DNA from: Sulfurospirillum diekertiae
GTDB taxonomy: Bacteria > Campylobacterota > Campylobacteria > Campylobacterales > Sulfurospirillaceae
Direction: 5' to 3'
Assembly (NCBI RefSeq): GCF_002309535.1
Contig: NZ_CP023275.1
Location: 186,001 to 250,000 of the forward strand
Length of the DNA: 64,000 nucleotides
Made by a program: the position numbers and the translations under genes. The notes beneath the pieces were generated by a model, which did no database searches, had not been told where the DNA came from, and saw only the letters and a program-made list of their open reading frames with translations. Positions 1 through 64,000 of this stretch are shown here, in pieces. Within the stretch, counting starts at the first letter, position 1. Each line of letters opens with the position of its first letter.

Positions 1-2
1 TT

Positions 3-1328
3 GTTGGTGTATTTGATGTAAAACATGCTTCTAAGATAGCCTATTATGCTTTGTTCGCGATGCAACATCGTGGACAAGAAGCAACAGGTATCAGTGCCAG
101 TGATGGCAAGAAAATTCGTACCATTAAAGACAATGGATTAGTCACCGAAGTCTTTAATGAAGGAAAACTGGCTTTCTTACACGGGGATATGGCAATAGGT
201 CATAATCGTTACTCTACGGCAGGAAGCGACTCAGTGAAAGATGCTCAACCCGTTGCAGCAAGTTATAAATTGGGTGATATTTCGATTGTTCATAATGGTA
301 ACCTCATTAATAAGCATGAAGTAAGAAGTAAACTTGTTGAGCAAGGTGCTATTTTTCAATCTTCTATGGATACAGAAAATATTATTCATTTAATTGCACG
401 CTCTCAACAAGGTAAACTTAAAGACCGTATTGTGGAAGCACTGAATGTGATCAAGGGTGCTTATTGTCTTTTAATTCAAAGTAGATCAAAAATGTTTGCG
501 ATACGTGATCGTTATGGTGTCCGTCCTTTGTCGATTGGTAAAATGAAAGAGGGTGGTTATATCGTTGCAAGCGAAACGTGTGCACTTGACCTTGTAGATG
601 CAGAGTTTGTAAGAGATGTACGACCTGGTGAGATGGTGATTTTTCAGCAAGGTAAAGAGGAGTTTGAAAGTATTCAGCTCTTTGAGCCAGATCCCCATAT
701 CTGTGCTTTTGAATTTATCTATTTTGCGAGACCTGATAGTGTAATTGAAGGTAAGAATGTCTATGCAGCGCGTAAAAAAATGGGTATGAAACTGGCAGAG
801 CTTGCTCCTGTCGAAGCAGATCTTGTTATTCCTGTTCCTGATAGTGGTGTGAGCGCAGCTTTAGGTTATGCTCAAGCTAGTGGCATTCCTTTTGAAATGG
901 CAATTGTTCGAAATCATTATGTTGGAAGAACATTTATTGAACCTACGCAAGCGGTGCGTGATCTCAAAGTGAAACTTAAACTCTCTCCTATTCATAAAAT
1001 TTTAGAAGGTAAAAAAATTGTTGTGATTGATGATAGTATTGTAAGAGGTACTACTTCGAGACAAATCGTTAAATTATTAAAACGTGCAGGTGCTGCTGAG
1101 GTACACATGCGTATTGCTTCTCCAACAATTGAACATCCTTGTTTATATGGTATTGATACGCCAAGTTATAAAGAGTTGATTAGTGCCAATAAAAGCGTTG
1201 AAGAAGTTAGAGAATATATTGAAGCAGATTCATTGGCATTTTTAAGTATAGATGCACTTAAAGAGAGTATTGGAAACGATATGAATTACTCATTGGTGAG
1301 TTTTGATGGAAATTATTTTATTAAATAA
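3..1328 (+). CDS. purF: Amidophosphoribosyltransferase (5' end outside window)
   Basis: First step of purine synthesis: converts PRPP and glutamine to 5-phosphoribosylamine in the cytoplasm. The reading frame is open to the window edge (from base 3: VGVFDVKHASKIAYYALFAM), so only the first few residues, including the N-terminal nucleophile cysteine, are missing. The visible protein has the class II glutaminase signatures HRGQEATGI and HNGNLIN, followed by the PRPP-binding loop VVIDDSIVRGTTSRQ near the C-terminus. About 441 residues are visible, near full family length. The stop overlaps the next ATG by one base, suggesting coupled translation. Confidence 0.97.
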   Translation, partial: VGVFDVKHASKIAYYALFAMQHRGQEATGISASDGKKIRTIKDNGLVTEVFNEGKLAFLHGDMAIGHNRYSTAGSDSVKDAQPVAASYKLGDISIVHNGNLINKHEVRSKLVEQGAIFQSSMDTENIIHLIARSQQGKLKDRIVEALNVIKGAYCLLIQSRSKMFAIRDRYGVRPLSIGKMKEGGYIVASETCALDLVDAEFVRDVRPGEMVIFQQGKEEFESIQLFEPDPHICAFEFIYFARPDSVIEGKNVYAARKKMGMKLAELAPVEADLVIPVPDSGVSAALGYAQASGIPFEMAIVRNHYVGRTFIEPTQAVRDLKVKLKLSPIHKILEGKKIVVIDDSIVRGTTSRQIVKLLKRAGAAEVHMRIASPTIEHPCLYGIDTPSYKELISANKSVEEVREYIEADSLAFLSIDALKESIGNDMNYSLVSFDGNYFIK

Positions 1329-2281
1329 TGCGCGAGATTTTGACAGCGGGGCGGTATTTTAGAGGAAAATTTGGGGAGACTATTTATAAAATTCCTGTCT
1401 CAATCTCTGGATTTACCTGCCCTAATATTGATGGTACCGTCGCCAGGGGCGGTTGCATTTTTTGCGAAAATGAGTCTTTTAGCCCCAATCTAGAGCACAA
1501 GCAACCTAAGCGTTTTTACTTACACCCAACTTCTGAAAATCCTTATTTAGAGTTCCAGCTCATTCAACTTGAAGCACAGTATAAAAAGACAAAGAAAGTA
1601 TTGTCAAAAAAATTTGGTGCACAAAAATTTATTATCTATTTTCAATCTTTTACCAATACTTATGCACCCCTTGCAACACTTAAAACACTCTATACAAAGG
1701 CTTTAAGCTTTGAAGGCGTTGTAGGCTTAAGTATTGGAACACGTACTGATAGTGTGACAGAAGAGGTGATTGCTTATTTAGCGGAACTTTCAAAAGAACG
1801 TGAAATTTGGCTGGAATATGGTGTGCAATCTTCTTCTGATGAAACATTAAAACGAATCAATAGAGGGCATGATAGTGCCAATATTGAAAAATACATTACT
1901 TTATCGCGTCAGTATGGACTTAAAATATGTGCTCATGTTATCTTTGGACTACCTGGTGAGACACCTGAGATGGCTTTAGAAAGTGTTAAATTTGCACTTA
2001 GGCTAGGTGTTAAGTCTTTTAAATTTCATCCTTTATATGTTGTTAAACGAACAGCGTTAGCCAATGATCTTAATAGAGGAGACTTTATTCCAATTTCTGA
2101 AGAGTCTTACATTCAAACGATTATTAAAGCCATCAAACTTTTACCAGAAGGCGTTATTCTTCAACGGGTGAGTGCAGGCATTGAAGACGCTACTCTTTTA
2201 TCTCCATCATGGTGTTACACCAAACATCAACAAATGTTTAATATTCGTGAAGCTCTTAAAAAAGAGGGACTTCTTTACTAG
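1328..2281 (+). CDS. TIGR01212-family (YhcC-like) radical SAM protein
   Basis: Radical SAM enzyme of the YhcC/TIGR01212 family, substrate not established here. The Cys-rich N-terminus has C31, C43 and C46 (GGCIFC), the wide-spaced 4Fe-4S pattern of this family rather than the classical CX3CX2C. Downstream are SIGTRTDS and LEYGVQSS, as in Elp3-like radical SAM cores, and HVIFGLPGET. Length (317 residues) fits the family. It starts inside the purF stop codon (TAATG), so it is probably cotranscribed with purF. Family call is firm; the cellular role is unknown. Confidence 0.88.
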   Translation: MREILTAGRYFRGKFGETIYKIPVSISGFTCPNIDGTVARGGCIFCENESFSPNLEHKQPKRFYLHPTSENPYLEFQLIQLEAQYKKTKKVLSKKFGAQKFIIYFQSFTNTYAPLATLKTLYTKALSFEGVVGLSIGTRTDSVTEEVIAYLAELSKEREIWLEYGVQSSSDETLKRINRGHDSANIEKYITLSRQYGLKICAHVIFGLPGETPEMALESVKFALRLGVKSFKFHPLYVVKRTALANDLNRGDFIPISEESYIQTIIKAIKLLPEGVILQRVSAGIEDATLLSPSWCYTKHQQMFNIREALKKEGLLY

Positions 2282-2296
2282 AAGCCATCAATGGAA

Positions 2297-2836
2297 TTAG
2301 TGACAAAAAAGCTCATAGCGTATATATGGCTTTGAAAAAGATGGAGGGTATCGCATAAAGACAGTAAAATTGCGCATTTCATTTTTATGTAGATTCTCTG
2401 CAATGACAAATTCTTTAGTTGTATCTACAGAACTGCTAGAATCTTTGCTAAAAAGATTGTCAAAAGCTGATTTTGGTTCAAAAACAATAGATCCAGATCC
2501 TGCAGAGTCACCAAGTTCATTAGAAATTTTAACTTCTAAAATGCATTTACCTATTTGAAAATTGCCAATATTACGAATTTGTCCTGAAATAGAAAAAGAT
2601 TCATTAATCAACACTTTTTTCTGTGTGATGTTTTCTAATCGAGCAACTTTAGTATATTTATCGAGTCCATAAATGGCAAAAAAAGCAAAAATAGCCATAA
2701 TAAAGATATTAGCTATAATCGGCGCAAATAGAGAAGATTTACCATCATGATTACGAATAGTTAACATGAGAATAAGAGAAAATATAAGAAGAATAAGAAT
2801 AAGAATAAACCAATGAAGTAGCGTAAAATAGGTCAC
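2297..2836 (-). CDS. DUF2393 membrane protein (first of two)
   Basis: Small predicted inner-membrane protein, 179 residues, with two hydrophobic segments (about residues 7-27 and 38-58) and a C-terminal soluble domain of about 120 residues with beta-strand character. It resembles the DUF2393 proteins of Campylobacterota; the function is unknown. The start is a GTG preceded by a good AAAGGAG site five bases upstream. It lies 10 bases downstream of a second protein of the same plan (2847-3383) and probably shares its transcript with hisIE. Confidence 0.75.
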   Translation of the reverse strand: MTYFTLLHWFILILILLIFSLILMLTIRNHDGKSSLFAPIIANIFIMAIFAFFAIYGLDKYTKVARLENITQKKVLINESFSISGQIRNIGNFQIGKCILEVKISNELGDSAGSGSIVFEPKSAFDNLFSKDSSSSVDTTKEFVIAENLHKNEMRNFTVFMRYPPSFSKPYIRYELFCH

Positions 2837-2846
2837 AGTTACTCCT

Positions 2847-3383
2847 TTAGTAGCACTCTGCTTTTAATGTTGCAAATACATCGCCATTATATTCAAAACC
2901 ATCAAAAACAGCTTGATATTCCATACTATCCTCTTTTAAAAGGTCCTTTGTAATTAATATCGACTGATTAGATATTGGTTTTAGAGAATTGAGATATGCT
3001 TTGAACCCTTGTGCCCCTGTTTGTTTAAAAATAGAAGTGCGAATCAAACAAAGCGAAAAATTTTTAGTTGATTTATTGTAGATATTTCCTTCAACAATAA
3101 GTGATGCTGAAAAGGTTAATTTCTTGACCATAGTGATTTCGGTTGTTGTTGTTCTGAATGTTTCTTCTAGTTTTTCTTTAATAAAGAAAGGTGAAATGAC
3201 AAGAAGGAGAAGAGCAAAGATAACTAAAAGAAGAGACGCCGTAGAAGAGCGTCTCGCCACTAAGCTTGCTAAGATTATTAAAATAATAAAAGTAAAAAAC
3301 AACCAACTAAATGCCAAATAATCATAAAGACCAAAGTGTTTAATATAGGTCAATAGTGATAATTTGAGTGCATCAGTGTTCAT
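2847..3383 (-). CDS. DUF2393 membrane protein (second of two)
   Basis: 178 residues with the same architecture as its neighbour: two transmembrane segments (about residues 22-43 and 49-68) followed by a soluble domain. Both carry a conserved-looking stretch in which a beta-rich domain follows the second membrane helix ([14 protein letters not shown] here, SISGQIRNIGN in the neighbour), suggesting an old tandem duplication. The start overlaps the end of hisIE by 11 bases. The function is unknown, and no enzyme motif is visible. Confidence 0.75.
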
Positions 3384-4056
3384 TACGGCTATTTTTCTCC
3401 TCTATCCCGCTGAGTCCAAAGCGCCTTTCAAGCTCTTTGGAGATCAGTGATGGATGAATGTTCTTAGCTCCCAATGCAACAAGAGCATGGAACATAAGAT
3501 CGGCTGCCTCATAAATGATCTCTTTGTTATCATTGTCTTTGAAGGCAAAACAAAATTCACCTGCTTCTTCGACAACTTTTTTCAAAATACTATTGTCACC
3601 TTTGTGTAGCAGTGATGCCACATAAGAGGTTTTAGGATCAGCTTTTTTGCGTTCTTGTATAATATGATAAATTTTATCGCTAATAGAATAAGCCGCAATT
3701 TCTTGTGCAGGCTTTTTAGGTGTTTCTTCAACATCTATACGGTTAAAAAAGCATGACATGCGCCCCGTATGACATGCCACACCTTCTTGCTCAACTTTGA
3801 GCAGTAACGTATCGCTATCGCAGTCCAAATAGGCCTCTTTAACATGTTGTACATGACCACTCGTTTCACCCTTTTTCCAGAGGCTTTGGCGGCTTCTGGA
3901 ATAGTAGTGAGCAAGTCCTGTTTGAAGTGTTAAAGAGAGCGCTTCTTGGTTCATATATGCGAGCATTAAAACCTCACCACTCTTGACGTCTTGTGCAACG
4001 ACAGGCAAAAGTGGTGAAGCGTTCCAGTCGATGGAATGAATTAGTGTTGAACTCAT
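3373..4056 (-). CDS. hisIE: Bifunctional phosphoribosyl-AMP cyclohydrolase / phosphoribosyl-ATP pyrophosphatase
   Basis: Catalyses the second and third steps of histidine synthesis. The N-terminal HisI domain (about residues 1-115) has the metal-binding signature [15 protein letters not shown] followed by [10 protein letters not shown]. The C-terminal HisE domain (about 130-215) has [16 protein letters not shown] and [15 protein letters not shown], the acidic Mg-binding helices of the MazG-like fold. Length (227 residues) fits the fused enzyme. Its ATG overlaps the stop of the SPFH gene by four bases, so the two are probably translationally coupled. Confidence 0.96.
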
Positions 4057-5141
4057 TTGCTTATACTGACCGCTTTTTGGCTATCTTTGGTATCGACCCA
4101 AATATTAGGGGTTGAACCACCGGGTGTTAGGAAAATTTTTGCATCTTTATTTTCTTTAAGTGCCTCGTTAAACTTTCCTTGGACTTCAATTTGGCGAAGT
4201 TTTAAGAGTGGATCAGAAATGCTTTCACTGATTTTTTTATTAGCATAGGCATCTGCATCCGCTTCAATTTTAACAGCGTTTGCTTCACCTTGAGCATTGA
4301 TTTGTCTCGCTTTTGCTTGACCTTCCGCTTCAGCAGCACGTTTAAGGGCTTGTTGATTGGCTATTTCTACTTCATACCTTGTTCGCTCAACCTCTTGCTT
4401 CGCTACTTGAACTTTTTCAATTTGTTCTTTAATTTTTGCAGGAAGTAAAATTTCTCTGAGTTGCATGGTAAGAAGTTCTACAGGTTTGCCTGGTTGTGCG
4501 TCAATCGCTTTGCGAATACCTTCTTCGATATTGACAGCAATCTCATTACGTCTTTGTGGTAACTCTTCTGCATTAAACTTACCTACAACAGCTCTTGTGA
4601 CATCTCTGACAACTGGGTTAATAATTTTATCTTCCCATGCCATACCCCATGTTGCGATCGTTTGTGGTGCAGTTGTTGGTTCTAACTTATATTGAACTGT
4701 AAGTTCAATTGAAACAGGTAAGCCTCTTGCATCAAGAACAGAAATAGCTGCATTTTTTTTGATGCCAGATCCTCTTTGTAAGACTTCACCTAAGTCTTCG
4801 CTTGAAGAGTAGTTCATAATACGCACTTTAGTATCAACAATAAAAACTTGTTGAATAAAAGGAATAAAAAGATGAAATCCTGGTTCCATCGGGATCGGCT
4901 CAAATTTACCAGTCGTTGCTTTAATTCCCATTTCGCCTGAATTAATAATTACAAAAGGTTTGGCAATAACAGCAATGACGATGATTGCAATAAGCACATA
5001 AAGGATTCCTGCCTTTTTACCAAGGTTTTTCATAAAATCGGGAGGTTCGATATTAAAAGGGGTGCGATTGTCATTATCGCCATTACTACTGCTTCCTCCC
5101 CCATTTTTCTTTTTAAAATAGTCGTTCAAATCTGCTGGCAT
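4053..5141 (-). CDS. SPFH/prohibitin-family membrane protein
   Basis: Membrane scaffold protein of the SPFH (band 7, prohibitin/HflK-like) superfamily. A Gly/Asn/Ser-rich N-terminus is followed by one transmembrane helix (about residues 45-65, [18 protein letters not shown]), the SPFH domain (about 65-240) and a charged coiled coil rich in Ala, Glu and Gln (about 240-315). I chose the ATG at 5141 ([11 protein letters not shown]) because AAAGGAAG sits just before it; an in-frame TTG at 5159 lacks this. Such proteins often modulate FtsH-type proteases; the partner here is not shown by context. Confidence 0.88.
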
Positions 5142-5210
5142 AATCTTCCTTTGTTTCAATTATAAAATACGGTTTCAAGCAAAGCCAAAACTGTGCTTGG
5201 CGCTAAAGCT

Positions 5211-5226
5211 TGCCTCTTTCGAGGCA
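5211..5226 (-). terminator. Hairpin after ilvE
   Basis: TGCCTC-GAAA-GAGGCA on the minus strand, beginning six bases past the ilvE stop. The GC-rich stem with a GAAA tetraloop is a good terminator or processing hairpin, but the following tract (AGCTTTAG) is only weakly T-rich, so some read-through into the SPFH gene is possible. Confidence 0.55.
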
Positions 5227-5231
5227 GGAAT

Positions 5232-6146
5232 TTAGATAAATGTTAAGAAATGTTTGTATTTTGGATTGCGTCCGTAGACCACATCAAAATACGCTTCTTG
5301 AAGTTGTTTGGTGATAGGACCACGTTTACCATCGCCAATAATATAATTATCGATATCTTTGATTGGAGTTACTTCTGCGGCAGTGCCTGTGAAGAACGCT
5401 TCATCAGAGATATACGCTTCGTCACGTGTAATGCGTCTGCGCTCAATAGGAATGCCTGCTTCGCGCGCAAGCTCTAATACGGTTGCTTGAGTGATACTCT
5501 CAAGAGATGTGTCGTTTGGTGGAGAAATCAGCTTACCATCTCTGACGATAAAGAAGCATTCTCCACTGCCTTCAGCGATAAATCCATCTTCATCCAAAAG
5601 TAACGCTTCTTCATAACCCGCTTCGAGTGCTTCGTATTTTGCCATTTGTGAGTTGAGGTAGTTTGCAGCTGCTTTGGCTTTTCCCATATTGGCACTCACA
5701 GGGTTTCTCGCAAATGAAGAGATTTTAACGCGAATGCCGTTTTCAATGCCATCATCGCCAAGGTAGCTGCCCCATTGCCATGCCGCAATCGCTGTATTCA
5801 CCGGTGCTTGTGCAAGATTAAGCCCCATAACGCCGTATCCTAAATAAATCAGCGGTCTAATATAGACGTTGGAAGTAAAGTTGTTTGATTTGAGAAGTTC
5901 AATATGAGCTGCTTCGAGTTCTTCCTGGGAATAGGTCGCTTTAATGCGAGTAATTTTGGCAGAATTGAGCAAGCGTTTGGTGTGCTCTTTAAGCTTAAAA
6001 ATAGCCAGACCATTGTCCGTCATGTACGCACGAGTACCTTCAAAAACACCATTACCATAGTGAAGTGTATGGGTCAAAATATGTATTTTTGCATCATCCC
6101 ATGCAACGAGTTTGCCGTCCATCCAAATGTATTTTGCTTTATCCAT
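5232..6146 (-). CDS. ilvE: Branched-chain amino acid aminotransferase
   Basis: PLP-dependent fold-type IV aminotransferase for the last step of leucine, isoleucine and valine synthesis. It shows HTLHYGNGVFEGTRAY near the N-terminus, the likely Schiff-base lysine K158 in AKAAANYLNSQMAKYEA, and the cofactor phosphate-binding region EGSGECFFIV. The ending FTGTAAEVTPI is the IlvE signature that separates it from D-amino acid transaminases. Length is 304 residues, as usual. It is transcribed divergently from the aldehyde dehydrogenase gene, with a 210-base intergenic region between them. Confidence 0.97.
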   Translation of the reverse strand: MDKAKYIWMDGKLVAWDDAKIHILTHTLHYGNGVFEGTRAYMTDNGLAIFKLKEHTKRLLNSAKITRIKATYSQEELEAAHIELLKSNNFTSNVYIRPLIYLGYGVMGLNLAQAPVNTAIAAWQWGSYLGDDGIENGIRVKISSFARNPVSANMGKAKAAANYLNSQMAKYEALEAGYEEALLLDEDGFIAEGSGECFFIVRDGKLISPPNDTSLESITQATVLELAREAGIPIERRRITRDEAYISDEAFFTGTAAEVTPIKDIDNYIIGDGKRGPITKQLQEAYFDVVYGRNPKYKHFLTFI

Positions 6147-6234
6147 TTTTCTACCTTCTTAAAAGTCGTTTTCTAAAGAGATACTATGGTAGCCAAAAAT
6201 TGATTAAAGATAGTTTTAGTATGAAAAGTTGCGT

Positions 6235-6240
6235 TATACT
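6235..6240 (+). promoter_or_regulatory. -10 element of the aldehyde dehydrogenase promoter
   Basis: TATACT, in the context GCGTTATACTTC, lies 117 bases before the chosen start codon. Campylobacterota sigma70 promoters usually have a strong -10 and little -35, which fits. Transcription from here would produce a leader of about 110 bases holding the hairpins described next. Confidence 0.5.
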
Positions 6241-6250
6241 TCAATTTGAA

Positions 6251-6333
6251 TACGTCTTTAAAGCAAAGCTCTAAAGACTACGTTAACACTGGGTTCTCAA
6301 AGACAGAGTGCCCACGCACCTTTGGTGCTTTGA
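6251..6333 (+). promoter_or_regulatory. Structured leader with two stem-loops
   Basis: Two inverted repeats lie between the likely promoter and the ribosome-binding site. The first pairs GTCTTTA (6254-6260) with TAAAGAC (6272-6278), extendable by ACG/CGT across a one-base bulge. The second is GCACC-TTT-GGTGC (6316-6328), enclosed by TCAAA (6297-6301) and TTTGA (6329-6333). I recognise no known riboswitch class. It could be a regulatory leader or merely a stable 5' end. Confidence 0.4.
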
Positions 6334-6356
6334 ATCACAAAAGAAGGAGTAAAATT

Positions 6357-7775
6357 ATGAAAGCAAAGCTCTATTTTGGTTCTACATGTAAGGATAAAAA
6401 AGAGTGCAAAGAGGTGTGTTCACCGTATGATGGACGCGTGGTTTCAAGCTTTTGCCTTTGCGATGCAACCGATGCCAAAGAAGTTTTAGAAATAGCACGT
6501 ACAGCAGCTTTACATGTAAAACAGATTCCACTGCATCAGCGCACCAATTGGCTGTTGGATGTGGCGCAAAAGCTGGAAATTGAGCGTGAGCGTATAGCGC
6601 TTTGTATCACCGATGAGGTGGGAAAACCGATTGCTTTTTCACGCGTTGAGGTCGATCGCTGCATCGAGACGATTAAACTCTCCGCCAATGCGATGTTACA
6701 TGTAAACGGCGAATCGTTTGATACCACTGCAATGCCCAGTGGTAAAAAGAGTTTGTCCTTTTATAAACGCGAACCTGTAGGCGTGGTGTTAGCGATTACA
6801 CCGTTTAATTTTCCGCTCAATTTAGTCGCGCACAAAATTGCCCCAGCATTGGTTGCGGGTAATGCCGTCATCTTGAAACCGACTTCACAAGCGCCACGAA
6901 CTGCGTATGAACTGGTCAAACTTTTCATCGAAAGTCCGTATGCGCCAAAAGATGCGCTCAGTCTCCTTTACAGTGGTGAAGGAGTGAATGAAACGCTTAT
7001 CACCAGCGAAATTCCTCGCGTCATCAGTTTTACCGGCAGTGTGAGTGTTGGACGTGAGATCACGCAAAAAGCGGGGATCAAAAAAGTATCTTTAGAGCTG
7101 GGTGGGAATGCTGCGACGTATATTGATGCTTCTGCTGATCTTGTCCTTGCGGCTAAACGATGTGCGGTGGGTGCATTTATTAATTCAGGTCAAGTGTGCA
7201 TCTCATTGCAGCGCATTTACGTGCATGAAAGCATTTATGAGCCGTTTGCACAAGCACTTGTAGAAGAGACAAAAAGCTTACATGTAGGTTCACCGTACGA
7301 TGAAAAAACTTTCATTGGCCCGATGGTCAATGAAGCAGCGGTGCTCAAGGCAAAACGATGGATTCAAAGTGCCATAGACGAGGGGGCAAAACCTTTGTGT
7401 GGTTTTACATGTAAAGCTCTTTTGTTTGAGCCAACGATTATGGCAGATGTAAGTGAAGCAATGGCGATTGTGTGCGAAGAGGTCTTTGCGCCGATTGTTT
7501 CACTGATCAAAGTGAAGGATTACGAAGAGGCAAAAACCAAAATGAACGCTTCAGATTATGGACTTCAATATTCCATTTTTTGTAATGATCTCTCCATAGT
7601 TCAAAGAGCAATTGATGAGCTTGAAGCGGGTGGTATTGTTATCAATGACATTCCCACATTGCGATTCGACCTTCAACCCTATGGCGGCATCAAACAAAGT
7701 GGCGTTGGAAAAGAAGGTCCTTATTTTGCGCTTTTAGATGACTATACTCAGATAAAATCTGTGGTAATATGCTAA
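6357..7775 (+). CDS. NAD(P)-dependent aldehyde dehydrogenase
   Basis: Member of the aldehyde dehydrogenase superfamily (lactaldehyde/succinate-semialdehyde-like group), oxidising an aldehyde to an acid; the substrate is unknown. Landmarks are PFNFP (N151), FTGSVSVG, the general base E247 in LELGG and the nucleophile C281 in GQVCISLQR. Length is 472 residues. The start at 6357 follows AAGGAG; the frame is open upstream, but that part looks non-coding and overlaps the leader hairpins. The gene holds five copies of the TACATGTA core, more than any other gene in the window. Confidence 0.93.
   Translation: MKAKLYFGSTCKDKKECKEVCSPYDGRVVSSFCLCDATDAKEVLEIARTAALHVKQIPLHQRTNWLLDVAQKLEIERERIALCITDEVGKPIAFSRVEVDRCIETIKLSANAMLHVNGESFDTTAMPSGKKSLSFYKREPVGVVLAITPFNFPLNLVAHKIAPALVAGNAVILKPTSQAPRTAYELVKLFIESPYAPKDALSLLYSGEGVNETLITSEIPRVISFTGSVSVGREITQKAGIKKVSLELGGNAATYIDASADLVLAAKRCAVGAFINSGQVCISLQRIYVHESIYEPFAQALVEETKSLHVGSPYDEKTFIGPMVNEAAVLKAKRWIQSAIDEGAKPLCGFTCKALLFEPTIMADVSEAMAIVCEEVFAPIVSLIKVKDYEEAKTKMNASDYGLQYSIFCNDLSIVQRAIDELEAGGIVINDIPTLRFDLQPYGGIKQSGVGKEGPYFALLDDYTQIKSVVIC
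6509..6520. repeat. TTTACATGTAAA palindrome, copy 1
   Basis: Exact copy in the aldehyde dehydrogenase gene, read as ALHVK (residues 51-55). Near copies in the same gene lie at 6381-6392, 6695-6706 and 7277-7288. Confidence 0.9.
7404..7415. repeat. TTTACATGTAAA palindrome, copy 2
   Basis: Exact copy in the aldehyde dehydrogenase gene, read in another frame as FTCK (GFTCKAL). Confidence 0.9.
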
Positions 7776-7798
7776 AAAATATCAACAAAGGAATTTAG

Positions 7799-8263
7799 AT
7801 GATAAAAATAGGTGATAAAGCCCCCGCTCTTAGTCTTCCCAATCAAGACAATGTAGAAATATCCCTGCGAGATTTAGAGGGCAAATGGATCGTGCTTTAC
7901 TTCTACCCTAAAGACAGCACACCTGGATGCACCACCGAGGCGTGTGATTTTACAGCAGCACTTCCAAGTTTAGAAGGTTTAAATGCTGTTGTTTTAGGCA
8001 TTAGTCCTGATAGTACAGCATCGCATCAAAAGTTCATTGCCAAACAAAAACTAGAGATAACACTGCTCTCTGATGTGAGCACTGAAGTAGCACAACGTTA
8101 CGGTGTGTGGCAGTTGAAAAAGTTTTGTGGTAAAGAGTATATGGGCATTGTGCGCTCAACCTTTTTAATCGACCCAAGTGGAAAAATCGCTAAATTGTGG
8201 TCGAATGTTAAAGTCAAAGATCACGCCAGTGAAGTGAAAAAAGTTTTGGAAACATTGATTTGA
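7799..8263 (+). CDS. bcp: Bcp-type thioredoxin-dependent thiol peroxidase
   Basis: Peroxiredoxin of the Bcp/PrxQ group, reducing hydrogen peroxide and organic peroxides in the cytoplasm. The peroxidatic cysteine C44 lies in YPKDSTPGCTTEACDF, with the resolving C49 five residues on, the atypical 2-Cys arrangement of Bcp. Length is 154 residues. It starts 23 bases after the aldehyde dehydrogenase stop with AAAGGAATTT upstream, so the two are probably cotranscribed. It ends in front of a convergent gene. Confidence 0.95.
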   Translation: MIKIGDKAPALSLPNQDNVEISLRDLEGKWIVLYFYPKDSTPGCTTEACDFTAALPSLEGLNAVVLGISPDSTASHQKFIAKQKLEITLLSDVSTEVAQRYGVWQLKKFCGKEYMGIVRSTFLIDPSGKIAKLWSNVKVKDHASEVKKVLETLI

Positions 8264-8275
8264 GCGACAACAGTG

Positions 8276-8307
8276 GAGCGTTCTGAACCGTATGATTTTG
8301 AACGCTC
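8276..8307. terminator. Hairpin between bcp and the cytochrome-barrel gene
   Basis: GAGCGTTC (8276-8283) pairs with GAACGCTC (8300-8307) across a 16-base loop, between two converging genes. The stem is perfect but the loop is long and T-tracts are poor on both sides, so this is a moderate call. Confidence 0.4.
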
Positions 8308-8328
8308 TCATAGTAAAATAAATTTATT

Positions 8329-9666
8329 TTAGAACATAATCCATGCAGTCAAGAATACGTTATTATTGTCTTTTGCGTTTCTCCCCGCTCCATCGTAATT
8401 ATCTTTCGCTCCGTTAAATTTATCGTACATCGTATATTGCAAAGAAATTTTAACTTTTTGAATAGGCAGATAATCGAGCTCGAAAATTTTTCCAGAGCTG
8501 TCAGGTAAGCCATTACTACTTCCATAAAGCGTAGCATCAGCAGTGCCATCTGTGGTAAATGCACCAACGGTTGCGCCATATTTTTGATCATAGTAATAAC
8601 TGATTTTTCCTCTGGTTGTTGTTAGTGTATTGTTTAGATTATCACTTAAGGAGCCAAAGGAATTATTGAGTGTTGTTTTTTCTCTAATTCTTGTTGCCAT
8701 CACCGTTACCATATTGCTTCCATTGGTATAACTATATTGTGCATCGATAGCCTTGTCATCGTAGCGATCATATAAGCCTGTAGGAGCTGTAACATCCGGA
8801 TCCATTTTTGAATTGAGTGTGTATCCGCCAACCATGAAGAAATGCTCACCGATGGTTTTTTGCAATGCTACTCTTGTATAAAGTGCCGTACCATGAACCT
8901 CATTTGTATCTGAGTAGAGTGGATTATAACGAAGAATATGCAGAGGTCCACCTGATCGATTAGACTGATAACCTGCAACTTCAGCGTAAAGGAAGTCATT
9001 AAGCATAGCATACACTCCAAGTCCAGCAACTTTTTGACCTAGTCCCCCATCAATAAGAGTAGACACAGGTGAATTGACATTGGCAGATGATGAGTATGGA
9101 AATGTCCAAGTTGGGGTTGTATTGTAAATATCTTGCATACTTGGATTGTTATTCAGTGTTAATCCAACGAGTAAATCATTTTCCCCTAGTGTAAAATCTT
9201 TAACGTATCTAATGTCAACATTATCAGCGACTATATGATGTGCCACATCATTGGTGCTTTGGCTCCCTATCAAATTTGTTCCATCGTAGGTTACTTGAAT
9301 AAAAGCACCTAAATCATCAATGATTTTACCACCATAAAAGAGACTGGCTTGATCAAGAGATAGTTTTTTATCTTTAGCAGGGTCAATTTGGTCAGGGTTT
9401 GTTGTGGTATTGGCATTTTGAGTATAACTCAATTGTACCATTCCTGATAAATTGTCAAGAGGACTTGTTTTTTGATCATTGGTCATAGTATAGCCATGTA
9501 GTTTGAAATATCGTCCTGTTGGAGTTAGTTCAGGAAATACGGTATGGCATTGTGCACAATCTAAGCCCGTTTGCCTAGCAAAGCTAGGGATTGCATATGC
9601 CGAAGTCATTCCAAACGTAAGAAGAAATATGACGGTACAAACCGTTTTATGTAGTAGTTTATTCAT
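8329..9666 (-). CDS. Monohaem c-type cytochrome with predicted outer-membrane beta-barrel
   Basis: Exported protein of 445 residues. A signal peptide (about residues 1-25, ending SAYA) is followed at once by one haem c site, CAQCH (residues 37-41), in the context FPELTPTGRYFKLHGY. The rest alternates polar and hydrophobic residues, has many Gly/Asn/Tyr, and ends in Phe (TAWIMF), as outer-membrane barrels do. I place the start at 9666 because an AGGA motif lies eight bases before it. Likely an outer-membrane protein with an N-terminal periplasmic haem; the electron partner is unknown. It lies downstream of a two-component system. Confidence 0.72.
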   Translation of the reverse strand: MNKLLHKTVCTVIFLLTFGMTSAYAIPSFARQTGLDCAQCHTVFPELTPTGRYFKLHGYTMTNDQKTSPLDNLSGMVQLSYTQNANTTTNPDQIDPAKDKKLSLDQASLFYGGKIIDDLGAFIQVTYDGTNLIGSQSTNDVAHHIVADNVDIRYVKDFTLGENDLLVGLTLNNNPSMQDIYNTTPTWTFPYSSSANVNSPVSTLIDGGLGQKVAGLGVYAMLNDFLYAEVAGYQSNRSGGPLHILRYNPLYSDTNEVHGTALYTRVALQKTIGEHFFMVGGYTLNSKMDPDVTAPTGLYDRYDDKAIDAQYSYTNGSNMVTVMATRIREKTTLNNSFGSLSDNLNNTLTTTRGKISYYYDQKYGATVGAFTTDGTADATLYGSSNGLPDSSGKIFELDYLPIQKVKISLQYTMYDKFNGAKDNYDGAGRNAKDNNNVFLTAWIMF

Positions 9667-9728
9667 GAAAACCATCCTTTTGTTTTATGAAAAAATCCTA
9701 CTACAGTTGTTTCAAGTTTTCTTCAATT

Positions 9729-11066
9729 TTATGCAATTTTAAAGAATATAGTAAAAATACTTCCATTTTGAGTAGATTGAATTTTATATTTCAGAGTATG
9801 AAGGTTTAAAATCGCAATAATAAGCCTCATTCCAATGCCATTTTTAATGCCATCTTGATCATAAATTGATTTCGAAAACATTGAACTTTCAGCAGTCATG
9901 ATCACCTCCTCGCTAATACCTTCTCCTTGATCTCGTATTTGCAAGATTGCTGTTTTTGGATCAATACATTTTAGAATAAGGTGTATCTCTTTTTCTTCAG
10001 GAGTATATTTTATGGCATTATCCACAATATTAAAAATAGCTCTGTATATTAATCCTTTATCTCCAACGATAAAAATTTGATTTGAAATTTCTGATGTGAA
10101 AACTTTGTTTTGAGACTCTGCTAGATCTGTAAAAAATTGACAAAGTTCATGTGCTAATTCACTAAGATTAAAGCGGATACTTTTAGGAATAATCGTTTTA
10201 TCCTCTAGTCTTGTGAGCAACATAAGTCTGTGAATAAATTGATTTAATTTAGATATTTGTTCCAAGTCATTTGAAAATTTTTCCTTCATCACAAGAGGAA
10301 TATCTTCCCTTTCTATGGCATTTTCAATATGATTTTTGATAACAGATAGAGGTGTTTTAAGTTCATGTGACATAATGGACAAAAAATCTTTTTGATAGGT
10401 GAAATGATTTCTAAGCTTCTCGAACGTAAGATTGATGCTTTCTATTAGAAACCCAATTTCATCGTTAGATTCTTGTACCAATCCAAGAGAAAATTTTTCT
10501 TGACTTAACCTTCTGAGGGTTAAAGAAATACTCACCAATGGTTTCAGCAGAAAATTAACCAAGTAATAAAAAAGAGCTGAAATAATGATAAGGGTAATAA
10601 TAAAAATTGTGGCAAGTTTTTTCTGATTTTGTTTGATGCTGTTATCCATTGAAATGCCAAGAATAATAGTGGTACCATCGTCATAGTGTTTAACGTGTAG
10701 TCTGAATATGACATCATAGTCAGCAGTAAAATTGATCTGATTGGTTTTAACGGTGAGTGTTGTCCTATCCGCAATTTTTTCAGGAGGGATGGCAATAGAA
10801 TTGGCTATATCGCTAACGTAAAGTAGCGTATCATTTTTTGTTATTTTGAGCCAGTATTCTTCAAATAAAATGCGTTTTAAAGATGTGCTACTGTAAATAT
10901 TATTGTCTAAAAGAAATTTTATTTGCTCAGAGTCCTCAGTGAGATGTTCATCAAGCATGTTTTCTAAGTCTTTTTCATACGATGAATAAAGATAGATCGA
11001 TAAAAATAACGTTAGTAATATAGTTGATGATAAATAAAAAAAAGATATTTTTGAACTAATTTTCAA
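9729..11066 (-). CDS. Sensor histidine kinase
   Basis: Membrane sensor of 445 residues: transmembrane helix 1 (about 8-28), a periplasmic domain of about 120 residues, helix 2 (about 151-172), a HAMP-like linker, the phospho-acceptor H234 in MSHELKTPLSVIKNH, and an HATPase domain with IVDNAIKYT (N box), DQGEGI and NGIGMRL. It starts with TTG overlapping the response-regulator stop (TTGA), so its translation depends on the upstream gene. The signal is unknown; the neighbouring envelope genes suggest an outer-membrane or respiratory cue. Confidence 0.92.
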   Translation of the reverse strand: MKISSKISFFYLSSTILLTLFLSIYLYSSYEKDLENMLDEHLTEDSEQIKFLLDNNIYSSTSLKRILFEEYWLKITKNDTLLYVSDIANSIAIPPEKIADRTTLTVKTNQINFTADYDVIFRLHVKHYDDGTTIILGISMDNSIKQNQKKLATIFIITLIIISALFYYLVNFLLKPLVSISLTLRRLSQEKFSLGLVQESNDEIGFLIESINLTFEKLRNHFTYQKDFLSIMSHELKTPLSVIKNHIENAIEREDIPLVMKEKFSNDLEQISKLNQFIHRLMLLTRLEDKTIIPKSIRFNLSELAHELCQFFTDLAESQNKVFTSEISNQIFIVGDKGLIYRAIFNIVDNAIKYTPEEKEIHLILKCIDPKTAILQIRDQGEGISEEVIMTAESSMFSKSIYDQDGIKNGIGMRLIIAILNLHTLKYKIQSTQNGSIFTIFFKIA

Positions 11067-11725
11067 CTGTTAAGCCTAAAACCTACACCACGGATTGTCT
11101 CTATGATAGTTTGATTTTGAAGTTTGGTGCGAATGTTTTTGATATGCATATTAATAATATGAGAAGATTTGTCAAAATAATCAGTGTAGATATGTTCAGC
11201 AATTTGTGTTGGCGTGAGTATACTATTTTTGTTGTAGAAAAAAAGTTCAAGTATGGAAAATTCTTTAGGGGTGAGATTTATTTCAGTATCGTCCTTTAAA
11301 ACTTTTCTTTCAGCTATGTTGATTTCGATATTGTTAATGTGCAGTTTGATTTGCTTATTGGTTGAGCTTCTTCGTAATATGGCTCTAATTCTTGCTTTTA
11401 GCTCTACCATAGAAAAAGGTTTTGCAAGATAATCATCTGCTCCAGCATCTAATCCTATGACCTTGTCTTCAAGTTCATATTTAGCGGTAAGAATAAGTAC
11501 GTGCACAGATGGAACTTTTCCCTTTCGGATTTTTTCTAAAATATCAATCCCATCCATATCGGGTAAATTTAAATCTAACAATACAAGATCAAATACATCT
11601 TCCGTATATTTTTGCAATGCCATTTTGCCAGTTTGCGCTGTTACAACTGTGAAGCAATCCTGTTTTAAACTGTCTGCTAAATTTTTTAGAAGCTCAATAT
11701 CATCCTCTATTATTAAGATTTTCAT
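11063..11725 (-). CDS. OmpR-family response regulator
   Basis: Transcription factor of 220 residues. The receiver domain has the acidic pair in LIIEDD, the phosphorylation site D51 in LVLLDLNLPDMDG, and the conserved lysine K102 in DDYLAKPF. The C-terminal winged helix has LTPKEFSILELFFYNKN and ETIRGVGFRL. Partner of the histidine kinase immediately downstream, with a four-base overlap. Only two bases separate it from the end of the DUF748 gene, so the DUF748, regulator and kinase genes form one transcription unit, possibly with the cytochrome-barrel gene 62 bases beyond. Confidence 0.95.
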   Translation of the reverse strand: MKILIIEDDIELLKNLADSLKQDCFTVVTAQTGKMALQKYTEDVFDLVLLDLNLPDMDGIDILEKIRKGKVPSVHVLILTAKYELEDKVIGLDAGADDYLAKPFSMVELKARIRAILRRSSTNKQIKLHINNIEINIAERKVLKDDTEINLTPKEFSILELFFYNKNSILTPTQIAEHIYTDYFDKSSHIINMHIKNIRTKLQNQTIIETIRGVGFRLNS

Positions 11726-11727
11726 AG

Positions 11728-14607
11728 TTAATTTCTAACAGTGATTTCACATCCTACCCACTCATCACGAATAGCATCGCTGGCTTTAGGCTCATTTTTT
11801 ATCAATCTTGCAGGTGCTATTTTATGCTTTGTAATCATCGTTTGTATGATAGTATCAGAGCGTTTAAGTGCTAGATTTTGAAGTGCTTCTGGCGCTATGA
11901 TAATGTTCTCAGCAATTTTTGAAATCAAATTATCATTGATAGCACCAATATCCAAATTTTCATCTTTATAGGATTTTAGAAGTTTATTGTAATCATCACT
12001 AGAGTATTTTTGAATAAAGAGTTTTTTGATTGCTTTGCTATAACTATCATCTTCTTTACTCTTTTTAGGAGTCATTGCTTCTATTTGTGCAGTTACATTT
12101 TGCTCTTGAAGTGCTTTGGTATCAAGCGTTTCGTTGAAACTTGGAGTAACGATAAGATTGAGCTCACTTCTTTTTTCCAAAATTTGTTGGTATTGCGCCA
12201 TCTTTTCCTCTTCTGAGTCAATAAGCGCATATTCTCCTGCTGCAAAATCAATACTTTTAAGATTTTCAGTTTCGATGCCGAGGATGGAACCTAAGAGTTT
12301 AAATGGAGAGGTTGCAATACTTCCGATGAGATTTCCAATGGCTTTCCACACAATGCTTCCATAACGAAATTCAGGGTCATTAAGATCGCCACTGACGGGA
12401 AGATCAATGTCAATTTGCCCTTTAGAATCTTTTAAAATAGCAATGGCAAGTCCTAGAGGAAGATTGGTCGCATCTGCACTTTCAATTTTATCACCCAGTG
12501 TGAGCGAATCTAGGTTAATCTTATTAGCGCCTTCCATCAATCCCTTTTTAATCTTATAGTTTAGATCCATAGAGAGTTTTCCCTCTTTGATCGCATAGCC
12601 TACAAATTTTCCAGAGTAGGGAGAAAGAGAAGGCATATCAATGTTTTTAAAGAGGATTTTGAGATTGGCTCTATTTTTTAAATCAAAAGGTAAAACTGAT
12701 CCATCAATTTTTGCGTAGCCATATTTGTCAACTTTCCCTTCCAATTTTAGCACAGAAGGCTTGGTGTTTTTTGTATCGAGTGTTGACATTGATCCATTTA
12801 GACGGTCGGCAAAAGTCGCAAAAGGAAGCAGTAAAGAGGCATCTTTAAAATGGGTAGTTCCTCGTTTAAGTACGATATTCCCAATGAAGATAGCCATAGC
12901 CTCATTTTTTGCTGGTGATGTTTTTTTCATTTTAGAAGGTGCTTTTGATGGAGTTGACGAGGTTTTCAAGAGATTGGAAAAATTGGTCGTGCCATCTTTT
13001 TTGATATCAAGATTGATATAGGGTTTATCCAGAGCAATATTTTGAATACTTAATGTTGAAGGAGAAAGCGTGTAGGAAAAATTGGAAAAATTGAGTGTTT
13101 CCCAAGCAACAAGAGAATTTCTAAATTTATCTGCAAGTGAAAATTTAGAGACAGTTGCATCACCTTCAATTTTGAAAGTTGTTTGTTTGTCAAAAGAAGC
13201 TTTAATCTTAGAATTGAGTGATAATGCGCCATCTTGAATAAGGGTAGTTGTATAAAGTGCAATATAGGGTTGCGCTTTTTCTAAAGAGAGTTTATTAGCA
13301 TTAATGGCTATATCTAACGAAGCAGTTGCGGGAATAAAAGTCCCTTTGAAGTTTAAAGTAGCAGTCGTATCCAGGGTACTGTTAAAATCATAGGTAATAG
13401 GATTGTTCATATCTTGCGTGATATTTTGAGCGGTTAATTTTAAGGGAGCAAAATGAGCAGGTGCACTTTTCACATTTTGATCACGCACATCAACAGTTGC
13501 CTCCTTAACTTCTAATGTTTTAAGGGCAAATTTCCAAGTGTTATTGGTCTCTTGTTTGGCGGATGATTGCACTTTTACTTGAGTTGATGGGCTTTTAGGC
13601 GTAAAAAGACGTACTAAATTAAGCGTGTAATCTTTTTCCAATTGAATATCTACAAAAGGCTTGGTAATCGTGGCTTTTTCGATGCTAATATTGGAGGTTT
13701 GCAAGTCAAAATCAATGGTTTCAAGATTAAAGGAAGGTACTTCAATAACGGGTTTATTCTCATTATCTACCAAGCGGACACTGTCTAAGGAGGCAGAAGC
13801 TTTTTCCAATGAAACAAGTGGTTTTTCTTTGCTAAGATCAATGGAAAAAGGAACTCTAAGTGAAAGTTCTCCTTGTGTAAGTGTTACTGGAATGGTTGGT
13901 AATGCGTATTTCCAAAAGTTTGAGAGAGGGAGACGCACAATATTGAGCTCGCCGTAAAACTTGAGTGGTTCAAAAGAAGCGCTACTTGCAATGGAGATTT
14001 TTTCTTCGTTTTGAAACATTACTTTAAGAGCATGAATGCTAAGGTCATCTTTATAAAAACTGAGGTTGTTGACCGTGTAATTTATAGGGCCTATGTCAAA
14101 TTTAAAAGGAATGTTTGGACGTTCATCTGTAAATGTAGATTGAGCATTTTGGATTTCAACATGTTCAATGATAAAAGGCATGACAAGACTATTATCATGC
14201 GTAGTAAGGTTGTCATCCGTGCTACTCTTTGGAAAAATACTTAGAAGGGCTAGGTTACCATTAGGGTCAATTTTTAGATCAACAAAAGGCTTGTCGAGGA
14301 GCAATGATTGGATAAAAAACTCTTTTTTGAACAAAGAGGTTGGCTCATAATTAACATACAAATGCTCTAAAGATACAACACTACTTCCATTGGTATCATG
14401 GAGCGCTAAATTATTTACATGTAATTCAAACGTGAAAGGGTTAAAGAGTACTTTTTCAATTGAAATTGAAAGACCCAGTTTCTCTTGAAGAAGAGTAGGT
14501 AGCTTTGTTTGTGCCCACCATGGAAGGATAATAAAACCGCTCAGTGTATAGAATGCGGGAAGAAAAATTAACCAGAATAGAACACTTTTAAGACACTTTT
14601 TTAGCAT
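11728..14607 (-). CDS. DUF748 / AsmA-like envelope protein
   Basis: Large protein of 959 residues with one N-terminal transmembrane helix (about 10-32) and a long periplasmic part made of repeated beta-rich segments, as in DUF748 and AsmA-like proteins that bridge inner and outer membrane. The segment NLPLGLAIAILKDSKGQIDIDLPVSGDL is the family hallmark (given here as spaced motifs NLPLGLAIAIL and IDIDLPVSG). The C-terminal 60 residues (LALKRSDTIIQTMI, ARLIKNEP) resemble an OmpA-like peptidoglycan-binding end. A role in lipid transport or envelope integrity is inferred from the family only. A near copy of the palindrome lies at 14414-14425. Confidence 0.82.
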   Translation of the reverse strand: MLKKCLKSVLFWLIFLPAFYTLSGFIILPWWAQTKLPTLLQEKLGLSISIEKVLFNPFTFELHVNNLALHDTNGSSVVSLEHLYVNYEPTSLFKKEFFIQSLLLDKPFVDLKIDPNGNLALLSIFPKSSTDDNLTTHDNSLVMPFIIEHVEIQNAQSTFTDERPNIPFKFDIGPINYTVNNLSFYKDDLSIHALKVMFQNEEKISIASSASFEPLKFYGELNIVRLPLSNFWKYALPTIPVTLTQGELSLRVPFSIDLSKEKPLVSLEKASASLDSVRLVDNENKPVIEVPSFNLETIDFDLQTSNISIEKATITKPFVDIQLEKDYTLNLVRLFTPKSPSTQVKVQSSAKQETNNTWKFALKTLEVKEATVDVRDQNVKSAPAHFAPLKLTAQNITQDMNNPITYDFNSTLDTTATLNFKGTFIPATASLDIAINANKLSLEKAQPYIALYTTTLIQDGALSLNSKIKASFDKQTTFKIEGDATVSKFSLADKFRNSLVAWETLNFSNFSYTLSPSTLSIQNIALDKPYINLDIKKDGTTNFSNLLKTSSTPSKAPSKMKKTSPAKNEAMAIFIGNIVLKRGTTHFKDASLLLPFATFADRLNGSMSTLDTKNTKPSVLKLEGKVDKYGYAKIDGSVLPFDLKNRANLKILFKNIDMPSLSPYSGKFVGYAIKEGKLSMDLNYKIKKGLMEGANKINLDSLTLGDKIESADATNLPLGLAIAILKDSKGQIDIDLPVSGDLNDPEFRYGSIVWKAIGNLIGSIATSPFKLLGSILGIETENLKSIDFAAGEYALIDSEEEKMAQYQQILEKRSELNLIVTPSFNETLDTKALQEQNVTAQIEAMTPKKSKEDDSYSKAIKKLFIQKYSSDDYNKLLKSYKDENLDIGAINDNLISKIAENIIIAPEALQNLALKRSDTIIQTMITKHKIAPARLIKNEPKASDAIRDEWVGCEITVRN

Positions 14608-14714
14608 CGTACACTCCTTTTTAAGGGCTTATTTATTATACAATAAATTGAAACATTTCTATTTAAAATCCATATTAGTTTTATAAGGATAGATGGATTA
14701 TATGTTACCTATGT

Positions 14715-14720
14715 TATACT
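14715..14720 (+). promoter_or_regulatory. -10 element before queH
   Basis: TATACT in the context TGTTATACTTTT, 33 bases before the queH start codon, in the divergent region between queH and the DUF748 gene. Confidence 0.5.
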
Positions 14721-14752
14721 TTTTGAAAATTTTTACTCTATAAAGAAATACT

Positions 14753-15841
14753 ATGCTCGTTCATATTTGTTGCTCCGTAGATAGCCACTTTTTTTTGCAA
14801 AGACTTCAAAAAAGTTATCCTGATGAGACGTTAATTGGCTTTTTTTATGATCCTAATATTCATCCTTTCAGTGAGTATAAATTAAGGCTTTTGGATGTCA
14901 AACGTAGTTGTGACAAGTTAGGAATTGCCTTACATGTAGGCGATTACAATTACGAAGGGTGGCTTGAAGCGGTTCGAGGTCTTGAAAATGAGCCAGAAAA
15001 AGGCAAACGTTGTTCAGTGTGTTTTGATAACAGGTTAGAAGAAACTGCACAAAAAGCTCTAGAAATAGGTGAAAAAACAATAACAACAACGTTACTAACA
15101 AGTCCTAAAAAATCATTAGAGCAGTTAGAAAAAGCTTTACGTGTCATTGCTCAGAAATATGAACTTGAAATCGTTGCACCTGATTTTAGAAAAGGTGGTG
15201 GTACACAAGAACAGTTTACACAAGCAAAAGAGGCAATGCTATACCACCAAAATTATTGTGGTTGCCTGTTCGCTTTGGGTGTGCAAAGAGAGCAACAACA
15301 AAAATGGGCAGATGAACTGAGTTCACCTCTACGCCCTCAAATACTTCCTGCTTCTATTGAGGAACGTATTGTTTTGTATGAAAAAGTGATAGAGCTTGAA
15401 GCAAATGAGACTCCTTTTAAATTGGTGCGTGAAAAGTTTTTAAACTATAGATTGCTTCGCGCATGGGTAAAGAATAGTGACAAAAAGATTATTCCTAGTT
15501 ATGTCTTATTTTACTCTACATGTAAAAAAGAGTTTACTAAAACAAATGTAGAGTTTGTAGCACAAGGCGTTGGATTTTTAGCAAAAGAAGAAGCACGTTT
15601 TATTTCGCTTAAAACGTTTAATACGCTAGCCAATACAGACTATAAAACACTCAAAGAGATGCTACAAAATCCCCCAACGGTAGAAATAGAAATAGCTTTT
15701 AGAAACACCTACCTAAAGTCGATAGTTGCTTCATTAACTCCACTTGTTGTATTGGATGAGGTTAAAATGGACTCTTATGAACTCTTCATTCAGAGCAAAA
15801 CCTATCAAGACATTAGAGAAAATTTAGTATTAATTGGCTAA
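14753..15841 (+). CDS. queH: Epoxyqueuosine reductase QueH with C-terminal extension
   Basis: QueH (former DUF208) reduces epoxyqueuosine to queuosine in tRNA. Its cysteines are visible: C6-C7 at the N-terminus (HICCSVDS), KRCSVCFDNRL, and NYCGCLF, matching the Fe-S/metal site of the family, as does YDPNIHPFSEY. QueH enzymes are usually about 180-250 residues; this one has 362, with a C-terminal part of about 160 residues that I do not recognise. Near copies of the palindrome lie at 14929-14940 and 15515-15526. It heads a run of plus-strand genes. Confidence 0.88.
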   Translation: MLVHICCSVDSHFFLQRLQKSYPDETLIGFFYDPNIHPFSEYKLRLLDVKRSCDKLGIALHVGDYNYEGWLEAVRGLENEPEKGKRCSVCFDNRLEETAQKALEIGEKTITTTLLTSPKKSLEQLEKALRVIAQKYELEIVAPDFRKGGGTQEQFTQAKEAMLYHQNYCGCLFALGVQREQQQKWADELSSPLRPQILPASIEERIVLYEKVIELEANETPFKLVREKFLNYRLLRAWVKNSDKKIIPSYVLFYSTCKKEFTKTNVEFVAQGVGFLAKEEARFISLKTFNTLANTDYKTLKEMLQNPPTVEIEIAFRNTYLKSIVASLTPLVVLDEVKMDSYELFIQSKTYQDIRENLVLIG

Positions 15842-15872
15842 AATATTAGAATTTTGTTAGAAGGTTTCAAAG

Positions 15873-16322
15873 ATGTTAATTGATGTTGTAGAGATTCAAA
15901 AAATACTTCCCCATCGCTTTCCTTTTTTACTCGTGGATAGAATTACCGCACTTACGCCAGGCGAGTCTATTGAAGGATTTAAAAATATTACAATAGGCGA
16001 ACAGATTTTTCAAGGACATTTCCCAGATCATCCCATTTACCCGGGTGTTATGATTATTGAAGGTATGGCACAAGCGGGTGGCGTTCTTGCGTTTAAAAGC
16101 ATGGATGAAGAGAAGCAAGAAGATACGAAAGAAAAAGTGGTTTATTTTATGAGTATTGATAATGCGAAATTTAGAAGCCCTGTAAAGCCTGGAGATCAGT
16201 TAGTGTACAAACTTAATGTTCTAAAACACAGAGGTAATATCTGGGTTTTAGATGCCAAAGCTTATGTTGACGACAAGCTTGTCGCGGAAGCAGAGCTTAA
16301 AGCTATGATAGTGGACAAATAA
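15873..16322 (+). CDS. fabZ: 3-hydroxyacyl-ACP dehydratase
   Basis: Hot-dog-fold dehydratase of the fatty-acid elongation cycle. The catalytic pair H49 and E63 lies in [20 protein letters not shown]. Length (149 residues) is typical. Only one base separates its stop from lpxA, the usual pairing of fatty-acid and lipid A genes, which draw on the same 3-hydroxyacyl-ACP pool. Confidence 0.97.
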
Positions 16323-16323
16323 C

Positions 16324-17118
16324 ATGCCAAACATTCATCCAACTGCCATTGTTGAAGAGGGAGCGAGTTTAGCAGACGATGTAAAAATCGGAGCTTATGC
16401 TTTTGTATCCAAAGATACCATACTTAAAAGTGGTGTTGAGGTGATGCAAGGAGCACAAATCTATGGTGTAACTAAAGTTGGCGAGGATACAAAAATTTGT
16501 CCTTACGCCGTTATTGGTATGCCACCACAGGATATTGGGTATAAACCAGAAGATGACGTACGCGTTGAGATAGGTCGTAATGTCATGATCCGTGAATTTG
16601 TAACGATTAATGCAGGAACTAAAAAAGGTGGTGGTGTTACACGCATTGGTAATAACTGTTTTATCATGATTTACTGCCATATCGCACATGATTGTCAAGT
16701 TGGCAATAATGTTATTATGGCCAATAATGCAACACTCGCAGGCCATGTACACATAGGTTCTTTCACTGTCATTGGTGGTATGACTCCGATTCATCAGTTT
16801 GTTCATATTGGAGAAGGTGTCATGATCGGAGGAGCAAGCGCTATTAGCCAAGATATCCCACCTTTTTGTTTAGCAGAAGGAAATCGTGCGGTTGTTCGAG
16901 GCCTTAACAGCGTTGGGTTAAAACGTCGTTTTGAGCGAGAAGATATTACCGCCATTCAAAGTGCGTATAAACAACTTTTTAGAAGTGAAAACGCTATTAA
17001 AGAGACAGCGGCTAAATTATTAGTGAGCGAAACAAACGAAAAAGTGTTGCAAATGTGCAACTTTATTATGGAATCCACACGAGGTATTCCATTCGAGAGG
17101 AAAAATAATGGTCAATAG
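16324..17118 (+). CDS. lpxA: Acyl-ACP--UDP-N-acetylglucosamine O-acyltransferase
   Basis: First step of lipid A synthesis. The N-terminal two thirds are hexapeptide repeats of a left-handed beta-helix (for example [13 protein letters not shown] and [11 protein letters not shown]). The catalytic histidine is H122 in [12 protein letters not shown] helical C-terminal part follows. Length (264 residues) is typical. The last 11 bases overlap the start of clpX, so expression of the two is linked. Confidence 0.97.
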
Positions 17119-18340
17119 AGAGTGTAGTTTTTGTGGCACCAAAGAGAGTAATGACACCCGTTTAATCGCAGGCGATGATGTTTTTATCTGCGAACATTGT
17201 GTTATTTCTGCCCATAAAATCTTTTTTGGAGAAATTCCAGAGCCTTCTGTGAGTAGTAGTGAAGAGGCTTTTGATCAAGAACTTTTAGCTCCAAAAGAGT
17301 TAAAAAAAGTGCTTGATGATTTTGTCATTGGGCAAGACCAAGCTAAAAAGATTTTTTCAGTCGGTGTGTATAACCACTATAAGAGAATTTTCAAGCAAAG
17401 TACCATTCAAGATGATACCGAAATTTCTAAATCTAACATTTTACTCATTGGACCAACAGGTAGTGGTAAAACATTGATGGCTCAAACTTTGGCACGTTTT
17501 TTAGATGTACCAATCGCAATCTCAGATGCAACCAGTTTAACCGAAGCGGGTTATGTGGGCGAAGATGTTGAAAATATTCTCACAAAATTGCTTCAATGTG
17601 CCAATGGAGATATTAAGAAAGCGGAACAAGGTATTGTCTTTATTGATGAGATTGACAAAATTGCGCGTATGAGTGAGAATCGCTCGATTACCAGAGATGT
17701 TTCAGGTGAAGGCGTTCAACAAGCACTGCTTAAAATTATTGAAGGCAGCATTGTTAACATTCCACCAAAGGGCGGGCGAAAACACCCAAATCAAGATTTT
17801 ATTCAGATTGATACCACCAACATTTTGTTTGTCTGTGCTGGAGCCTTTGATGGCTTGGAAGAGATTATTAAACGTCGTATTGGTAAAAATGTCCTTGGCT
17901 TTGAGCAAGAAAAACGTACAAAAAGCCAAGATGCAGGACTTTTTGATCTTGCAGAACCGGATGATTTAGTCCATTACGGGTTGATTCCAGAGCTGATTGG
18001 ACGTTTACATGTAACGGCAAAGCTTTCACCGATTACTAAAGAAGATATGGTGCGTATTTTGACAGAACCTAAAAATGCAATTTACAAACAATATCGAAAA
18101 CTTTTTGCGATTGATAATGTTGAGCTCTCTTTCGAAAAAGAGGCATTGGATTCTGTAGCTGAGCTTGCGATCAAACGTAAGACGGGAGCGAGAGGACTTC
18201 GAAGTATTATCGAAGATATTATGGTTGATGTGATGTATGAACTTCCAGAACTAAGTGGCTATGAAGTGGTGATTACAAAAGATGTAGTGACAAAAGGTGA
18301 AAAACCACTTTATATCAAAAAAGATAAAAAAAGTGCGTAA
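17108..18340 (+). CDS. clpX: ATP-dependent Clp protease ATP-binding subunit ClpX
   Basis: AAA+ unfoldase that feeds ClpP. The N-terminal zinc domain has C6, C9, C28 and C31. Walker A is GPTGSGKT (about 115-122), Walker [12 protein letters not shown], and the ClpP-docking IGF-type loop appears as [11 protein letters not shown]. The sensor-2 region is [12 protein letters not shown]. 410 residues. A near copy of the palindrome (18004-18015) encodes LHVTAK in the pore-proximal region [14 protein letters not shown]. Confidence 0.97.
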
Positions 18341-18355
18341 AAAAGGAATAGAGAG

Positions 18356-19390
18356 ATGATTTTGGACAAGATAATAGGATTCTTCTCAAGTGATATGAGT
18401 ATCGACCTTGGAACGGCGAATACCTTGGTATTGGTCAAAGGTAAAGGTATTATTATCAATGAGCCTTCCGTCGTCGCTGTACAACGCAACCGCTATGGTA
18501 AACAAAATATCTTAGCAGTGGGTAAAGAGGCAAAAAATATGGTGGGTAAGACGCCAGGTGACATTGAAGCGATCCGCCCAATGCGTGATGGCGTTATCGC
18601 TGATTTTGATATGACGGAGAAAATGATTCGTTATTTCATTGAAAAGGCGCATCGAAGAAAAAGCTTTTTACGACCCCGTATCATCATCTGCGTTCCTTAT
18701 GGTTTGACACAAGTAGAACGTAAAGCGGTACGTGAATCTGCAATGAGCGCAGGGGCACGTGAAGTTTTCCTCATCGAAGAGCCTATGGCAGCAGCCATTG
18801 GTGCAGGACTCCCTGTCCGTGAGCCACAAGGAAGTTTGGTTGTTGACATCGGCGGTGGTACAACTGAAATCGGCGTTGTATCTTTAGGTGGGTTGGTTAT
18901 CAGTAAATCCATTCGCGTTGCGGGTGATAAGATTGATATGGCTATTGTCGATTACGTTAAGAAAAAATATAACTTATTAATTGGTGAGCGAACGGGGGAA
19001 GAGATCAAAATCGCTATTGGTACAGCTGTTCCTATGGATGAACCTATCTCTATGGTGGTTAAAGGGCGCGATCAAGTGAGCGGACTTTTGAGCCGTATTG
19101 AACTGACCAGTGAAGATGTACGAGATGCCATTAAAGAACCACTCAAAGAAATTGCCGACGCGCTTAAAGATGTCCTTGAAGTGATGCCTCCAGACCTTGC
19201 AGGGGATATTGTTGAAAACGGTGTTGTTTTAACCGGTGGTGGAGCTTTGATTCGAGGCTTCGATAAATACCTTTCAGACATCGTGAAGTTACCTGTTTTT
19301 GTTGCCGATGAACCACTTTTAGCGGTTGCAAAAGGTACAGGAAAAGCACTCGAAGAGATTGAACTTTTACAACAATTGTCGAATGAGTAA
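18356..19390 (+). CDS. mreB: Rod shape-determining protein MreB
   Basis: Actin-like ATPase that organises sidewall peptidoglycan synthesis. It has the phosphate 1 loop [10 protein letters not shown], phosphate 2 [13 protein letters not shown], adenosine motif [13 protein letters not shown], and a short amphipathic N-terminus ([12 protein letters not shown]). 344 residues, as usual. The mreC ATG lies inside its final codons. A rod or spiral cell is implied. Confidence 0.98.
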
Positions 19391-20129
19391 ATTTAAAATC
19401 ATTATTTTGCTTTGCATCTTTGTGTTTGTATCGTTTCGGTACAGCACAGATGCAAGGCACATTATAGGTGGCATTAATACAAAAATTCTTGCTTCTTATG
19501 GTGATATGAAAATGCAAATTGAAGCTAAGATCAATGAACATTTTGCTCAACAAGAAGAGATTCAGCGATTACGTACCGAAAATCAATCATTACAAAAATC
19601 AGCCGTTCTTTCCATTGCTTTTGCAAGTAAACTGAGCGATATGCTTAAGGAACACAATGTTACAGCATACAATCCTCGTGTGAGTATGATTCAATCCATT
19701 GGGTATACCAATTTGAATGATTATGGCAAAGTATGGTTAAAGTTCGATGACTTTAATCAAAGTAAAATTTATGGACTCTTACAACAAGGATACGCAGCAG
19801 GCATTGTTGTCTCGAACGATGGGCACCCTCAAGGGTTACTTTTAAGTGATCCAAAATCCATATTTGCTGTCTATATTGGAAATCAAAAAATGCAAGGTGT
19901 TGCGCAAGGTAACCGCAAAGAAGTGCTAGTCAAATATATTTCTCAGTGGTTACAGCCACAAGTGGGAGATGAAGTTGTCACCAGCGGACTGGATGGAATT
20001 TTCTTTGAAGGTATAAAAGTGGGAGTCGTGACGGAAGTCATTGATGAAGAGTCTTCAAAAACGGTGGTCGTAAAACCCTATGCAGCGCCACATGTACCAG
20101 CGTATATGCATGTCATTATGCAAAACTAG
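19383..20129 (+). CDS. mreC: Rod shape-determining protein MreC
   Basis: Periplasmic shape protein of the elongasome. It has one N-terminal transmembrane helix (about residues 4-20), a coiled coil (about 45-75, [16 protein letters not shown]) and a beta-rich C-terminal domain with [19 protein letters not shown], the MreC hallmark. The start at 19383 overlaps the last eight bases of mreB. 248 residues. No mreD follows, as in related Campylobacterota. Confidence 0.92.
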
Positions 20130-20190
20130 TCTTGAATCCACTGCCTTTGAGGCATTGGGTTGAATACTACATGTAGATTAAAGGAAAGAG

Positions 20191-23100
20191 ATGCCAAAAC
20201 GTCAAGATATTAAAACCATATTATTAATCGGATCAGGTCCTATTGTAATCGGACAGGCATGTGAATTTGACTATTCAGGAACGCAAGCAGCAAAAACTTT
20301 AAAAGAGCTTGGATACAGAGTTGTGCTTGTTAACTCCAATCCAGCGACCATTATGACAGACCCTGAATTTGCAGATCGCACTTATATTGAACCTATTACA
20401 CCTGAAGTGATTGCCCGTATTATTGAAAAAGAGAGAGTCGATGCTATTCTTCCAACGATGGGTGGACAAACGGCACTGAATGTCGCGATGACGATGCATG
20501 ACCAAGGAATGCTCAAAGATATTATATTTTTAGGTGCCAATCCCGCAGCGATTAAAAAAGGTGAAGACAGACAAGCCTTTAAAGAAGCGATGCTTAAAAT
20601 TGGGATGGATTTACCAATCAGTGCCTATGCCTATAATTTAGAAGATGCGTATGCGGCAGCAGATAAAATTGGATTTCCACTGATTATTCGTGCCTCTTAT
20701 ACCTTAGCAGGTGGTGGTAGCGGTGTTGCCTATAACATTGATGAGTTCAAAGAACTTGCCATGGCAGGGCTTGATGCCAGCCCGATTAATGAGATTTTGA
20801 TTGAAGAGTCTCTGCTGGGTTGGAAAGAGTACGAGATGGAAGTCATCCGTGATCATGCCGATAACTGCATCATCGTCTGCTCCATCGAGAACTTTGATCC
20901 GATGGGTGTTCACACGGGGGATTCCATTACCATTGCACCAGCTCTAACGTTGACTGATAAAGAGTACCAACGTATGCGAAATGCTTCATTTGCGATTCTT
21001 CGTGAAATTGGTGTGGATACGGGAGGAAGTAACGTACAGTTTTCCATCTGTCCGCAAACAGGAAGAATGACCGTTATTGAGATGAATCCACGTGTCAGTC
21101 GTAGTTCTGCACTTGCATCTAAAGCGACAGGTTATCCGATTGCCAAAGTGGCAACGCTTTTAGCGGTTGGCTTTACCCTCGATGAGATTAAAAATGACAT
21201 TACAGGAACGGCGGCAAGCTTTGAGCCAGTCATTGACTACATCGTGACGAAGATTCCTCGTTTTACGTTTGAAAAATTTCCATTGGCAGATTCAACGCTG
21301 ACCACTTCAATGAAGAGTGTGGGCGAGGTTATGGCGATTGGTCGTACGTTCAAAGAGTCATTCCAAAAAGCACTTTGCTCTCTTGAAACCAATTTAAGTG
21401 GATTTGAGAGCCTTAAAGTAGACGAAGATAAACTCAAAAATGAGATCAGAAGACCAAACTGCGATAGAGTGCTCTATGTGGGTGAAGCATTCCGTCGAGG
21501 TTATAGCGTTGAAGATGTATTTAATCTAAGTAAAATTGATCCATGGTTCTTAGGTCAAATTAAAGAAATTATTGATTTTGAGACAAAAATTGATATGTTT
21601 ATTCTCAACGATGAAGAACTGTTACGTAAAGCTAAAACAATGGGTTTCTCAGACAAAATGATCGCAAAACTGATCAACAAAGAAGACAACTTAGAGCTCA
21701 CAACCAATGACATCTACTTTGCACGTAATAAACTCGGCATCGACTTTGAATACAATGAAGTTGACACGTGTGCGGCGGAATTTAAAGCTCTGACACCGTA
21801 CCTTTACTCCACGACCAATGTGACCAAATTACCTTTACATGTAAAAGAGAAAGAGACACAGAAAAAAGTCATGATCATCGGTGGAGGACCAAACAGAATT
21901 GGTCAAGGCATTGAGTTTGACTACTGTTGTGTTCACGCGGCATATGCCTTAAATGACATGGGTGTTAAAACCATTATGTACAACTGCAACCCAGAAACCG
22001 TTTCAACTGATTATGATACGAGCGATATTCTCTACTTTGAACCGATTGATTTTGAACATGTTAGAAGTGTGGTTGAAAAAGAGAATCCAGATGGCGTTAT
22101 CGTTCATTTTGGTGGACAAACACCTCTTAAATTGGCTAAAAAACTCACTGTTATGGGTGCAAAAATCATTGGCACAACAGCGCGTGTGATCGATATGGCA
22201 GAAGATAGAGAAAAATTTTCGAAATTTATCACTGAAAATAATATCAAACAACCTCATAATGCAACCGCAACGAGTGAAGAAGAGGCGATTGAAAAAGCAA
22301 AAGAGATTGGATATCCTGTTCTTGTGCGCCCAAGCTACGTTCTAGGTGGGCGTGCAATGCGTATCGTTTACAATGAGAGCGAACTACGTACCTATATGAA
22401 TGAAGCAGTGAGCGTGAGCCATAATTCACCTGTATTAATTGACCAATTCTTAGATCGTGCTATTGAAATGGATGTTGATGCTATTTGTGATGGCAAAGAG
22501 GTTTATATCGGCGGTATTATGCAACACATCGAAGAAGCGGGTATTCACAGTGGAGATAGTGCTTGTTCATTACCTTCTATCAGCCTTAGCGATGCACTTT
22601 TAAGTAAAATTGAATCTCAAACCAAACAAATCGCGCTAAACCTTGGTGTTGTAGGTTTGATGAACATTCAATATGCGATCTACCAAGACGATGTCTATAT
22701 GATCGAAGTTAATCCTCGTGCTAGCCGTACCGTCCCCTTTGTCAGTAAAGCGACCGGTATTCCAATGGCAAAAGTTGCGACACGTGTTATGTTCCAAGGA
22801 AATCTCCGAGAAGCGCTTTCTTTTTACGACAAATTTGACGTGGTACGCGAAGGCAATGGCATCTTAAAACCTAAAAAATTTGATCATGTTGCAGTGAAAG
22901 AAGCGGTATTCCCGTTCAATAAACTTCAAGGCGCAGACCTTATTTTAGGACCTGAGATGAAATCAACGGGTGAAGTTATGGGCATTAGCCGCAACTTCCC
23001 TGCTTCATTTGCTAAAAGCCAAATCGCTTCAGCGAACGTACTACCCAAAAGCGGTTCAGTCTTTATCTCGTTAGTAGACATCGACAAATCCTTTGCCAAA

Positions 23101-23448
23101 GAGATCGGGACGAAATTTGAAGCGCTTGGCTTTAAGGTCATCGCAACAGGTGGAACGCACAAAGCCTTGCAAGAAGCCGGTGTGAATGCAGAGTTTGTTT
23201 ATAAAATCTCTGAAGGTCGCCCTAATATCGAAGATAAACTCAAAAATGGTGACATTGCCCTTGTGATTAACACGAGCGATAATAAATCCAGCAAAGACGA
23301 TGCAAAGAAAATTCGCCAAGCCGTGCTTCGCTTTAAAATCCCTTACTTTACCACTGTCTCTGCGGCATCTGCTGCAACGACAGCGATAGAGTACATTCAA
23401 GACAAAAGTGCGCTTGAACCACGTGCTTTACAAGATTATTTAAACTAG
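20191..23448 (+). CDS. carB: Carbamoyl phosphate synthase large subunit
   Basis: Makes carbamoyl phosphate for arginine and pyrimidines, using ammonia from CarA (not in this window). Two homologous halves, each with an ATP-grasp domain: [17 protein letters not shown] at the N-terminus and [16 protein letters not shown] at about residue 567, each with a EMNPR or EVNPR motif. A C-terminal MGS-like allosteric domain has [16 protein letters not shown]. 1085 residues, full length. It contains one exact palindrome at 21834-21845, in the linker between the halves. Confidence 0.98.
21834..21845. repeat. TTTACATGTAAA palindrome, copy 3
   Basis: Exact copy in carB, read as LPLHVKEKE in the linker before the second ATP-grasp half. 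Confidence 0.9.
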
Positions 23449-23454
23449 AAAACC

Positions 23455-23895
23455 ATGAACCCCAACCTTGTTTATCTTGCGCAAACAGAGACAACGGTGG
23501 GGTTCCTTTCCCAAAATGCTGAAGCACTCGCTCGCACAAAAAACCGCCCCCAAGGTAAACCTTTTCTCATTAGTGTTGATTCACTGAACACCCTTCGTTC
23601 CTTTACCAGAGTTCCCAAACATCATAAAAACCGTGTTCGAAGAGTCCAAAAAACGACTTTTGTTTACCCATGCGGATTGGCGATTCGTGTTGTAAAATAT
23701 GAAGAGCATTTGCAGTTTTTGAAAAAATTTAAATGGAGCTACTCCACCTCGTCTAATCCTAGTGGAAAGGGCTTTGATGAAGCATTTGCAATCGAAAAAG
23801 CGGATGTCATTGTTTTTACATGTAAAGGTTTTTTTGAAGATAAACCCTCAACTATTTACAAACTTGGAAAACGAAAATTAAGGAAATTACGGTAA
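23455..23895 (+). CDS. Short Sua5/YciO/YrdC-family protein
   Basis: 146-residue protein related to the YrdC/Sua5 family that makes threonylcarbamoyl-AMP for tRNA t6A. It keeps NLVYLAQTETTVGFLSQNAEALARTKNRP (spaced motifs TETTVGF and KNRPQGKPFLISV) and TSSNPSGKGF. It is shorter than TsaC (about 190 residues), as in other Campylobacterota. Whether it is the working t6A enzyme is not certain. It begins six bases after carB and shares one base with the next gene. An exact palindrome lies near its 3' end. Confidence 0.82.
   Translation: MNPNLVYLAQTETTVGFLSQNAEALARTKNRPQGKPFLISVDSLNTLRSFTRVPKHHKNRVRRVQKTTFVYPCGLAIRVVKYEEHLQFLKKFKWSYSTSSNPSGKGFDEAFAIEKADVIVFTCKGFFEDKPSTIYKLGKRKLRKLR
23815..23826. 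repeat. TTTACATGTAAA palindrome, copy 4
   Basis: Exact copy in the YrdC-like gene, read as VFTCKGF. Confidence 0.9.
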
Positions 23896-24518
23896 TGAAT
23901 CTGCAAAAACTTAAAGAGGCAGAAGCCTATTTTTTGGAACTCTATCCGCAAGGTTTTGAGGATGTAGGACTTTTACCCATCATCAAACGACATAATACCG
24001 CCAAAATTGGCGAACACGTCCGTGAGCTATTTGCCAAAGAGAACTTCACACAGCCTGAGCTCATCTGCGAAAACTTCACCAAAATCGTCTCAAAATCGAC
24101 CCTAATCTCACTCTTTGAAAAACCAAAAGTAAGAGATATGATTAAGTCGATGCGCATGGAGCGAAGAGATATGCTCAGTATTGGTCTGTATGAACTGCTT
24201 TATGGTGACCCAAAAGAAGGCTTTGAGACGTTGGTAGAAGTGCTCTCGTTTTATAGTTTGGCAAAGTGGTCGATCGTAACACTTATACCGTATTATTTCT
24301 ACCGAGATAAAGAGTTTTTCATCAAGCCTACAACAACGAAAAATATTATCAATTTTTTTGAGATAGAAGGTTTAGTCTATAAGCCAAAACCGAGCTATGA
24401 ATTTTACGTGAAGTATAAAAAAGTTTTAGAAGGTATGAAAGTAAACGTTGGTGAGAAGATAAGCCACGATGACAATGCCGCCTTTACAGGCTTTTTGATG
24501 ATGGCGATGGAAGAATGA
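23895..24518 (+). CDS. Conserved hypothetical protein
   Basis: 207 residues, soluble, no signal peptide, mostly helical, with charged and aromatic residues. I recognise no domain. It starts at the last base of the YrdC-like gene (TAATG), so it is translated in the same operon as carB. The central part (RRDMLSIGLYELLYGDPKEGF) and the FYVKYKK stretch look like a conserved fold rather than low-complexity sequence. Possibly one of the Campylobacterota-specific proteins seen after carB. Confidence 0.7.
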   Translation: MNLQKLKEAEAYFLELYPQGFEDVGLLPIIKRHNTAKIGEHVRELFAKENFTQPELICENFTKIVSKSTLISLFEKPKVRDMIKSMRMERRDMLSIGLYELLYGDPKEGFETLVEVLSFYSLAKWSIVTLIPYYFYRDKEFFIKPTTTKNIINFFEIEGLVYKPKPSYEFYVKYKKVLEGMKVNVGEKISHDDNAAFTGFLMMAMEE

Positions 24519-24543
24519 TTAAATATTGTTAAAAAGGAAAAAG

Positions 24544-25209
24544 TTATAGATTACTTTTTCCTAGATTACATTTTGAACATAGTGTTTGCAAGTTTTCATA
24601 AACTGTATCTCCGCCTTTGCTCCAAGGCATAATATGATCTATATGTAATTCAACGGATGGATTTTTAGCAGGGCTAGCACCACATTGAACACATGCAAAA
24701 TTATCTCGTCTTAAAACTTGAAATCTCAATCTTAAAGACACATCTCTCCCATTTTTTGGTTTCACGCTTAAGTTTTGATTTTCTTTAGGAGCTGATAGCT
24801 CTTCATCATTTGCCCAGATTACAAATAATTTTAAAGCATCTGTCCATGATTTAAAACGTCTATTATAGGGGCTTTGTGAAAATTCTGAAATTTTATTATC
24901 TAAATCTCGCCTTGTTGGTTGTTTTCCAAGATGTTCCCATAAATTCAAAAGGTTTTTAAAAAGGCGTTCATCTGAAATATTAACTTCATTTGAAAGTTGA
25001 AGTCCTGCGAGTTTCAATGCTTTATTCCAAGTGCCAAATCTACGGCTAACCGTTGTACAATCATATTGTCCATATTGAGTATAAATTTTTTGAGTTAAAG
25101 AGATGACATTGAGTTTTTGAACAACATTTTTTAAATCATCAAGAATCATATCATCTGTTATTAATTCATTTTTAGCAGGGCTAAATTCAAATTTTTGCTT
25201 ACTTGACAT
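24544..25209 (-). CDS. HNH endonuclease with two homing-endonuclease-associated repeats
   Basis: 221 residues. Two helical repeats (about 22-68 and 80-128, each ending in a W-plus-ALKL motif, FGTWNKALKL and FKSWTDALKL) match the HNH-associated repeats that read DNA in homing enzymes. A C-terminal HNH nuclease follows (zinc cysteines C173, C176, C211, C214; catalytic HIDH at 189-192; N206). It sits alone on the minus strand between housekeeping genes, with no methylase nearby, so it looks acquired. It has no copy of the palindrome. The target is unknown. Confidence 0.88.
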   Translation of the reverse strand: MSSKQKFEFSPAKNELITDDMILDDLKNVVQKLNVISLTQKIYTQYGQYDCTTVSRRFGTWNKALKLAGLQLSNEVNISDERLFKNLLNLWEHLGKQPTRRDLDNKISEFSQSPYNRRFKSWTDALKLFVIWANDEELSAPKENQNLSVKPKNGRDVSLRLRFQVLRRDNFACVQCGASPAKNPSVELHIDHIMPWSKGGDTVYENLQTLCSKCNLGKSNL

Positions 25210-25233
25210 GAAAACCTTTCAACAAATTAAATT

Positions 25234-25890
25234 TTAAAGTTTCCCAGTAATCTTCCGAATTGCCAACGAAGCAAGCGTCAAACCAAACGAAGCGGTCACA
25301 CACATTAAACTTCCCATCTCTTTACAAATCGGTTTTTCATCTGAAAATACCGTTAAAAAAGTTCCTTGAAAGCCCGTTTTTTTAAGCCCATCTCTAAAGC
25401 CTTTTGCCAGCATATCGCCATATGTGTCCCAAATAGGGGCGTAATGAATTTTAGTAGGATCGATTTTTTTAGCACCACCAGCGGAGCTTAGGAGTTTGGT
25501 GTGGGCTTTGTGGGCTACGGCGATTTTGGCTTCCATATCATCGATCGCGTCGATAACGATGTCATAGGGTTCAAAGTTAAAACTCTCAACCCATTCAGGG
25601 GTGACTTTTGCCTCAATAGGGGTGACGCCTTTATAAAGGCTTGCCATATGTAAAACTTTGACTTCTCCCACGGCTTCTGAGCCCAGTTGTCTGTTTTGAT
25701 TGGTTACGTCGTAGCGGTCAAAATCGACGATGGTGATGTCGCTAATGCCCGTGCGGTATAAGGCATCTAAACATGGACTTCCGACTCCACCAATACCTAA
25801 AAGAAGGACTTTTGCCTTTTGGAGTTTTTCAAAATCTTCACCAAAAACTCTTCTGACACGTGAGTAACGATCTTCCATTATTGTATCCAT
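25234..25890 (-). CDS. tcdA: tRNA threonylcarbamoyladenosine dehydratase-like (ThiF/MoeB family)
   Basis: E1-like protein that adenylates a carboxyl group; the best match is TcdA, which cyclises t6A to ct6A in tRNA. The nucleotide-binding loop is LLLGIGGVGSPC (about 30-40), followed by VDFDRYDVTNQNRQ, in which Asp and the Asn-Arg-Gln contact ATP. 218 residues. The start could be 25890 or the ATG at 25878 that overlaps the surE stop (TAATG). MoeB/ThiF is a less likely alternative, as no sulphur-carrier gene is adjacent. Confidence 0.78.
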   Translation of the reverse strand: MDTIMEDRYSRVRRVFGEDFEKLQKAKVLLLGIGGVGSPCLDALYRTGISDITIVDFDRYDVTNQNRQLGSEAVGEVKVLHMASLYKGVTPIEAKVTPEWVESFNFEPYDIVIDAIDDMEAKIAVAHKAHTKLLSSAGGAKKIDPTKIHYAPIWDTYGDMLAKGFRDGLKKTGFQGTFLTVFSDEKPICKEMGSLMCVTASFGLTLASLAIRKITGKL

Positions 25891-26663
25891 TGTTTTAAAT
25901 TTTCAAGTTCATCATGAGCGGTCATGTCGAGTTTGATCGGTGTGATGGAGACATAGCCTTCATCAATGGCGCTGAGGTCACAGTCATCTGCCTCACCTTT
26001 TTTCCACTCCAGCGTATGAACACCAAGCCAGTAGTACTCTTCACCTCGTGGATTGCGGTGCAGATGCGCGTCATTGCCGTACATGCGATACCCTGCACGG
26101 GTGATCTTATAGCCCTTGCACTCTTCGGGTTTGAGGGCTGGGATATTGACATTTAAAAAGCGACGTTCCGCGAGAGGGAAAGAGCCCTCTAAGATGCGTT
26201 TAGAAAGATCGTACACGGTTTGCTCTGCAAGATCATAGCCGTGCGTGAGTTCAATGTTTTGAGGCCCACCCGTGTAAACTTGCGAGATCGCAATGGCAGG
26301 AACACCATGCAAGGCCGCTTCCATTGCAGCACTCGCTGTACCACTGTAGGTGATGTCTTCGCCTAAATTAGAGCCTTTATTAATGCCACTGACGACCAAA
26401 TCAGGTTTGGAATCACCTTCAAAAAGAGCGTTGAGTGAGAGATAAATACAATCCGTGGGCGTGCCATCATCCAGTTTGTAAAAATCATCGCCAATCGCAA
26501 CAAAGCGAAGGGGTCGTGTGAGCGTAAGGGAGTGTCCGCAGGCGGATTTTTCAGAAGTAGGTGCTACAATGGTGACTTGTCCTAAAGGACGAAGTGCACG
26601 AGCAAGAGCGTGAAGTCCCGTGCTTTCAAAGCCATCGTCATTGGTAATTAAAATACGTTTCAT
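25878..26663 (-). CDS. surE: 5'/3'-nucleotidase SurE
   Basis: Metal-dependent nucleotidase (survival protein E). The metal site NDDGFES begins at residue 8, with SACGHSLTL and SGINKGSNLGEDITYSGT, the family signature. 261 residues. Its 3' end overlaps the start of tcdA. It is transcribed away from lpxB, with a 154-base region between them that holds an unusual repeat structure. Confidence 0.95.
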   Translation of the reverse strand: MKRILITNDDGFESTGLHALARALRPLGQVTIVAPTSEKSACGHSLTLTRPLRFVAIGDDFYKLDDGTPTDCIYLSLNALFEGDSKPDLVVSGINKGSNLGEDITYSGTASAAMEAALHGVPAIAISQVYTGGPQNIELTHGYDLAEQTVYDLSKRILEGSFPLAERRFLNVNIPALKPEECKGYKITRAGYRMYGNDAHLHRNPRGEEYYWLGVHTLEWKKGEADDCDLSAIDEGYVSITPIKLDMTAHDELENLKQWIQ

Positions 26664-26703
26664 TGAAATGCCTATTTTTTAGTTACATTATAACGAAAGA
26701 GGC

Positions 26704-26806
26704 TTATAGTAGACTTCCTTTTTAGCTCATAAACGAAGTCTATTTTTAAGAGATTTTTGTATAGACTTCGTTTTAAAGAATAGACTTTTTTGATAACCTA
26801 CTATAA
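26704..26806. repeat. Nested inverted-repeat element between surE and lpxB
   Basis: The outer ends TTATAGTAG (26704-26712) and CTACTATAA (26798-26806) are a perfect 9-base inverted repeat. Inside, AAACGAAGTCTAT (26731-26743) and its exact complement (26761-26773) form a 13-base stem with a 17-base loop. The heptamer TAGACTT occurs four times, three direct (26710, 26762, 26781) and one inverted (26736). About 103 bases long and non-coding. It could be a MITE-like insertion or an operator/attenuator region for the two divergent genes. Confidence 0.6.
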
Positions 26807-26817
26807 AAGGTACGATT

Positions 26818-27849
26818 TTGAAATTACTTGTTTCCGCTCTAGAGCCATCCGCCAATTTACACTTAGAACCTCTTTTAAGTGCGCTGGAGCAGTGTGAATT
26901 GTATGGTATCTTTGATGAGCGTTTTGGAAAGCCGTTGCTACCAAGCAAAGCTTTTTCAATCATGGGGTTTTTAGATGCATTGCCTAAAATTCGTAAAGCC
27001 AAAAGAGCCATTAAGGTGATGGCACGAATGAGCTTTTTTGTGGATAAAGTGCTACTTATCGACTCGCCAGCGTTCAATATTCCTTTGGCAAAAGCCATTA
27101 AAACGATCAATCCTAATGTCGAAATTATCTACTATATCTTGCCACAAGTCTGGGCATGGAAGCCTAAACGTGTTGCAAAAGTGGAAAAATATTGTGATGT
27201 ACTGGCATCTATTTTGCCTTTTGAACAGCAATTTTATACGAAGGCAACCTATGTTGGGAATCCTCTGTTGGATGAAATTCCACTTTTTAAACTCAGTGCG
27301 GAAGAGACTGGGGTGATCGCCTTTTTGCCCGGTAGTCGCAAAAGTGAGATCCGAAGTCTCTTTCCTATCTATAAAGAGGTTGCTTCTCGCATAGAAGGTA
27401 AAGAGAAGTTGCTGGTGATTCCTCCACATTTTGACTATCGTGAAATTGTGGATATTTATGGTGATATTCATGACTTTAAAATTTGTCGCAATACCTATGA
27501 AGCGTTTGAAAAAAGTGAGTTTGCGTTTGTATGTTCTGGAACGGCAACGCTGGAAGCGGCACTTGTCGGTGTGCCTTTTGTATTGGCGTATAAAGCAAAA
27601 GCGTTTGATTATTGGGTTGCCCAGCAATTTGTAAAACTCAAACATGTAGGACTTGCCAATATTATTTTCGATTTTGAAAAGATGGAACCGTTACATGTAG
27701 AGTTATTGCAAGAAGATGTTTTTGCCGATAATCTACTCAAAGCCTATGAAAATATGGACAAAGAGGCATTTTTTAACCATGCCAAAAAACTTCGAACAAT
27801 GCTAAGCCACGGTAGTCAAGAGGCAATGATAAGCATAATGAAGGTATAA
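26818..27849 (+). CDS. lpxB: Lipid-A-disaccharide synthase
   Basis: GT-B glycosyltransferase that joins UDP-2,3-diacylglucosamine and lipid X. It shows the N-terminal SALEPSANLHL, YYILPQVWAWKPKR, FLPGSRKSEI and CSGTATLEAALVGVPFVLAYK motifs. 343 residues. It starts with TTG preceded by AAAGG; the homologous N-terminus leaves no better start. Near copies of the palindrome lie at 27690-27701 (PLHVE), with a weaker one at 27640. Confidence 0.95.
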   Translation: MKLLVSALEPSANLHLEPLLSALEQCELYGIFDERFGKPLLPSKAFSIMGFLDALPKIRKAKRAIKVMARMSFFVDKVLLIDSPAFNIPLAKAIKTINPNVEIIYYILPQVWAWKPKRVAKVEKYCDVLASILPFEQQFYTKATYVGNPLLDEIPLFKLSAEETGVIAFLPGSRKSEIRSLFPIYKEVASRIEGKEKLLVIPPHFDYREIVDIYGDIHDFKICRNTYEAFEKSEFAFVCSGTATLEAALVGVPFVLAYKAKAFDYWVAQQFVKLKHVGLANIIFDFEKMEPLHVELLQEDVFADNLLKAYENMDKEAFFNHAKKLRTMLSHGSQEAMISIMKV

Positions 27850-27872
27850 TGTAAAGATATAAGGAGTTAAAA

Positions 27873-28367
27873 ATGAGTACTAAAGAGCCGATGACCGAAT
27901 ACGGTTATCAAAAATTAACGAATGAATTATCTGACTTAAAAAAACGCCAACGACCTGAAACAGTCATTGAACTTGATATTGCACGAAGTCATGGTGATCT
28001 CAAAGAGAACTCAGAATACCATGCTGCGAAAGACCATTTGGCATTTTTAGATGGGCGCATTGGAGAACTAAGTGATCTTGTCTCTCGTGCACAAGTTATT
28101 AATCCAAATTCCTATGAGCATGATAAAATCCGTTTTGGCTCAACCATTAAATTAGAAAATACGGAGACGGGCGATGAACTGACCTATACCATCGTTGGGA
28201 GCACAGAGAGCAATCCTGATAGAGGGCTTATCTCCTATCATACGCCCTTATCTCAACAGCTTTTAGGGCATGGAGAGGGTGAAGAAGTCACCATTAAGTT
28301 ACCTTCTGGTCAACAGATTTTTGAGATTTTAGAAGTTATTTATATCGAGATTCAATTCGAGGAATAA
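27873..28367 (+). CDS. greA: Transcription elongation factor GreA
   Basis: Rescues backtracked RNA polymerase by stimulating transcript cleavage. The N-terminal coiled coil carries the two tip acidic residues in ARSHGDLKENSEYHAAKD, and the C-terminal FKBP-like domain has the Campylobacterota form of the GreA signature. 164 residues. AAGGAG lies seven bases before the ATG. It is cotranscribed with lpxB (23-base gap) and argC (three-base gap). Confidence 0.97.
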   Translation: MSTKEPMTEYGYQKLTNELSDLKKRQRPETVIELDIARSHGDLKENSEYHAAKDHLAFLDGRIGELSDLVSRAQVINPNSYEHDKIRFGSTIKLENTETGDELTYTIVGSTESNPDRGLISYHTPLSQQLLGHGEGEEVTIKLPSGQQIFEILEVIYIEIQFEE

Positions 28368-28370
28368 AGT

Positions 28371-29384
28371 ATGGCAAAAATAGATGTAGCAATCATTGGT
28401 GTAAGCGGTTACACGGGCTTAGAGCTGATGAAAATTTTGATCAATCATCCTCATTTTAACATTACTTACATAGCAACGACGGAAGGTGGAATGAAAGCGA
28501 CAGAACTACATCCTAGTTTATTGGGTGTTTTTGAGCAAGAGGTGTTAAAAGCCGATGCGAGAGATGTTGCCAAGCATGCCAAACTTGCTTTTTTAGCGCT
28601 TCCCCATAAAGCGGCGATGGGTTTTGCGAAGGAGCTTTTAGCGTTACATGTAAAGGTAGTTGACCTTTCAGCAGATTACCGTTTAGAGCTTGAGGCATAT
28701 GAGGAGCACTACTGTGAACATGAAGATAAAGAAAATTTAAAAGAGGCTGTTTATGGGCTTCCAGAAATCAATCGTGCCAAAATAAAACAAGCGAAGTTGG
28801 TTGCCAATCCAGGATGTTATCCTACGGCTTCGATTTTGGGGATTTTACCGTTTTTGAATTATCTTAAAAAAGATGCACCCATCTTTATTGATGCAAAAAG
28901 TGGAGTCTCAGGTGCAGGTAAAAAACCGACATCTACAGCACATTTTGTGAGTATCAATGAAAATATCTTTGCTTACAATCCTTTGAAACATCGCCATGAG
29001 CCAGAGATCGCTGAGAAATTACGTTTGGTAAGCGGTCATCCGTTTGAAGTGAATTTTGTACCGCATTTATTGCCTGTAAGTCGTGGTATGTTGGTGAGTT
29101 CGTATTTGCAAACGAATGATATAATTGACGCGAAAGCCGTGCTTCAGGACTTTTATAAAAATGAGCATTTTGTGCGTATTCGTGAAGTGCCTGTCGATAT
29201 TAAATCAACAGCTGGAACAAACTTTTGCGATATTTTCGTGAGTCAAAAAGGAAAGTCCCTCTTTGTTTCATCCAGCATCGACAATCTTTTACGTGGTGCT
29301 TCAGCACAAGCGGTGGTAAATGCCAATTTGATGTGTGGCTTCGAAGAGTCCGCAGGAATTCCTATTATCGCCTATGTCCCCTAA
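28371..29384 (+). CDS. argC: N-acetyl-gamma-glutamyl-phosphate reductase
   Basis: Third step of arginine synthesis. It has an NADP-binding start (GVSGYTGLELM), the active-site cysteine C149 in ANPGCYPTAS, and the C-terminal substrate-binding motif HRHEPEI. 337 residues. The last 11 bases overlap the next gene. A near palindrome (28643-28654) encodes LALHVKVVDLS. Confidence 0.97.
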   Translation: MAKIDVAIIGVSGYTGLELMKILINHPHFNITYIATTEGGMKATELHPSLLGVFEQEVLKADARDVAKHAKLAFLALPHKAAMGFAKELLALHVKVVDLSADYRLELEAYEEHYCEHEDKENLKEAVYGLPEINRAKIKQAKLVANPGCYPTASILGILPFLNYLKKDAPIFIDAKSGVSGAGKKPTSTAHFVSINENIFAYNPLKHRHEPEIAEKLRLVSGHPFEVNFVPHLLPVSRGMLVSSYLQTNDIIDAKAVLQDFYKNEHFVRIREVPVDIKSTAGTNFCDIFVSQKGKSLFVSSSIDNLLRGASAQAVVNANLMCGFEESAGIPIIAYVP

Positions 29385-30108
29385 TCTTATCATCCAAGAA
29401 GGAGCGCTTTTTATTGCTGACGCTCATGACTCAGCTGAGCGCTCTTTCTTTTTTGATTTCCTTTTACATGTAAAACAAAATCCTCCACCCCAACTCTTTT
29501 TAATGGGCGATATGTTCGACCTTTTAGTGGGTAGTGTTGACTATGGTGTTAAACAGTATCAGCGCTATATTGACCTGATTGACGAGATTGGAAAATGCTG
29601 TGAAGTCTACTATTTTGAGGGCAATCATGACTTTGATCTCTCTAAACTCTTTCACTATGTAAAGGTGATACCGATTGCTGAACAACCTTTTACATGTAAA
29701 CTTCCTAGTGGCAAAAGCTGTCTTTTATTGCACGGCGATAAATATGGAGGCTTTATTCATCGGTGCTATACAAAGATGATTCGCAATCAAGGTGTCTTAA
29801 GCGTCCTGAATGTATTAGATGGATTACTTCAAGGTTTTATCTCTCAAAAGATTCAAAATAACCAGCGCAAAAAAATGTTGTGCAAGCCAATTGAGCATTT
29901 TGCAACGCTTATACAACGCAAGCTACATTTTTATCCAAAAGTGGATGTCATTGCAGAGGGACATTACCATCAAAACACTGATTTTATGGTAGTTGGGACA
30001 CATTATATCAATTTTTCTTCTTTTGCGTGCAATCAAAGCTATTTTAGTGTACAATCTTCGCCAGAGACAGAATTTGCGCAAAAGCAACTAAGGGGCTGCA
30101 ATGGCTAA
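29374..30108 (+). CDS. UDP-2,3-diacylglucosamine pyrophosphatase-like metallophosphoesterase
   Basis: Calcineurin-like phosphoesterase resembling LpxH, which cleaves UDP-2,3-diacylglucosamine in lipid A synthesis. All metal motifs are visible: D16-X-H18 (IADAHDS), GDMFDLL, GNHDFD, LLHGDKYG and GHYH. 244 residues from the ATG at 29374, which overlaps argC; the frame is open further upstream, but that part lies within argC. The lpxB gene is close by, supporting a lipid A role. It contains two exact palindromes 215 bases apart. Confidence 0.85.
   Translation: MSPNLIIQEGALFIADAHDSAERSFFFDFLLHVKQNPPPQLFLMGDMFDLLVGSVDYGVKQYQRYIDLIDEIGKCCEVYYFEGNHDFDLSKLFHYVKVIPIAEQPFTCKLPSGKSCLLLHGDKYGGFIHRCYTKMIRNQGVLSVLNVLDGLLQGFISQKIQNNQRKKMLCKPIEHFATLIQRKLHFYPKVDVIAEGHYHQNTDFMVVGTHYINFSSFACNQSYFSVQSSPETEFAQKQLRGCNG
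29463..29474. repeat. TTTACATGTAAA palindrome, copy 5
   Basis: Exact copy in the LpxH-like gene, read as FLLHVKQN. Confidence 0.9.
29689..29700. repeat. TTTACATGTAAA palindrome, copy 6
   Basis: Exact copy in the same LpxH-like gene, read in a different frame as PFTCKLP. Confidence 0.9.
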
Positions 30109-31051
30109 AGAAAGTATTTTAAAAGTAGGCTCCAATGAGATGGAGCTGGTGGACTTCCGTATTTTTAAGAAGGAAGCGAACGGTGTTTATGAGGGAATTT
30201 ATGGTGTTAACGTTGCAAAAGTACGTGAAATCATCAAAATTCCTAATTTGACGGAACTTCCAGGTGTTCCTGAATACATCGAAGGTATTTTTGATCTTCG
30301 TGGTATCGTTATTCCTGTTATTAACCTTGCCAAATGGATGAACATCAAAGAGCCTGATGATGGATCGATTAAACCTCGTATTATCATCACGGAGTTTAGC
30401 GACATCTTGATCGGTTTTGTGGTGCATGAAGCCAAACGTATTCGCCGCATCAGCTGGAAAGATATTGAGCCAGCATCATTTGTTGCTGGTATGGGTTCAC
30501 TGGATAAAAGTCAAATTACAGGTGTAACACGTATTGAAAATGATGAGGTACTTTTGATTTTGGATCTTGAAAGCGTGGTGCAAGCACTCGGTATTTATCA
30601 ACCTAAAATTGATGTGGAAGACAATGCTATTATCAAAGTAGATGGTACAGCCTTGATTTTGGACGATAGTATGACCGCACGAAAGCTCGTCAGCGATGCG
30701 CTTAAAAAGATGGGTATGCGTGTAATCGAAGCGAAAGATGGTTCTGAAGGTTTAGAGCGCTTAAACGATCTTTATACAACCTATGGTGAACATCTAACCG
30801 ATGAAGTCAAAATTATTATTAGCGATGTTGAAATGCCTCAGATGGATGGATTTCACTTTGCCGCTAGTGTGAAAGAAGATGCAAGGTTTAAAAATATTCC
30901 GATTGTCTTTAACTCTTCCATTAGTGACCATTTTAGTGAACTTAGGGGCAAAGAGGCGGGCGGTGAAGCCTATTTAACGAAATTTGATGCAGGTATCTTT
31001 TACAAAGAAGTTTCTAAAGTCATCAAATCACACGTGAAAACAGCACAATAG
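30101..31051 (+). CDS. cheV: Chemotaxis coupling protein CheV
   Basis: CheW-like coupling domain (about 1-170, with LPGVPEYIEGIFDLRGIVIPV split as ELPGVPEYIEG and FDLRGIVIPVINL) fused to a receiver domain (about 180-310) with acceptor D242 in IIISDVEMPQMDG. It links receptors to CheA and may buffer phosphate. 316 residues. It overlaps the preceding gene by eight bases and is followed by cheA and cheW. Confidence 0.95.
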   Translation: MAKESILKVGSNEMELVDFRIFKKEANGVYEGIYGVNVAKVREIIKIPNLTELPGVPEYIEGIFDLRGIVIPVINLAKWMNIKEPDDGSIKPRIIITEFSDILIGFVVHEAKRIRRISWKDIEPASFVAGMGSLDKSQITGVTRIENDEVLLILDLESVVQALGIYQPKIDVEDNAIIKVDGTALILDDSMTARKLVSDALKKMGMRVIEAKDGSEGLERLNDLYTTYGEHLTDEVKIIISDVEMPQMDGFHFAASVKEDARFKNIPIVFNSSISDHFSELRGKEAGGEAYLTKFDAGIFYKEVSKVIKSHVKTAQ

Positions 31052-31061
31052 GGGTAGAACG

Positions 31062-33392
31062 ATGGAAGATATTCAAGAAATTTTAGAAGATTTTTTGGTT
31101 GAAGCGTTCGAACTTATTGAACAACTTGATCAAAATTTAGTGGAACTAGAGGGCAATCCAGATGATTTGGAACTCCTCAATAGTATTTTTAGGGTCGCAC
31201 ATACGATAAAAAGGTCGTCATCCTTTTTAAATTTCGATATTTTGACTGGCTTAACCCATCACATGGAAGATGTTCTTAACAAAGCACGCCATGGTGACTT
31301 AAAACTCACACCAGAAGTTATGGATGTTGTTTTGGAATCTATTGACTTGATGAAAAGCTTGCTTCATGCCATTCGTGATAGTGGCAATGATACTTCCGCA
31401 GGTATTGACATTACAGACATTTGTCGCCGTTTAGACATTATCTCTAATGGTGATGTGGCTCCAACAGCCGTTCAAGAACTTGTAGATGAGTCCCCCGTTC
31501 CAGAGTCAGAAGAGAATGATAATACAGACTACTCAAAACTCAGCGACAAAGAAGTTGAAGACGAAATCGAACGTCTTTTGAAAATGCGTAAAGAAGAAGA
31601 TCGTAAGCGAAGAGAAAACAATGGTGCACCAAAAGCAGCAGCTGCTGTTTCGACGCCATCCTTTGAAAGCTTAAAAGATCATGACGAAGACGATGACGTA
31701 CCCAAAGTTATAGAACCAGTCGTTACAAAACGAGCCACTGCAGAAAATGCACCTGCTAAAAAAGAGTCTGCAAGTTCTATGGAGCAAACCATCAGGGTCG
31801 AGGTTAAACGACTGGATCACTTGATGAACTTAATCGGTGAACTTGTTTTGGGTAAAAATAGATTGCTCAAAATTTACGATGATGTTGAAGAACGCTATGA
31901 AGGTGAAAAATTCTTAGAAGAGTTAAATCAAGTGGTTTCATCTATTTCCCTTGTTACCACCGATCTTCAAATTGCGGTTATGAAAACAAGAATGCTTCCT
32001 ATTGCCAAAGTCTTTAACAAATTCCCACGCATGGTACGCGATCTTTCACGAGAGCTTGGAAAACAGATTGAGCTTGAAATTTCAGGTGAAGAGACTGAGC
32101 TTGATAAATCCATTGTTGAAGAGATTGGTGATCCTCTTGTTCACATTATTCGTAACTCATGTGATCATGGTATTGAAGATGGGGCGACGAGACGTGCTCA
32201 AGGTAAATCGGAGATGGGACTTATTCAGCTCAAAGCGTACAATGAGGGAAATCACATTGTTATTGAAATTACCGATGATGGTAAAGGGCTTGATCCTGAT
32301 TTACTTCGCACAAAAGCGATTGAAAAAGGCATGATTACTGAACGTGAAGCTGATGCAATGAGTGATAAAGAAGCGTATGCGTTGGTCTTTAGACCATCCT
32401 TCTCAACCGCTAAAGTTGTCACCAATGTTTCAGGTCGTGGTGTTGGTATGGATGTTGTTAAAACGAATATTGAAAAACTCAACGGTATCATTGATGTCGA
32501 TAGTGAAATCGGTCATGGTACGGTTATAAAACTTAAAATTCCTCTAACGTTAGCGATCATTCAAGCCTTGTTAGTCGGTGCTCAAGAAGAGTACTACGCC
32601 ATTCCATTAGCATCGGTTTTAGAGACGGTTCGTATTCCTTTGGATGAGATTTATACGATTGAAGGTAAAAATGTTCTCAGACTTCGTGATGAAGTTCTTT
32701 CACTTGTCCGTCTTTCCGACATCTTTGGTGTCAAACAGGTGTATGAAGGTGGCGAGCATACGTATGTCGTTGTCATCGGACTTGCTGAGTCAAAACTAGG
32801 TGTTGTTGTAGACACGTTGGTCGGTCAGGAAGAGATTGTTATTAAATCTCTTGGTGATTACCTCTAAGGCATTGAAGGCATTGCCGGTGCAACTATTAGA
32901 GGCGATGGACGCGTAACACTCATTGTGGATGTTGCAGCTCTTATGAATCTTGCAAAAGGCATCACCGTTGATATTCGTGCGAGTGCAGAAGCGGTGGTTA
33001 AAACAAAAACAGTTCCAAGTGACTACATTGTCTTAGCGGTTGATGATAGTGCCATGGATCGTAATATCATGAAAAAATCGATGGAACCCATTGGCGTTAA
33101 AGTCCTTGAAGCCAGCAATGGTCAAGAAGCACTCAATATGCTCAAATCGGCTGAATACAGCATTGATGCGGTCTTAATTGATATTGAAATGCCACGTATG
33201 GATGGATATACCCTTGCGGGTGAAATTCGTAAATACTCGAAGTATAAAAACCTTCCATTGATTGCGGTAACATCACGTACATCAAAAGCTGATAGGCTAA
33301 GAGGCGTTGAATCAGGCATGAGTGAATACATCACCAAACCATACTCTCCCGAATACCTCGAGAGTGTCGTGCGAAAAAATATAAAACTATAA
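31062..33392 (+). pseudogene. cheA: Chemotaxis histidine kinase CheA-CheY fusion, interrupted by an in-frame stop
   Basis: Reading one frame through, this is a 776-residue CheA with an Hpt domain (H47 in VAHTIKR), dimerisation and HATPase domains (HIIRNSCDHGIED, TDDGKGLD, GRGVGMDVVK), a CheW-like domain and a C-terminal receiver (VLAVDDSAMDR, IDIEMPRMDG), as usual in Campylobacterota. Codon 602 (32865-32867) is TAA within the CheW-like domain, after LGDYL and before GIEGIAGATIRG. The frame on both sides is otherwise intact. Residue 51, beside the phospho-histidine, is Arg where the family has Gly. A truncated kinase may be made; the receiver could start at GTG 32925. Confidence 0.9.
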
Positions 33393-33405
33393 GTGGGGCA
33401 GAGCG

Positions 33406-33900
33406 ATGAACGATAAACTAAATCAAATTCTTCAAAAACAGCAACAACAAGTTGATGAGCCACACAAAAAAGAGGATGATATTATTCAATTGGTTGGATT
33501 CATTATAGGTCAAGAAGAGTATGCCGTGCCAATTTTGAGTATTCAAGAGATTATCAAACCGATCGAATATACCAGAGTACCTAGTGTACCGACGTATATT
33601 TTGGGTGTTTTTAATCTAAGAGGGAGTGTTATTCCTTTGATTGATCTAAGAAGCAAGTTTAAGATGGATCCTTCAAAAGTAACTGAAGATACACGCTACA
33701 TAGTCATGAAAGGTTCAGATAACACTGCAGGCTTCGTGATTGATCGTTTGACCGAAGCGATTCGTATTAAAAGTAGCCGCATTGGACCACCACCTGAAAC
33801 GATTCACGCGGAAAAAGGGATGGTTTATGGAATTGGTATGAGAGATGAGAATATCTTAACCATTCTAAAAGTAGAGCAACTTTTAAAAAGAGATTTTTAA
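33406..33900 (+). CDS. cheW: Chemotaxis coupling protein CheW
   Basis: Scaffold that couples chemoreceptors to CheA. A charged, Gln-rich N-terminal tail (about 30 residues) precedes a single CheW domain with EEYAVPILSIQEIIKP, RVPSVPTYILGVFNLRGSVIPL (spaced as VPSVPTYILG and FNLRGSVIPLIDL) and GIGMRDENILTILKVE. 164 residues. Thirteen bases after cheA and followed by a strong hairpin, so it ends the cheV-cheA-cheW operon. Confidence 0.95.
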   Translation: MNDKLNQILQKQQQQVDEPHKKEDDIIQLVGFIIGQEEYAVPILSIQEIIKPIEYTRVPSVPTYILGVFNLRGSVIPLIDLRSKFKMDPSKVTEDTRYIVMKGSDNTAGFVIDRLTEAIRIKSSRIGPPPETIHAEKGMVYGIGMRDENILTILKVEQLLKRDF

Positions 33901-33910
33901 ATCAAGAAAG

Positions 33911-33937
33911 AGGTAGCCAAAAAAGATTTGGCTACCT
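33911..33937. terminator. Terminator between cheW and metF
   Basis: AGGTAGCCAAA (33911-33921) pairs perfectly with TTTGGCTACCT (33927-33937) around an AAAGA loop. It lies between converging genes and can serve both. Its 3' side runs straight into a near copy of the palindrome (33937-33948). Confidence 0.8.
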
Positions 33938-33949
33938 TTACATGTAATG

Positions 33950-34864
33950 TTAAGACTGCAATAAATCTGCGACTAACTCAAAATTGTTAGCACTCATCAT
34001 ATGAATTTTTGGATGTACTTTTTTAAGTGCTAAAAAAGCGTTGCGCGAAAGTTCAAATCCTACTTTTTTTTCTTCCTCTTCACTGATTTTTTTAGCCTTT
34101 GCTAGCTTTTCCATCCAAAGAGGTGGGACATAAATACCTGGCACATGAGCAGCTAAAAATTGAGCTGTACGTAGTTTTACAATCGGGAAAAATCCTAAAA
34201 TAAGTTGTGTGTGACTCTGCTCTTTATTAGCGGCTGATTTGGCATCTTTTAGAAGTTCTAAAAGCATGGTTGCATTTTCAACACTGTAAACCGGTTGTGT
34301 GATAATTCCTACTGCTCCGTGCTCAATCTTTGTTGCCATTTTTTTCATCAAATTTTTAGGAGTATTGGCGTGTGCATTGCAGACGGCAAAAGGGTAGATA
34401 GGTTTAGGCTGTGTTTTAAATGGCTTTCCAGAGTAGTCTATTCCTGCATTAAAACATTGAATAATCTCCAAAAGAAGGGTGCTATTGCCTTCAAAAACAC
34501 CTTTAACAGCTGGCTGATCACTAGCACTTGCAGGATCCCCTGTGAGGCATAAGATCGTTCGTAAATCATAGGCATTTGCCCCTAAAAGATCAGATTGCAA
34601 AGCAACTTTATTGCGATCTCTCATGCTCATCGTAGTAATGACAGGTTTAGTAAAACGAGTTTGAAGTTTAAGTGCACCGAAAAAAGCATTAAATTTAAGC
34701 CGCGCGAGAGGGTTATCTGTAGTACTAAAACCATCTACTTTTTTATCCAGTCCAAACTGAGCTATCTTTTCAATAATAGGTTCGAATGTCGGCTCGTGCA
34801 TAGGTGTTGTTTCAAGTGTTAAGAACGTGTCGTATTTGAGTTTTTCAATAAAAGAATCAATCAT
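33950..34864 (-). CDS. metF: Methylenetetrahydrofolate reductase
   Basis: Flavin-dependent TIM-barrel enzyme making 5-methyl-THF for methionine synthesis. Visible motifs include TLETTPMHEP, GANAYDLRTILCLTGDP (folate and flavin contacts), and GAVGIITQPVYSVENA. 304 residues, close to the usual length, though the sequence differs from the enterobacterial MetF pattern, as is common in this phylum. It has its own promoter. Confidence 0.88.
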   Translation of the reverse strand: MIDSFIEKLKYDTFLTLETTPMHEPTFEPIIEKIAQFGLDKKVDGFSTTDNPLARLKFNAFFGALKLQTRFTKPVITTMSMRDRNKVALQSDLLGANAYDLRTILCLTGDPASASDQPAVKGVFEGNSTLLLEIIQCFNAGIDYSGKPFKTQPKPIYPFAVCNAHANTPKNLMKKMATKIEHGAVGIITQPVYSVENATMLLELLKDAKSAANKEQSHTQLILGFFPIVKLRTAQFLAAHVPGIYVPPLWMEKLAKAKKISEEEEKKVGFELSRNAFLALKKVHPKIHMMSANNFELVADLLQS

Positions 34865-34893
34865 TTTTTTTCCATAGGTATGAGCTTTTGTGT

Positions 34894-34899
34894 ATTATA
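34894..34899 (-). promoter_or_regulatory. -10 element before metF
   Basis: TATAAT on the minus strand in the context GTTATAATACAC, about 30 bases upstream of the metF start codon. Confidence 0.5.
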
Positions 34900-35030
34900 A
34901 CTTAAACAGGGTGCAAAATACTACACTAGTTTACAATCCATTAATCTCTCTGGAGTACAATTTTTCTTTGAAACAGCCATCTTTTACAAAGAAAAAGGTT
35001 TGTTTTAAAATTTAAAAGAGGAGTATTCCT

Positions 35031-35333
35031 GTGAAAAAAATAGTGCTTATGCTAGGTGGTTTATCGATTTTAGGAGCAACGATGTTTGCTGATACCGCTA
35101 CTGACTTGAAAGCTGATAAACAGAAATTAGCAGCAGATAATCAACAAATCAAAGTGGATGAAAAACAACTCAAAACGGATAAAGTGAATAAGAACAAAGA
35201 AGCCATTGAAACAGATAAACAAAAATTAGCGACGGATAAACAACAAAAACAGACAGACAAAGCAAAATTAGAAGCGGATAAAGCTCAAAAAAAAGCAGAG
35301 AAAGCTTCCTCTAAACCACCTGTAAGTAATTAA
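35031..35333 (+). CDS. Small exported Lys/Asp-rich heptad-repeat protein
   Basis: 100 residues: a signal peptide (about 1-20, MKKIVLMLGGLSILGATMFA) and then about ten seven-residue units of the form hydrophobic-X-X-Asp-Lys-X-X (LKADKQK, LAADNQQ, IKVDEKQ, LKTDKVN, LATDKQQ, LEADKAQ). This predicts a highly charged coiled coil in the periplasm. The tail is SSKPPVSN. AAGAGGAG precedes the start. It is alone between two hairpins. The function is unknown; a cell-wall-associated spacer is possible. Confidence 0.8.
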   Translation: MKKIVLMLGGLSILGATMFADTATDLKADKQKLAADNQQIKVDEKQLKTDKVNKNKEAIETDKQKLATDKQQKQTDKAKLEADKAQKKAEKASSKPPVSN

Positions 35334-35343
35334 TATACACTCA

Positions 35344-35364
35344 AGGCTAGTTTATCACTAGCCT
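35344..35364 (+). terminator. Terminator after the heptad-repeat gene
   Basis: AGGCTAGT (35344-35351) pairs with ACTAGCCT (35357-35364) around a five-base loop, followed by a pyrimidine-rich tract (CCCCCTCTTTCC). It lies 11 bases after the stop. Confidence 0.7.
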
Positions 35365-35453
35365 CCCCCTCTTTCCTTCTCCTCCCCTATAAACTTCACT
35401 AAGCAAGATATTGCTATAATTGACCAAAGATAATACATTACAAAAGGATAATC

Positions 35454-36074
35454 GTGAAGTTGTGCGTTTTCGATTTTGACTCGACACTGATGAATGGCGA
35501 AACCATTGATTTTTTGGCAAAAGAGCACGGTGTTGAGAAAGAAGTCTCGATGATAACGGAAGCTGCCATGCGAGGAGAGCTTGATTTTTTTGAGAGTTTA
35601 ACCACCCGTGTTGGGCTTTTAAAAGGTATGAATGCAAGAAAAGCTGAAGAAATTTGTGCGTCATTGCCGCTGATGAATGGTGCTAAAGAGGCGATTGTGG
35701 GGCTGAAAGCAAAAGGGTATACTGTAGTTGTTTTTAGCGGGGGCTTTCGTATTGCAACGACACCAGCAAAGGCAATATTAGGATTTGATGCGGATTTTGC
35801 CAATGTGCTACATGCTCGCGATGGTCATTTAAGTGGTCTTGTGGGTGGTGATATGATGTTTGGTTTTTCAAAAGGTGATATGCTAAAACGCGTGCAAAAT
35901 CTTTTACATGTAAACTATGAAAATACCATTGCGGTAGGGGATGGGGCGAACGATATCTCCATGTTTGAGTGTGCGGCCAAAAAAGTGGCATTTTGTGCCA
36001 AACCCATTTTAAAAAATGCGGCCAACGTTGTGATCGATGAGAAAGATATGCGTCATCTTCTCCAATTTATTTAA
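35454..36074 (+). CDS. serB: Phosphoserine phosphatase
   Basis: HAD-family phosphatase, last step of serine synthesis. Catalytic aspartates D7 and D9 lie in VFDFDSTL; motif II is VVFSGGFR, and motif IV GDGANDISMF. The cap insert is short. 206 residues from a GTG start preceded by AAAGGA. It is followed 12 bases later by transaldolase. It contains one exact palindrome. Confidence 0.95.
   Translation: MKLCVFDFDSTLMNGETIDFLAKEHGVEKEVSMITEAAMRGELDFFESLTTRVGLLKGMNARKAEEICASLPLMNGAKEAIVGLKAKGYTVVVFSGGFRIATTPAKAILGFDADFANVLHARDGHLSGLVGGDMMFGFSKGDMLKRVQNLLHVNYENTIAVGDGANDISMFECAAKKVAFCAKPILKNAANVVIDEKDMRHLLQFI
35903..35914. repeat. TTTACATGTAAA palindrome, copy 7
   Basis: Exact copy in serB, read as NLLHVNYEN. 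Confidence 0.9.
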
Positions 36075-36612
36075 AAGAGTGAACTAATGTATAAGAATGA
36101 TATTAAATTTTCATTATGGTGTGATTTTGTTGAGCGAAGTTTTTTAGAGGGTGAATTTGGTGATTTGATTGAGAAAAAGATTGTTAATGCGGCCACCAGT
36201 AATCCTTCAATTTTTAAGTCTGCTTTTTTAGGCTCACCTGCGTATGCGGAGGATAAGGCAAAGCTTCATGGCAAATCTGCTAAAGAGATGTATGAAGCAC
36301 TAGCGATTGGAGATATTCAACGTGCAGCTAAAAAGCTCTTGCCTCTTTATGAAAAAGATGATGATGGTTTTATCAGCATTGAGGTTGATCCTTTCTTATG
36401 TGATGATGCAGAAGCAACCATTGAAGAGGGAAAACGTCTTTTTAAAGCCATTGGATATCCGAATGTTATGATCAAAGTTCCCGCAACAGAAGAGGGTTTT
36501 ATTGCGATGGAAGTACTCTTAAGCGAAGGGATTAACGTCAATGCAACATTGATTTTTTCTGACATCCAGACGAAATATTGTCTAGAGGCATTTACGCGTG
36601 CGAATGAAACTT

Positions 36613-36617
36613 TAGTA
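36613..36617. repeat. Target duplication, left copy
   Basis: TAGTA directly before the left end of the insertion sequence; the same five bases follow its right end at 37532-37536. Because the outermost base pair is ambiguous, the duplication could also be counted as AGT (three bases). Confidence 0.8.
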
Positions 36618-36632
36618 GACATCTTGCAAAAC

Positions 36633-37097
36633 TCATTTGTATTCCACAGCAAAACCACGGTCAAAGTTGATTAATCCACATATCAAATTAAAGCGTAGAT
36701 TGAATCGTTTTCTTCTGTTTCTGTATTTTTGGGTGAGTATCTGAAATGTTTTGATTTTAGCATTCACATGTTCAACACATATTCTAGCACTTGCTTTTTG
36801 TCTGTTTTCCTCTTTTTGCTCCTCACTCAAAGGATGAAGTTTGGAGGCTTTATGGGGAATTTGACAATGGCTATGTTCTTTGGCAATACCCAGATATCCC
36901 AAATCAACATAAACACAGGTCTTGGGCATCAAGGGGAGATTAGATTCTTGAAACAGTCTAAAATCATGTGTCGTACCTTTAGCGGTATGCACACACATAA
37001 TCCTCTCCTCTTTATCAATCACAATCTGTCCTTTAAGGGTATGACGCTTTTGCTTACCTGAGTAGTACTCTCTTTGCTTTTTTTGGGTCTTTGACAA
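36633..37097 (-). CDS. IS5-family transposase, second frame (OrfB)
   Basis: C-terminal half of the transposase catalytic domain (DDE_Tnp_4-like). It carries the second catalytic aspartate in CVYVDLGYLG and the glutamate in ICVEHVNAKIK. The frame opens at a TTG within the OrfA coding region, so it is almost certainly made only as a fusion with OrfA by -1 slippage at the run of seven A (37078-37084, read on the minus strand). Confidence 0.88.
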   Translation of the reverse strand: MSKTQKKQREYYSGKQKRHTLKGQIVIDKEERIMCVHTAKGTTHDFRLFQESNLPLMPKTCVYVDLGYLGIAKEHSHCQIPHKASKLHPLSEEQKEENRQKASARICVEHVNAKIKTFQILTQKYRNRRKRFNLRFNLICGLINFDRGFAVEYK

Positions 37098-37480
37098 GGC
37101 GTTTCTGTCGCATCAATGACAACAAAAGAGAGGGCAACATCACTTTTATAGAGTTCTCTCTTGCTTGGCAATGAAAATCTACCAGACTTAATCAACACTT
37201 CTTCTACTTCACATACAATCCTTGAAGCCGTTGATTCACTCACACCATAATCAAATCCAATATGTTCAAGGGTGCGATACTCACGATAATAGCCAAGCAT
37301 CAAAAGTACTTTATTTTCTGGTGAAAGAGATCTCCTCCCTCCTACACCTAATCCTTTTTTACGATTCTCATCGTATTGCCTAAACACCTCTATCATTGCG
37401 TTAAATGTCTCTTCATTAACGCCAATATGGCGCTTAAAATCTTTGGGTTTATGCTTTTGCATTTGTTCATATTTTTTCAT
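37019..37480 (-). CDS. IS5-family transposase, first frame (OrfA)
   Basis: N-terminal helix-turn-helix part (HTH_Tnp_4-like, with SESTASRIVCEVEEVL) and the first catalytic aspartate in VVIDATETPCQRP. I chose the ATG at 37480 (MKKYEQMQ), preceded by AAGAGG, rather than the TTG at 37492. Without frameshifting it ends 20 residues after the slippery site, in SVIPLKDRL, a sequence that does not resemble transposase. Confidence 0.88.
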   Translation of the reverse strand: MKKYEQMQKHKPKDFKRHIGVNEETFNAMIEVFRQYDENRKKGLGVGGRRSLSPENKVLLMLGYYREYRTLEHIGFDYGVSESTASRIVCEVEEVLIKSGRFSLPSKRELYKSDVALSFVVIDATETPCQRPKKSKESTTQVSKSVIPLKDRL

Positions 37481-37531
37481 GCCTCTTGCCAAGCATTTTT
37501 AGTGCCTTTTATTTGAGTTTTGCAAGATGTC

Positions 37532-37536
37532 TAGTA
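37532..37536. repeat. Target duplication, right copy
   Basis: TAGTA directly after the right inverted repeat; partner of 36613-36617. Confidence 0.8.
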
Positions 37537-38016
37537 AAAAAAGGGACTAAAAAACTTCCTCAAGCGGTGATTAGTATCTTTGTGAGTCGATTTGATCGCA
37601 AACTGGATGAACACTTCAAAAAAATTGATTTTGTTCTTTCACGCGTGGGGATTATGAACGCAATGAGAGCATATGAGCTTATTCAAAATGCACAGTTGCC
37701 AAATGTAAGAGCATTGTTTGCTAGCACCGGTGTTAAAGGTGATGAATTAAGCCCTGATTATTATATTCGCGAATTATTGCTTCCAAATTCGATTAATACA
37801 GCACCATTAGGAACGATTAAAGCTTTTATTGGCTCTTCTAAAGAGTGTGAATCTATTGAATTACGTTCTGATTGGATTGAAAACTTTTTTCACTCACTTG
37901 CAGCAAATGGCGTTGATATGAATGCCGTATGCGATGAGTTAATGGATGAAGGGTTAAGTGCCTTTAAAGATGCTTTTGTGGAGATTTTAGACGAACTAAA
38001 ATAGCAAGGAAATCCG

Positions 38017-39216
38017 ATGCAAAACGGGGTAAATGTTAGCGAACTTACGTTTGAGATGACCAAAAAGCTCAAATTTTATTTGAGTAAATTGGTAGAGCAT
38101 CGCGGAAGTGATTTACATGTAAAAACGGGAACGACGATTCGCGGGCGAATCAACGGTGAAATTGTCTCTTTTTCTAGAGAGGTTCTTGCGTATCAGGATG
38201 GTCTTACATTAGCAAAAGAGCTTCTTCGAAGTCGTTTCCCTGAATTGGTTGAGAAAAAAAATATTGACTTTACGTTTAAACTCAACGATGAGTACCGATT
38301 TCGTGTCAATATGTTTTTTCAAGTAGATGGTGTCTCAGCGGTTTTTAGAACAATTCCGATGGTACTTCCAACCATAGAATCCCTTCATTTACCTACTATT
38401 ATTAATACACTTTGTGATCTTCCTCGTGGACTTATCTTAGTGACAGGTCCTACGGGATCAGGTAAAACAACCACACTGGCTTCCATGATTAATCGCATCA
38501 ATAAAACACAAAAAAAACATATTATTACGATTGAAGATCCTGTGGAGTTTATTTATAAAGACGAACTATGTGTGGTGAACCAACGTGCGATTGGTCAAGA
38601 TGCTATTTCGTTTTCGGATGCTTTACGTGCAGCACTGCGTGAAGATCCCGATGTTATTTTAGTCGGTGAGATGAGAGACCTTGAAACGATTGAAACAGCG
38701 ATGCATGCGGCAGAAACAGGTCACTTAGTGCTCTCCACGTTGCATACGGTGGACGCAAAAGAGACTATAGGACGTATTATTGGTATGTTTCCGGGAAGTG
38801 AACAAAACCGCATTAAGATGTCATTAGCATCTGTTTTACAAGGGGTTATTGCACAACGGTTGGTTAAAACAGTCGATCATGGACGAACTGCTGCCGTTGA
38901 GATCTTGGTCAAAAATGCGAGAATTGAAGCACTGATTTTAGAAGATCGAGAAGGTGAAATCCCTGATGCTATTAAAGAGGGGAAAGATGTTTATAAAACA
39001 CAAACATTTGATCAAGCTCTTTTAGGATTATATGCAGAAGGCAAAATTGCGCGTGAAGAAGCCATCCAAAGTTCTACCAGCCGCAATGATATTACAATGG
39101 CTTTGGATTTTTACGATGCCGATAAAAGCCAAAAAGAGACACGCAAAGAAACTGTAAGGGTCAGTCTTAAAGAGCTTAAAGAAAATGATAAAGACATTAT
39201 TGGTTTAAAACAATAA
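38017..39216 (+). CDS. pilT: PilT-type twitching/retraction ATPase
   Basis: Hexameric ATPase that retracts type IV pili; it may serve twitching or DNA uptake. An N-terminal PAS-like domain (with SDLHVKTG, the usual ASDLH motif) precedes the RecA-like core: Walker [10 protein letters not shown] (144-152), Asp box EDPVEF, Walker B DPDVILVGEMRDLETI and His box TGHLVLSTLHT. 399 residues, with a charged C-terminal tail of about 40 residues beyond the usual end. No other pilus gene is nearby. It contains one exact palindrome. Confidence 0.92.
   Translation: MQNGVNVSELTFEMTKKLKFYLSKLVEHRGSDLHVKTGTTIRGRINGEIVSFSREVLAYQDGLTLAKELLRSRFPELVEKKNIDFTFKLNDEYRFRVNMFFQVDGVSAVFRTIPMVLPTIESLHLPTIINTLCDLPRGLILVTGPTGSGKTTTLASMINRINKTQKKHIITIEDPVEFIYKDELCVVNQRAIGQDAISFSDALRAALREDPDVILVGEMRDLETIETAMHAAETGHLVLSTLHTVDAKETIGRIIGMFPGSEQNRIKMSLASVLQGVIAQRLVKTVDHGRTAAVEILVKNARIEALILEDREGEIPDAIKEGKDVYKTQTFDQALLGLYAEGKIAREEAIQSSTSRNDITMALDFYDADKSQKETRKETVRVSLKELKENDKDIIGLKQ
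38112..38123. repeat. TTTACATGTAAA palindrome, copy 8
   Basis: Exact copy in pilT, read as SDLHVKTG, at a site where Asp-Leu-His is conserved in the family. Confidence 0.9.
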
Positions 39217-39282
39217 AAGATTTATACATCTTTTAGGTTCAATTTTGTACAATTAGCCCCTTATTTTTTATAAAGGAAAACT

Positions 39283-39819
39283 ATGTTAGAAGGCATCATT
39301 AGAGATAGTATCGAAAAAAAGGCTACTAAAGCGCTTCGTAGAGATGGATATCTAATTGCTAATATTTACGGTAAGGGTGAACAAAACATCAATGCTGCAT
39401 TTAAAGCAAACGAATTCATCAAAGCAGCAAAGAACAAAGAGACTCTTATTTTCCCAGTAAAAGTTGCTGGTAAAGAGTACAATGTTGTGATCCAAGATTA
39501 TCAAAGAGACCCTGTAAATAGCAACCTTTTACATGTCGATTTACGTATTGCACTCCCAGGTGTTTTAAGTAAATATTTAGTCCCTGTTCTTCTTGAAGGT
39601 ATTCCCGTAGGTACAAAAAACAAAGGTGTTCTAATCCAATCTAAAAAACGTTTAGCCGTTAAATGTACAGCTGAAAACTTACCAAATAGTTTTATTATTG
39701 ATGTAAGTAATCTTGATGTAGGCGCGACTGTTTTGGTCCGTGATATTCCCGTTCCAGCAAACGTCACCATTATGGATGAGACACGTGTTTCTGTTGCCGG
39801 AGTTATTAAAGCGAAGTAA
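39283..39819 (+). CDS. rplY: 50S ribosomal protein L25/Ctc
   Basis: 5S rRNA-binding protein of the long (CTC) type: an N-terminal L25 domain (about 1-90) and a C-terminal TL5-like beta domain (about 95-178, with [16 protein letters not shown]). 178 residues. It is preceded by a probable -10 (TACAAT) about 35 bases upstream and by AAAGGAAAA. It is followed nine bases later by pth, a pairing common across bacteria. A weak palindrome variant occurs at 39528. Confidence 0.96.
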
Positions 39820-39828
39820 CGCGAACTC

Positions 39829-40404
39829 ATGACACTGATCGTAGGGCTTGGGAATCCAGACTTACAGTATAAAAATAATCGACATAACGTCGGTTTTATG
39901 GTCATCGATGCATTGCTCGATGACCAGTCTTCATGCGAAAAAATCACCAAAGCCAATTTCAAAGGCGAGCTTTTTAAAGCCCCCTCCATGCTTCTTCTTA
40001 AACCAGCAACGTATATGAATCTTTCTGGAGAGAGTGTACGTGCCGTGGATGACTACTTTAAGCCCGATCAAATTATTGTTATTCATGATGATTTAGACTT
40101 ACCCTTTGGAACACTTCGCTTTAAGATAGGTGGTGGGCATGGTGGACACAATGGACTTCGCTCTATTGATGCTCATATAGGACCTGAATACATTAGGGTA
40201 CGTATTGGTATTGGGAAGCCCTCTTTAAAAAGCGATGTAGCCAAGTATGTACTCTCTGATTTTTCAGCGTGTCAAAGAGAATTTTTACCTGGAATTCTTT
40301 TACATGTAAAAAAAAGCGTTAAAGCATTACTCACCGGGGATTTAAAAGAAGTTTCGCTACAATACTCGCTTAAACAAACTCTATGTGATGAGGATAAGGC
40401 ATGA
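39829..40404 (+). CDS. pth: Peptidyl-tRNA hydrolase
   Basis: Recycles peptidyl-tRNA dropped by the ribosome. Motifs: VGLGNPDLQYKNNRHNVGF with the catalytic histidine in RHNVG, KPATYMNLSG, VIHDDLDLPFG and GGHGGHNGLRSI. 191 residues. The last four bases overlap the start of the LptF/G gene. One exact palindrome lies near the 3' end. Confidence 0.97.
   Translation: MTLIVGLGNPDLQYKNNRHNVGFMVIDALLDDQSSCEKITKANFKGELFKAPSMLLLKPATYMNLSGESVRAVDDYFKPDQIIVIHDDLDLPFGTLRFKIGGGHGGHNGLRSIDAHIGPEYIRVRIGIGKPSLKSDVAKYVLSDFSACQREFLPGILLHVKKSVKALLTGDLKEVSLQYSLKQTLCDEDKA
40299..40310. repeat. TTTACATGTAAA palindrome, copy 9
   Basis: Exact copy in pth, read as ILLHVKKSV near the C-terminus. Confidence 0.9.
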
Positions 40405-41459
40405 AACTTTTTGAGAAATATATTATTCAAAATTATCTCAAAAACTTCTTCGTTATATTCATTGCACTCGATCTTTTCTATGTGGGCGTTGATCTTCTAA
40501 CCAACTACAACAACATTCCTGATTCTGCAAATTTACAGATTCTTTATGCACTTTTTCAAGGCATGAATGCTGTCAATTACGTGCTTCCTCTTTCTATCGT
40601 TTTTGGTATGATTGTAACTTATTTTGGCATGATTAAGTCAAATGAACTTATCTGTATGTATGCTTCAAGTATTAGTAAACGTTCTCTTGTTAAACCGTTT
40701 TTTATTACTTCCTTAGTCTTGACACTTTCTTATATTGGACTCAATTGTACAGAATTTGCATACGCTTATGAATATAGTTCTAATCTTAAAAAATACAACA
40801 GTATTTCCAATAGCGCCGAAGATCTATTCTTAAAAAACAACAATCAATATATTTATTTCAAAAAACTTGATCCTCTAAAGCAAGTAGCGTATGATGTGAC
40901 TATCTTTGAAGTTGATAACGTTGATTTAACGAAAGTAATTCGCGCTTCCGTAGCTACTTTTGTTGATAATCATTGGATTTTGGAACATGTGAGCATTACC
41001 CATAAGCCCAAAGTTTCTTCATTAGATGACGAAGGTTTTCGTATTGAAAATGTTGAAAAATTGAAAATGATGGAAAATTTTAAACCTAAAATTATGGATA
41101 ATGTATATCAAAGTGAATATGCCCTTTCTATTAGCGATGGTATAGATGCCTTACGTTTTTTTGATAACCAAAATGTCAATACAAGTAAAATCAAAGCAAC
41201 ACTTTTTTATCAGCTTTTCTTCCCATTTTTTGCTCCTTTCTTAATCGTTGTTTTGTATTATAAAGCGCCAATGATGGGGCGTTATTTTAATATGGCACTT
41301 GTTGCTTCTTCTTTCGCTTTTGTAACTCTCGTTGTCTGGAGTGGACTCTTTTTATTAAGTCGTTTAGCGGCTAATGGCGTTATACTCTCCGAAATTGCTA
41401 TTTTATTTCCTATAATACTTCTTGTTGGTATTGCCGCTTATTTTTATTCCAAACGCTAA
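40401..41459 (+). CDS. LptF/LptG-family permease (lipopolysaccharide export)
   Basis: Inner-membrane protein of the YjgP/YjgQ family, a transmembrane subunit of the LptBFGC machine that lifts LPS to the periplasmic bridge. It has about six transmembrane helices, three before and three after a periplasmic beta-jellyroll domain (about residues 125-260). The N-terminus EKYIIQNYLKNFFVIF is typical. 352 residues. Whether it is LptF or LptG cannot be decided from the sequence alone. It overlaps pth by four bases. Confidence 0.85.
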   Translation: MKLFEKYIIQNYLKNFFVIFIALDLFYVGVDLLTNYNNIPDSANLQILYALFQGMNAVNYVLPLSIVFGMIVTYFGMIKSNELICMYASSISKRSLVKPFFITSLVLTLSYIGLNCTEFAYAYEYSSNLKKYNSISNSAEDLFLKNNNQYIYFKKLDPLKQVAYDVTIFEVDNVDLTKVIRASVATFVDNHWILEHVSITHKPKVSSLDDEGFRIENVEKLKMMENFKPKIMDNVYQSEYALSISDGIDALRFFDNQNVNTSKIKATLFYQLFFPFFAPFLIVVLYYKAPMMGRYFNMALVASSFAFVTLVVWSGLFLLSRLAANGVILSEIAILFPIILLVGIAAYFYSKR

Positions 41460-41556
41460 AAAGGTTTAATTATTTTTTGTTAAACTTTTTGATAGAATAG
41501 ATAAATAGTGTTATCTAATGGGTCTTCTTTTGCAATACCCTCATTTAAGGTTTAAA

Positions 41557-42762
41557 ATGACGAAATTCTCTGCATTAGCACAAAAATATGGTACTCCTTT
41601 ATACGTTTATGATTTTGACACAATTGCTCAAAAGTTTTTATTACTAAAAGAGTCCTTTAAAGCACGCAAATCTCTCATCTGTTTTGCTGTAAAATCAAAC
41701 TCTAATCTCTCTGTGTTGAAACATATAGCAAGCCTAGGTGCAGGATGTGATTGTGTTTCTATAGGCGAAGTTAAGCGCGCTTTAGTTGCCGGTATCCCAA
41801 AATATAAAATTATTTTTAGTGGCGTGGGTAAACGAGACGATGAAATCGAAGAGGCACTTCAAAATGATATTTTGATGCTGAATCTTGAGAGTGAAGAAGA
41901 GATGAATCGTGTTGAGATGATTGCATCCAAACTAGGGGTGGTTGCACGCATTAGTATCCGTGTCAATCCTAATATTGACCCAAAAACACATCCGTATATT
42001 TCAACGGGTCTTCATGAAAATAAATTTGGTGTTGATTTGGAAAGTGCAAAACGGATGTATATTTATGCCAAAAATAGTAGTTCACTTGACCCTGTCGGTA
42101 TCCATTTTCACATTGGAAGTCAAATAACAGAAGTGGAGCCATTTAAAGAAGCAGCTCTTGTTCTGGCTAACTTGCTTCGTAACCTTAAAGCGCTCAAGAT
42201 TGATATTAAGTTTTTTGATGTGGGTGGTGGAATTGGTATTCAGTACAAAGATGAAACAACGGTTCCACTTTATGAGTATGCGCAGTCAATTTTTAGTGCG
42301 CTGAGCGGTTTAGATGTGACACTTGTATGCGAACCAGGACGTTATTTGGTTGGAGAAAGTGGTTACTTCTTAACACGCGTATTGTATGAAAAAAACAATG
42401 GCTTTAAACGCTTTGTCATCGTAGATGGTGCGATGAATGATCTAATTCGCCCTAGCCTTTACCATGCCTATCATGCGATTGATGTGGAAGGGAAAGAAAA
42501 CAAAGCTACAACAAAGTGTGATGTGGTTGGGCCTATTTGTGAAAGTGGTGACTTTCTTGCTAAGGATATTGAATTACCCGCTCTTGAACATGATGATCTC
42601 TTAATTGTTAAAAGTGCGGGAGCGTATGGCTTTACGATGAGCAGTAATTATAATACACGCTCACGTGTTGCAGAAATTGCACTTCAAAATGGCGAAGATC
42701 GCTTAATTCGCCAACGTGAAAGCTTTGAAGATGTGATTGCTCTGGAGAAAGCATATTTATGA
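41557..42762 (+). CDS. lysA: Diaminopimelate decarboxylase
   Basis: PLP enzyme of the last step of lysine synthesis. The Schiff-base lysine K46 is in CFAVKSNSN; other motifs are HFHIGSQI, FDVGGGIGI, CEPGRYLVG and AGAYGFTMSSNYN. 401 residues from the ATG at 41557, which follows TAAGG and matches the family's N-terminus; an in-frame ATG at 41518 would add 13 unlikely residues. The stop overlaps a short ORF (ATGA). Confidence 0.96.
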   Translation: MTKFSALAQKYGTPLYVYDFDTIAQKFLLLKESFKARKSLICFAVKSNSNLSVLKHIASLGAGCDCVSIGEVKRALVAGIPKYKIIFSGVGKRDDEIEEALQNDILMLNLESEEEMNRVEMIASKLGVVARISIRVNPNIDPKTHPYISTGLHENKFGVDLESAKRMYIYAKNSSSLDPVGIHFHIGSQITEVEPFKEAALVLANLLRNLKALKIDIKFFDVGGGIGIQYKDETTVPLYEYAQSIFSALSGLDVTLVCEPGRYLVGESGYFLTRVLYEKNNGFKRFVIVDGAMNDLIRPSLYHAYHAIDVEGKENKATTKCDVVGPICESGDFLAKDIELPALEHDDLLIVKSAGAYGFTMSSNYNTRSRVAEIALQNGEDRLIRQRESFEDVIALEKAYL

Positions 42763-42866
42763 ATGATTTAAGATTTGACATTTTTCAAAATAATTCGTTT
42801 AAGTTGTTGAAGGCATCAGAAAAAGCTTTACATGTAAAAGTATTTAGTGCCAACCATTGGGCATAG
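42759..42866 (+). CDS. Possible 35-residue small protein between lysA and pheA
   Basis: An ATG overlapping the lysA stop (ATGA) opens a 35-codon frame ending in TAG 12 bases before pheA. The product begins MNDLRFDIFQNNSF and ends VFSANHWA. Tight spacing on both sides argues for coupled translation, but there is no second line of evidence. In C. jejuni, as I recall, a HAD-like gene occupies this position, so this might be a remnant. It carries an exact palindrome. Confidence 0.35.
   Translation: MNDLRFDIFQNNSFKLLKASEKALHVKVFSANHWA
42827..42838. repeat. TTTACATGTAAA palindrome, copy 10
   Basis: Exact copy between lysA and pheA, inside the possible small ORF, where it reads KALHVKVF. Confidence 0.9.
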
Positions 42867-42878
42867 AAAAGGCAAATT

Positions 42879-43946
42879 ATGCAAACAATAGAACACTATA
42901 GAAAAAAGATTGATCATATTGACGACCAGATCTTAAAATTGCTCAATGAACGTATGGAACTGGTCAAAGAGATTGGTCGTGCCAAACAAACGAGTGGAAC
43001 AGCGATTTATCGACCTGAGCGCGAAAAAGAGATATTAGATCGTCTTAAAGGACTCAATGAAGGTGCTCTCAATCCTAAAGCGATCGATGCCATCTTTTTA
43101 GAAGTTTTTGCGGTCAGTCGTAACCTTGAGTTTCCTGAGAAAATTGCTTTTATGGGACCTGAGGGAAGTTATACGCATCAAGCGGCAGAGAGTCGTTTTG
43201 GCGCAATGGGCAGTTATATTGAGCTAAGCTCCATTGAAGCAGTCTTTCACGTCTTGGAAAATGGTGAAGCCAAATACGGTGTCGTTCCAGTAGAAAACAA
43301 TACAGCCGGTGCGGTAGGGACAACACTGGATTGTTTAGGAAAATTTAACTCAAAAATTGTGGCAGAACTTTACATGGATATTCATCACTCTTTTGCTACG
43401 GTATGTGAAGATATTAAAAAAGTGAAACGTATCTATTCGCATCCGCAAGGTTATAATCAGTGTCGAAAATTTTTAGAAGAACATATGCTTTTAGGGGTGG
43501 AATTCATTCCAACCAAGTCAACGGCAGAAGCAGCCAAAAAAGCAAGTGAAGATTATGATGCTGCGGCAATTTGTTCTCATATTGCTGCTAAATTATCGAA
43601 TCTGCCCGTCTTATTTGAAAAAATTGAAGACAATATGGCTAACCAAACACGCTTTTTGATTTTGAGTGATTTTAAAAATAAAAAAGGGATTCATAATAAA
43701 ACCTCCATTCTAGCAAAAACGGATGATAAGCCAGGTGGGTTGGTTGAGTTCTTGCAAACATTTCAAGATCAGAAGGTCAATCTTACCAAGATTGAATCAC
43801 GCCCAACGAAAGAGAAAGGGTTTCAGTCCATTTTTTATATGGATTTTGAAGGACACATTGATGATGAAAATGTCCAAAAAGTGATCGAAGAAAATAGAGA
43901 TAGATACGATATTAAATGGCTTGGAAGCTATATTTGTGGAGGATGA
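42879..43946 (+). CDS. pheA: Bifunctional chorismate mutase / prephenate dehydratase
   Basis: Phenylalanine synthesis. An AroQ-type chorismate mutase helix bundle (about 1-85, RKKIDHIDDQILKLLNERMELV), a prephenate dehydratase domain (about 93-275, with FMGPEGSYTHQAA and VPVENNTAGAV) and an ACT regulatory domain (about 285-355, with LTKIESRPTK). The ACT domain implies feedback inhibition by phenylalanine. 355 residues. It is followed three bases later by hisC. Confidence 0.96.
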   Translation: MQTIEHYRKKIDHIDDQILKLLNERMELVKEIGRAKQTSGTAIYRPEREKEILDRLKGLNEGALNPKAIDAIFLEVFAVSRNLEFPEKIAFMGPEGSYTHQAAESRFGAMGSYIELSSIEAVFHVLENGEAKYGVVPVENNTAGAVGTTLDCLGKFNSKIVAELYMDIHHSFATVCEDIKKVKRIYSHPQGYNQCRKFLEEHMLLGVEFIPTKSTAEAAKKASEDYDAAAICSHIAAKLSNLPVLFEKIEDNMANQTRFLILSDFKNKKGIHNKTSILAKTDDKPGGLVEFLQTFQDQKVNLTKIESRPTKEKGFQSIFYMDFEGHIDDENVQKVIEENRDRYDIKWLGSYICGG

Positions 43947-43949
43947 GAG

Positions 43950-45050
43950 ATGCAATTTAACGGTGTTTTAGACAATTTGAAAACGTATGAAGCGGGCAAA
44001 CCTATTGAACTTGTGGTACGAGAGTATGGTATTGAGCCCCAAGATGTTATTAAGCTTGCAAGCAATGAAAATCCAAGAGGCTGTAGCCCTAAAGTAATTG
44101 AAGCTGTACGTGCGGAAGCCATCCACATGAACCGTTATCCTGATGATAGTATGTATGAACTCAAAGAGGCTTTAGCGCGCAAGTATCATGTCGAAGATAA
44201 AAATATTATTATAGGCTCAGGAAGTGATCAAGTCATCGAGATGGCGATTCATGCCAAAGCGAACGCTAACAGCAAAGTTTTGATGGCAGGCATTACGTTT
44301 GCAATGTATGAGATTTATGCGCTTCAAACCGGTGCAAAAGTACTCAGGACTCCCTCCTCTCAACACAATCTTAAAGAGATGCTTGAAATATATAAAGCGA
44401 ATAAAGATATCTCCATTATTGTTCTTTGTATTCCCAATAACCCACTTGGTGAATGTTTGGATGCCAAAGAAGTGTATGCCTTTTTAGAGCAGATTGACAA
44501 AGAGACATTGGTGATCGTTGATGCTGCTTATTTGGAATATGCGCGCGTTAAAGATCCTGCTAAAAATATCGATGCACATGATTTGATCACGAAATATCCA
44601 AATGCCATTTACACAGGAACATTTTCTAAAGCCTATGGATTGGGCGGTATGCGTTGTGGATATGGCATTGCTCAACCTGCGATCATTCAAACCTTTTTGA
44701 AACTACGTGCACCTTTTAATATTACAAATTTGACTTTGAAAGCTGCGATTGTGGCTCTTAGTGATCAAGCCTTTGTGGATGCTTCTGTGAAAGAAAATTT
44801 TGAAGAAATGAAAGTGTATGAGGTGTTTGCAAAAGAGCTTGGATTTAGTATTATTGAGAGTTATACGAACTTTATTGTTTTAGCATTTGATGCCAGTAAA
44901 AACGCAGGAGTCATTGCACAAAAGTTGATGGAAAAGGGTATAATCGTTAGAAATTTAGGATCGTATGGTATGAATGCTATTCGCGTTACGATAGGAACAC
45001 CTGAGCAAAACGTACGCTTTTTTGAACTCTTTAAAACAATTTATAAGTAA
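43950..45050 (+). CDS. hisC: Histidinol-phosphate aminotransferase
   Basis: Fold-type I PLP aminotransferase of histidine synthesis; this subgroup often also accepts aromatic substrates, fitting its place after pheA. Motifs: [21 protein letters not shown], and the cofactor lysine in [17 protein letters not shown]. 366 residues. Downstream lies fliF, as in other Campylobacterota. Confidence 0.95.
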
Positions 45051-45060
45051 GAGAAAATAA

Positions 45061-46791
45061 ATGGAGCTTAGAACACTTTTAAATCAAATAGCGACACTGA
45101 TACAAAACTTGACACTACGTCAAAGGATTGTAGCAGCAGTTTCGATTGTTGTTCTCATCGGTTTTTTAGTGTTCCTGACGCTCTACAAGAATTCAACTTC
45201 TACTAAAGGCAGTGGTTATAGTGTTCTTTTTGAAAATACAACCGCTGGTGATTCTGCTCTAATTATTCAGCAACTCGAAAAAGAGAAAATCCCATATAAG
45301 GTAGTTAATGAAGGTACGATTGCCGTACCAAGTGATGTTGTCCATAAAGAGCGTATAGCTATTGCTGCCCTAGGAATTCCAAAAAACAGTAAAGTTGGTT
45401 TTGAAATTTTTGATAAAGCTGAATTTGGTGCCACTGATTTTGAGCAAAAGATAAAATATGTTCGAGCTCTTGAGGGGGAATTGGCGCGTACAATTGAAAG
45501 CCTTGGACCCATTGCCAATGCGAGTGTGCATATTGCCATTCCTAAAGAAACTGTATTTGCACAAAAACAAGCCACCCCTACAGCTTCGATTGTTTTAAAT
45601 ATTCGCCCAAGTATGAATCTCTCCGCTAAACAAATTATTGGTATTAAAAATCTTGTTGCAGCTTCTATTTCTAATTTGACTGCTGAAAATGTCTCTATCG
45701 TGAATCAAGACGGTGAACCTTTGGGAGATGATCAGAATAACATGTTCCAAGGCGAATTGGTTAAAAGTCAAATGCGCTATAAAAAAGAGTTTGAACATAA
45801 TGTTGAGCAAAAAATTATCAATGTTTTAGCACCTGTTATTGGTGGAGTTGATAAAGTGAATGCAAAAGTAACCATTGATTTTGATTTTTCACAACAAGAT
45901 TATGTCAGCGAAACGTATGATCCCAATTCTGTACCTCGAAGCGAGCAGAGTGTTGAAGAAAAACGTGAAGGGAAAGAACCGCAAGACGTTGGCGGAGTAC
46001 CAGGTGCTATAAGTAACATCGGTCCTGTGCAAGGATTAGAGAGTACTAAAAAGGCTGAAACGTATCAAAAAAGCTCTACTACAACGAATTATGAGATTTC
46101 TAAAAAAGTCGTTAATTCTAAAGATGAGTTTGCTAAAATTAAACGTTTAACAGCGGCTGTCGTTGTAGATGGCGCCTATAAATATGGTGTAGATAGTAAT
46201 GGAAAAAAGAAAAGCGAATTAGAATATGCTGCACTTAGCAAAGAACAAATGGATGCTATTCGTGATGTTGTGAAACAAACGGTAGGATATAATCAAACAA
46301 GGGGTGATGAGGTTACAGTGAGTAACTTTGAGTTTAAACCACTCTCCAGTGATGGTACTCGCGCTCCTACGAAAGATTTGATGGATAAAGTTTCTAATTA
46401 TATGGGACCATTGGTTCCATTGCTTAAATATATCATCGTTGGTATCTTACTCTTTGTATTTTACAAGAAAGTCATTATTCCTTTCAGTCACAAAATGGTG
46501 GAAACAAAACTGGATGATTTTGAAGATGAAATTGAGCCAATGGCTGCACCAGAAGAAGAGGGCGCTGAGGATACTTTAGAGAAATTTAGACAAGCACGCA
46601 AGAAAGTTGAAGATCAATTGGGTATTGGTCAAGACTTTAATGAAGAAGCGTTGAAGTATGATGTTTTATTAGAAAAACTAAAACATTTGGCAGAACAAAA
46701 AAGTGAAGAATTTGCATCGCTTTTACAGTCTATGATTCGCAATGAAGGCGATTATGATGGCGGTAAAAATAGCTCTAAGGATCTATCATAA
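45061..46791 (+). CDS. fliF: Flagellar MS-ring protein FliF
   Basis: Forms the membrane ring of the flagellar basal body. It has transmembrane helices at about residues 24-44 and 456-476, periplasmic ring-building motifs with a YscJ-like fold (YSVLFENTTAGDSALIIQQL given as YSVLFENTTAGD), the acidic linker PMAAPEEEGAEDTLEKF, and a C-terminal FliG-binding tail. 576 residues. Its stop overlaps the fliG start by one base. Confidence 0.96.
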   Translation: MELRTLLNQIATLIQNLTLRQRIVAAVSIVVLIGFLVFLTLYKNSTSTKGSGYSVLFENTTAGDSALIIQQLEKEKIPYKVVNEGTIAVPSDVVHKERIAIAALGIPKNSKVGFEIFDKAEFGATDFEQKIKYVRALEGELARTIESLGPIANASVHIAIPKETVFAQKQATPTASIVLNIRPSMNLSAKQIIGIKNLVAASISNLTAENVSIVNQDGEPLGDDQNNMFQGELVKSQMRYKKEFEHNVEQKIINVLAPVIGGVDKVNAKVTIDFDFSQQDYVSETYDPNSVPRSEQSVEEKREGKEPQDVGGVPGAISNIGPVQGLESTKKAETYQKSSTTTNYEISKKVVNSKDEFAKIKRLTAAVVVDGAYKYGVDSNGKKKSELEYAALSKEQMDAIRDVVKQTVGYNQTRGDEVTVSNFEFKPLSSDGTRAPTKDLMDKVSNYMGPLVPLLKYIIVGILLFVFYKKVIIPFSHKMVETKLDDFEDEIEPMAAPEEEGAEDTLEKFRQARKKVEDQLGIGQDFNEEALKYDVLLEKLKHLAEQKSEEFASLLQSMIRNEGDYDGGKNSSKDLS

Positions 46792-47816
46792 TGAAACTTA
46801 CCGAAGAACAAAAAACCCTTTACAATGAACTTACGATGGCTGAGAAGGCAGCAATTTTGCTCATTCAGTTGGGTGAGGATTCCACGGCTAATCTTTTTTC
46901 TCATATGGAGATAGACGTTGTAACCGATATTTCTAAATTTATAGCAACCGCAAAAAATATTGATAAAGCTGTAGCCAATGCGGTACTTGAAGAGTTCTAT
47001 GTTATTTTACAATCTAACCAGTATATTAGAAGTGGCGGTATGGAGTATGCGAAAGAGATTTTGTACCGTACTTTTGGTGCTGAGGGAGCTCAAAAAATTC
47101 TTGATAAACTCTCTAAATCCATGGAAAATTCTCAAAGTTTTGGTTATCTCTCCCAAATTAAGCCTCAGCAGTTAGGTGATTTTATTATTAATGAGCACCC
47201 ACAAACAGTTGCTCTTATTTTAGCGCATATGGACGCAACCAGTGCGGCCGAAACACTCTCTTTCTTCCCCGATCAACTCAGAAGTGAAGTGACAATTAGA
47301 ATGGCAAACCTAGGTGAAATCTCACCTTCGGTTGTAAAAAGAGTATCGGCTGTTTTGGAAAATAAACTTGAATCGCTAACGTCTTATAAAGTTGAAGTAG
47401 GCGGTCCTCGTGCTGTGGCTGAAATCCTCAACCGTTTAGGTCAAAAAGCTTCTAAAACCACTATTGCGTATATTGAGCAAGCAGATGAGAAACTAGCCTC
47501 TGTCATTAAAGATATGATGTTTACGTTTGAAGATATTATGAAACTCGATGGTAATGCAGTCCGTGAAATTCTCAAAGTTGCCGATAAGCGTGATTTGATG
47601 GTCGCGCTCAAAGGTTCAGCAGAGGAGTTAAGGAAAAAATTCTTTGAAAATATGTCACAACGTGCACAAGAAGCGTTTGTGGAAGAGATGAATTTCTTGG
47701 GAGCTGTACGTGTTAAGGATGTGGAAGAGTCTCAACGAAAGATTGTTGAGGAAGTTCAAAAATTAGCAGAACAAGGCATTCTCCAAATCGGTGAAGCGGA
47801 AGAGATGATAGGTTAA
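46791..47816 (+). CDS. fliG: Flagellar motor switch protein FliG
   Basis: Rotor protein that transmits torque and switches direction. N-terminal FliF-binding domain, middle domain with the HPQTVALILAHMD motif (EHPQ signature), and a C-terminal torque domain with charged residues in FTFEDIMKLDGNAVREILK. 341 residues. It lies one base before fliH. Confidence 0.97.
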   Translation: MKLTEEQKTLYNELTMAEKAAILLIQLGEDSTANLFSHMEIDVVTDISKFIATAKNIDKAVANAVLEEFYVILQSNQYIRSGGMEYAKEILYRTFGAEGAQKILDKLSKSMENSQSFGYLSQIKPQQLGDFIINEHPQTVALILAHMDATSAAETLSFFPDQLRSEVTIRMANLGEISPSVVKRVSAVLENKLESLTSYKVEVGGPRAVAEILNRLGQKASKTTIAYIEQADEKLASVIKDMMFTFEDIMKLDGNAVREILKVADKRDLMVALKGSAEELRKKFFENMSQRAQEAFVEEMNFLGAVRVKDVEESQRKIVEEVQKLAEQGILQIGEAEEMIG

Positions 47817-47817
47817 C

Positions 47818-48624
47818 ATGGTAACAGAAAATATTATCGATAAAGATAGAGTGGATGACCATTCCGTCAAGCCGTATCGATTTAAGGTATTAGGTTCAAC
47901 ACCAGAAGCTTCTGCTGTTCCTTTACATGTAAACGAAGAATATACACAAGAAAGTATGTATGACCCAGAGTCAATGCCTGTGAGTGATGAAATAATCAAT
48001 ATTGCACGCATCGAAGAAGGAACCCAAAATCAGTTTATTGAAGAGTTACTCAAAAAGACAGATGAGTTAACCACAAATGTGGTTAAACTTCAAATTCAGA
48101 TTGAAAAACAAGAACAAGATTTTAACAACAGACTCAACGAAGAGCTTACCCGAGAACGTGAAAATGCTTATGCACAGGGATATCAAAAAGCTAAAGATGA
48201 GGCTGAAGTTGCTGTTGCAGAAATGAAGACACGTTATTTGAAATCAATTGGCCATTTAGATACACTCTATAAGAGTCTAGAAGAGCGATTAGCTAAGGTT
48301 GAGACAGATATGAGTGTTACCGCTTTTGAAATTGCCAAAGAAGTCATAAAAAAAGAGGTGAGCATATCAAGTTCTAAAATTGCAGCTTCACTTTCAAAAG
48401 CACTCCTTCAAGAGGTAAAAGATGCAGTCAAAATTGAACTTAGGGTAAATCCAAAAGACTTAGAGGCGCTCAAAGAGCTTTATGCAGAAGATGAAAAGAT
48501 AAAAATAACTGCAGATGATGCCATAACCTTAGGTGGTGTAGTCATCTTAAGCGATGTAGGCAATTTGGATGGCAATTTAGCAATGCGCTTAGAAAAAGTA
48601 AAATATCTATTACAAGAAAATTAA
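47818..48624 (+). CDS. fliH: Flagellar export regulator FliH
   Basis: Negative regulator and stator of the FliI export ATPase. It has a disordered N-terminus, a central coiled coil with Gln/Glu-rich segments (about 80-145) and a C-terminal domain with KLELRVNPKD-like sequence (VKIELRVNPKDLEAL). 268 residues. The call rests on this pattern and on its position after fliG. One exact palindrome lies in the N-terminal region. Confidence 0.88.
   Translation: MVTENIIDKDRVDDHSVKPYRFKVLGSTPEASAVPLHVNEEYTQESMYDPESMPVSDEIINIARIEEGTQNQFIEELLKKTDELTTNVVKLQIQIEKQEQDFNNRLNEELTRERENAYAQGYQKAKDEAEVAVAEMKTRYLKSIGHLDTLYKSLEERLAKVETDMSVTAFEIAKEVIKKEVSISSSKIAASLSKALLQEVKDAVKIELRVNPKDLEALKELYAEDEKIKITADDAITLGGVVILSDVGNLDGNLAMRLEKVKYLLQEN
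47922..47933. repeat. TTTACATGTAAA palindrome, copy 11
   Basis: Exact copy in fliH, read as AVPLHVNEE. Confidence 0.9.
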
Positions 48625-48639
48625 AAAGTACTGGAAGCC

Positions 48640-50474
48640 ATGAAACAATTAAGAGAATGTTCTATTGAAGAATTAAACGAATATTGTGAACAAATTAGGC
48701 AAAAAATTATTCAAACAGTTAGTAAAAATGGGGACATCTCAGTAGTAATGTGGGTGCCGTTGAGCTCATTGTTGCGATGCATTATGTATTTGATGTAAAA
48801 AATGATCCTTTCATTTTTGATGTCAGTCATCAAGCCTATACCCATAAATTAATTACAGATCGTTGGGATCGTTTTGATACACTTCGCGAATTGGATGGTA
48901 TTAGTGGCTATACGCGACCTGATGAATCACCTTATGACTATTTTGTTGCAGGTCACAGCTCAACTTCAATTTCGCTGGCTGTAGGTGCAGCAAAGGCAAT
49001 AGCGCTTAAAGGTGAACAATACAAACGTGTGCCAGTGGCATTAATTGGGGATGGATCTCTCAGTGCAGGAATGGTTTATGAAGCACTTAATGAGTTGGGA
49101 GATCGCAGATACCCCGTTATCATTATTCTAAACGATAATAAAATGAGTATTTCAAAACCCATTGGCGCCATTAGTAAATTTTTATCCAGTGCCATGGCAG
49201 GTGATTTTTATCAAAAGATTAAAAAAACAACCGAACAGATTTTACAGTATTTACCAGAGAGTGCGACGTATATGGCGAAGAAGTTCGAAGAGAGTTTTAA
49301 ATTGATTACGCCAGGTATTTTGTTTGAAGAACTGGGGATTGACTATATTGGTCCCATTGATGGGCACAATTTAGAGAGTCTTATTCGTGCAATGCAATCG
49401 GCAAAAAGCTTAAAAAAACCCGTCATTATTCATGCGCAAACGCTTAAAGGGAAAGGCTATGAAATGGCCGAAGGATACTATGAAAAATGGCATGGTGTCG
49501 GCCCTTTTGATGTAGCCAGCGGAGAAGCTCTCAAAAAAGGTGTGAGTAAAAATGCAACCACGATGTACTCAGAGGCGCTTATGGATTTAGCAAAACAACA
49601 TGAGAATGTTGTAGGCGTTACGGCTGCTATGCCAAGTGGAACAGGACTAAGCCCACTCATTCAAGCCTATCCTAATCGTTTTTGGGATGTAGCCATTGCG
49701 GAACAGCATGCAGTAACATCTATGTGTGCAATGGCAAAAGAGGGATTTAAACCTTACATTACGATTTATTCTACTTTTTTACAAAGAGCTTACGATCAAG
49801 TCATTCATGATGCATCTATTTTAAATTTAAACGTTGTTTTTGCGATTGATAGAGCAGGTATTGTAGGCGAAGATGGTGAAACACATCAGGGCGCTTTTGA
49901 TATCTCCTATTTGAGTGTTATTCCCCATATGACACTGATGGCACCCAGAGATGAAAAAGCAATGCATGCAGCAATTCGATATTCTTATAGTCATCAAGGA
50001 CCTTTGGCCATTCGTTACCCTAGAGGAAGCTTCTTATCATGTGACGCATTTGAATCCAAACCTTTTGAATATGGCAAGGCACAGCTTCTCAAAGAGGGAA
50101 AAAGTAAAATACTGCTTTTAGGCTATGGTAGTGGTGTTGGTAAAGCTGTTGCTACATCAAAAATTTTATCTGAACAAGGGATAGATGTAGCTATCGTCGA
50201 TTTACGCTTTGCAAAACCTTTAGATGAAGCTTTGTTGCTTTCATTAGCGCTTAAATATGAAACATGGTATGTCTTTAGTGATAGTGCAAAAATAGGTGGT
50301 GTTGGCTCCCTTTTGATGGCATTAAAAGAGAAAAATACTTTACATGTAAAGATCAAAACATTTGAGTATGATGATGCTTTTATTACACATGGAGCAACAC
50401 ATTTAGTCGAAGACAGATTGGGCATTACCATCGAACAATTAGCAGAAAAAATTTTGCAAGAGATGAAGAGATAG
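48640..50474 (+). pseudogene. dxs: 1-deoxy-D-xylulose-5-phosphate synthase with a one-base frameshift
   Basis: First enzyme of the MEP isoprenoid pathway. From ATG 48640 the frame reads the expected N-terminus (ECSIEELNEYCEQIRQ, TVSKNG) but shifts at GGGG (48730-48733). One more G would give NGGHLSSNVGAVEL, joining the long frame that holds the ThDP site GDGSLSAGMVYEALNELG, the transketolase middle domain and the C-terminus. The GTG at 48750 would omit the conserved His of the GGHL motif. The enzyme is normally essential, so a sequencing error is as likely as a true mutation. Confidence 0.88.
50339..50350. repeat. TTTACATGTAAA palindrome, copy 12
   Basis: Exact copy in dxs, read as NTLHVKIKT near the C-terminus. 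Confidence 0.9.
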
Positions 50475-50522
50475 AGTAATTAATAAAAAATATTAGTTAA
50501 TTTATTTTCGGGAAAATTGATC

Positions 50523-50528
50523 TATAAT
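50523..50528 (+). promoter_or_regulatory. -10 element before perR
   Basis: TATAAT in the context GATCTATAATATGG, 47 bases before the perR start. Between it and the ATG lies AAGGGAAGGGGGG, including a run of six G (50561-50566). Confidence 0.6.
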
Positions 50529-50574
50529 ATGGAATCATTCAAAAAAGATTATAAAGGGAAGGGGGGAATAGAGT

Positions 50575-50991
50575 ATGAATGATTTTATCAATCTTCTTAA
50601 AACCAAAGAGCTTAAAGCAACACCCCAAAGAATATCTGTTCTTAAAGAGTTAGATAAAAAGGGACATCCAACCATTGATGATCTCTATAATGCACTTAAA
50701 AAAGAGAATCCATCTATGTCTTTAGCGACAGTGTATAAAAACCTTGCAACGCTTAAAGAAAAAGGTGTGGTCATTGAGGTGAATACTGCTGAGGGGAAAA
50801 TGCGTTATGACATCTATTCTAAGCCGCATATTCATCTTGTTTGCCAACAGTGTGGTTCCATTGAAGATGTTGATTATGACCAAAGTTTATTTGAATATCA
50901 AACGATATTAGAAACTAATAAGCATGTTAAAATTGATCGAATGGATGTGATTGCAACAGTAAAAGAGTGTTCTGTTTGTAAAAAGAAGTAG
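50575..50991 (+). CDS. perR: Fur-family regulator, probably PerR
   Basis: Metal-dependent repressor of 138 residues: an N-terminal winged helix (LKATPQRISVLKEL, SLATVYKNLATLKEKGVV) and a C-terminal dimerisation domain with the metal-sensing HIHLVC. The structural zinc pairs are CQQC and CSVC. The family alone does not separate Fur from PerR. I favour PerR because the gene follows dxs, as in C. jejuni, and faces a peroxiredoxin gene. A Fur role is the alternative. Confidence 0.8.
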   Translation: MNDFINLLKTKELKATPQRISVLKELDKKGHPTIDDLYNALKKENPSMSLATVYKNLATLKEKGVVIEVNTAEGKMRYDIYSKPHIHLVCQQCGSIEDVDYDQSLFEYQTILETNKHVKIDRMDVIATVKECSVCKKK

Positions 50992-51004
50992 TTATCAAAA
51001 AAAT

Positions 51005-51035
51005 AAAGAGAGGAGAGATAATCTCTCTTCTCTTT
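51005..51035. terminator. Bidirectional terminator between perR and the peroxiredoxin gene
   Basis: AAAGAGAGGAGAGAT (51005-51019) pairs with ATCTCTCTTCTCTTT (51021-51035) with one G-U pair. A-rich and T-rich flanks on both sides let it serve both converging genes. Confidence 0.8.
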
Positions 51036-51040
51036 GTCGA

Positions 51041-51637
51041 TTAAAGTTTATCGGAGTTATGTGCTAGATAATCAGCAACACCTGCCGTGCTGGCTGTCAT
51101 TCCTTTGTCGCCTTTTTGCCAACCTGCTGGGCATACTTCACCATATTCATTGGTAAAGAGCATTGTATCAATCATTCTTAACATCTCATCAATGTTTCTT
51201 CCAAGAGGTAAATCATTGATAACAGCATGTCTTACAGTACCATCTTTATCGATAAGAAAAGAACCGCGTAACGCAACACTGCCATTTAATAAAACATCAT
51301 AATCGCGAGAAATTTGTTTGGTAATATCAGCTACTAAAGGAAATCTTACTTGACCAATTCCGCCTTGATTAATAGGAGTGTTTTTCCATGCAAAATGTGA
51401 AAATTGTGAGTCGATAGATGCACCAATAACATTAATACCACGGTTTTTAAACTCTTCTAGTCTTTTATCAAATGCAATGATTTCAGAAGGACATACAAAT
51501 GTAAAATCAAGTGGATAGAAGAAGAGAACAGTCCCTTTTGATCCAAAGTTTTCATAGAGATTAAAATTATCGACAATTTGATTGTCACCCAAAACAGCAG
51601 TTGCGGTAAAGTCAGGAGCTTTATTAGTTACTAACAT
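51041..51637 (-). CDS. ahpC: 2-Cys peroxiredoxin (AhpC/Tsa)
   Basis: Reduces hydrogen and organic peroxides in the cytoplasm. The peroxidatic cysteine is in PLDFTFVCPSEIIAFD and the resolving cysteine in GEVCPAGWQKGDKGM, as in typical 2-Cys enzymes. 198 residues. AAAAGGATAATT precedes the ATG. It faces perR, and AhpC is a usual PerR target; its upstream region is AT-rich, with TATAAT-like sequence on the minus strand near 51675, but I cannot define a Per box with confidence. Confidence 0.93.
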   Translation of the reverse strand: MLVTNKAPDFTATAVLGDNQIVDNFNLYENFGSKGTVLFFYPLDFTFVCPSEIIAFDKRLEEFKNRGINVIGASIDSQFSHFAWKNTPINQGGIGQVRFPLVADITKQISRDYDVLLNGSVALRGSFLIDKDGTVRHAVINDLPLGRNIDEMLRMIDTMLFTNEYGEVCPAGWQKGDKGMTASTAGVADYLAHNSDKL

Positions 51638-51745
51638 AATTATCCTTTTATTGAGAATTTTTATTGATACAGAAATTATACAATTAAATAGAAAAAAATA
51701 TTTTAATTAATAAGACTAATTTTACCCAGTAAGCTTTTATCCAAA

Positions 51746-53716
51746 TTAAGTTCGGAATTCTCCTAACTTATGATTAAGGTTCTCAGTCATTTTACTGAGA
51801 TGTTCAGCAGCGCCTGCAATTTCTTCAACGCTACGGCTATTTTCCATTGAAATTTTGTTAATTTCTCCTATCTTATGAATCATGATTTCAATCTCATCTC
51901 CTGTTTGAAGATAACTATTAACAGTATTCTCTGTAATTTTGGTCACTTCATTAATAATGACAAAACTTTCTTGGAGGCTATTTTCAACTTGTTGAGCGGT
52001 ATTGGCTAATTCTTCTATTTTTTCTGAATTATGACTCATTTGCTCACTGGAATTAACGATAGATTGTACAATAACATTAATGGTTGCATTGATCTCTATA
52101 AGACTTTTTTGAGTGCGTTCTGCAAGTTTACGTACTTCATCTGCGACAACCGCAAAGCCACGCCCATGTTCACCAGCACGTGCTGCTTCAATAGCGGCAT
52201 TGAGTGCTAAAAGATTCGTTTGATCCGCAATGTCACTAATCACTGTTAAAACACTTCTAACCTGCTCTGCATCGGTACTTAGTTGATTAAGTTTTTGTGC
52301 AAGCTCAATCTCTGTTACGGAACTTTTTTGTATCTCTTCTGTTAGGGCAATAACAGCATTACTAGCTGTTTTAAGTGCACCATTCGCTTTTGTCATATCT
52401 TCTTTACTGTTCTTGGCTTGATCAATAGAAATAGTCATATCTTCACGTACTCGATTAGCTTGGTTTGTTGTATCCAAAACAATAGTCGTTGATTTTTCAA
52501 CAAGTTTTTCAACTTGTAAGGAAGTTGTGGATAATTCATGTGAAATGGAAGAATTTTCGCTAGAAAGTGATTTAGCATTACAAATGAGAATACGCACTTT
52601 TTCAATAAAATGATTAATTTGTTCGCTTGCTTGTGCTATTTCATCATTGCCTTTAATTTCTAAATGGCGTGTAAGATCGCCATCGCCACTAGAAAGATCT
52701 CTTGCTTTTTCTATGAGGTTATTAAGAGGTTTTGTGATGATTTGATTAATAAGTGTCCAGATAATAAACACAATAATAAGTGTCATAATAAAAGAAGTGA
52801 TAATAAGATTGTTTCTTAGCTTGTCATTAGCAGCTTGAAAATCTTTTTCGTTCGCTTTTGCAACCAATATCCAATTCCATTTATTAAAGGGTTGGAAGCT
52901 GACAATTTTTGCTTCACCATCTTCTTGAATGTGTAGCATCCCCTGTTTTTGTCCTAAAATTTGTTTATCAAGGTCAAAAGTAATCTTGGAATTATCAACT
53001 TTTGGATGAATATCATATGACTCACTTTTGGTATTGATCGCATAAAAATAACCATTTTCTCCAATTTTCATACTATTGATTTGTTGTTTCAATGCTTTAA
53101 GGCCATCTGTGAAGTTATAGCCAATAAATAAAATTCCTACAATTTTATCATTTTCAATAATCGGTGAATAAACGGTGATATAATTTTGACCAAAAAGCCT
53201 CGCACTTCCAATATATTTTTGTTTTTTCATAATAGGTTCATATGCTGGGCTTGTTTTCCCTAACATGGTTCCCATAGCACGTGATCCATCTTCTTTTTTT
53301 AGTGAAGTGGAAACACGAACAAAATCATCACCATGAAAAGCGAAAATAGTAGCAACAGCGCCCGTGAGGTTCGTAAATGTATCTACTTTTACGAAATTAT
53401 TATTTAATGTATGACCATCAGCTGCAATTAAAGGTGTTTCAACACCATGAACCATAATTTTTTCACTCGCATTTATATGAAAATTACTAAATTCTGATTC
53501 AAAAACAGTAAAAAGCTTGATAGCAGTATCCTCAAGTGCACTATTATAAACGTTTACAGTTTGCTCTAATCCCGTAAGATTTGCAGTAATCTTTTGTTCA
53601 GTTTCTTGTTTAATATAGCTACTCAAATAAATATTGATGTAAAAGATAAAAGCAAAAATTGCAAAAGAAACGATTAATACCTGTAAAATAGTTACTTTTT
53701 TAGCTAATGAATTCAT
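51746..53716 (-). CDS. Methyl-accepting chemotaxis protein with Cache-type sensor
   Basis: Chemoreceptor of 656 residues. Transmembrane helix 1 (about 9-32), a large periplasmic Cache-like domain (about 35-305, with [20 protein letters not shown] and [17 protein letters not shown]-type ending), helix 2 (about 308-330), HAMP (about 330-385) and a cytoplasmic signalling domain with the hairpin tip [33 protein letters not shown] (spaced as [16 protein letters not shown] and [14 protein letters not shown]). No CheB/CheR-tethering pentapeptide is seen. The ligand is unknown. GGAGATATAA precedes the ATG. Confidence 0.92.
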
Positions 53717-54103
53717 TTATATCTCCATATATAATGTATATTTAAATATATAGTATGAAAAAAACCCTTTGGAAAAGTTAAATAGGAAACATAAAGTTAA
53801 ACATTTGTTTACCTTTTAATAAAATAAACATTGATGAATGATTCAATAAGTTAGATCTATCTAGAAATTTTTATTTAACCTGATTTTTTTAATCTAAGCT
53901 ATTTTCATGCTACGAACTTAATGTAAGATTTCTTTGATAAAAGATTTTGATACAAGGCGTCTTGGTTAGAAAGAAGGTTCCAGTTCAAACTGGCTAAATT
54001 AAACCGTTTGTTAGTTTTTAACTAGTAATTTGGGTTTAATATCAATTTTAATTTAGTTTGGATATAGTTTTTCGTTAGTATAAAAACCAATTGAGGAGAA
54101 ATT
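53717..54103. other. Intergenic region between the chemoreceptor and ferredoxin genes
   Basis: 387 very AT-rich bases between divergent genes. The left end holds the chemoreceptor ribosome-binding site and a TATA-rich probable promoter. The right end holds GTTAGTATAAAAACC, a likely -10 for the ferredoxin gene, and TTGAGGAG before its ATG. A small hairpin, CCAGTT-CA-AACTGG, lies at 53980-53993. I see no ORF, tRNA or palindrome copy here. Confidence 0.6.
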
Positions 54104-54388
54104 ATGGCAGTAAAAATTACTGATATTTGTATTGCATGTGGCGCCTGTATTGATGAGTGCCCGGTAGAAGCAATTGTAGACGATAGTGATAACCCAACAG
54201 GTGCAGATATCTATTATGTCTATGCTGACAAATGTGTCGAGTGTGTAGGACATCATGATGCCCCAGCATGTGCTGAAGCTTGCCCAACTGAAGGTTGTAT
54301 TGTATGGGATGCTCCATATGCAGGACAACCAAGTCGTGACGAGATCAGTGCAGATATGCGAAAAGGTACAACGCCTTGCGCTGAATAA
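54104..54388 (+). CDS. fdxA: 2[4Fe-4S] ferredoxin, Allochromatium type
   Basis: Low-potential electron carrier of 94 residues. Cluster I ligands are in CIACGACIDECP. Cluster II has the wider spacing CVEC-X8-CAEACP, with the six-to-eight-residue loop typical of the Alvin-type ferredoxins, and a C-terminal extension. Likely partner of 2-oxoacid oxidoreductases; fdxA follows ahpC in related genomes. It has a strong terminator after it. Confidence 0.92.
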   Translation: MAVKITDICIACGACIDECPVEAIVDDSDNPTGADIYYVYADKCVECVGHHDAPACAEACPTEGCIVWDAPYAGQPSRDEISADMRKGTTPCAE

Positions 54389-54394
54389 TAACTA

Positions 54395-54416
54395 CAAAGA
54401 GGGGAAACCCTCTTTG
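54395..54416 (+). terminator. Terminator after the ferredoxin gene
   Basis: CAAAGAGGG (54395-54403) and CCCTCTTTG (54408-54416) pair perfectly around GAAA, followed by TCTTTCTAT. Seven bases after the stop; a textbook intrinsic terminator. Confidence 0.9.
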
Positions 54417-54467
54417 TCTTTCTATATTTAAAAATAGTATTTAATTGATATTAAAAAAAAATTCTGC

Positions 54468-54473
54468 TATACT
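54468..54473 (+). promoter_or_regulatory. Extended -10 before ndk
   Basis: TGCTATACT: an extended -10 (TG-N-TATACT), about 57 bases upstream of the ndk start. Confidence 0.55.
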
Positions 54474-54529
54474 CCCACGTTCTAATTCCCTACAAAGTTA
54501 TGAAATTCAATTATATATAGGAGAGGATT

Positions 54530-54943
54530 GTGGAGAACACATTATCCATTATTAAACCAGATGCAGTAGCAAAAAATGTTATTGGTAAAATTGTTGACAG
54601 ATTTGAATCAAATGGGTTAAAAATTGCAGCGATGAAAAAAGTCCAACTTAGTCAAGCAGATGCTGAGGCTTTTTATGCAGTTCATGCAAGTAGACCATTT
54701 TTTGGTGATCTTGTTAAATTTATGATTAGTGGACCTGTTGTGGTTATGGTTCTAGAAGGCGAAAATGCCGTTCTTAAAAATCGTGATCTTATGGGTGCAA
54801 CGAATCCTAAAGAAGCAGCAAAAGGTACTATTAGAGCTGATTTTGCTGATAGTATTGATGCAAATGCAGTTCATGGTAGCGATAGCTTAGAGAATGCAAA
54901 AATCGAAATCGATTTCTTTTTTGCCAGAAGAGAAATTCTCTAA
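54530..54943 (+). CDS. ndk: Nucleoside diphosphate kinase
   Basis: Balances nucleoside triphosphates through a phosphohistidine. The active site is [13 protein letters not shown]; the N-terminus [13 protein letters not shown] is also characteristic. 137 residues from a GTG start with AGGAGAGG upstream. It heads the ndk-DUF177-rpmF-plsX-fabH cluster. Confidence 0.96.
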
Positions 54944-54948
54944 TTTCA

Positions 54949-55317
54949 ATGAAAGTTGAATTCAAAAAAGTTCCCACAACTGGGATTCATTTTGAAACAT
55001 CTTTGGATGAAATTAGATTTTTTGGTGAGGCGTTAAAAATAGGCAAGACAATGGTGAGATGTACAGGTCAATTGGAAGGGACACTTCCTCATCTGTGCGA
55101 CCGATGTGGCGAAAATTTTGAGTTAACGGTTAATGAGCGTGTTGAAGTCTTTGCACAAGAAGGTCTTTACGAAGATCAAGAAGGTGAAGAGCTTTTAAAT
55201 ATAATAGAATTTTTTGATGGTTCGATTGATCTTGATTCAATACTTCAAAGTGAAATTGAAGCTTTCAAAAGCGATTACCACTATTGTGGACAATGTGAAC
55301 AACTAAAAGGAGAATAA
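54949..55317 (+). CDS. YceD/DUF177-family protein
   Basis: 122 residues, the DUF177 (YceD) family found directly before rpmF in most bacteria and linked to ribosome or 23S rRNA maturation. It has [16 protein letters not shown] and an acidic C-terminal part ending [13 protein letters not shown]; the four cysteines may bind zinc. One base separates its stop from the rpmF ATG. The position supports the call. Confidence 0.88.
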
Positions 55318-55318
55318 A

Positions 55319-55471
55319 ATGGCTGTACCTAAGAGAAGAGTGAGTAAAACCAGAGGCGCAAAAAGAAGAACACACTACAAAGTAACACTTCCTATGCCAG
55401 TTAAAGACAGTGATGGAACATGGAAAATGCCTCATAGAGTGAACAAAACAACAGGCGAATATAAAAACTAA
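55319..55471 (+). CDS. rpmF: 50S ribosomal protein L32
   Basis: 50 residues starting [20 protein letters not shown], the L32 signature, with a C-terminus lacking the zinc cysteines (the C-minus form). AAAGGAG lies upstream within the end of the DUF177 gene. The plsX ATG follows the stop directly. Confidence 0.97.
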
Positions 55472-56464
55472 ATGCTAACCATAGCAATTGACGCGATGGG
55501 CGGAGACTTCGGTCCCGCTCCTATTGTTGAAGGTACGCTTCAGGCGCTTAAAGAGCGTCAATTTAAAGCACTGCTTGTCGGGGACATTAATGTTCTCAAA
55601 CCTCTTATCCCTCAAGAATACTTAGCTAAAATCTCTTTTGTTGAAGCATCAGATATTTTAGATATGCATGAAGCAGCCACAAATGCTCTCAAACGCAAAG
55701 AAACATCTATTTATAAAGCTGTTGATCTTGTCAAAGATAAAGTAGCCGATGCTGTTGTTTCGATGGGGCATAGTGGTGCAACAATGAGCTTAGCAACGCT
55801 TCGTATTGGAAGGCTCAAAGGTGTTTTACGTCCTGCCATTGCTACAATTATGCCAACAGCAGTGCCTGGAAAGCTTAGTCTTGTATTAGATGTTGGCGCC
55901 AATGTTGACTGCAAAGCAGAGCATTTAGCACAATTTGCTATTATGGGTGAAACCTATGCTAAAGATGTTTTGAAAATTGCTAAGCCAAAAGTTGGACTTC
56001 TTTCTAATGGTGAAGAAGAGAGTAAAGGCAATGAGATAACAAAAGAGGCGTTTGCAATCCTGAAAAAAATTGAGAGTTTTGTCGGCAATGTTGAGGGCAA
56101 TAATGTTTTTGATGGTTCCGTAGATGTCATTGTTTGTGATGGTTTTGTAGGAAATATTTTGCTGAAAGCAAGTGAAGGCGTGGCAGATTCTATTACAAAA
56201 ATTATCAAACAAAATGTACGTCGCTCACCATTAGCAATTGCAGGGGCAGTGCTTATGCGTAAAGTTTTTAAAGTGCTTAAAAAGCAAGTTGACTATGCAG
56301 AGTACGGCGGTGCTCCACTTATTGGAATTAATGGGTGTGCCATTATTGGCCATGGTAAGAGTAATGCAAAAGCAGTCAAAAATGCTATTTATCAAGCGAT
56401 TAATTTCTCAAGCTCTGGTATTAACACAGATATTGAACAAAAACTAGTGCTATTAGAGCAATAA
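55472..56464 (+). CDS. plsX: Phosphate acyltransferase PlsX
   Basis: Makes acyl-phosphate from acyl-ACP for phospholipid synthesis. Motifs: [44 protein letters not shown] (spaced as SMGHSGATM and GVLRPAI), [10 protein letters not shown], and [17 protein letters not shown] (as [14 protein letters not shown]). 330 residues. It starts immediately after rpmF and ends nine bases before fabH. Confidence 0.97.
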
Positions 56465-56473
56465 AGGATTAAT

Positions 56474-57466
56474 GTGTATGCATCTTTAAAATCCATCGGA
56501 GGCTATGCCCCTTCTCGTGTTTTGAGTAATTTAGACCTTGAGAAGATGGTTGAAACAAGTGACGAATGGATTGAGAAGCGTACAGGTATTAAAGAACGAC
56601 GTATTGCATCAGTGGAAGAAGCAACGAGTGATCTAGGAGTGAAAGCGGCTGAGAAGGCTATTGAACGCGCAGGCATAACTAAAGAAGAGATTGATCTGAT
56701 CATCTGCGCGACACTCTCCCCTGATTATTTTTGTATGCCTTCTACTGCATGTGTGATTGCTGGAAAACTAGGTATTAATGATGTCATGGCATTTGACATT
56801 AGTGCTGCATGCAGTGGATTTGTCTATATGCTTTCAATGGCCAAAGCTTTTATTGAGTCAGGTGCAAAGAAAAATATTTTATTGATTGGTGCCGAAAAAA
56901 TTAGTAGCGTGGTTGATTATACCGATCGTGGTACGTGTATTCTTTTCGGTGATGGTGCGGGTGCTGCCATTATTGGTGCAACTGAAAATAAAAATGAAGC
57001 TATTTTAGATATTCACGCTTCGGCTGACGGTCGTTATGGCGACCTTTTAATTACTCCAGGGTGTGGCTCAAAATACCCTTGCTCTCAAGAAACACTGGAT
57101 AATAAACTGAATTACATCAAAATGCAGGGTAACGATGTTTATAAAGTAGCAGTAAAAACACTCACAAACGATGTGATTGAGATTTTAGAAAAAAACAATA
57201 TCACTGCTTCACAGATTGATCATTTTATACCCCATCAAGCGAATATGAGAATTATTGAAGCTGTCCGTGCAAAGCTTGATTTCCCTCTTGAAAAGACTAT
57301 TTTAACCGTTGCAAAATATGGCAACACCTCGGCAGCCTCAATACCGATGGCAATTAATGACGCCTATGAAGAGGGACGTATCAAGAAAGGTGATTTAATG
57401 CTTTTAGATACTTTTGGTGGTGGTTTTACATGGGCTAGTGGTCTTGTAAGGTTTGGTGGTAACTAA
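56474..57466 (+). CDS. fabH: 3-oxoacyl-ACP synthase III
   Basis: Starts fatty-acid synthesis from acetyl-CoA and malonyl-ACP. The catalytic triad is visible: Cys in DISAACSGF, His in HFIPHQAN and Asn in YGNTSAAS. 330 residues. The start is the GTG at 56474; an ATG two bases earlier is out of frame. AAAGGA lies upstream. Confidence 0.97.
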
Positions 57467-57499
57467 TATTCTTTGATACCTTCATAAAGGTTAACGATT

Positions 57500-58444
57500 A
57501 TGGAAGTCTTACACGCATTAAAGTCTGAAATTTCAAAGGTAATCGTTGGTCATTCGAAGCTCATTGACTCGCTGATTATTGCACTGCTCTGTGATGGGCA
57601 TGTTCTGATTGAAGGTGTTCCAGGACTTGCTAAAACAACAACGATCAATACGCTTGCAAAAGCATTAGGACTCTCCTTTGGCAGAGTTCAATTTACGCCC
57701 GATCTTCTTCCGAGTGATATTATAGGCGCCGAAATTTATAACCCAAAAAGTGGTGAATTTGTGGTCAAAAAAGGACCTATTTTTACGAATCTTCTCTTAG
57801 CCGATGAGATCAATCGTGCCCCTGCAAAAGTGCAATCAGCTCTTTTAGAGGCGATGCAAGAGTACCAAGTTACGATTGGAGATCAGAGCCTTAAGCTTCC
57901 ACGTCCTTTTTTCGTGCTAGCTACCCAAAATCCTATCGAATCAACAGGAACGTATAGTTTACCAGAAGCGCAACTAGATCGCTTTATGATGAAACTACTG
58001 GTGGGTTACAATACCAAAGAAGAAGAGATACTCATGGCACGCAATGTGGCACTTGGAATACACGAGTCTATTGCGACTGTTTTAAAAAGTACAGAACTTC
58101 TATCACTTCAAAATCAACTCAAATCAATTCACATTGATCCACAGATTGAAAACTATATTGCCGATCTTATTTTTGCTTCACGCAAGCCAAAAATGTATGG
58201 ATTGGTCAAATTAGAAAATTTCATTCGTTTTGGAGCAAGTCCTCGTGCCACGATTGATTTACATAAAGCATCAAGAGCCCATACACTGCTTTTAGGCAGA
58301 GATTTTGTAACGCCTGTTGATGTGGCAAGTGTGTGTAAAGAAGTCATGCGTCATCGTATTATTCTCAGTTATGAAGCAGAAGCACAAGGCATCAGTACCG
58401 ATTCGGTTATTGATACACTGATAGAGACAATTCCTCTTCCTTGA
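57500..58444 (+). CDS. MoxR-family AAA+ ATPase
   Basis: Chaperone-like ATPase that works with von Willebrand A proteins, here those downstream. Walker A is EGVPGLAKTT, Walker B LLADEINRAPAKVQSALLEAMQE (as LLLADEINRAPAKVQ), sensor 1 ATQNPIESTGTYSLPEAQ. 314 residues. First gene of a six-gene MoxR/Bat-type operon; four bases before the DUF58 gene. Confidence 0.95.
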   Translation: MEVLHALKSEISKVIVGHSKLIDSLIIALLCDGHVLIEGVPGLAKTTTINTLAKALGLSFGRVQFTPDLLPSDIIGAEIYNPKSGEFVVKKGPIFTNLLLADEINRAPAKVQSALLEAMQEYQVTIGDQSLKLPRPFFVLATQNPIESTGTYSLPEAQLDRFMMKLLVGYNTKEEEILMARNVALGIHESIATVLKSTELLSLQNQLKSIHIDPQIENYIADLIFASRKPKMYGLVKLENFIRFGASPRATIDLHKASRAHTLLLGRDFVTPVDVASVCKEVMRHRIILSYEAEAQGISTDSVIDTLIETIPLP

Positions 58445-58447
58445 TCC

Positions 58448-59284
58448 GTGCAAACACTCAGCTATAACACCATTATTGCGCGCAGCAAAAAGCATCTCTT
58501 TGGCGAGATGGTTGGTTCTAACCCTTCCTCTAAAGAGGGGGATGGATACGACTTTTCACAAATTCGCCCTTACATGTACGGTGACAATGTCAAACGTATT
58601 GATTGGAAACAAAGTACCAAAACGGGGCAGATTCAACTTCGTAGTTTTTTTGAAGAAAAAGAGATCACTGTTTATGTTCTAGGCTTAATGAGTGGAAGTA
58701 TACATTTTGGCATTGACCGTATGAAACAAGAAGTAATGGCAGAAGTAGTTGCACTTTTGGGGTTTAGTGCGATTAAAAATAGCGATTTTTTTTCATTAGC
58801 TCTTCTGTCAGACAAACTTTTGTATGAGAGTTTACTCTCCAAAAAAGAAGCAATGATTAGAGAAGCGACCTATAAAACACTTCAAAGTCCCGTAATTGCT
58901 CAACAACTGAATTGGAATTTCATCCAACATTACGCACTTCACAGAATTAAAAAACCTTCTTTACTTTTTATCCTCAGTGACTTTTTTGAAATGCCTATCT
59001 TGGATGCCATAGCCAAAAAACATTCAGTTGTGGTGATAAAAATACGAGATCATTTTGAAGAAAAACCTACTGCTTTAGGCTCGCTTTCCATTAAAGACCC
59101 GACAAGTTTACGTGAAGAAAAAGTTATGCTTGATGCTGCAATAATCAAAGCATATACGGTAAGACAAGAACAATTTGATCAGCACTTACAGGGCTATTTT
59201 AAAAAACAAGGCATTGCGCAAATAAGTCTCTATACAAACGAAGATCCCTACATTAAGCTTTCCTCCATTTTAAGGGAAATGTGA
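58448..59284 (+). CDS. DUF58 domain protein
   Basis: 278 residues, with the DUF58 motif FSQIRPYMYGDNVKRIDWKQSTKTG (as RPYMYGDNVKRIDW), found with MoxR and VWA proteins. A vWA-like fold follows. Starts with GTG three bases after the MoxR gene and overlaps the next start by one base (TGATG). TACATGTA occurs at 58571, but there it encodes the conserved Pro-Tyr-Met-Tyr-Gly and is probably chance. Confidence 0.92.
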   Translation: MQTLSYNTIIARSKKHLFGEMVGSNPSSKEGDGYDFSQIRPYMYGDNVKRIDWKQSTKTGQIQLRSFFEEKEITVYVLGLMSGSIHFGIDRMKQEVMAEVVALLGFSAIKNSDFFSLALLSDKLLYESLLSKKEAMIREATYKTLQSPVIAQQLNWNFIQHYALHRIKKPSLLFILSDFFEMPILDAIAKKHSVVVIKIRDHFEEKPTALGSLSIKDPTSLREEKVMLDAAIIKAYTVRQEQFDQHLQGYFKKQGIAQISLYTNEDPYIKLSSILREM

Positions 59285-59661
59285 TGGAATCACTCAAAGA
59301 TATTAAAGGCTTAGTTTCCATTCCTGATTTTTCATGGATGGTCTTGTTGATTATCATACTGTGCATTTTAGGAATTTTTGGTTGGTTTCTTTGGAAAATA
59401 AAGTCTTCTCAAAAGGTATTGACACCCAAAGAGGAAGCTTTAGTAGTTTTGAAAACAGTGAATATGGAAGATGCGAAGGAGTGTGCCTATGCCTTGAGCC
59501 AATGGGGAGCTTTGATAGTTGATGATACCAATAGAGCACAGTTTGAAATTTTGCAAGACGAACTTTCCTACTATAAATATCGCTCTTATGAAGCACCCTT
59601 AAAGGTGAAAGAAAAAGTGTTGTGGCAAGCGTTTTTAGGGATGAATGATGTTCACGTTTGA
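59284..59661 (+). CDS. Small membrane protein of the Bat operon (DUF4381-like)
   Basis: 125 residues: one transmembrane helix (about 18-38, VLLIIILCILGIFGWFLW) and a cytoplasmic helical domain of about 80 residues, the layout of DUF4381-like proteins that sit between DUF58 and VWA genes. The ATG at 59284 overlaps the DUF58 stop. Its 3' end overlaps the next gene by 17 bases. The function is unknown; a membrane anchor for the complex is plausible. Confidence 0.75.
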   Translation: MESLKDIKGLVSIPDFSWMVLLIIILCILGIFGWFLWKIKSSQKVLTPKEEALVVLKTVNMEDAKECAYALSQWGALIVDDTNRAQFEILQDELSYYKYRSYEAPLKVKEKVLWQAFLGMNDVHV

Positions 59662-60556
59662 GTATCCTTATCTCTTTCTAGGGCTTCTTGTTTTTATCGT
59701 TTGTGCCTTTACATGTAAAGAAAAACACAGCACTATTTATATGCCTCATTTACTTTCATTGCCTTTACATGTAAAGACCAATCACTTACACGCTATCCTT
59801 AAATGGTTAGGAATAAGTATGCTTTTTACGGCACTTGCTTCACCGGTCATTCAAAGTAAAGAGGAACAATTACGCTTGTCACATTCAATTTTGCTTCTGT
59901 TGGATGTGAGTGAATCCATGCATAAAGAGATGTTTGATCGAACAATGATGAAGAGTAAATTTGTTCTCTCTAAGGAATTGGCAGCATCTTTTATTGAAAA
60001 GCGAAAGATGGATAACATCGGGGTTATTGTCTTTGGTGATTTTGCCTATGTTGCAACACCTTTGACATACGATTATGAGAGCGCCTCAATGATTGTTCAA
60101 AATCTAGAAGAAGGGATTGCAGGAAAAAAAACGGCCATGTATGATGCGCTTTTTTTGGCGACAAGGCTGCTTCAAAACAACAGTGCCAAAGAAAAAGTGG
60201 TGGTATTGCTAACCGATGGCTTTAACACGACAGGAAACATCCCTCTTGATGCTGCCTTAAGAGCACTGGAGAGTGAAAAGATCAAAGTGTATGCCATTGG
60301 AATTGGACGAGAAGGTGAGTTTGATGAAGGTGTATTGAGCTTACTCGCACAAAAAAGTGGAGGTGCTTTCTTTAAAGCCAATAATGCCAAAACGCTTGAA
60401 GAGATTTATACAAAAATTGATGCAATGGAGCAAAGTTTACAACATTCATCAGGAAAATACCACTATCAGTATCTTTACATGTATCCCCTTTTAATAGCTT
60501 TTTTGGCACTTTTGGGTTACGGTAAACTTGCATTTAGGCAGAATGTATGCAATTAG
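59645..60556 (+). CDS. von Willebrand A membrane protein (BatA-like)
   Basis: 303 residues with two N-terminal transmembrane helices (about 7-21 and 50-66), a vWA domain with the MIDAS motif LLLDVSESM and LTDGFNTTG, and a C-terminal transmembrane helix (about 278-295). The domain faces one side of the membrane and probably binds metal-dependent partners. It has two exact palindromes 56 bases apart and a partial one at 60474. It overlaps the next gene by ten bases. Confidence 0.88.
   Translation: MMFTFEYPYLFLGLLVFIVCAFTCKEKHSTIYMPHLLSLPLHVKTNHLHAILKWLGISMLFTALASPVIQSKEEQLRLSHSILLLLDVSESMHKEMFDRTMMKSKFVLSKELAASFIEKRKMDNIGVIVFGDFAYVATPLTYDYESASMIVQNLEEGIAGKKTAMYDALFLATRLLQNNSAKEKVVVLLTDGFNTTGNIPLDAALRALESEKIKVYAIGIGREGEFDEGVLSLLAQKSGGAFFKANNAKTLEEIYTKIDAMEQSLQHSSGKYHYQYLYMYPLLIAFLALLGYGKLAFRQNVCN
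59708..59719. repeat. TTTACATGTAAA palindrome, copy 13
   Basis: Exact copy in the BatA-like gene, read as CAFTCKEKH. Confidence 0.9.
59764..59775. repeat. TTTACATGTAAA palindrome, copy 14
   Basis: Exact copy 56 bases after the previous one, in the same gene but another frame, read as LPLHVKTN. Confidence 0.9.
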
Positions 60557-62145
60557 AATCACCGTATTTTTTACTTCTTTTGCCACTGTTAGTGCTCTGG
60601 TGGAAAATACTTCACAGTCCCAAAGAACATGCCATCTTTTCACAAGAAATTCTTGAGAAGCTATTGGTCGAAAAAAAGAGTGCCTCTCAACAACCTAAAT
60701 TGTTTTTGGCAGCCCTTATTTTGATGGTAATTGCGCTTGCTCGTCCGACTTTACATGTAAACAAAGAAGCAGCGATTCAAATGCATGTTACGAGTACTTT
60801 AGCCATTGCAATCGATATTTCAAATTCGATGCTAGCGCGTGATATTTATCCTTCTCGCTTAGACTTTTCCAAGGTTGCTGTTCAGAAGATTTTTGAGAAA
60901 CTTGATGGTTTTAAATTTGCACTTCTTGCCTTCTCGAATGATGGCTATTTGGTAGCACCACTCAGTGAAGATAGGGCAAGTTTAAATTTTTTGCTCAAAC
61001 ATCTCAGCACCGAAACATTGAGTAGCGAAGGTAGTTCCATTCCTTCGGCGATCCTTTCTGCACAAAAAATATTTGTTCCTTTAAAAGAGGGTAACAAAGA
61101 GCTTTTGATCATCACGGATGGTGCTGATGGTGATAAAATTGAAGAGGCGATTGCGCTTGCCAACGATGAGCAGATACATGTTTATCTTCTGCTCGTTGGT
61201 ACAACACAGGGTGCTGTGATTTATAGGGCAAAAGATAAAGGTGAAGCACTCAAGGATCAAAAAGGCAATATTGTCATCACCAAGCGTGCAGACAGTATGA
61301 AAGAATTGGCGCTCAAGACAGGAGGCGCTTACGTGACAACCAGTGGTGATCTGAGCGAAATACCATGGTTGTCTGAGCAAATTGCACTGAAAGCTTCCAA
61401 ACAAAGCGTTCAAAAAGAGCAACCTTATGAAGCGATTGAGCTTTTTTATTACTTTTTGGGGATGGCGTTAATGTTGCTTTTTTTTGCATTTCACGCTTTA
61501 CATGTAAAACGCTTAATGCCTCTTATTATGCTATTGTTAGGTACTTCTCCTGCACACAGTGGTATTTTGGATTGGTGGGAAATTGAACAAGCTAAAAATG
61601 CCTATGAAAAAGGCTCTTACGATAAATCTGTACGTTTGTATGAAAATGTGAAAGCTGCCAAACAGAGTGATGCTTCTGCTTACAATCTTGCCAATGCTCT
61701 GTATAAAGCGAAACAATATGAGCAGGCGCTACATCTTTATGAAGGGATTCAGGAGGAGACACTGCAACGCCAAGTATTACACAACCAAGGCAATTCCTTG
61801 ACGCAATTAGGACGAATTGATGATGCGATCAAGGTCTATGAAAAAGCATTAAGTATAGAAGAAGATGAAGATACACGCTATAATTTAGAGTACCTCAAGC
61901 AACAAAAAGATCAAAAGTCGCAAGAACAAAATCAGTCAGAAGAGTCACCGCAACACGAACAACAAGAGCCTCAAAAAGAGAATCACAATAACGAAAAAAA
62001 CAAAGATAAAATTTCACCTAAACCTATGGATGAGCAAGAAGCCAAAAAATGGGAACGAGCACTGATGCAAAAAGAGCCTGTAACCAAACCAGTCATACTG
62101 TATAAAAGCAATAAAATGGAGAACAATAATGCGATTGCGTGGTAG
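60547..62145 (+). CDS. vWA-TPR fusion protein (BatB/BatC-like)
   Basis: 532 residues. Transmembrane helices near residues 5-18 and 55-70, a vWA domain (about 80-260, MIDAS IDISNSM, ITDGADG), two more hydrophobic segments around 300-340, a TPR region (about 350-450, with ASAYNLANALYKAKQYEQAL and VLHNQGNSLTQLGRIDDAI) and a Gln/Glu/Lys-rich disordered tail. In Bacteroides aerotolerance operons BatB and BatC are separate; here they are fused. Contains two exact palindromes. Confidence 0.87.
   Translation: MQLESPYFLLLLPLLVLWWKILHSPKEHAIFSQEILEKLLVEKKSASQQPKLFLAALILMVIALARPTLHVNKEAAIQMHVTSTLAIAIDISNSMLARDIYPSRLDFSKVAVQKIFEKLDGFKFALLAFSNDGYLVAPLSEDRASLNFLLKHLSTETLSSEGSSIPSAILSAQKIFVPLKEGNKELLIITDGADGDKIEEAIALANDEQIHVYLLLVGTTQGAVIYRAKDKGEALKDQKGNIVITKRADSMKELALKTGGAYVTTSGDLSEIPWLSEQIALKASKQSVQKEQPYEAIELFYYFLGMALMLLFFAFHALHVKRLMPLIMLLLGTSPAHSGILDWWEIEQAKNAYEKGSYDKSVRLYENVKAAKQSDASAYNLANALYKAKQYEQALHLYEGIQEETLQRQVLHNQGNSLTQLGRIDDAIKVYEKALSIEEDEDTRYNLEYLKQQKDQKSQEQNQSEESPQHEQQEPQKENHNNEKNKDKISPKPMDEQEAKKWERALMQKEPVTKPVILYKSNKMENNNAIAW
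60750..60761. repeat. TTTACATGTAAA palindrome, copy 15
   Basis: Exact copy in the BatB/C fusion gene, read as PTLHVNKE. Confidence 0.9.
61497..61508. repeat. TTTACATGTAAA palindrome, copy 16
   Basis: Exact copy in the same gene, read as HALHVKRL, between the hydrophobic segments before the TPR region. Confidence 0.9.
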
Positions 62146-63550
62146 TTTAGGGCTGTTTTTTATCTTAACACTTGAGCTTTTTGGAGCACATGCTTTTTTA
62201 CTGCAACCTTCTATTGAACAAGGAGAAAGTGTCACATTGGTGTTAAGCGCTAAGGGGGAGAGTATTAAATTTCCTACGATAGATCAGATTGATGGTTTTA
62301 CAGTCGTTTCGCATCAAAATCGCCAAAGTATTGAACTGAATAATGGAGTTGTTACGAAACAGCTTGATCACTACGTGACATTTTATCCAGATCGCAATGT
62401 TACAATTCCTGCATATGAGGTTATCGTAGATGGCAAAAAAGAGTTGACAGAGTCACTTCACTTACCGTTCGTACAAAAAGTTGTCACAAGCGCGCACAAA
62501 GAACCTTTTTCTTTCGAAATGAAAGTTTCCAATACAACACCTATGCGTCATGAAGGGGTGAAACTCTCTTTTATTTTCAAACGTAACAAAAATGAGAATT
62601 TAGTGGATATGCGCTTTTTAAAGCCGACATTGGAAGGATTTTGGGTCAAAGAGGTGGGTAAAGATAATCCACACGTTGAAGGTGATGATGTCGTGCATAC
62701 CGTTCAATATATGATTTATCCGCAAAAGAGTGGAGAGCAACACATTGTCCCAGCAAAAATTGAGATTGCAAGGCAGGTTGCTTCACGTGAGATGTTTATC
62801 AATCAAATTCAGTGGAAGAGCATTAGCTCAAACGATCTTACATTACATGTAAAGCCTCTGGAAGGTGCGGATCTTTTGGGCGAATTCGCGATGGAGATGC
62901 AAATTGATAAAGAAGAAATTACCTCCAATGAAGCGCTAAATGTGATTGTAAAGATTACAGGAGAGGGCAATTTTGATGATATTGAACCTTTTACACTCAA
63001 TCTTCCCAATGCAACGGTTTTTAGCGATACCCCAAAGGTAACAACATGGATGGAAGGCGAAAAACTCAAAGGTGAATTTGTTCAAAAATTTGCCATTAAT
63101 GCGCAGAAATCTTTTGAAATTGCACCATTACAATTACGTTTTTATCATCTTTCAAGAAAGCATATTGAAAGTGTTGCTACAGATGCTAAAATTATTAAAG
63201 TTCTTGGAGAAACAGTTTCTTCTCCATCAGAAAAAGGTGTTGCTGAAGAAGAAAAAATTTATACGGAGATGCCTATAAAATGGCAATTTGATCTACGTAG
63301 CTTTGCTTTTGGTCTAGGAGGCGCTACATTAGTGGTTCTATTGGTAGGAGTTTTATATCGGTTTAAAAAAATTAAAATTATCCCTCGCAGAATGCAGCAA
63401 AGAGATGTATTGCAAAAATTATTGAAATATCAAAGTCAAAATGAGGCAGTCGATTGTTGGATAGAAAAACTGGAAGCCAATCTTTACAGGGGTGGGAAAC
63501 ACCCCATTAATCGTAAAGCTATTGATACGTTATTAGAGGATCTTGTGTAG
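62129..63550 (+). CDS. BatD-like oxygen-tolerance protein
   Basis: 473 residues: signal peptide (about 1-20), several beta-sandwich domains (for example ESVTLVLSAKGESIKFPTI as QGESVTLVLSAKGES), one transmembrane helix (about 390-410, FGLGGATLVVLLVGVLYRF), and a short cytoplasmic end. This is the usual plan of BatD, last member of the operon. It overlaps the fusion gene by 17 bases and the convergent tyrA by 18 bases. A near palindrome (62842-62853) encodes TLHVKPLEG. Confidence 0.85.
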   Translation: MRLRGSLGLFFILTLELFGAHAFLLQPSIEQGESVTLVLSAKGESIKFPTIDQIDGFTVVSHQNRQSIELNNGVVTKQLDHYVTFYPDRNVTIPAYEVIVDGKKELTESLHLPFVQKVVTSAHKEPFSFEMKVSNTTPMRHEGVKLSFIFKRNKNENLVDMRFLKPTLEGFWVKEVGKDNPHVEGDDVVHTVQYMIYPQKSGEQHIVPAKIEIARQVASREMFINQIQWKSISSNDLTLHVKPLEGADLLGEFAMEMQIDKEEITSNEALNVIVKITGEGNFDDIEPFTLNLPNATVFSDTPKVTTWMEGEKLKGEFVQKFAINAQKSFEIAPLQLRFYHLSRKHIESVATDAKIIKVLGETVSSPSEKGVAEEEKIYTEMPIKWQFDLRSFAFGLGGATLVVLLVGVLYRFKKIKIIPRRMQQRDVLQKLLKYQSQNEAVDCWIEKLEANLYRGGKHPINRKAIDTLLEDLV

Positions 63551-64000
63551 GGTCGTGGCTTTACTCATCCACGCCTCAAGCCCTCTCCAGTCCTCTTCTT
63601 CAATCATTTTTTTTGACTTTTCGAGCTCTTGTTCAAAGACCTCAATAGAACTTAAAAGGTTGGTTTTGTTTTGTCTAAAAATATCAGACCACATTTGAGG
63701 CGAGCTTTTTGCCACACGACTCATATCTCTAAAACCACCAGCGGCGAGGGCTAAAATACTCTTAGGATCTTCTTGTCCCATAACACTATTTGCCAACGCA
63801 TAACTAATAACATGGGGAAGATGCGATATAAACGAAGCATGCGCATCATGTGAAATAGGATCCATAAAGACAATTTTCATGCCAATATGTGAGAACATCT
63901 GAATGGCTCGGTTTTTATGCAGGTCATTGCTGTTATCCGTGTCGCATAAAACAACGACTTTATCATGATAGAGATTTTGAATAGCAGCGCTTGGACCAAA
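63533..64000 (-). CDS. tyrA: Prephenate dehydrogenase, C-terminal part (5' end outside window)
   Basis: Tyrosine synthesis, NAD-dependent. The frame is open to the window edge, beginning FGPSAAIQNLYHDKVVVLC and continuing through MKIVFMDPISHDAHASFISHLPHVISYALA (as DAHASFISHLPHVISYALA), which carries the substrate-binding histidines of the dehydrogenase C-terminal domain. 155 residues are visible; about 120 N-terminal ones, with the NAD-binding fold, are missing. It converges on the BatD-like gene and overlaps its last 18 bases. Confidence 0.93.
   Translation of the reverse strand, partial: FGPSAAIQNLYHDKVVVLCDTDNSNDLHKNRAIQMFSHIGMKIVFMDPISHDAHASFISHLPHVISYALANSVMGQEDPKSILALAAGGFRDMSRVAKSSPQMWSDIFRQNKTNLLSSIEVFEQELEKSKKMIEEEDWRGLEAWMSKATTLHKIL

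Follow-up and report, generated by a model that had tools for sequence, protein, structure and literature searches.

Two strain-specific lesions in the main-operon cheA of a Sulfurospirillum strain point to recent loss of its chemotaxis kinase

The window analysed here, a stretch of 64,000 nucleotides from a genome assigned to Sulfurospirillum diekertiae, contains the main chemotaxis operon, in the order cheV-cheA-cheW, and its cheA frame is interrupted by a stop codon. This raises the question of whether the strain has lost its main chemotaxis kinase, or whether the stop is an error of the assembly, is bypassed, or leaves a product that still works. The features concerned are the following.

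30101..31051, + strand: cheV (CheW-like domain and receiver; Pfam PF01584 and PF00072), intact, 316 aa, no private residues.
31062..33392, + strand: cheA, a CheA with a C-terminal receiver ("CheAY"), interrupted in translation by a single in-frame stop; stop-free in 23 other Sulfurospirillum genomes.
31212..31214, + strand: codon 51 of cheA, AGG (Arg) for GGG (Gly), hence G51R, at position H+4 of the Hpt motif AHTIKG; private, with Gly in 101 of 101 relatives.
32865..32867, + strand: premature TAA at codon 602, derived from CAA (Gln) according to translation and the codons of relatives.
32868..33392, + strand: rest of cheA after the stop, comprising the end of the P5/CheW-like domain and the receiver, delimited by Pfam on the intact same-species orthologue; weak restarts are possible (GTG 32925, ATG 32943).
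33406..33900, + strand: cheW (PF01584), intact, no private residues.

Translation and genome search bear out the sequence-only reading that the TAA at codon 602 is the sole in-frame stop of cheA. That reading also proposed a single base change from an ancestral lysine codon, AAA, and advised a comparison with other isolates. The comparison confirms the stop as specific to this genome and refutes the ancestral codon: all 23 other Sulfurospirillum genomes of the genus search, the conspecific G004 among them, encode Gln (CAA or CAG) at codon 602, none has TAA there or a stop elsewhere in the orthologue, and lysine AAA occurs in more distant relatives only. When polarised with the outgroup G011, the change is a C-to-T transition on the strain's own branch. 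Orthologues are thus intact elsewhere and the TAA is present here alone, the pattern of a pseudogene with a disrupted frame. It is the sole private nonsense change in the shared coding sequence of the window, in which the own branch carries 323 synonymous changes, 81 missense changes and 1 stop, versus 299, 108 and 0 on the G004 branch. Past the stop there is only one private synonymous change, and no decay is visible beyond the two lesions of the gene, which counts against the pseudogene reading.

The strain can be identified with near certainty as Sulfurospirillum sp. JPD-1 (DSM 16452), judging from the six copies of an insertion sequence (IS), their orientations, which follow the JPD-1 locus-tag order, and the location of one copy in a gene for a response regulator next to one for a histidine kinase. 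The six copies of this two-gene IS (914 bases) are identical, and the one that splits the response-regulator gene adjoining the histidine kinase does so as published for JPD-1. JPD-1 has been reported to lack PCE respiration, a loss that possibly occurred during strain conservation (PMC7755780), and the response-regulator insertion accompanies this published loss. Within the window, a 914-base two-gene DDE IS (36618-37531) splits a transaldolase gene (36087-38004) that is unbroken in both G004 and G011. No other TAL_FSA gene turned up in this genome, and the disruption may affect the strain's pentose phosphate pathway. A stretch of about 3 kb (window 8307-11309) is unmatched in the compared G004 stretch and represents a strain-specific insertion or replacement. 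It holds two ORFs, one of 448 aa (8329-9675) and one resembling a sensor kinase (9729-11066). Beyond the window, at C1:2794979-2795051, lies a second gene for tRNA-Thr (tgt) that scores the same as the copy at 401008, with no matching extra copy listed for G004.

JPD-1 was sequenced by PacBio RSII at 169-fold and assembled with HGAP (PMC7755780), and an assembly made from these data only could in principle carry a consensus or sequencing error at codon 602, leaving cheA intact in the cell. Two genes that are probably important show one-base deletions with respect to G004 that resemble assembly errors, a plsY-like gene (C1:257236, in a C run) and a nuoL-like gene (C1:440188, in a G run), located 7 kb and 190 kb past the window; both deletions are probably errors of this PacBio-only genome. 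However, both of these suspected errors are indels within stretches of repeated C or G, whereas the cheA change replaces one base and lies in no long run. Moreover, the own branch shows no excess of substitutions (414 versus 415 on the G004 branch), its C>T and G>A counts are similar, and its third-position bias is strong and no weaker than that of the G004 branch. A systematic C>T or methylation-motif error, considered for the ancestral site CCAAGG, was rejected, given own-branch C>T and G>A counts equal to those of the G004 branch and only 3 own-branch changes in CCWWGG. A further 200 kb outside the window yielded one other substitution nonsense, the two one-base deletions in C/G runs and a few other differences. 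Nonsense changes are therefore rare but not unique in this genome, and with a single other case in this sample a general excess of broken genes was rejected. The other case is a GAG-to-TAG change (E405*, C1:444812-444814) in a gene for a 670-aa PAS/GGDEF-like protein (domains assigned by eye), and it is the sole difference from G004 across 2013 bases. Altogether, an error at codon 602 appears highly improbable.

A second change in cheA, missed by the sequence-only reading, bears on the same point. The glycine at position 51, kept by all the relatives compared, G004 included, lies four residues past the phosphorylated His47 and aligns with the motif HSIKG of a full-length CheA in the PDB (6s1k). 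Out of 776 positions, CheA carries a residue private with respect to relatives at 51 and 602 only, and nine genes nearby, including cheV and cheW, have 0 or 1 private residue each, the one being at a variable site. That two damaging private changes fall in cheA and nearly none in the genes around it suggests a specific release of cheA from constraint. As an independent sign of a dead gene, G51R also argues against a sequencing error at codon 602, since it would need to be an error as well. A study of this residue in HPt domains (PMC6341664) describes how phospho-acceptance by Ypd1 is nearly abolished when a large or charged residue replaces the H+4 glycine, counts Arg at H+4 in 3 out of about 10,000 HPt sequences, and mentions reported harm to chemotaxis from substitution of CheA G52, the matching glycine. 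G51 is equivalent to the glycine mutated in Ypd1 (G68X), ArcB (G721) and CheA (G52) in that study, but the present change is natural and to Arg, whereas the substitutions reported in the text consulted are to S, A, Q, V, L and E.

The consequences of the stop for the protein were delimited with Pfam matches on the intact same-species orthologue and on the 601-aa truncated product. The intact CheA has Hpt at 6-99, dimerisation at 241-309, ATPase at 357-496, CheW-like at 501-630 and receiver at 657-770. In the truncated product, the Hpt match at 6-99 is present with His47, the glycine of its HxxKG motif being Arg51, and the dimerisation (PF02895, 241-309) and HATPase (PF02518, 357-496) matches are unaffected. 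The CheW-like match is complete in the orthologue and here covers 501-599, reaching profile position 101 of 138, and solved CheA structures align across the P5 region as far as query residue 627-630. The receiver lies wholly beyond the stop, so that the product lacks the C-terminal receiver that defines a CheAY. The claim that half of the CheW-like domain and the receiver are lost thus holds for the receiver, but for the CheW-like domain it was too strong, 29 of 130 residues (about a quarter) being removed. With Hpt, dimerisation and ATPase domains still recognised by Pfam, the cell could still make P1-P4 and most of P5 as an uncoupled or altered kinase, with taxis modified and not lost. Against this, G51R alters the phosphotransfer motif, at a site where bulky side chains prevent transfer in a homologue, and the end of P5 is missing, without which the domain probably misfolds. 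We regard a modified taxis of this kind as improbable.

The frame past the stop is open and nearly unchanged, as would be expected if the stop were read through or recoded, or if the receiver were made separately by re-initiation. For the latter, the GTG at 32925 proposed earlier is indeed present, but it is not the only candidate, an in-frame ATG (32943) occurring 75 bases beyond the stop; by eye, neither has a convincing ribosome-binding site. The stop at codon 602 is absent from every relative, although a stop maintained for read-through should be conserved, and TAA closes other genes of the window, for example at cheA's own end. Ochre suppression was also considered and rejected: none of the 47 tRNA genes found in the genome has a UUA anticodon. 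The lack of an ochre-suppressor tRNA and of an own-branch substitution excess make read-through and random sequence error both unlikely, and a bypass of the stop by read-through, recoding or re-initiation seems to us barely credible.

No stops were found in the genes for CheW, CheV, CheB, the second CheA cluster, 38 chemoreceptor (MCP) domains, flagellin, FlhA and FliM/N, and a breakdown of the whole motility system was therefore rejected. Because the rest of the sampled chemotaxis and flagellar genes are intact, the loss of cheA looks recent.

We therefore conclude with good confidence that the main-operon cheA is a recent pseudogene, that its two lesions arose independently once the lineage had split from G004, the nearest sequenced relative, that steering by this pathway is probably lost, and that the likeliest cause is relaxed selection, probably in culture. 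The proposal that a one-base nonsense mutation truncates CheA, with chemotaxis lost or altered, is hence retained as the best reading, its effect on chemotaxis being what we infer from the damage to the protein. The change from CAA to TAA removes the end of the P5 domain, which couples to receptors and CheW, and the whole receiver; the truncated P5 would no longer couple the kinase to receptors and CheW. By analogy with the homologue work, G51R would block the passage of phosphate from the phospho-histidine to response regulators. Flagellar and receptor genes being retained, cells would swim without steering through the main CheA pathway, and relaxed selection, probably in laboratory culture, may have let both lesions persist. 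Part of the lost function might be taken over by a second CheA system. It is also conceivable, although rather unlikely, that the loss of CheA was selected in culture and not just tolerated, one lesion stopping phosphotransfer and another truncating the protein, perhaps because a kinase left uncoupled, or with some of its activity, did harm. If so, the gene would be a natural two-step record of the shutdown of a chemotaxis pathway.

In kind, this is most likely an ordinary strain-specific gene loss, with a probably complete inactivation of the main chemotaxis kinase, and not a new mechanism. The intact orthologue shares with the CheAY of Campylobacter and Helicobacter the order Hpt, dimerisation, HATPase, CheW-like and receiver, and intact-type CheA is about 65-73% identical to the orthologues of these genera; in contrast, a stop interrupts P5 in the copy described here, and the otherwise invariant glycine of its Hpt domain is replaced by Arg. 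The case resembles that of the IS-hit TCS2 response regulator of JPD-1 and S. multivorans N (PMC7755780), in which a strain maintained in culture lost a signalling gene while close relatives kept it intact. However, cheA was hit by point mutations and not by IS insertion. The published analysis of JPD-1 (PMC7755780) does not use the term "cheA" in its main text, and the two published accounts of these strains do not mention motility and hardly mention chemotaxis. For laboratory-selected cheA nonsense mutants, a literature search revealed no close parallel in the titles and abstracts it listed.

For those who use JPD-1 (DSM 16452) in work on physiology, chemotaxis or biofilms, the main CheA of the strain is very probably dead. 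This is a further sign of functional differences between the sequenced JPD-1 stock and its relatives, and G51R provides a natural experiment on the H+4 glycine in the Hpt domain of a CheA.
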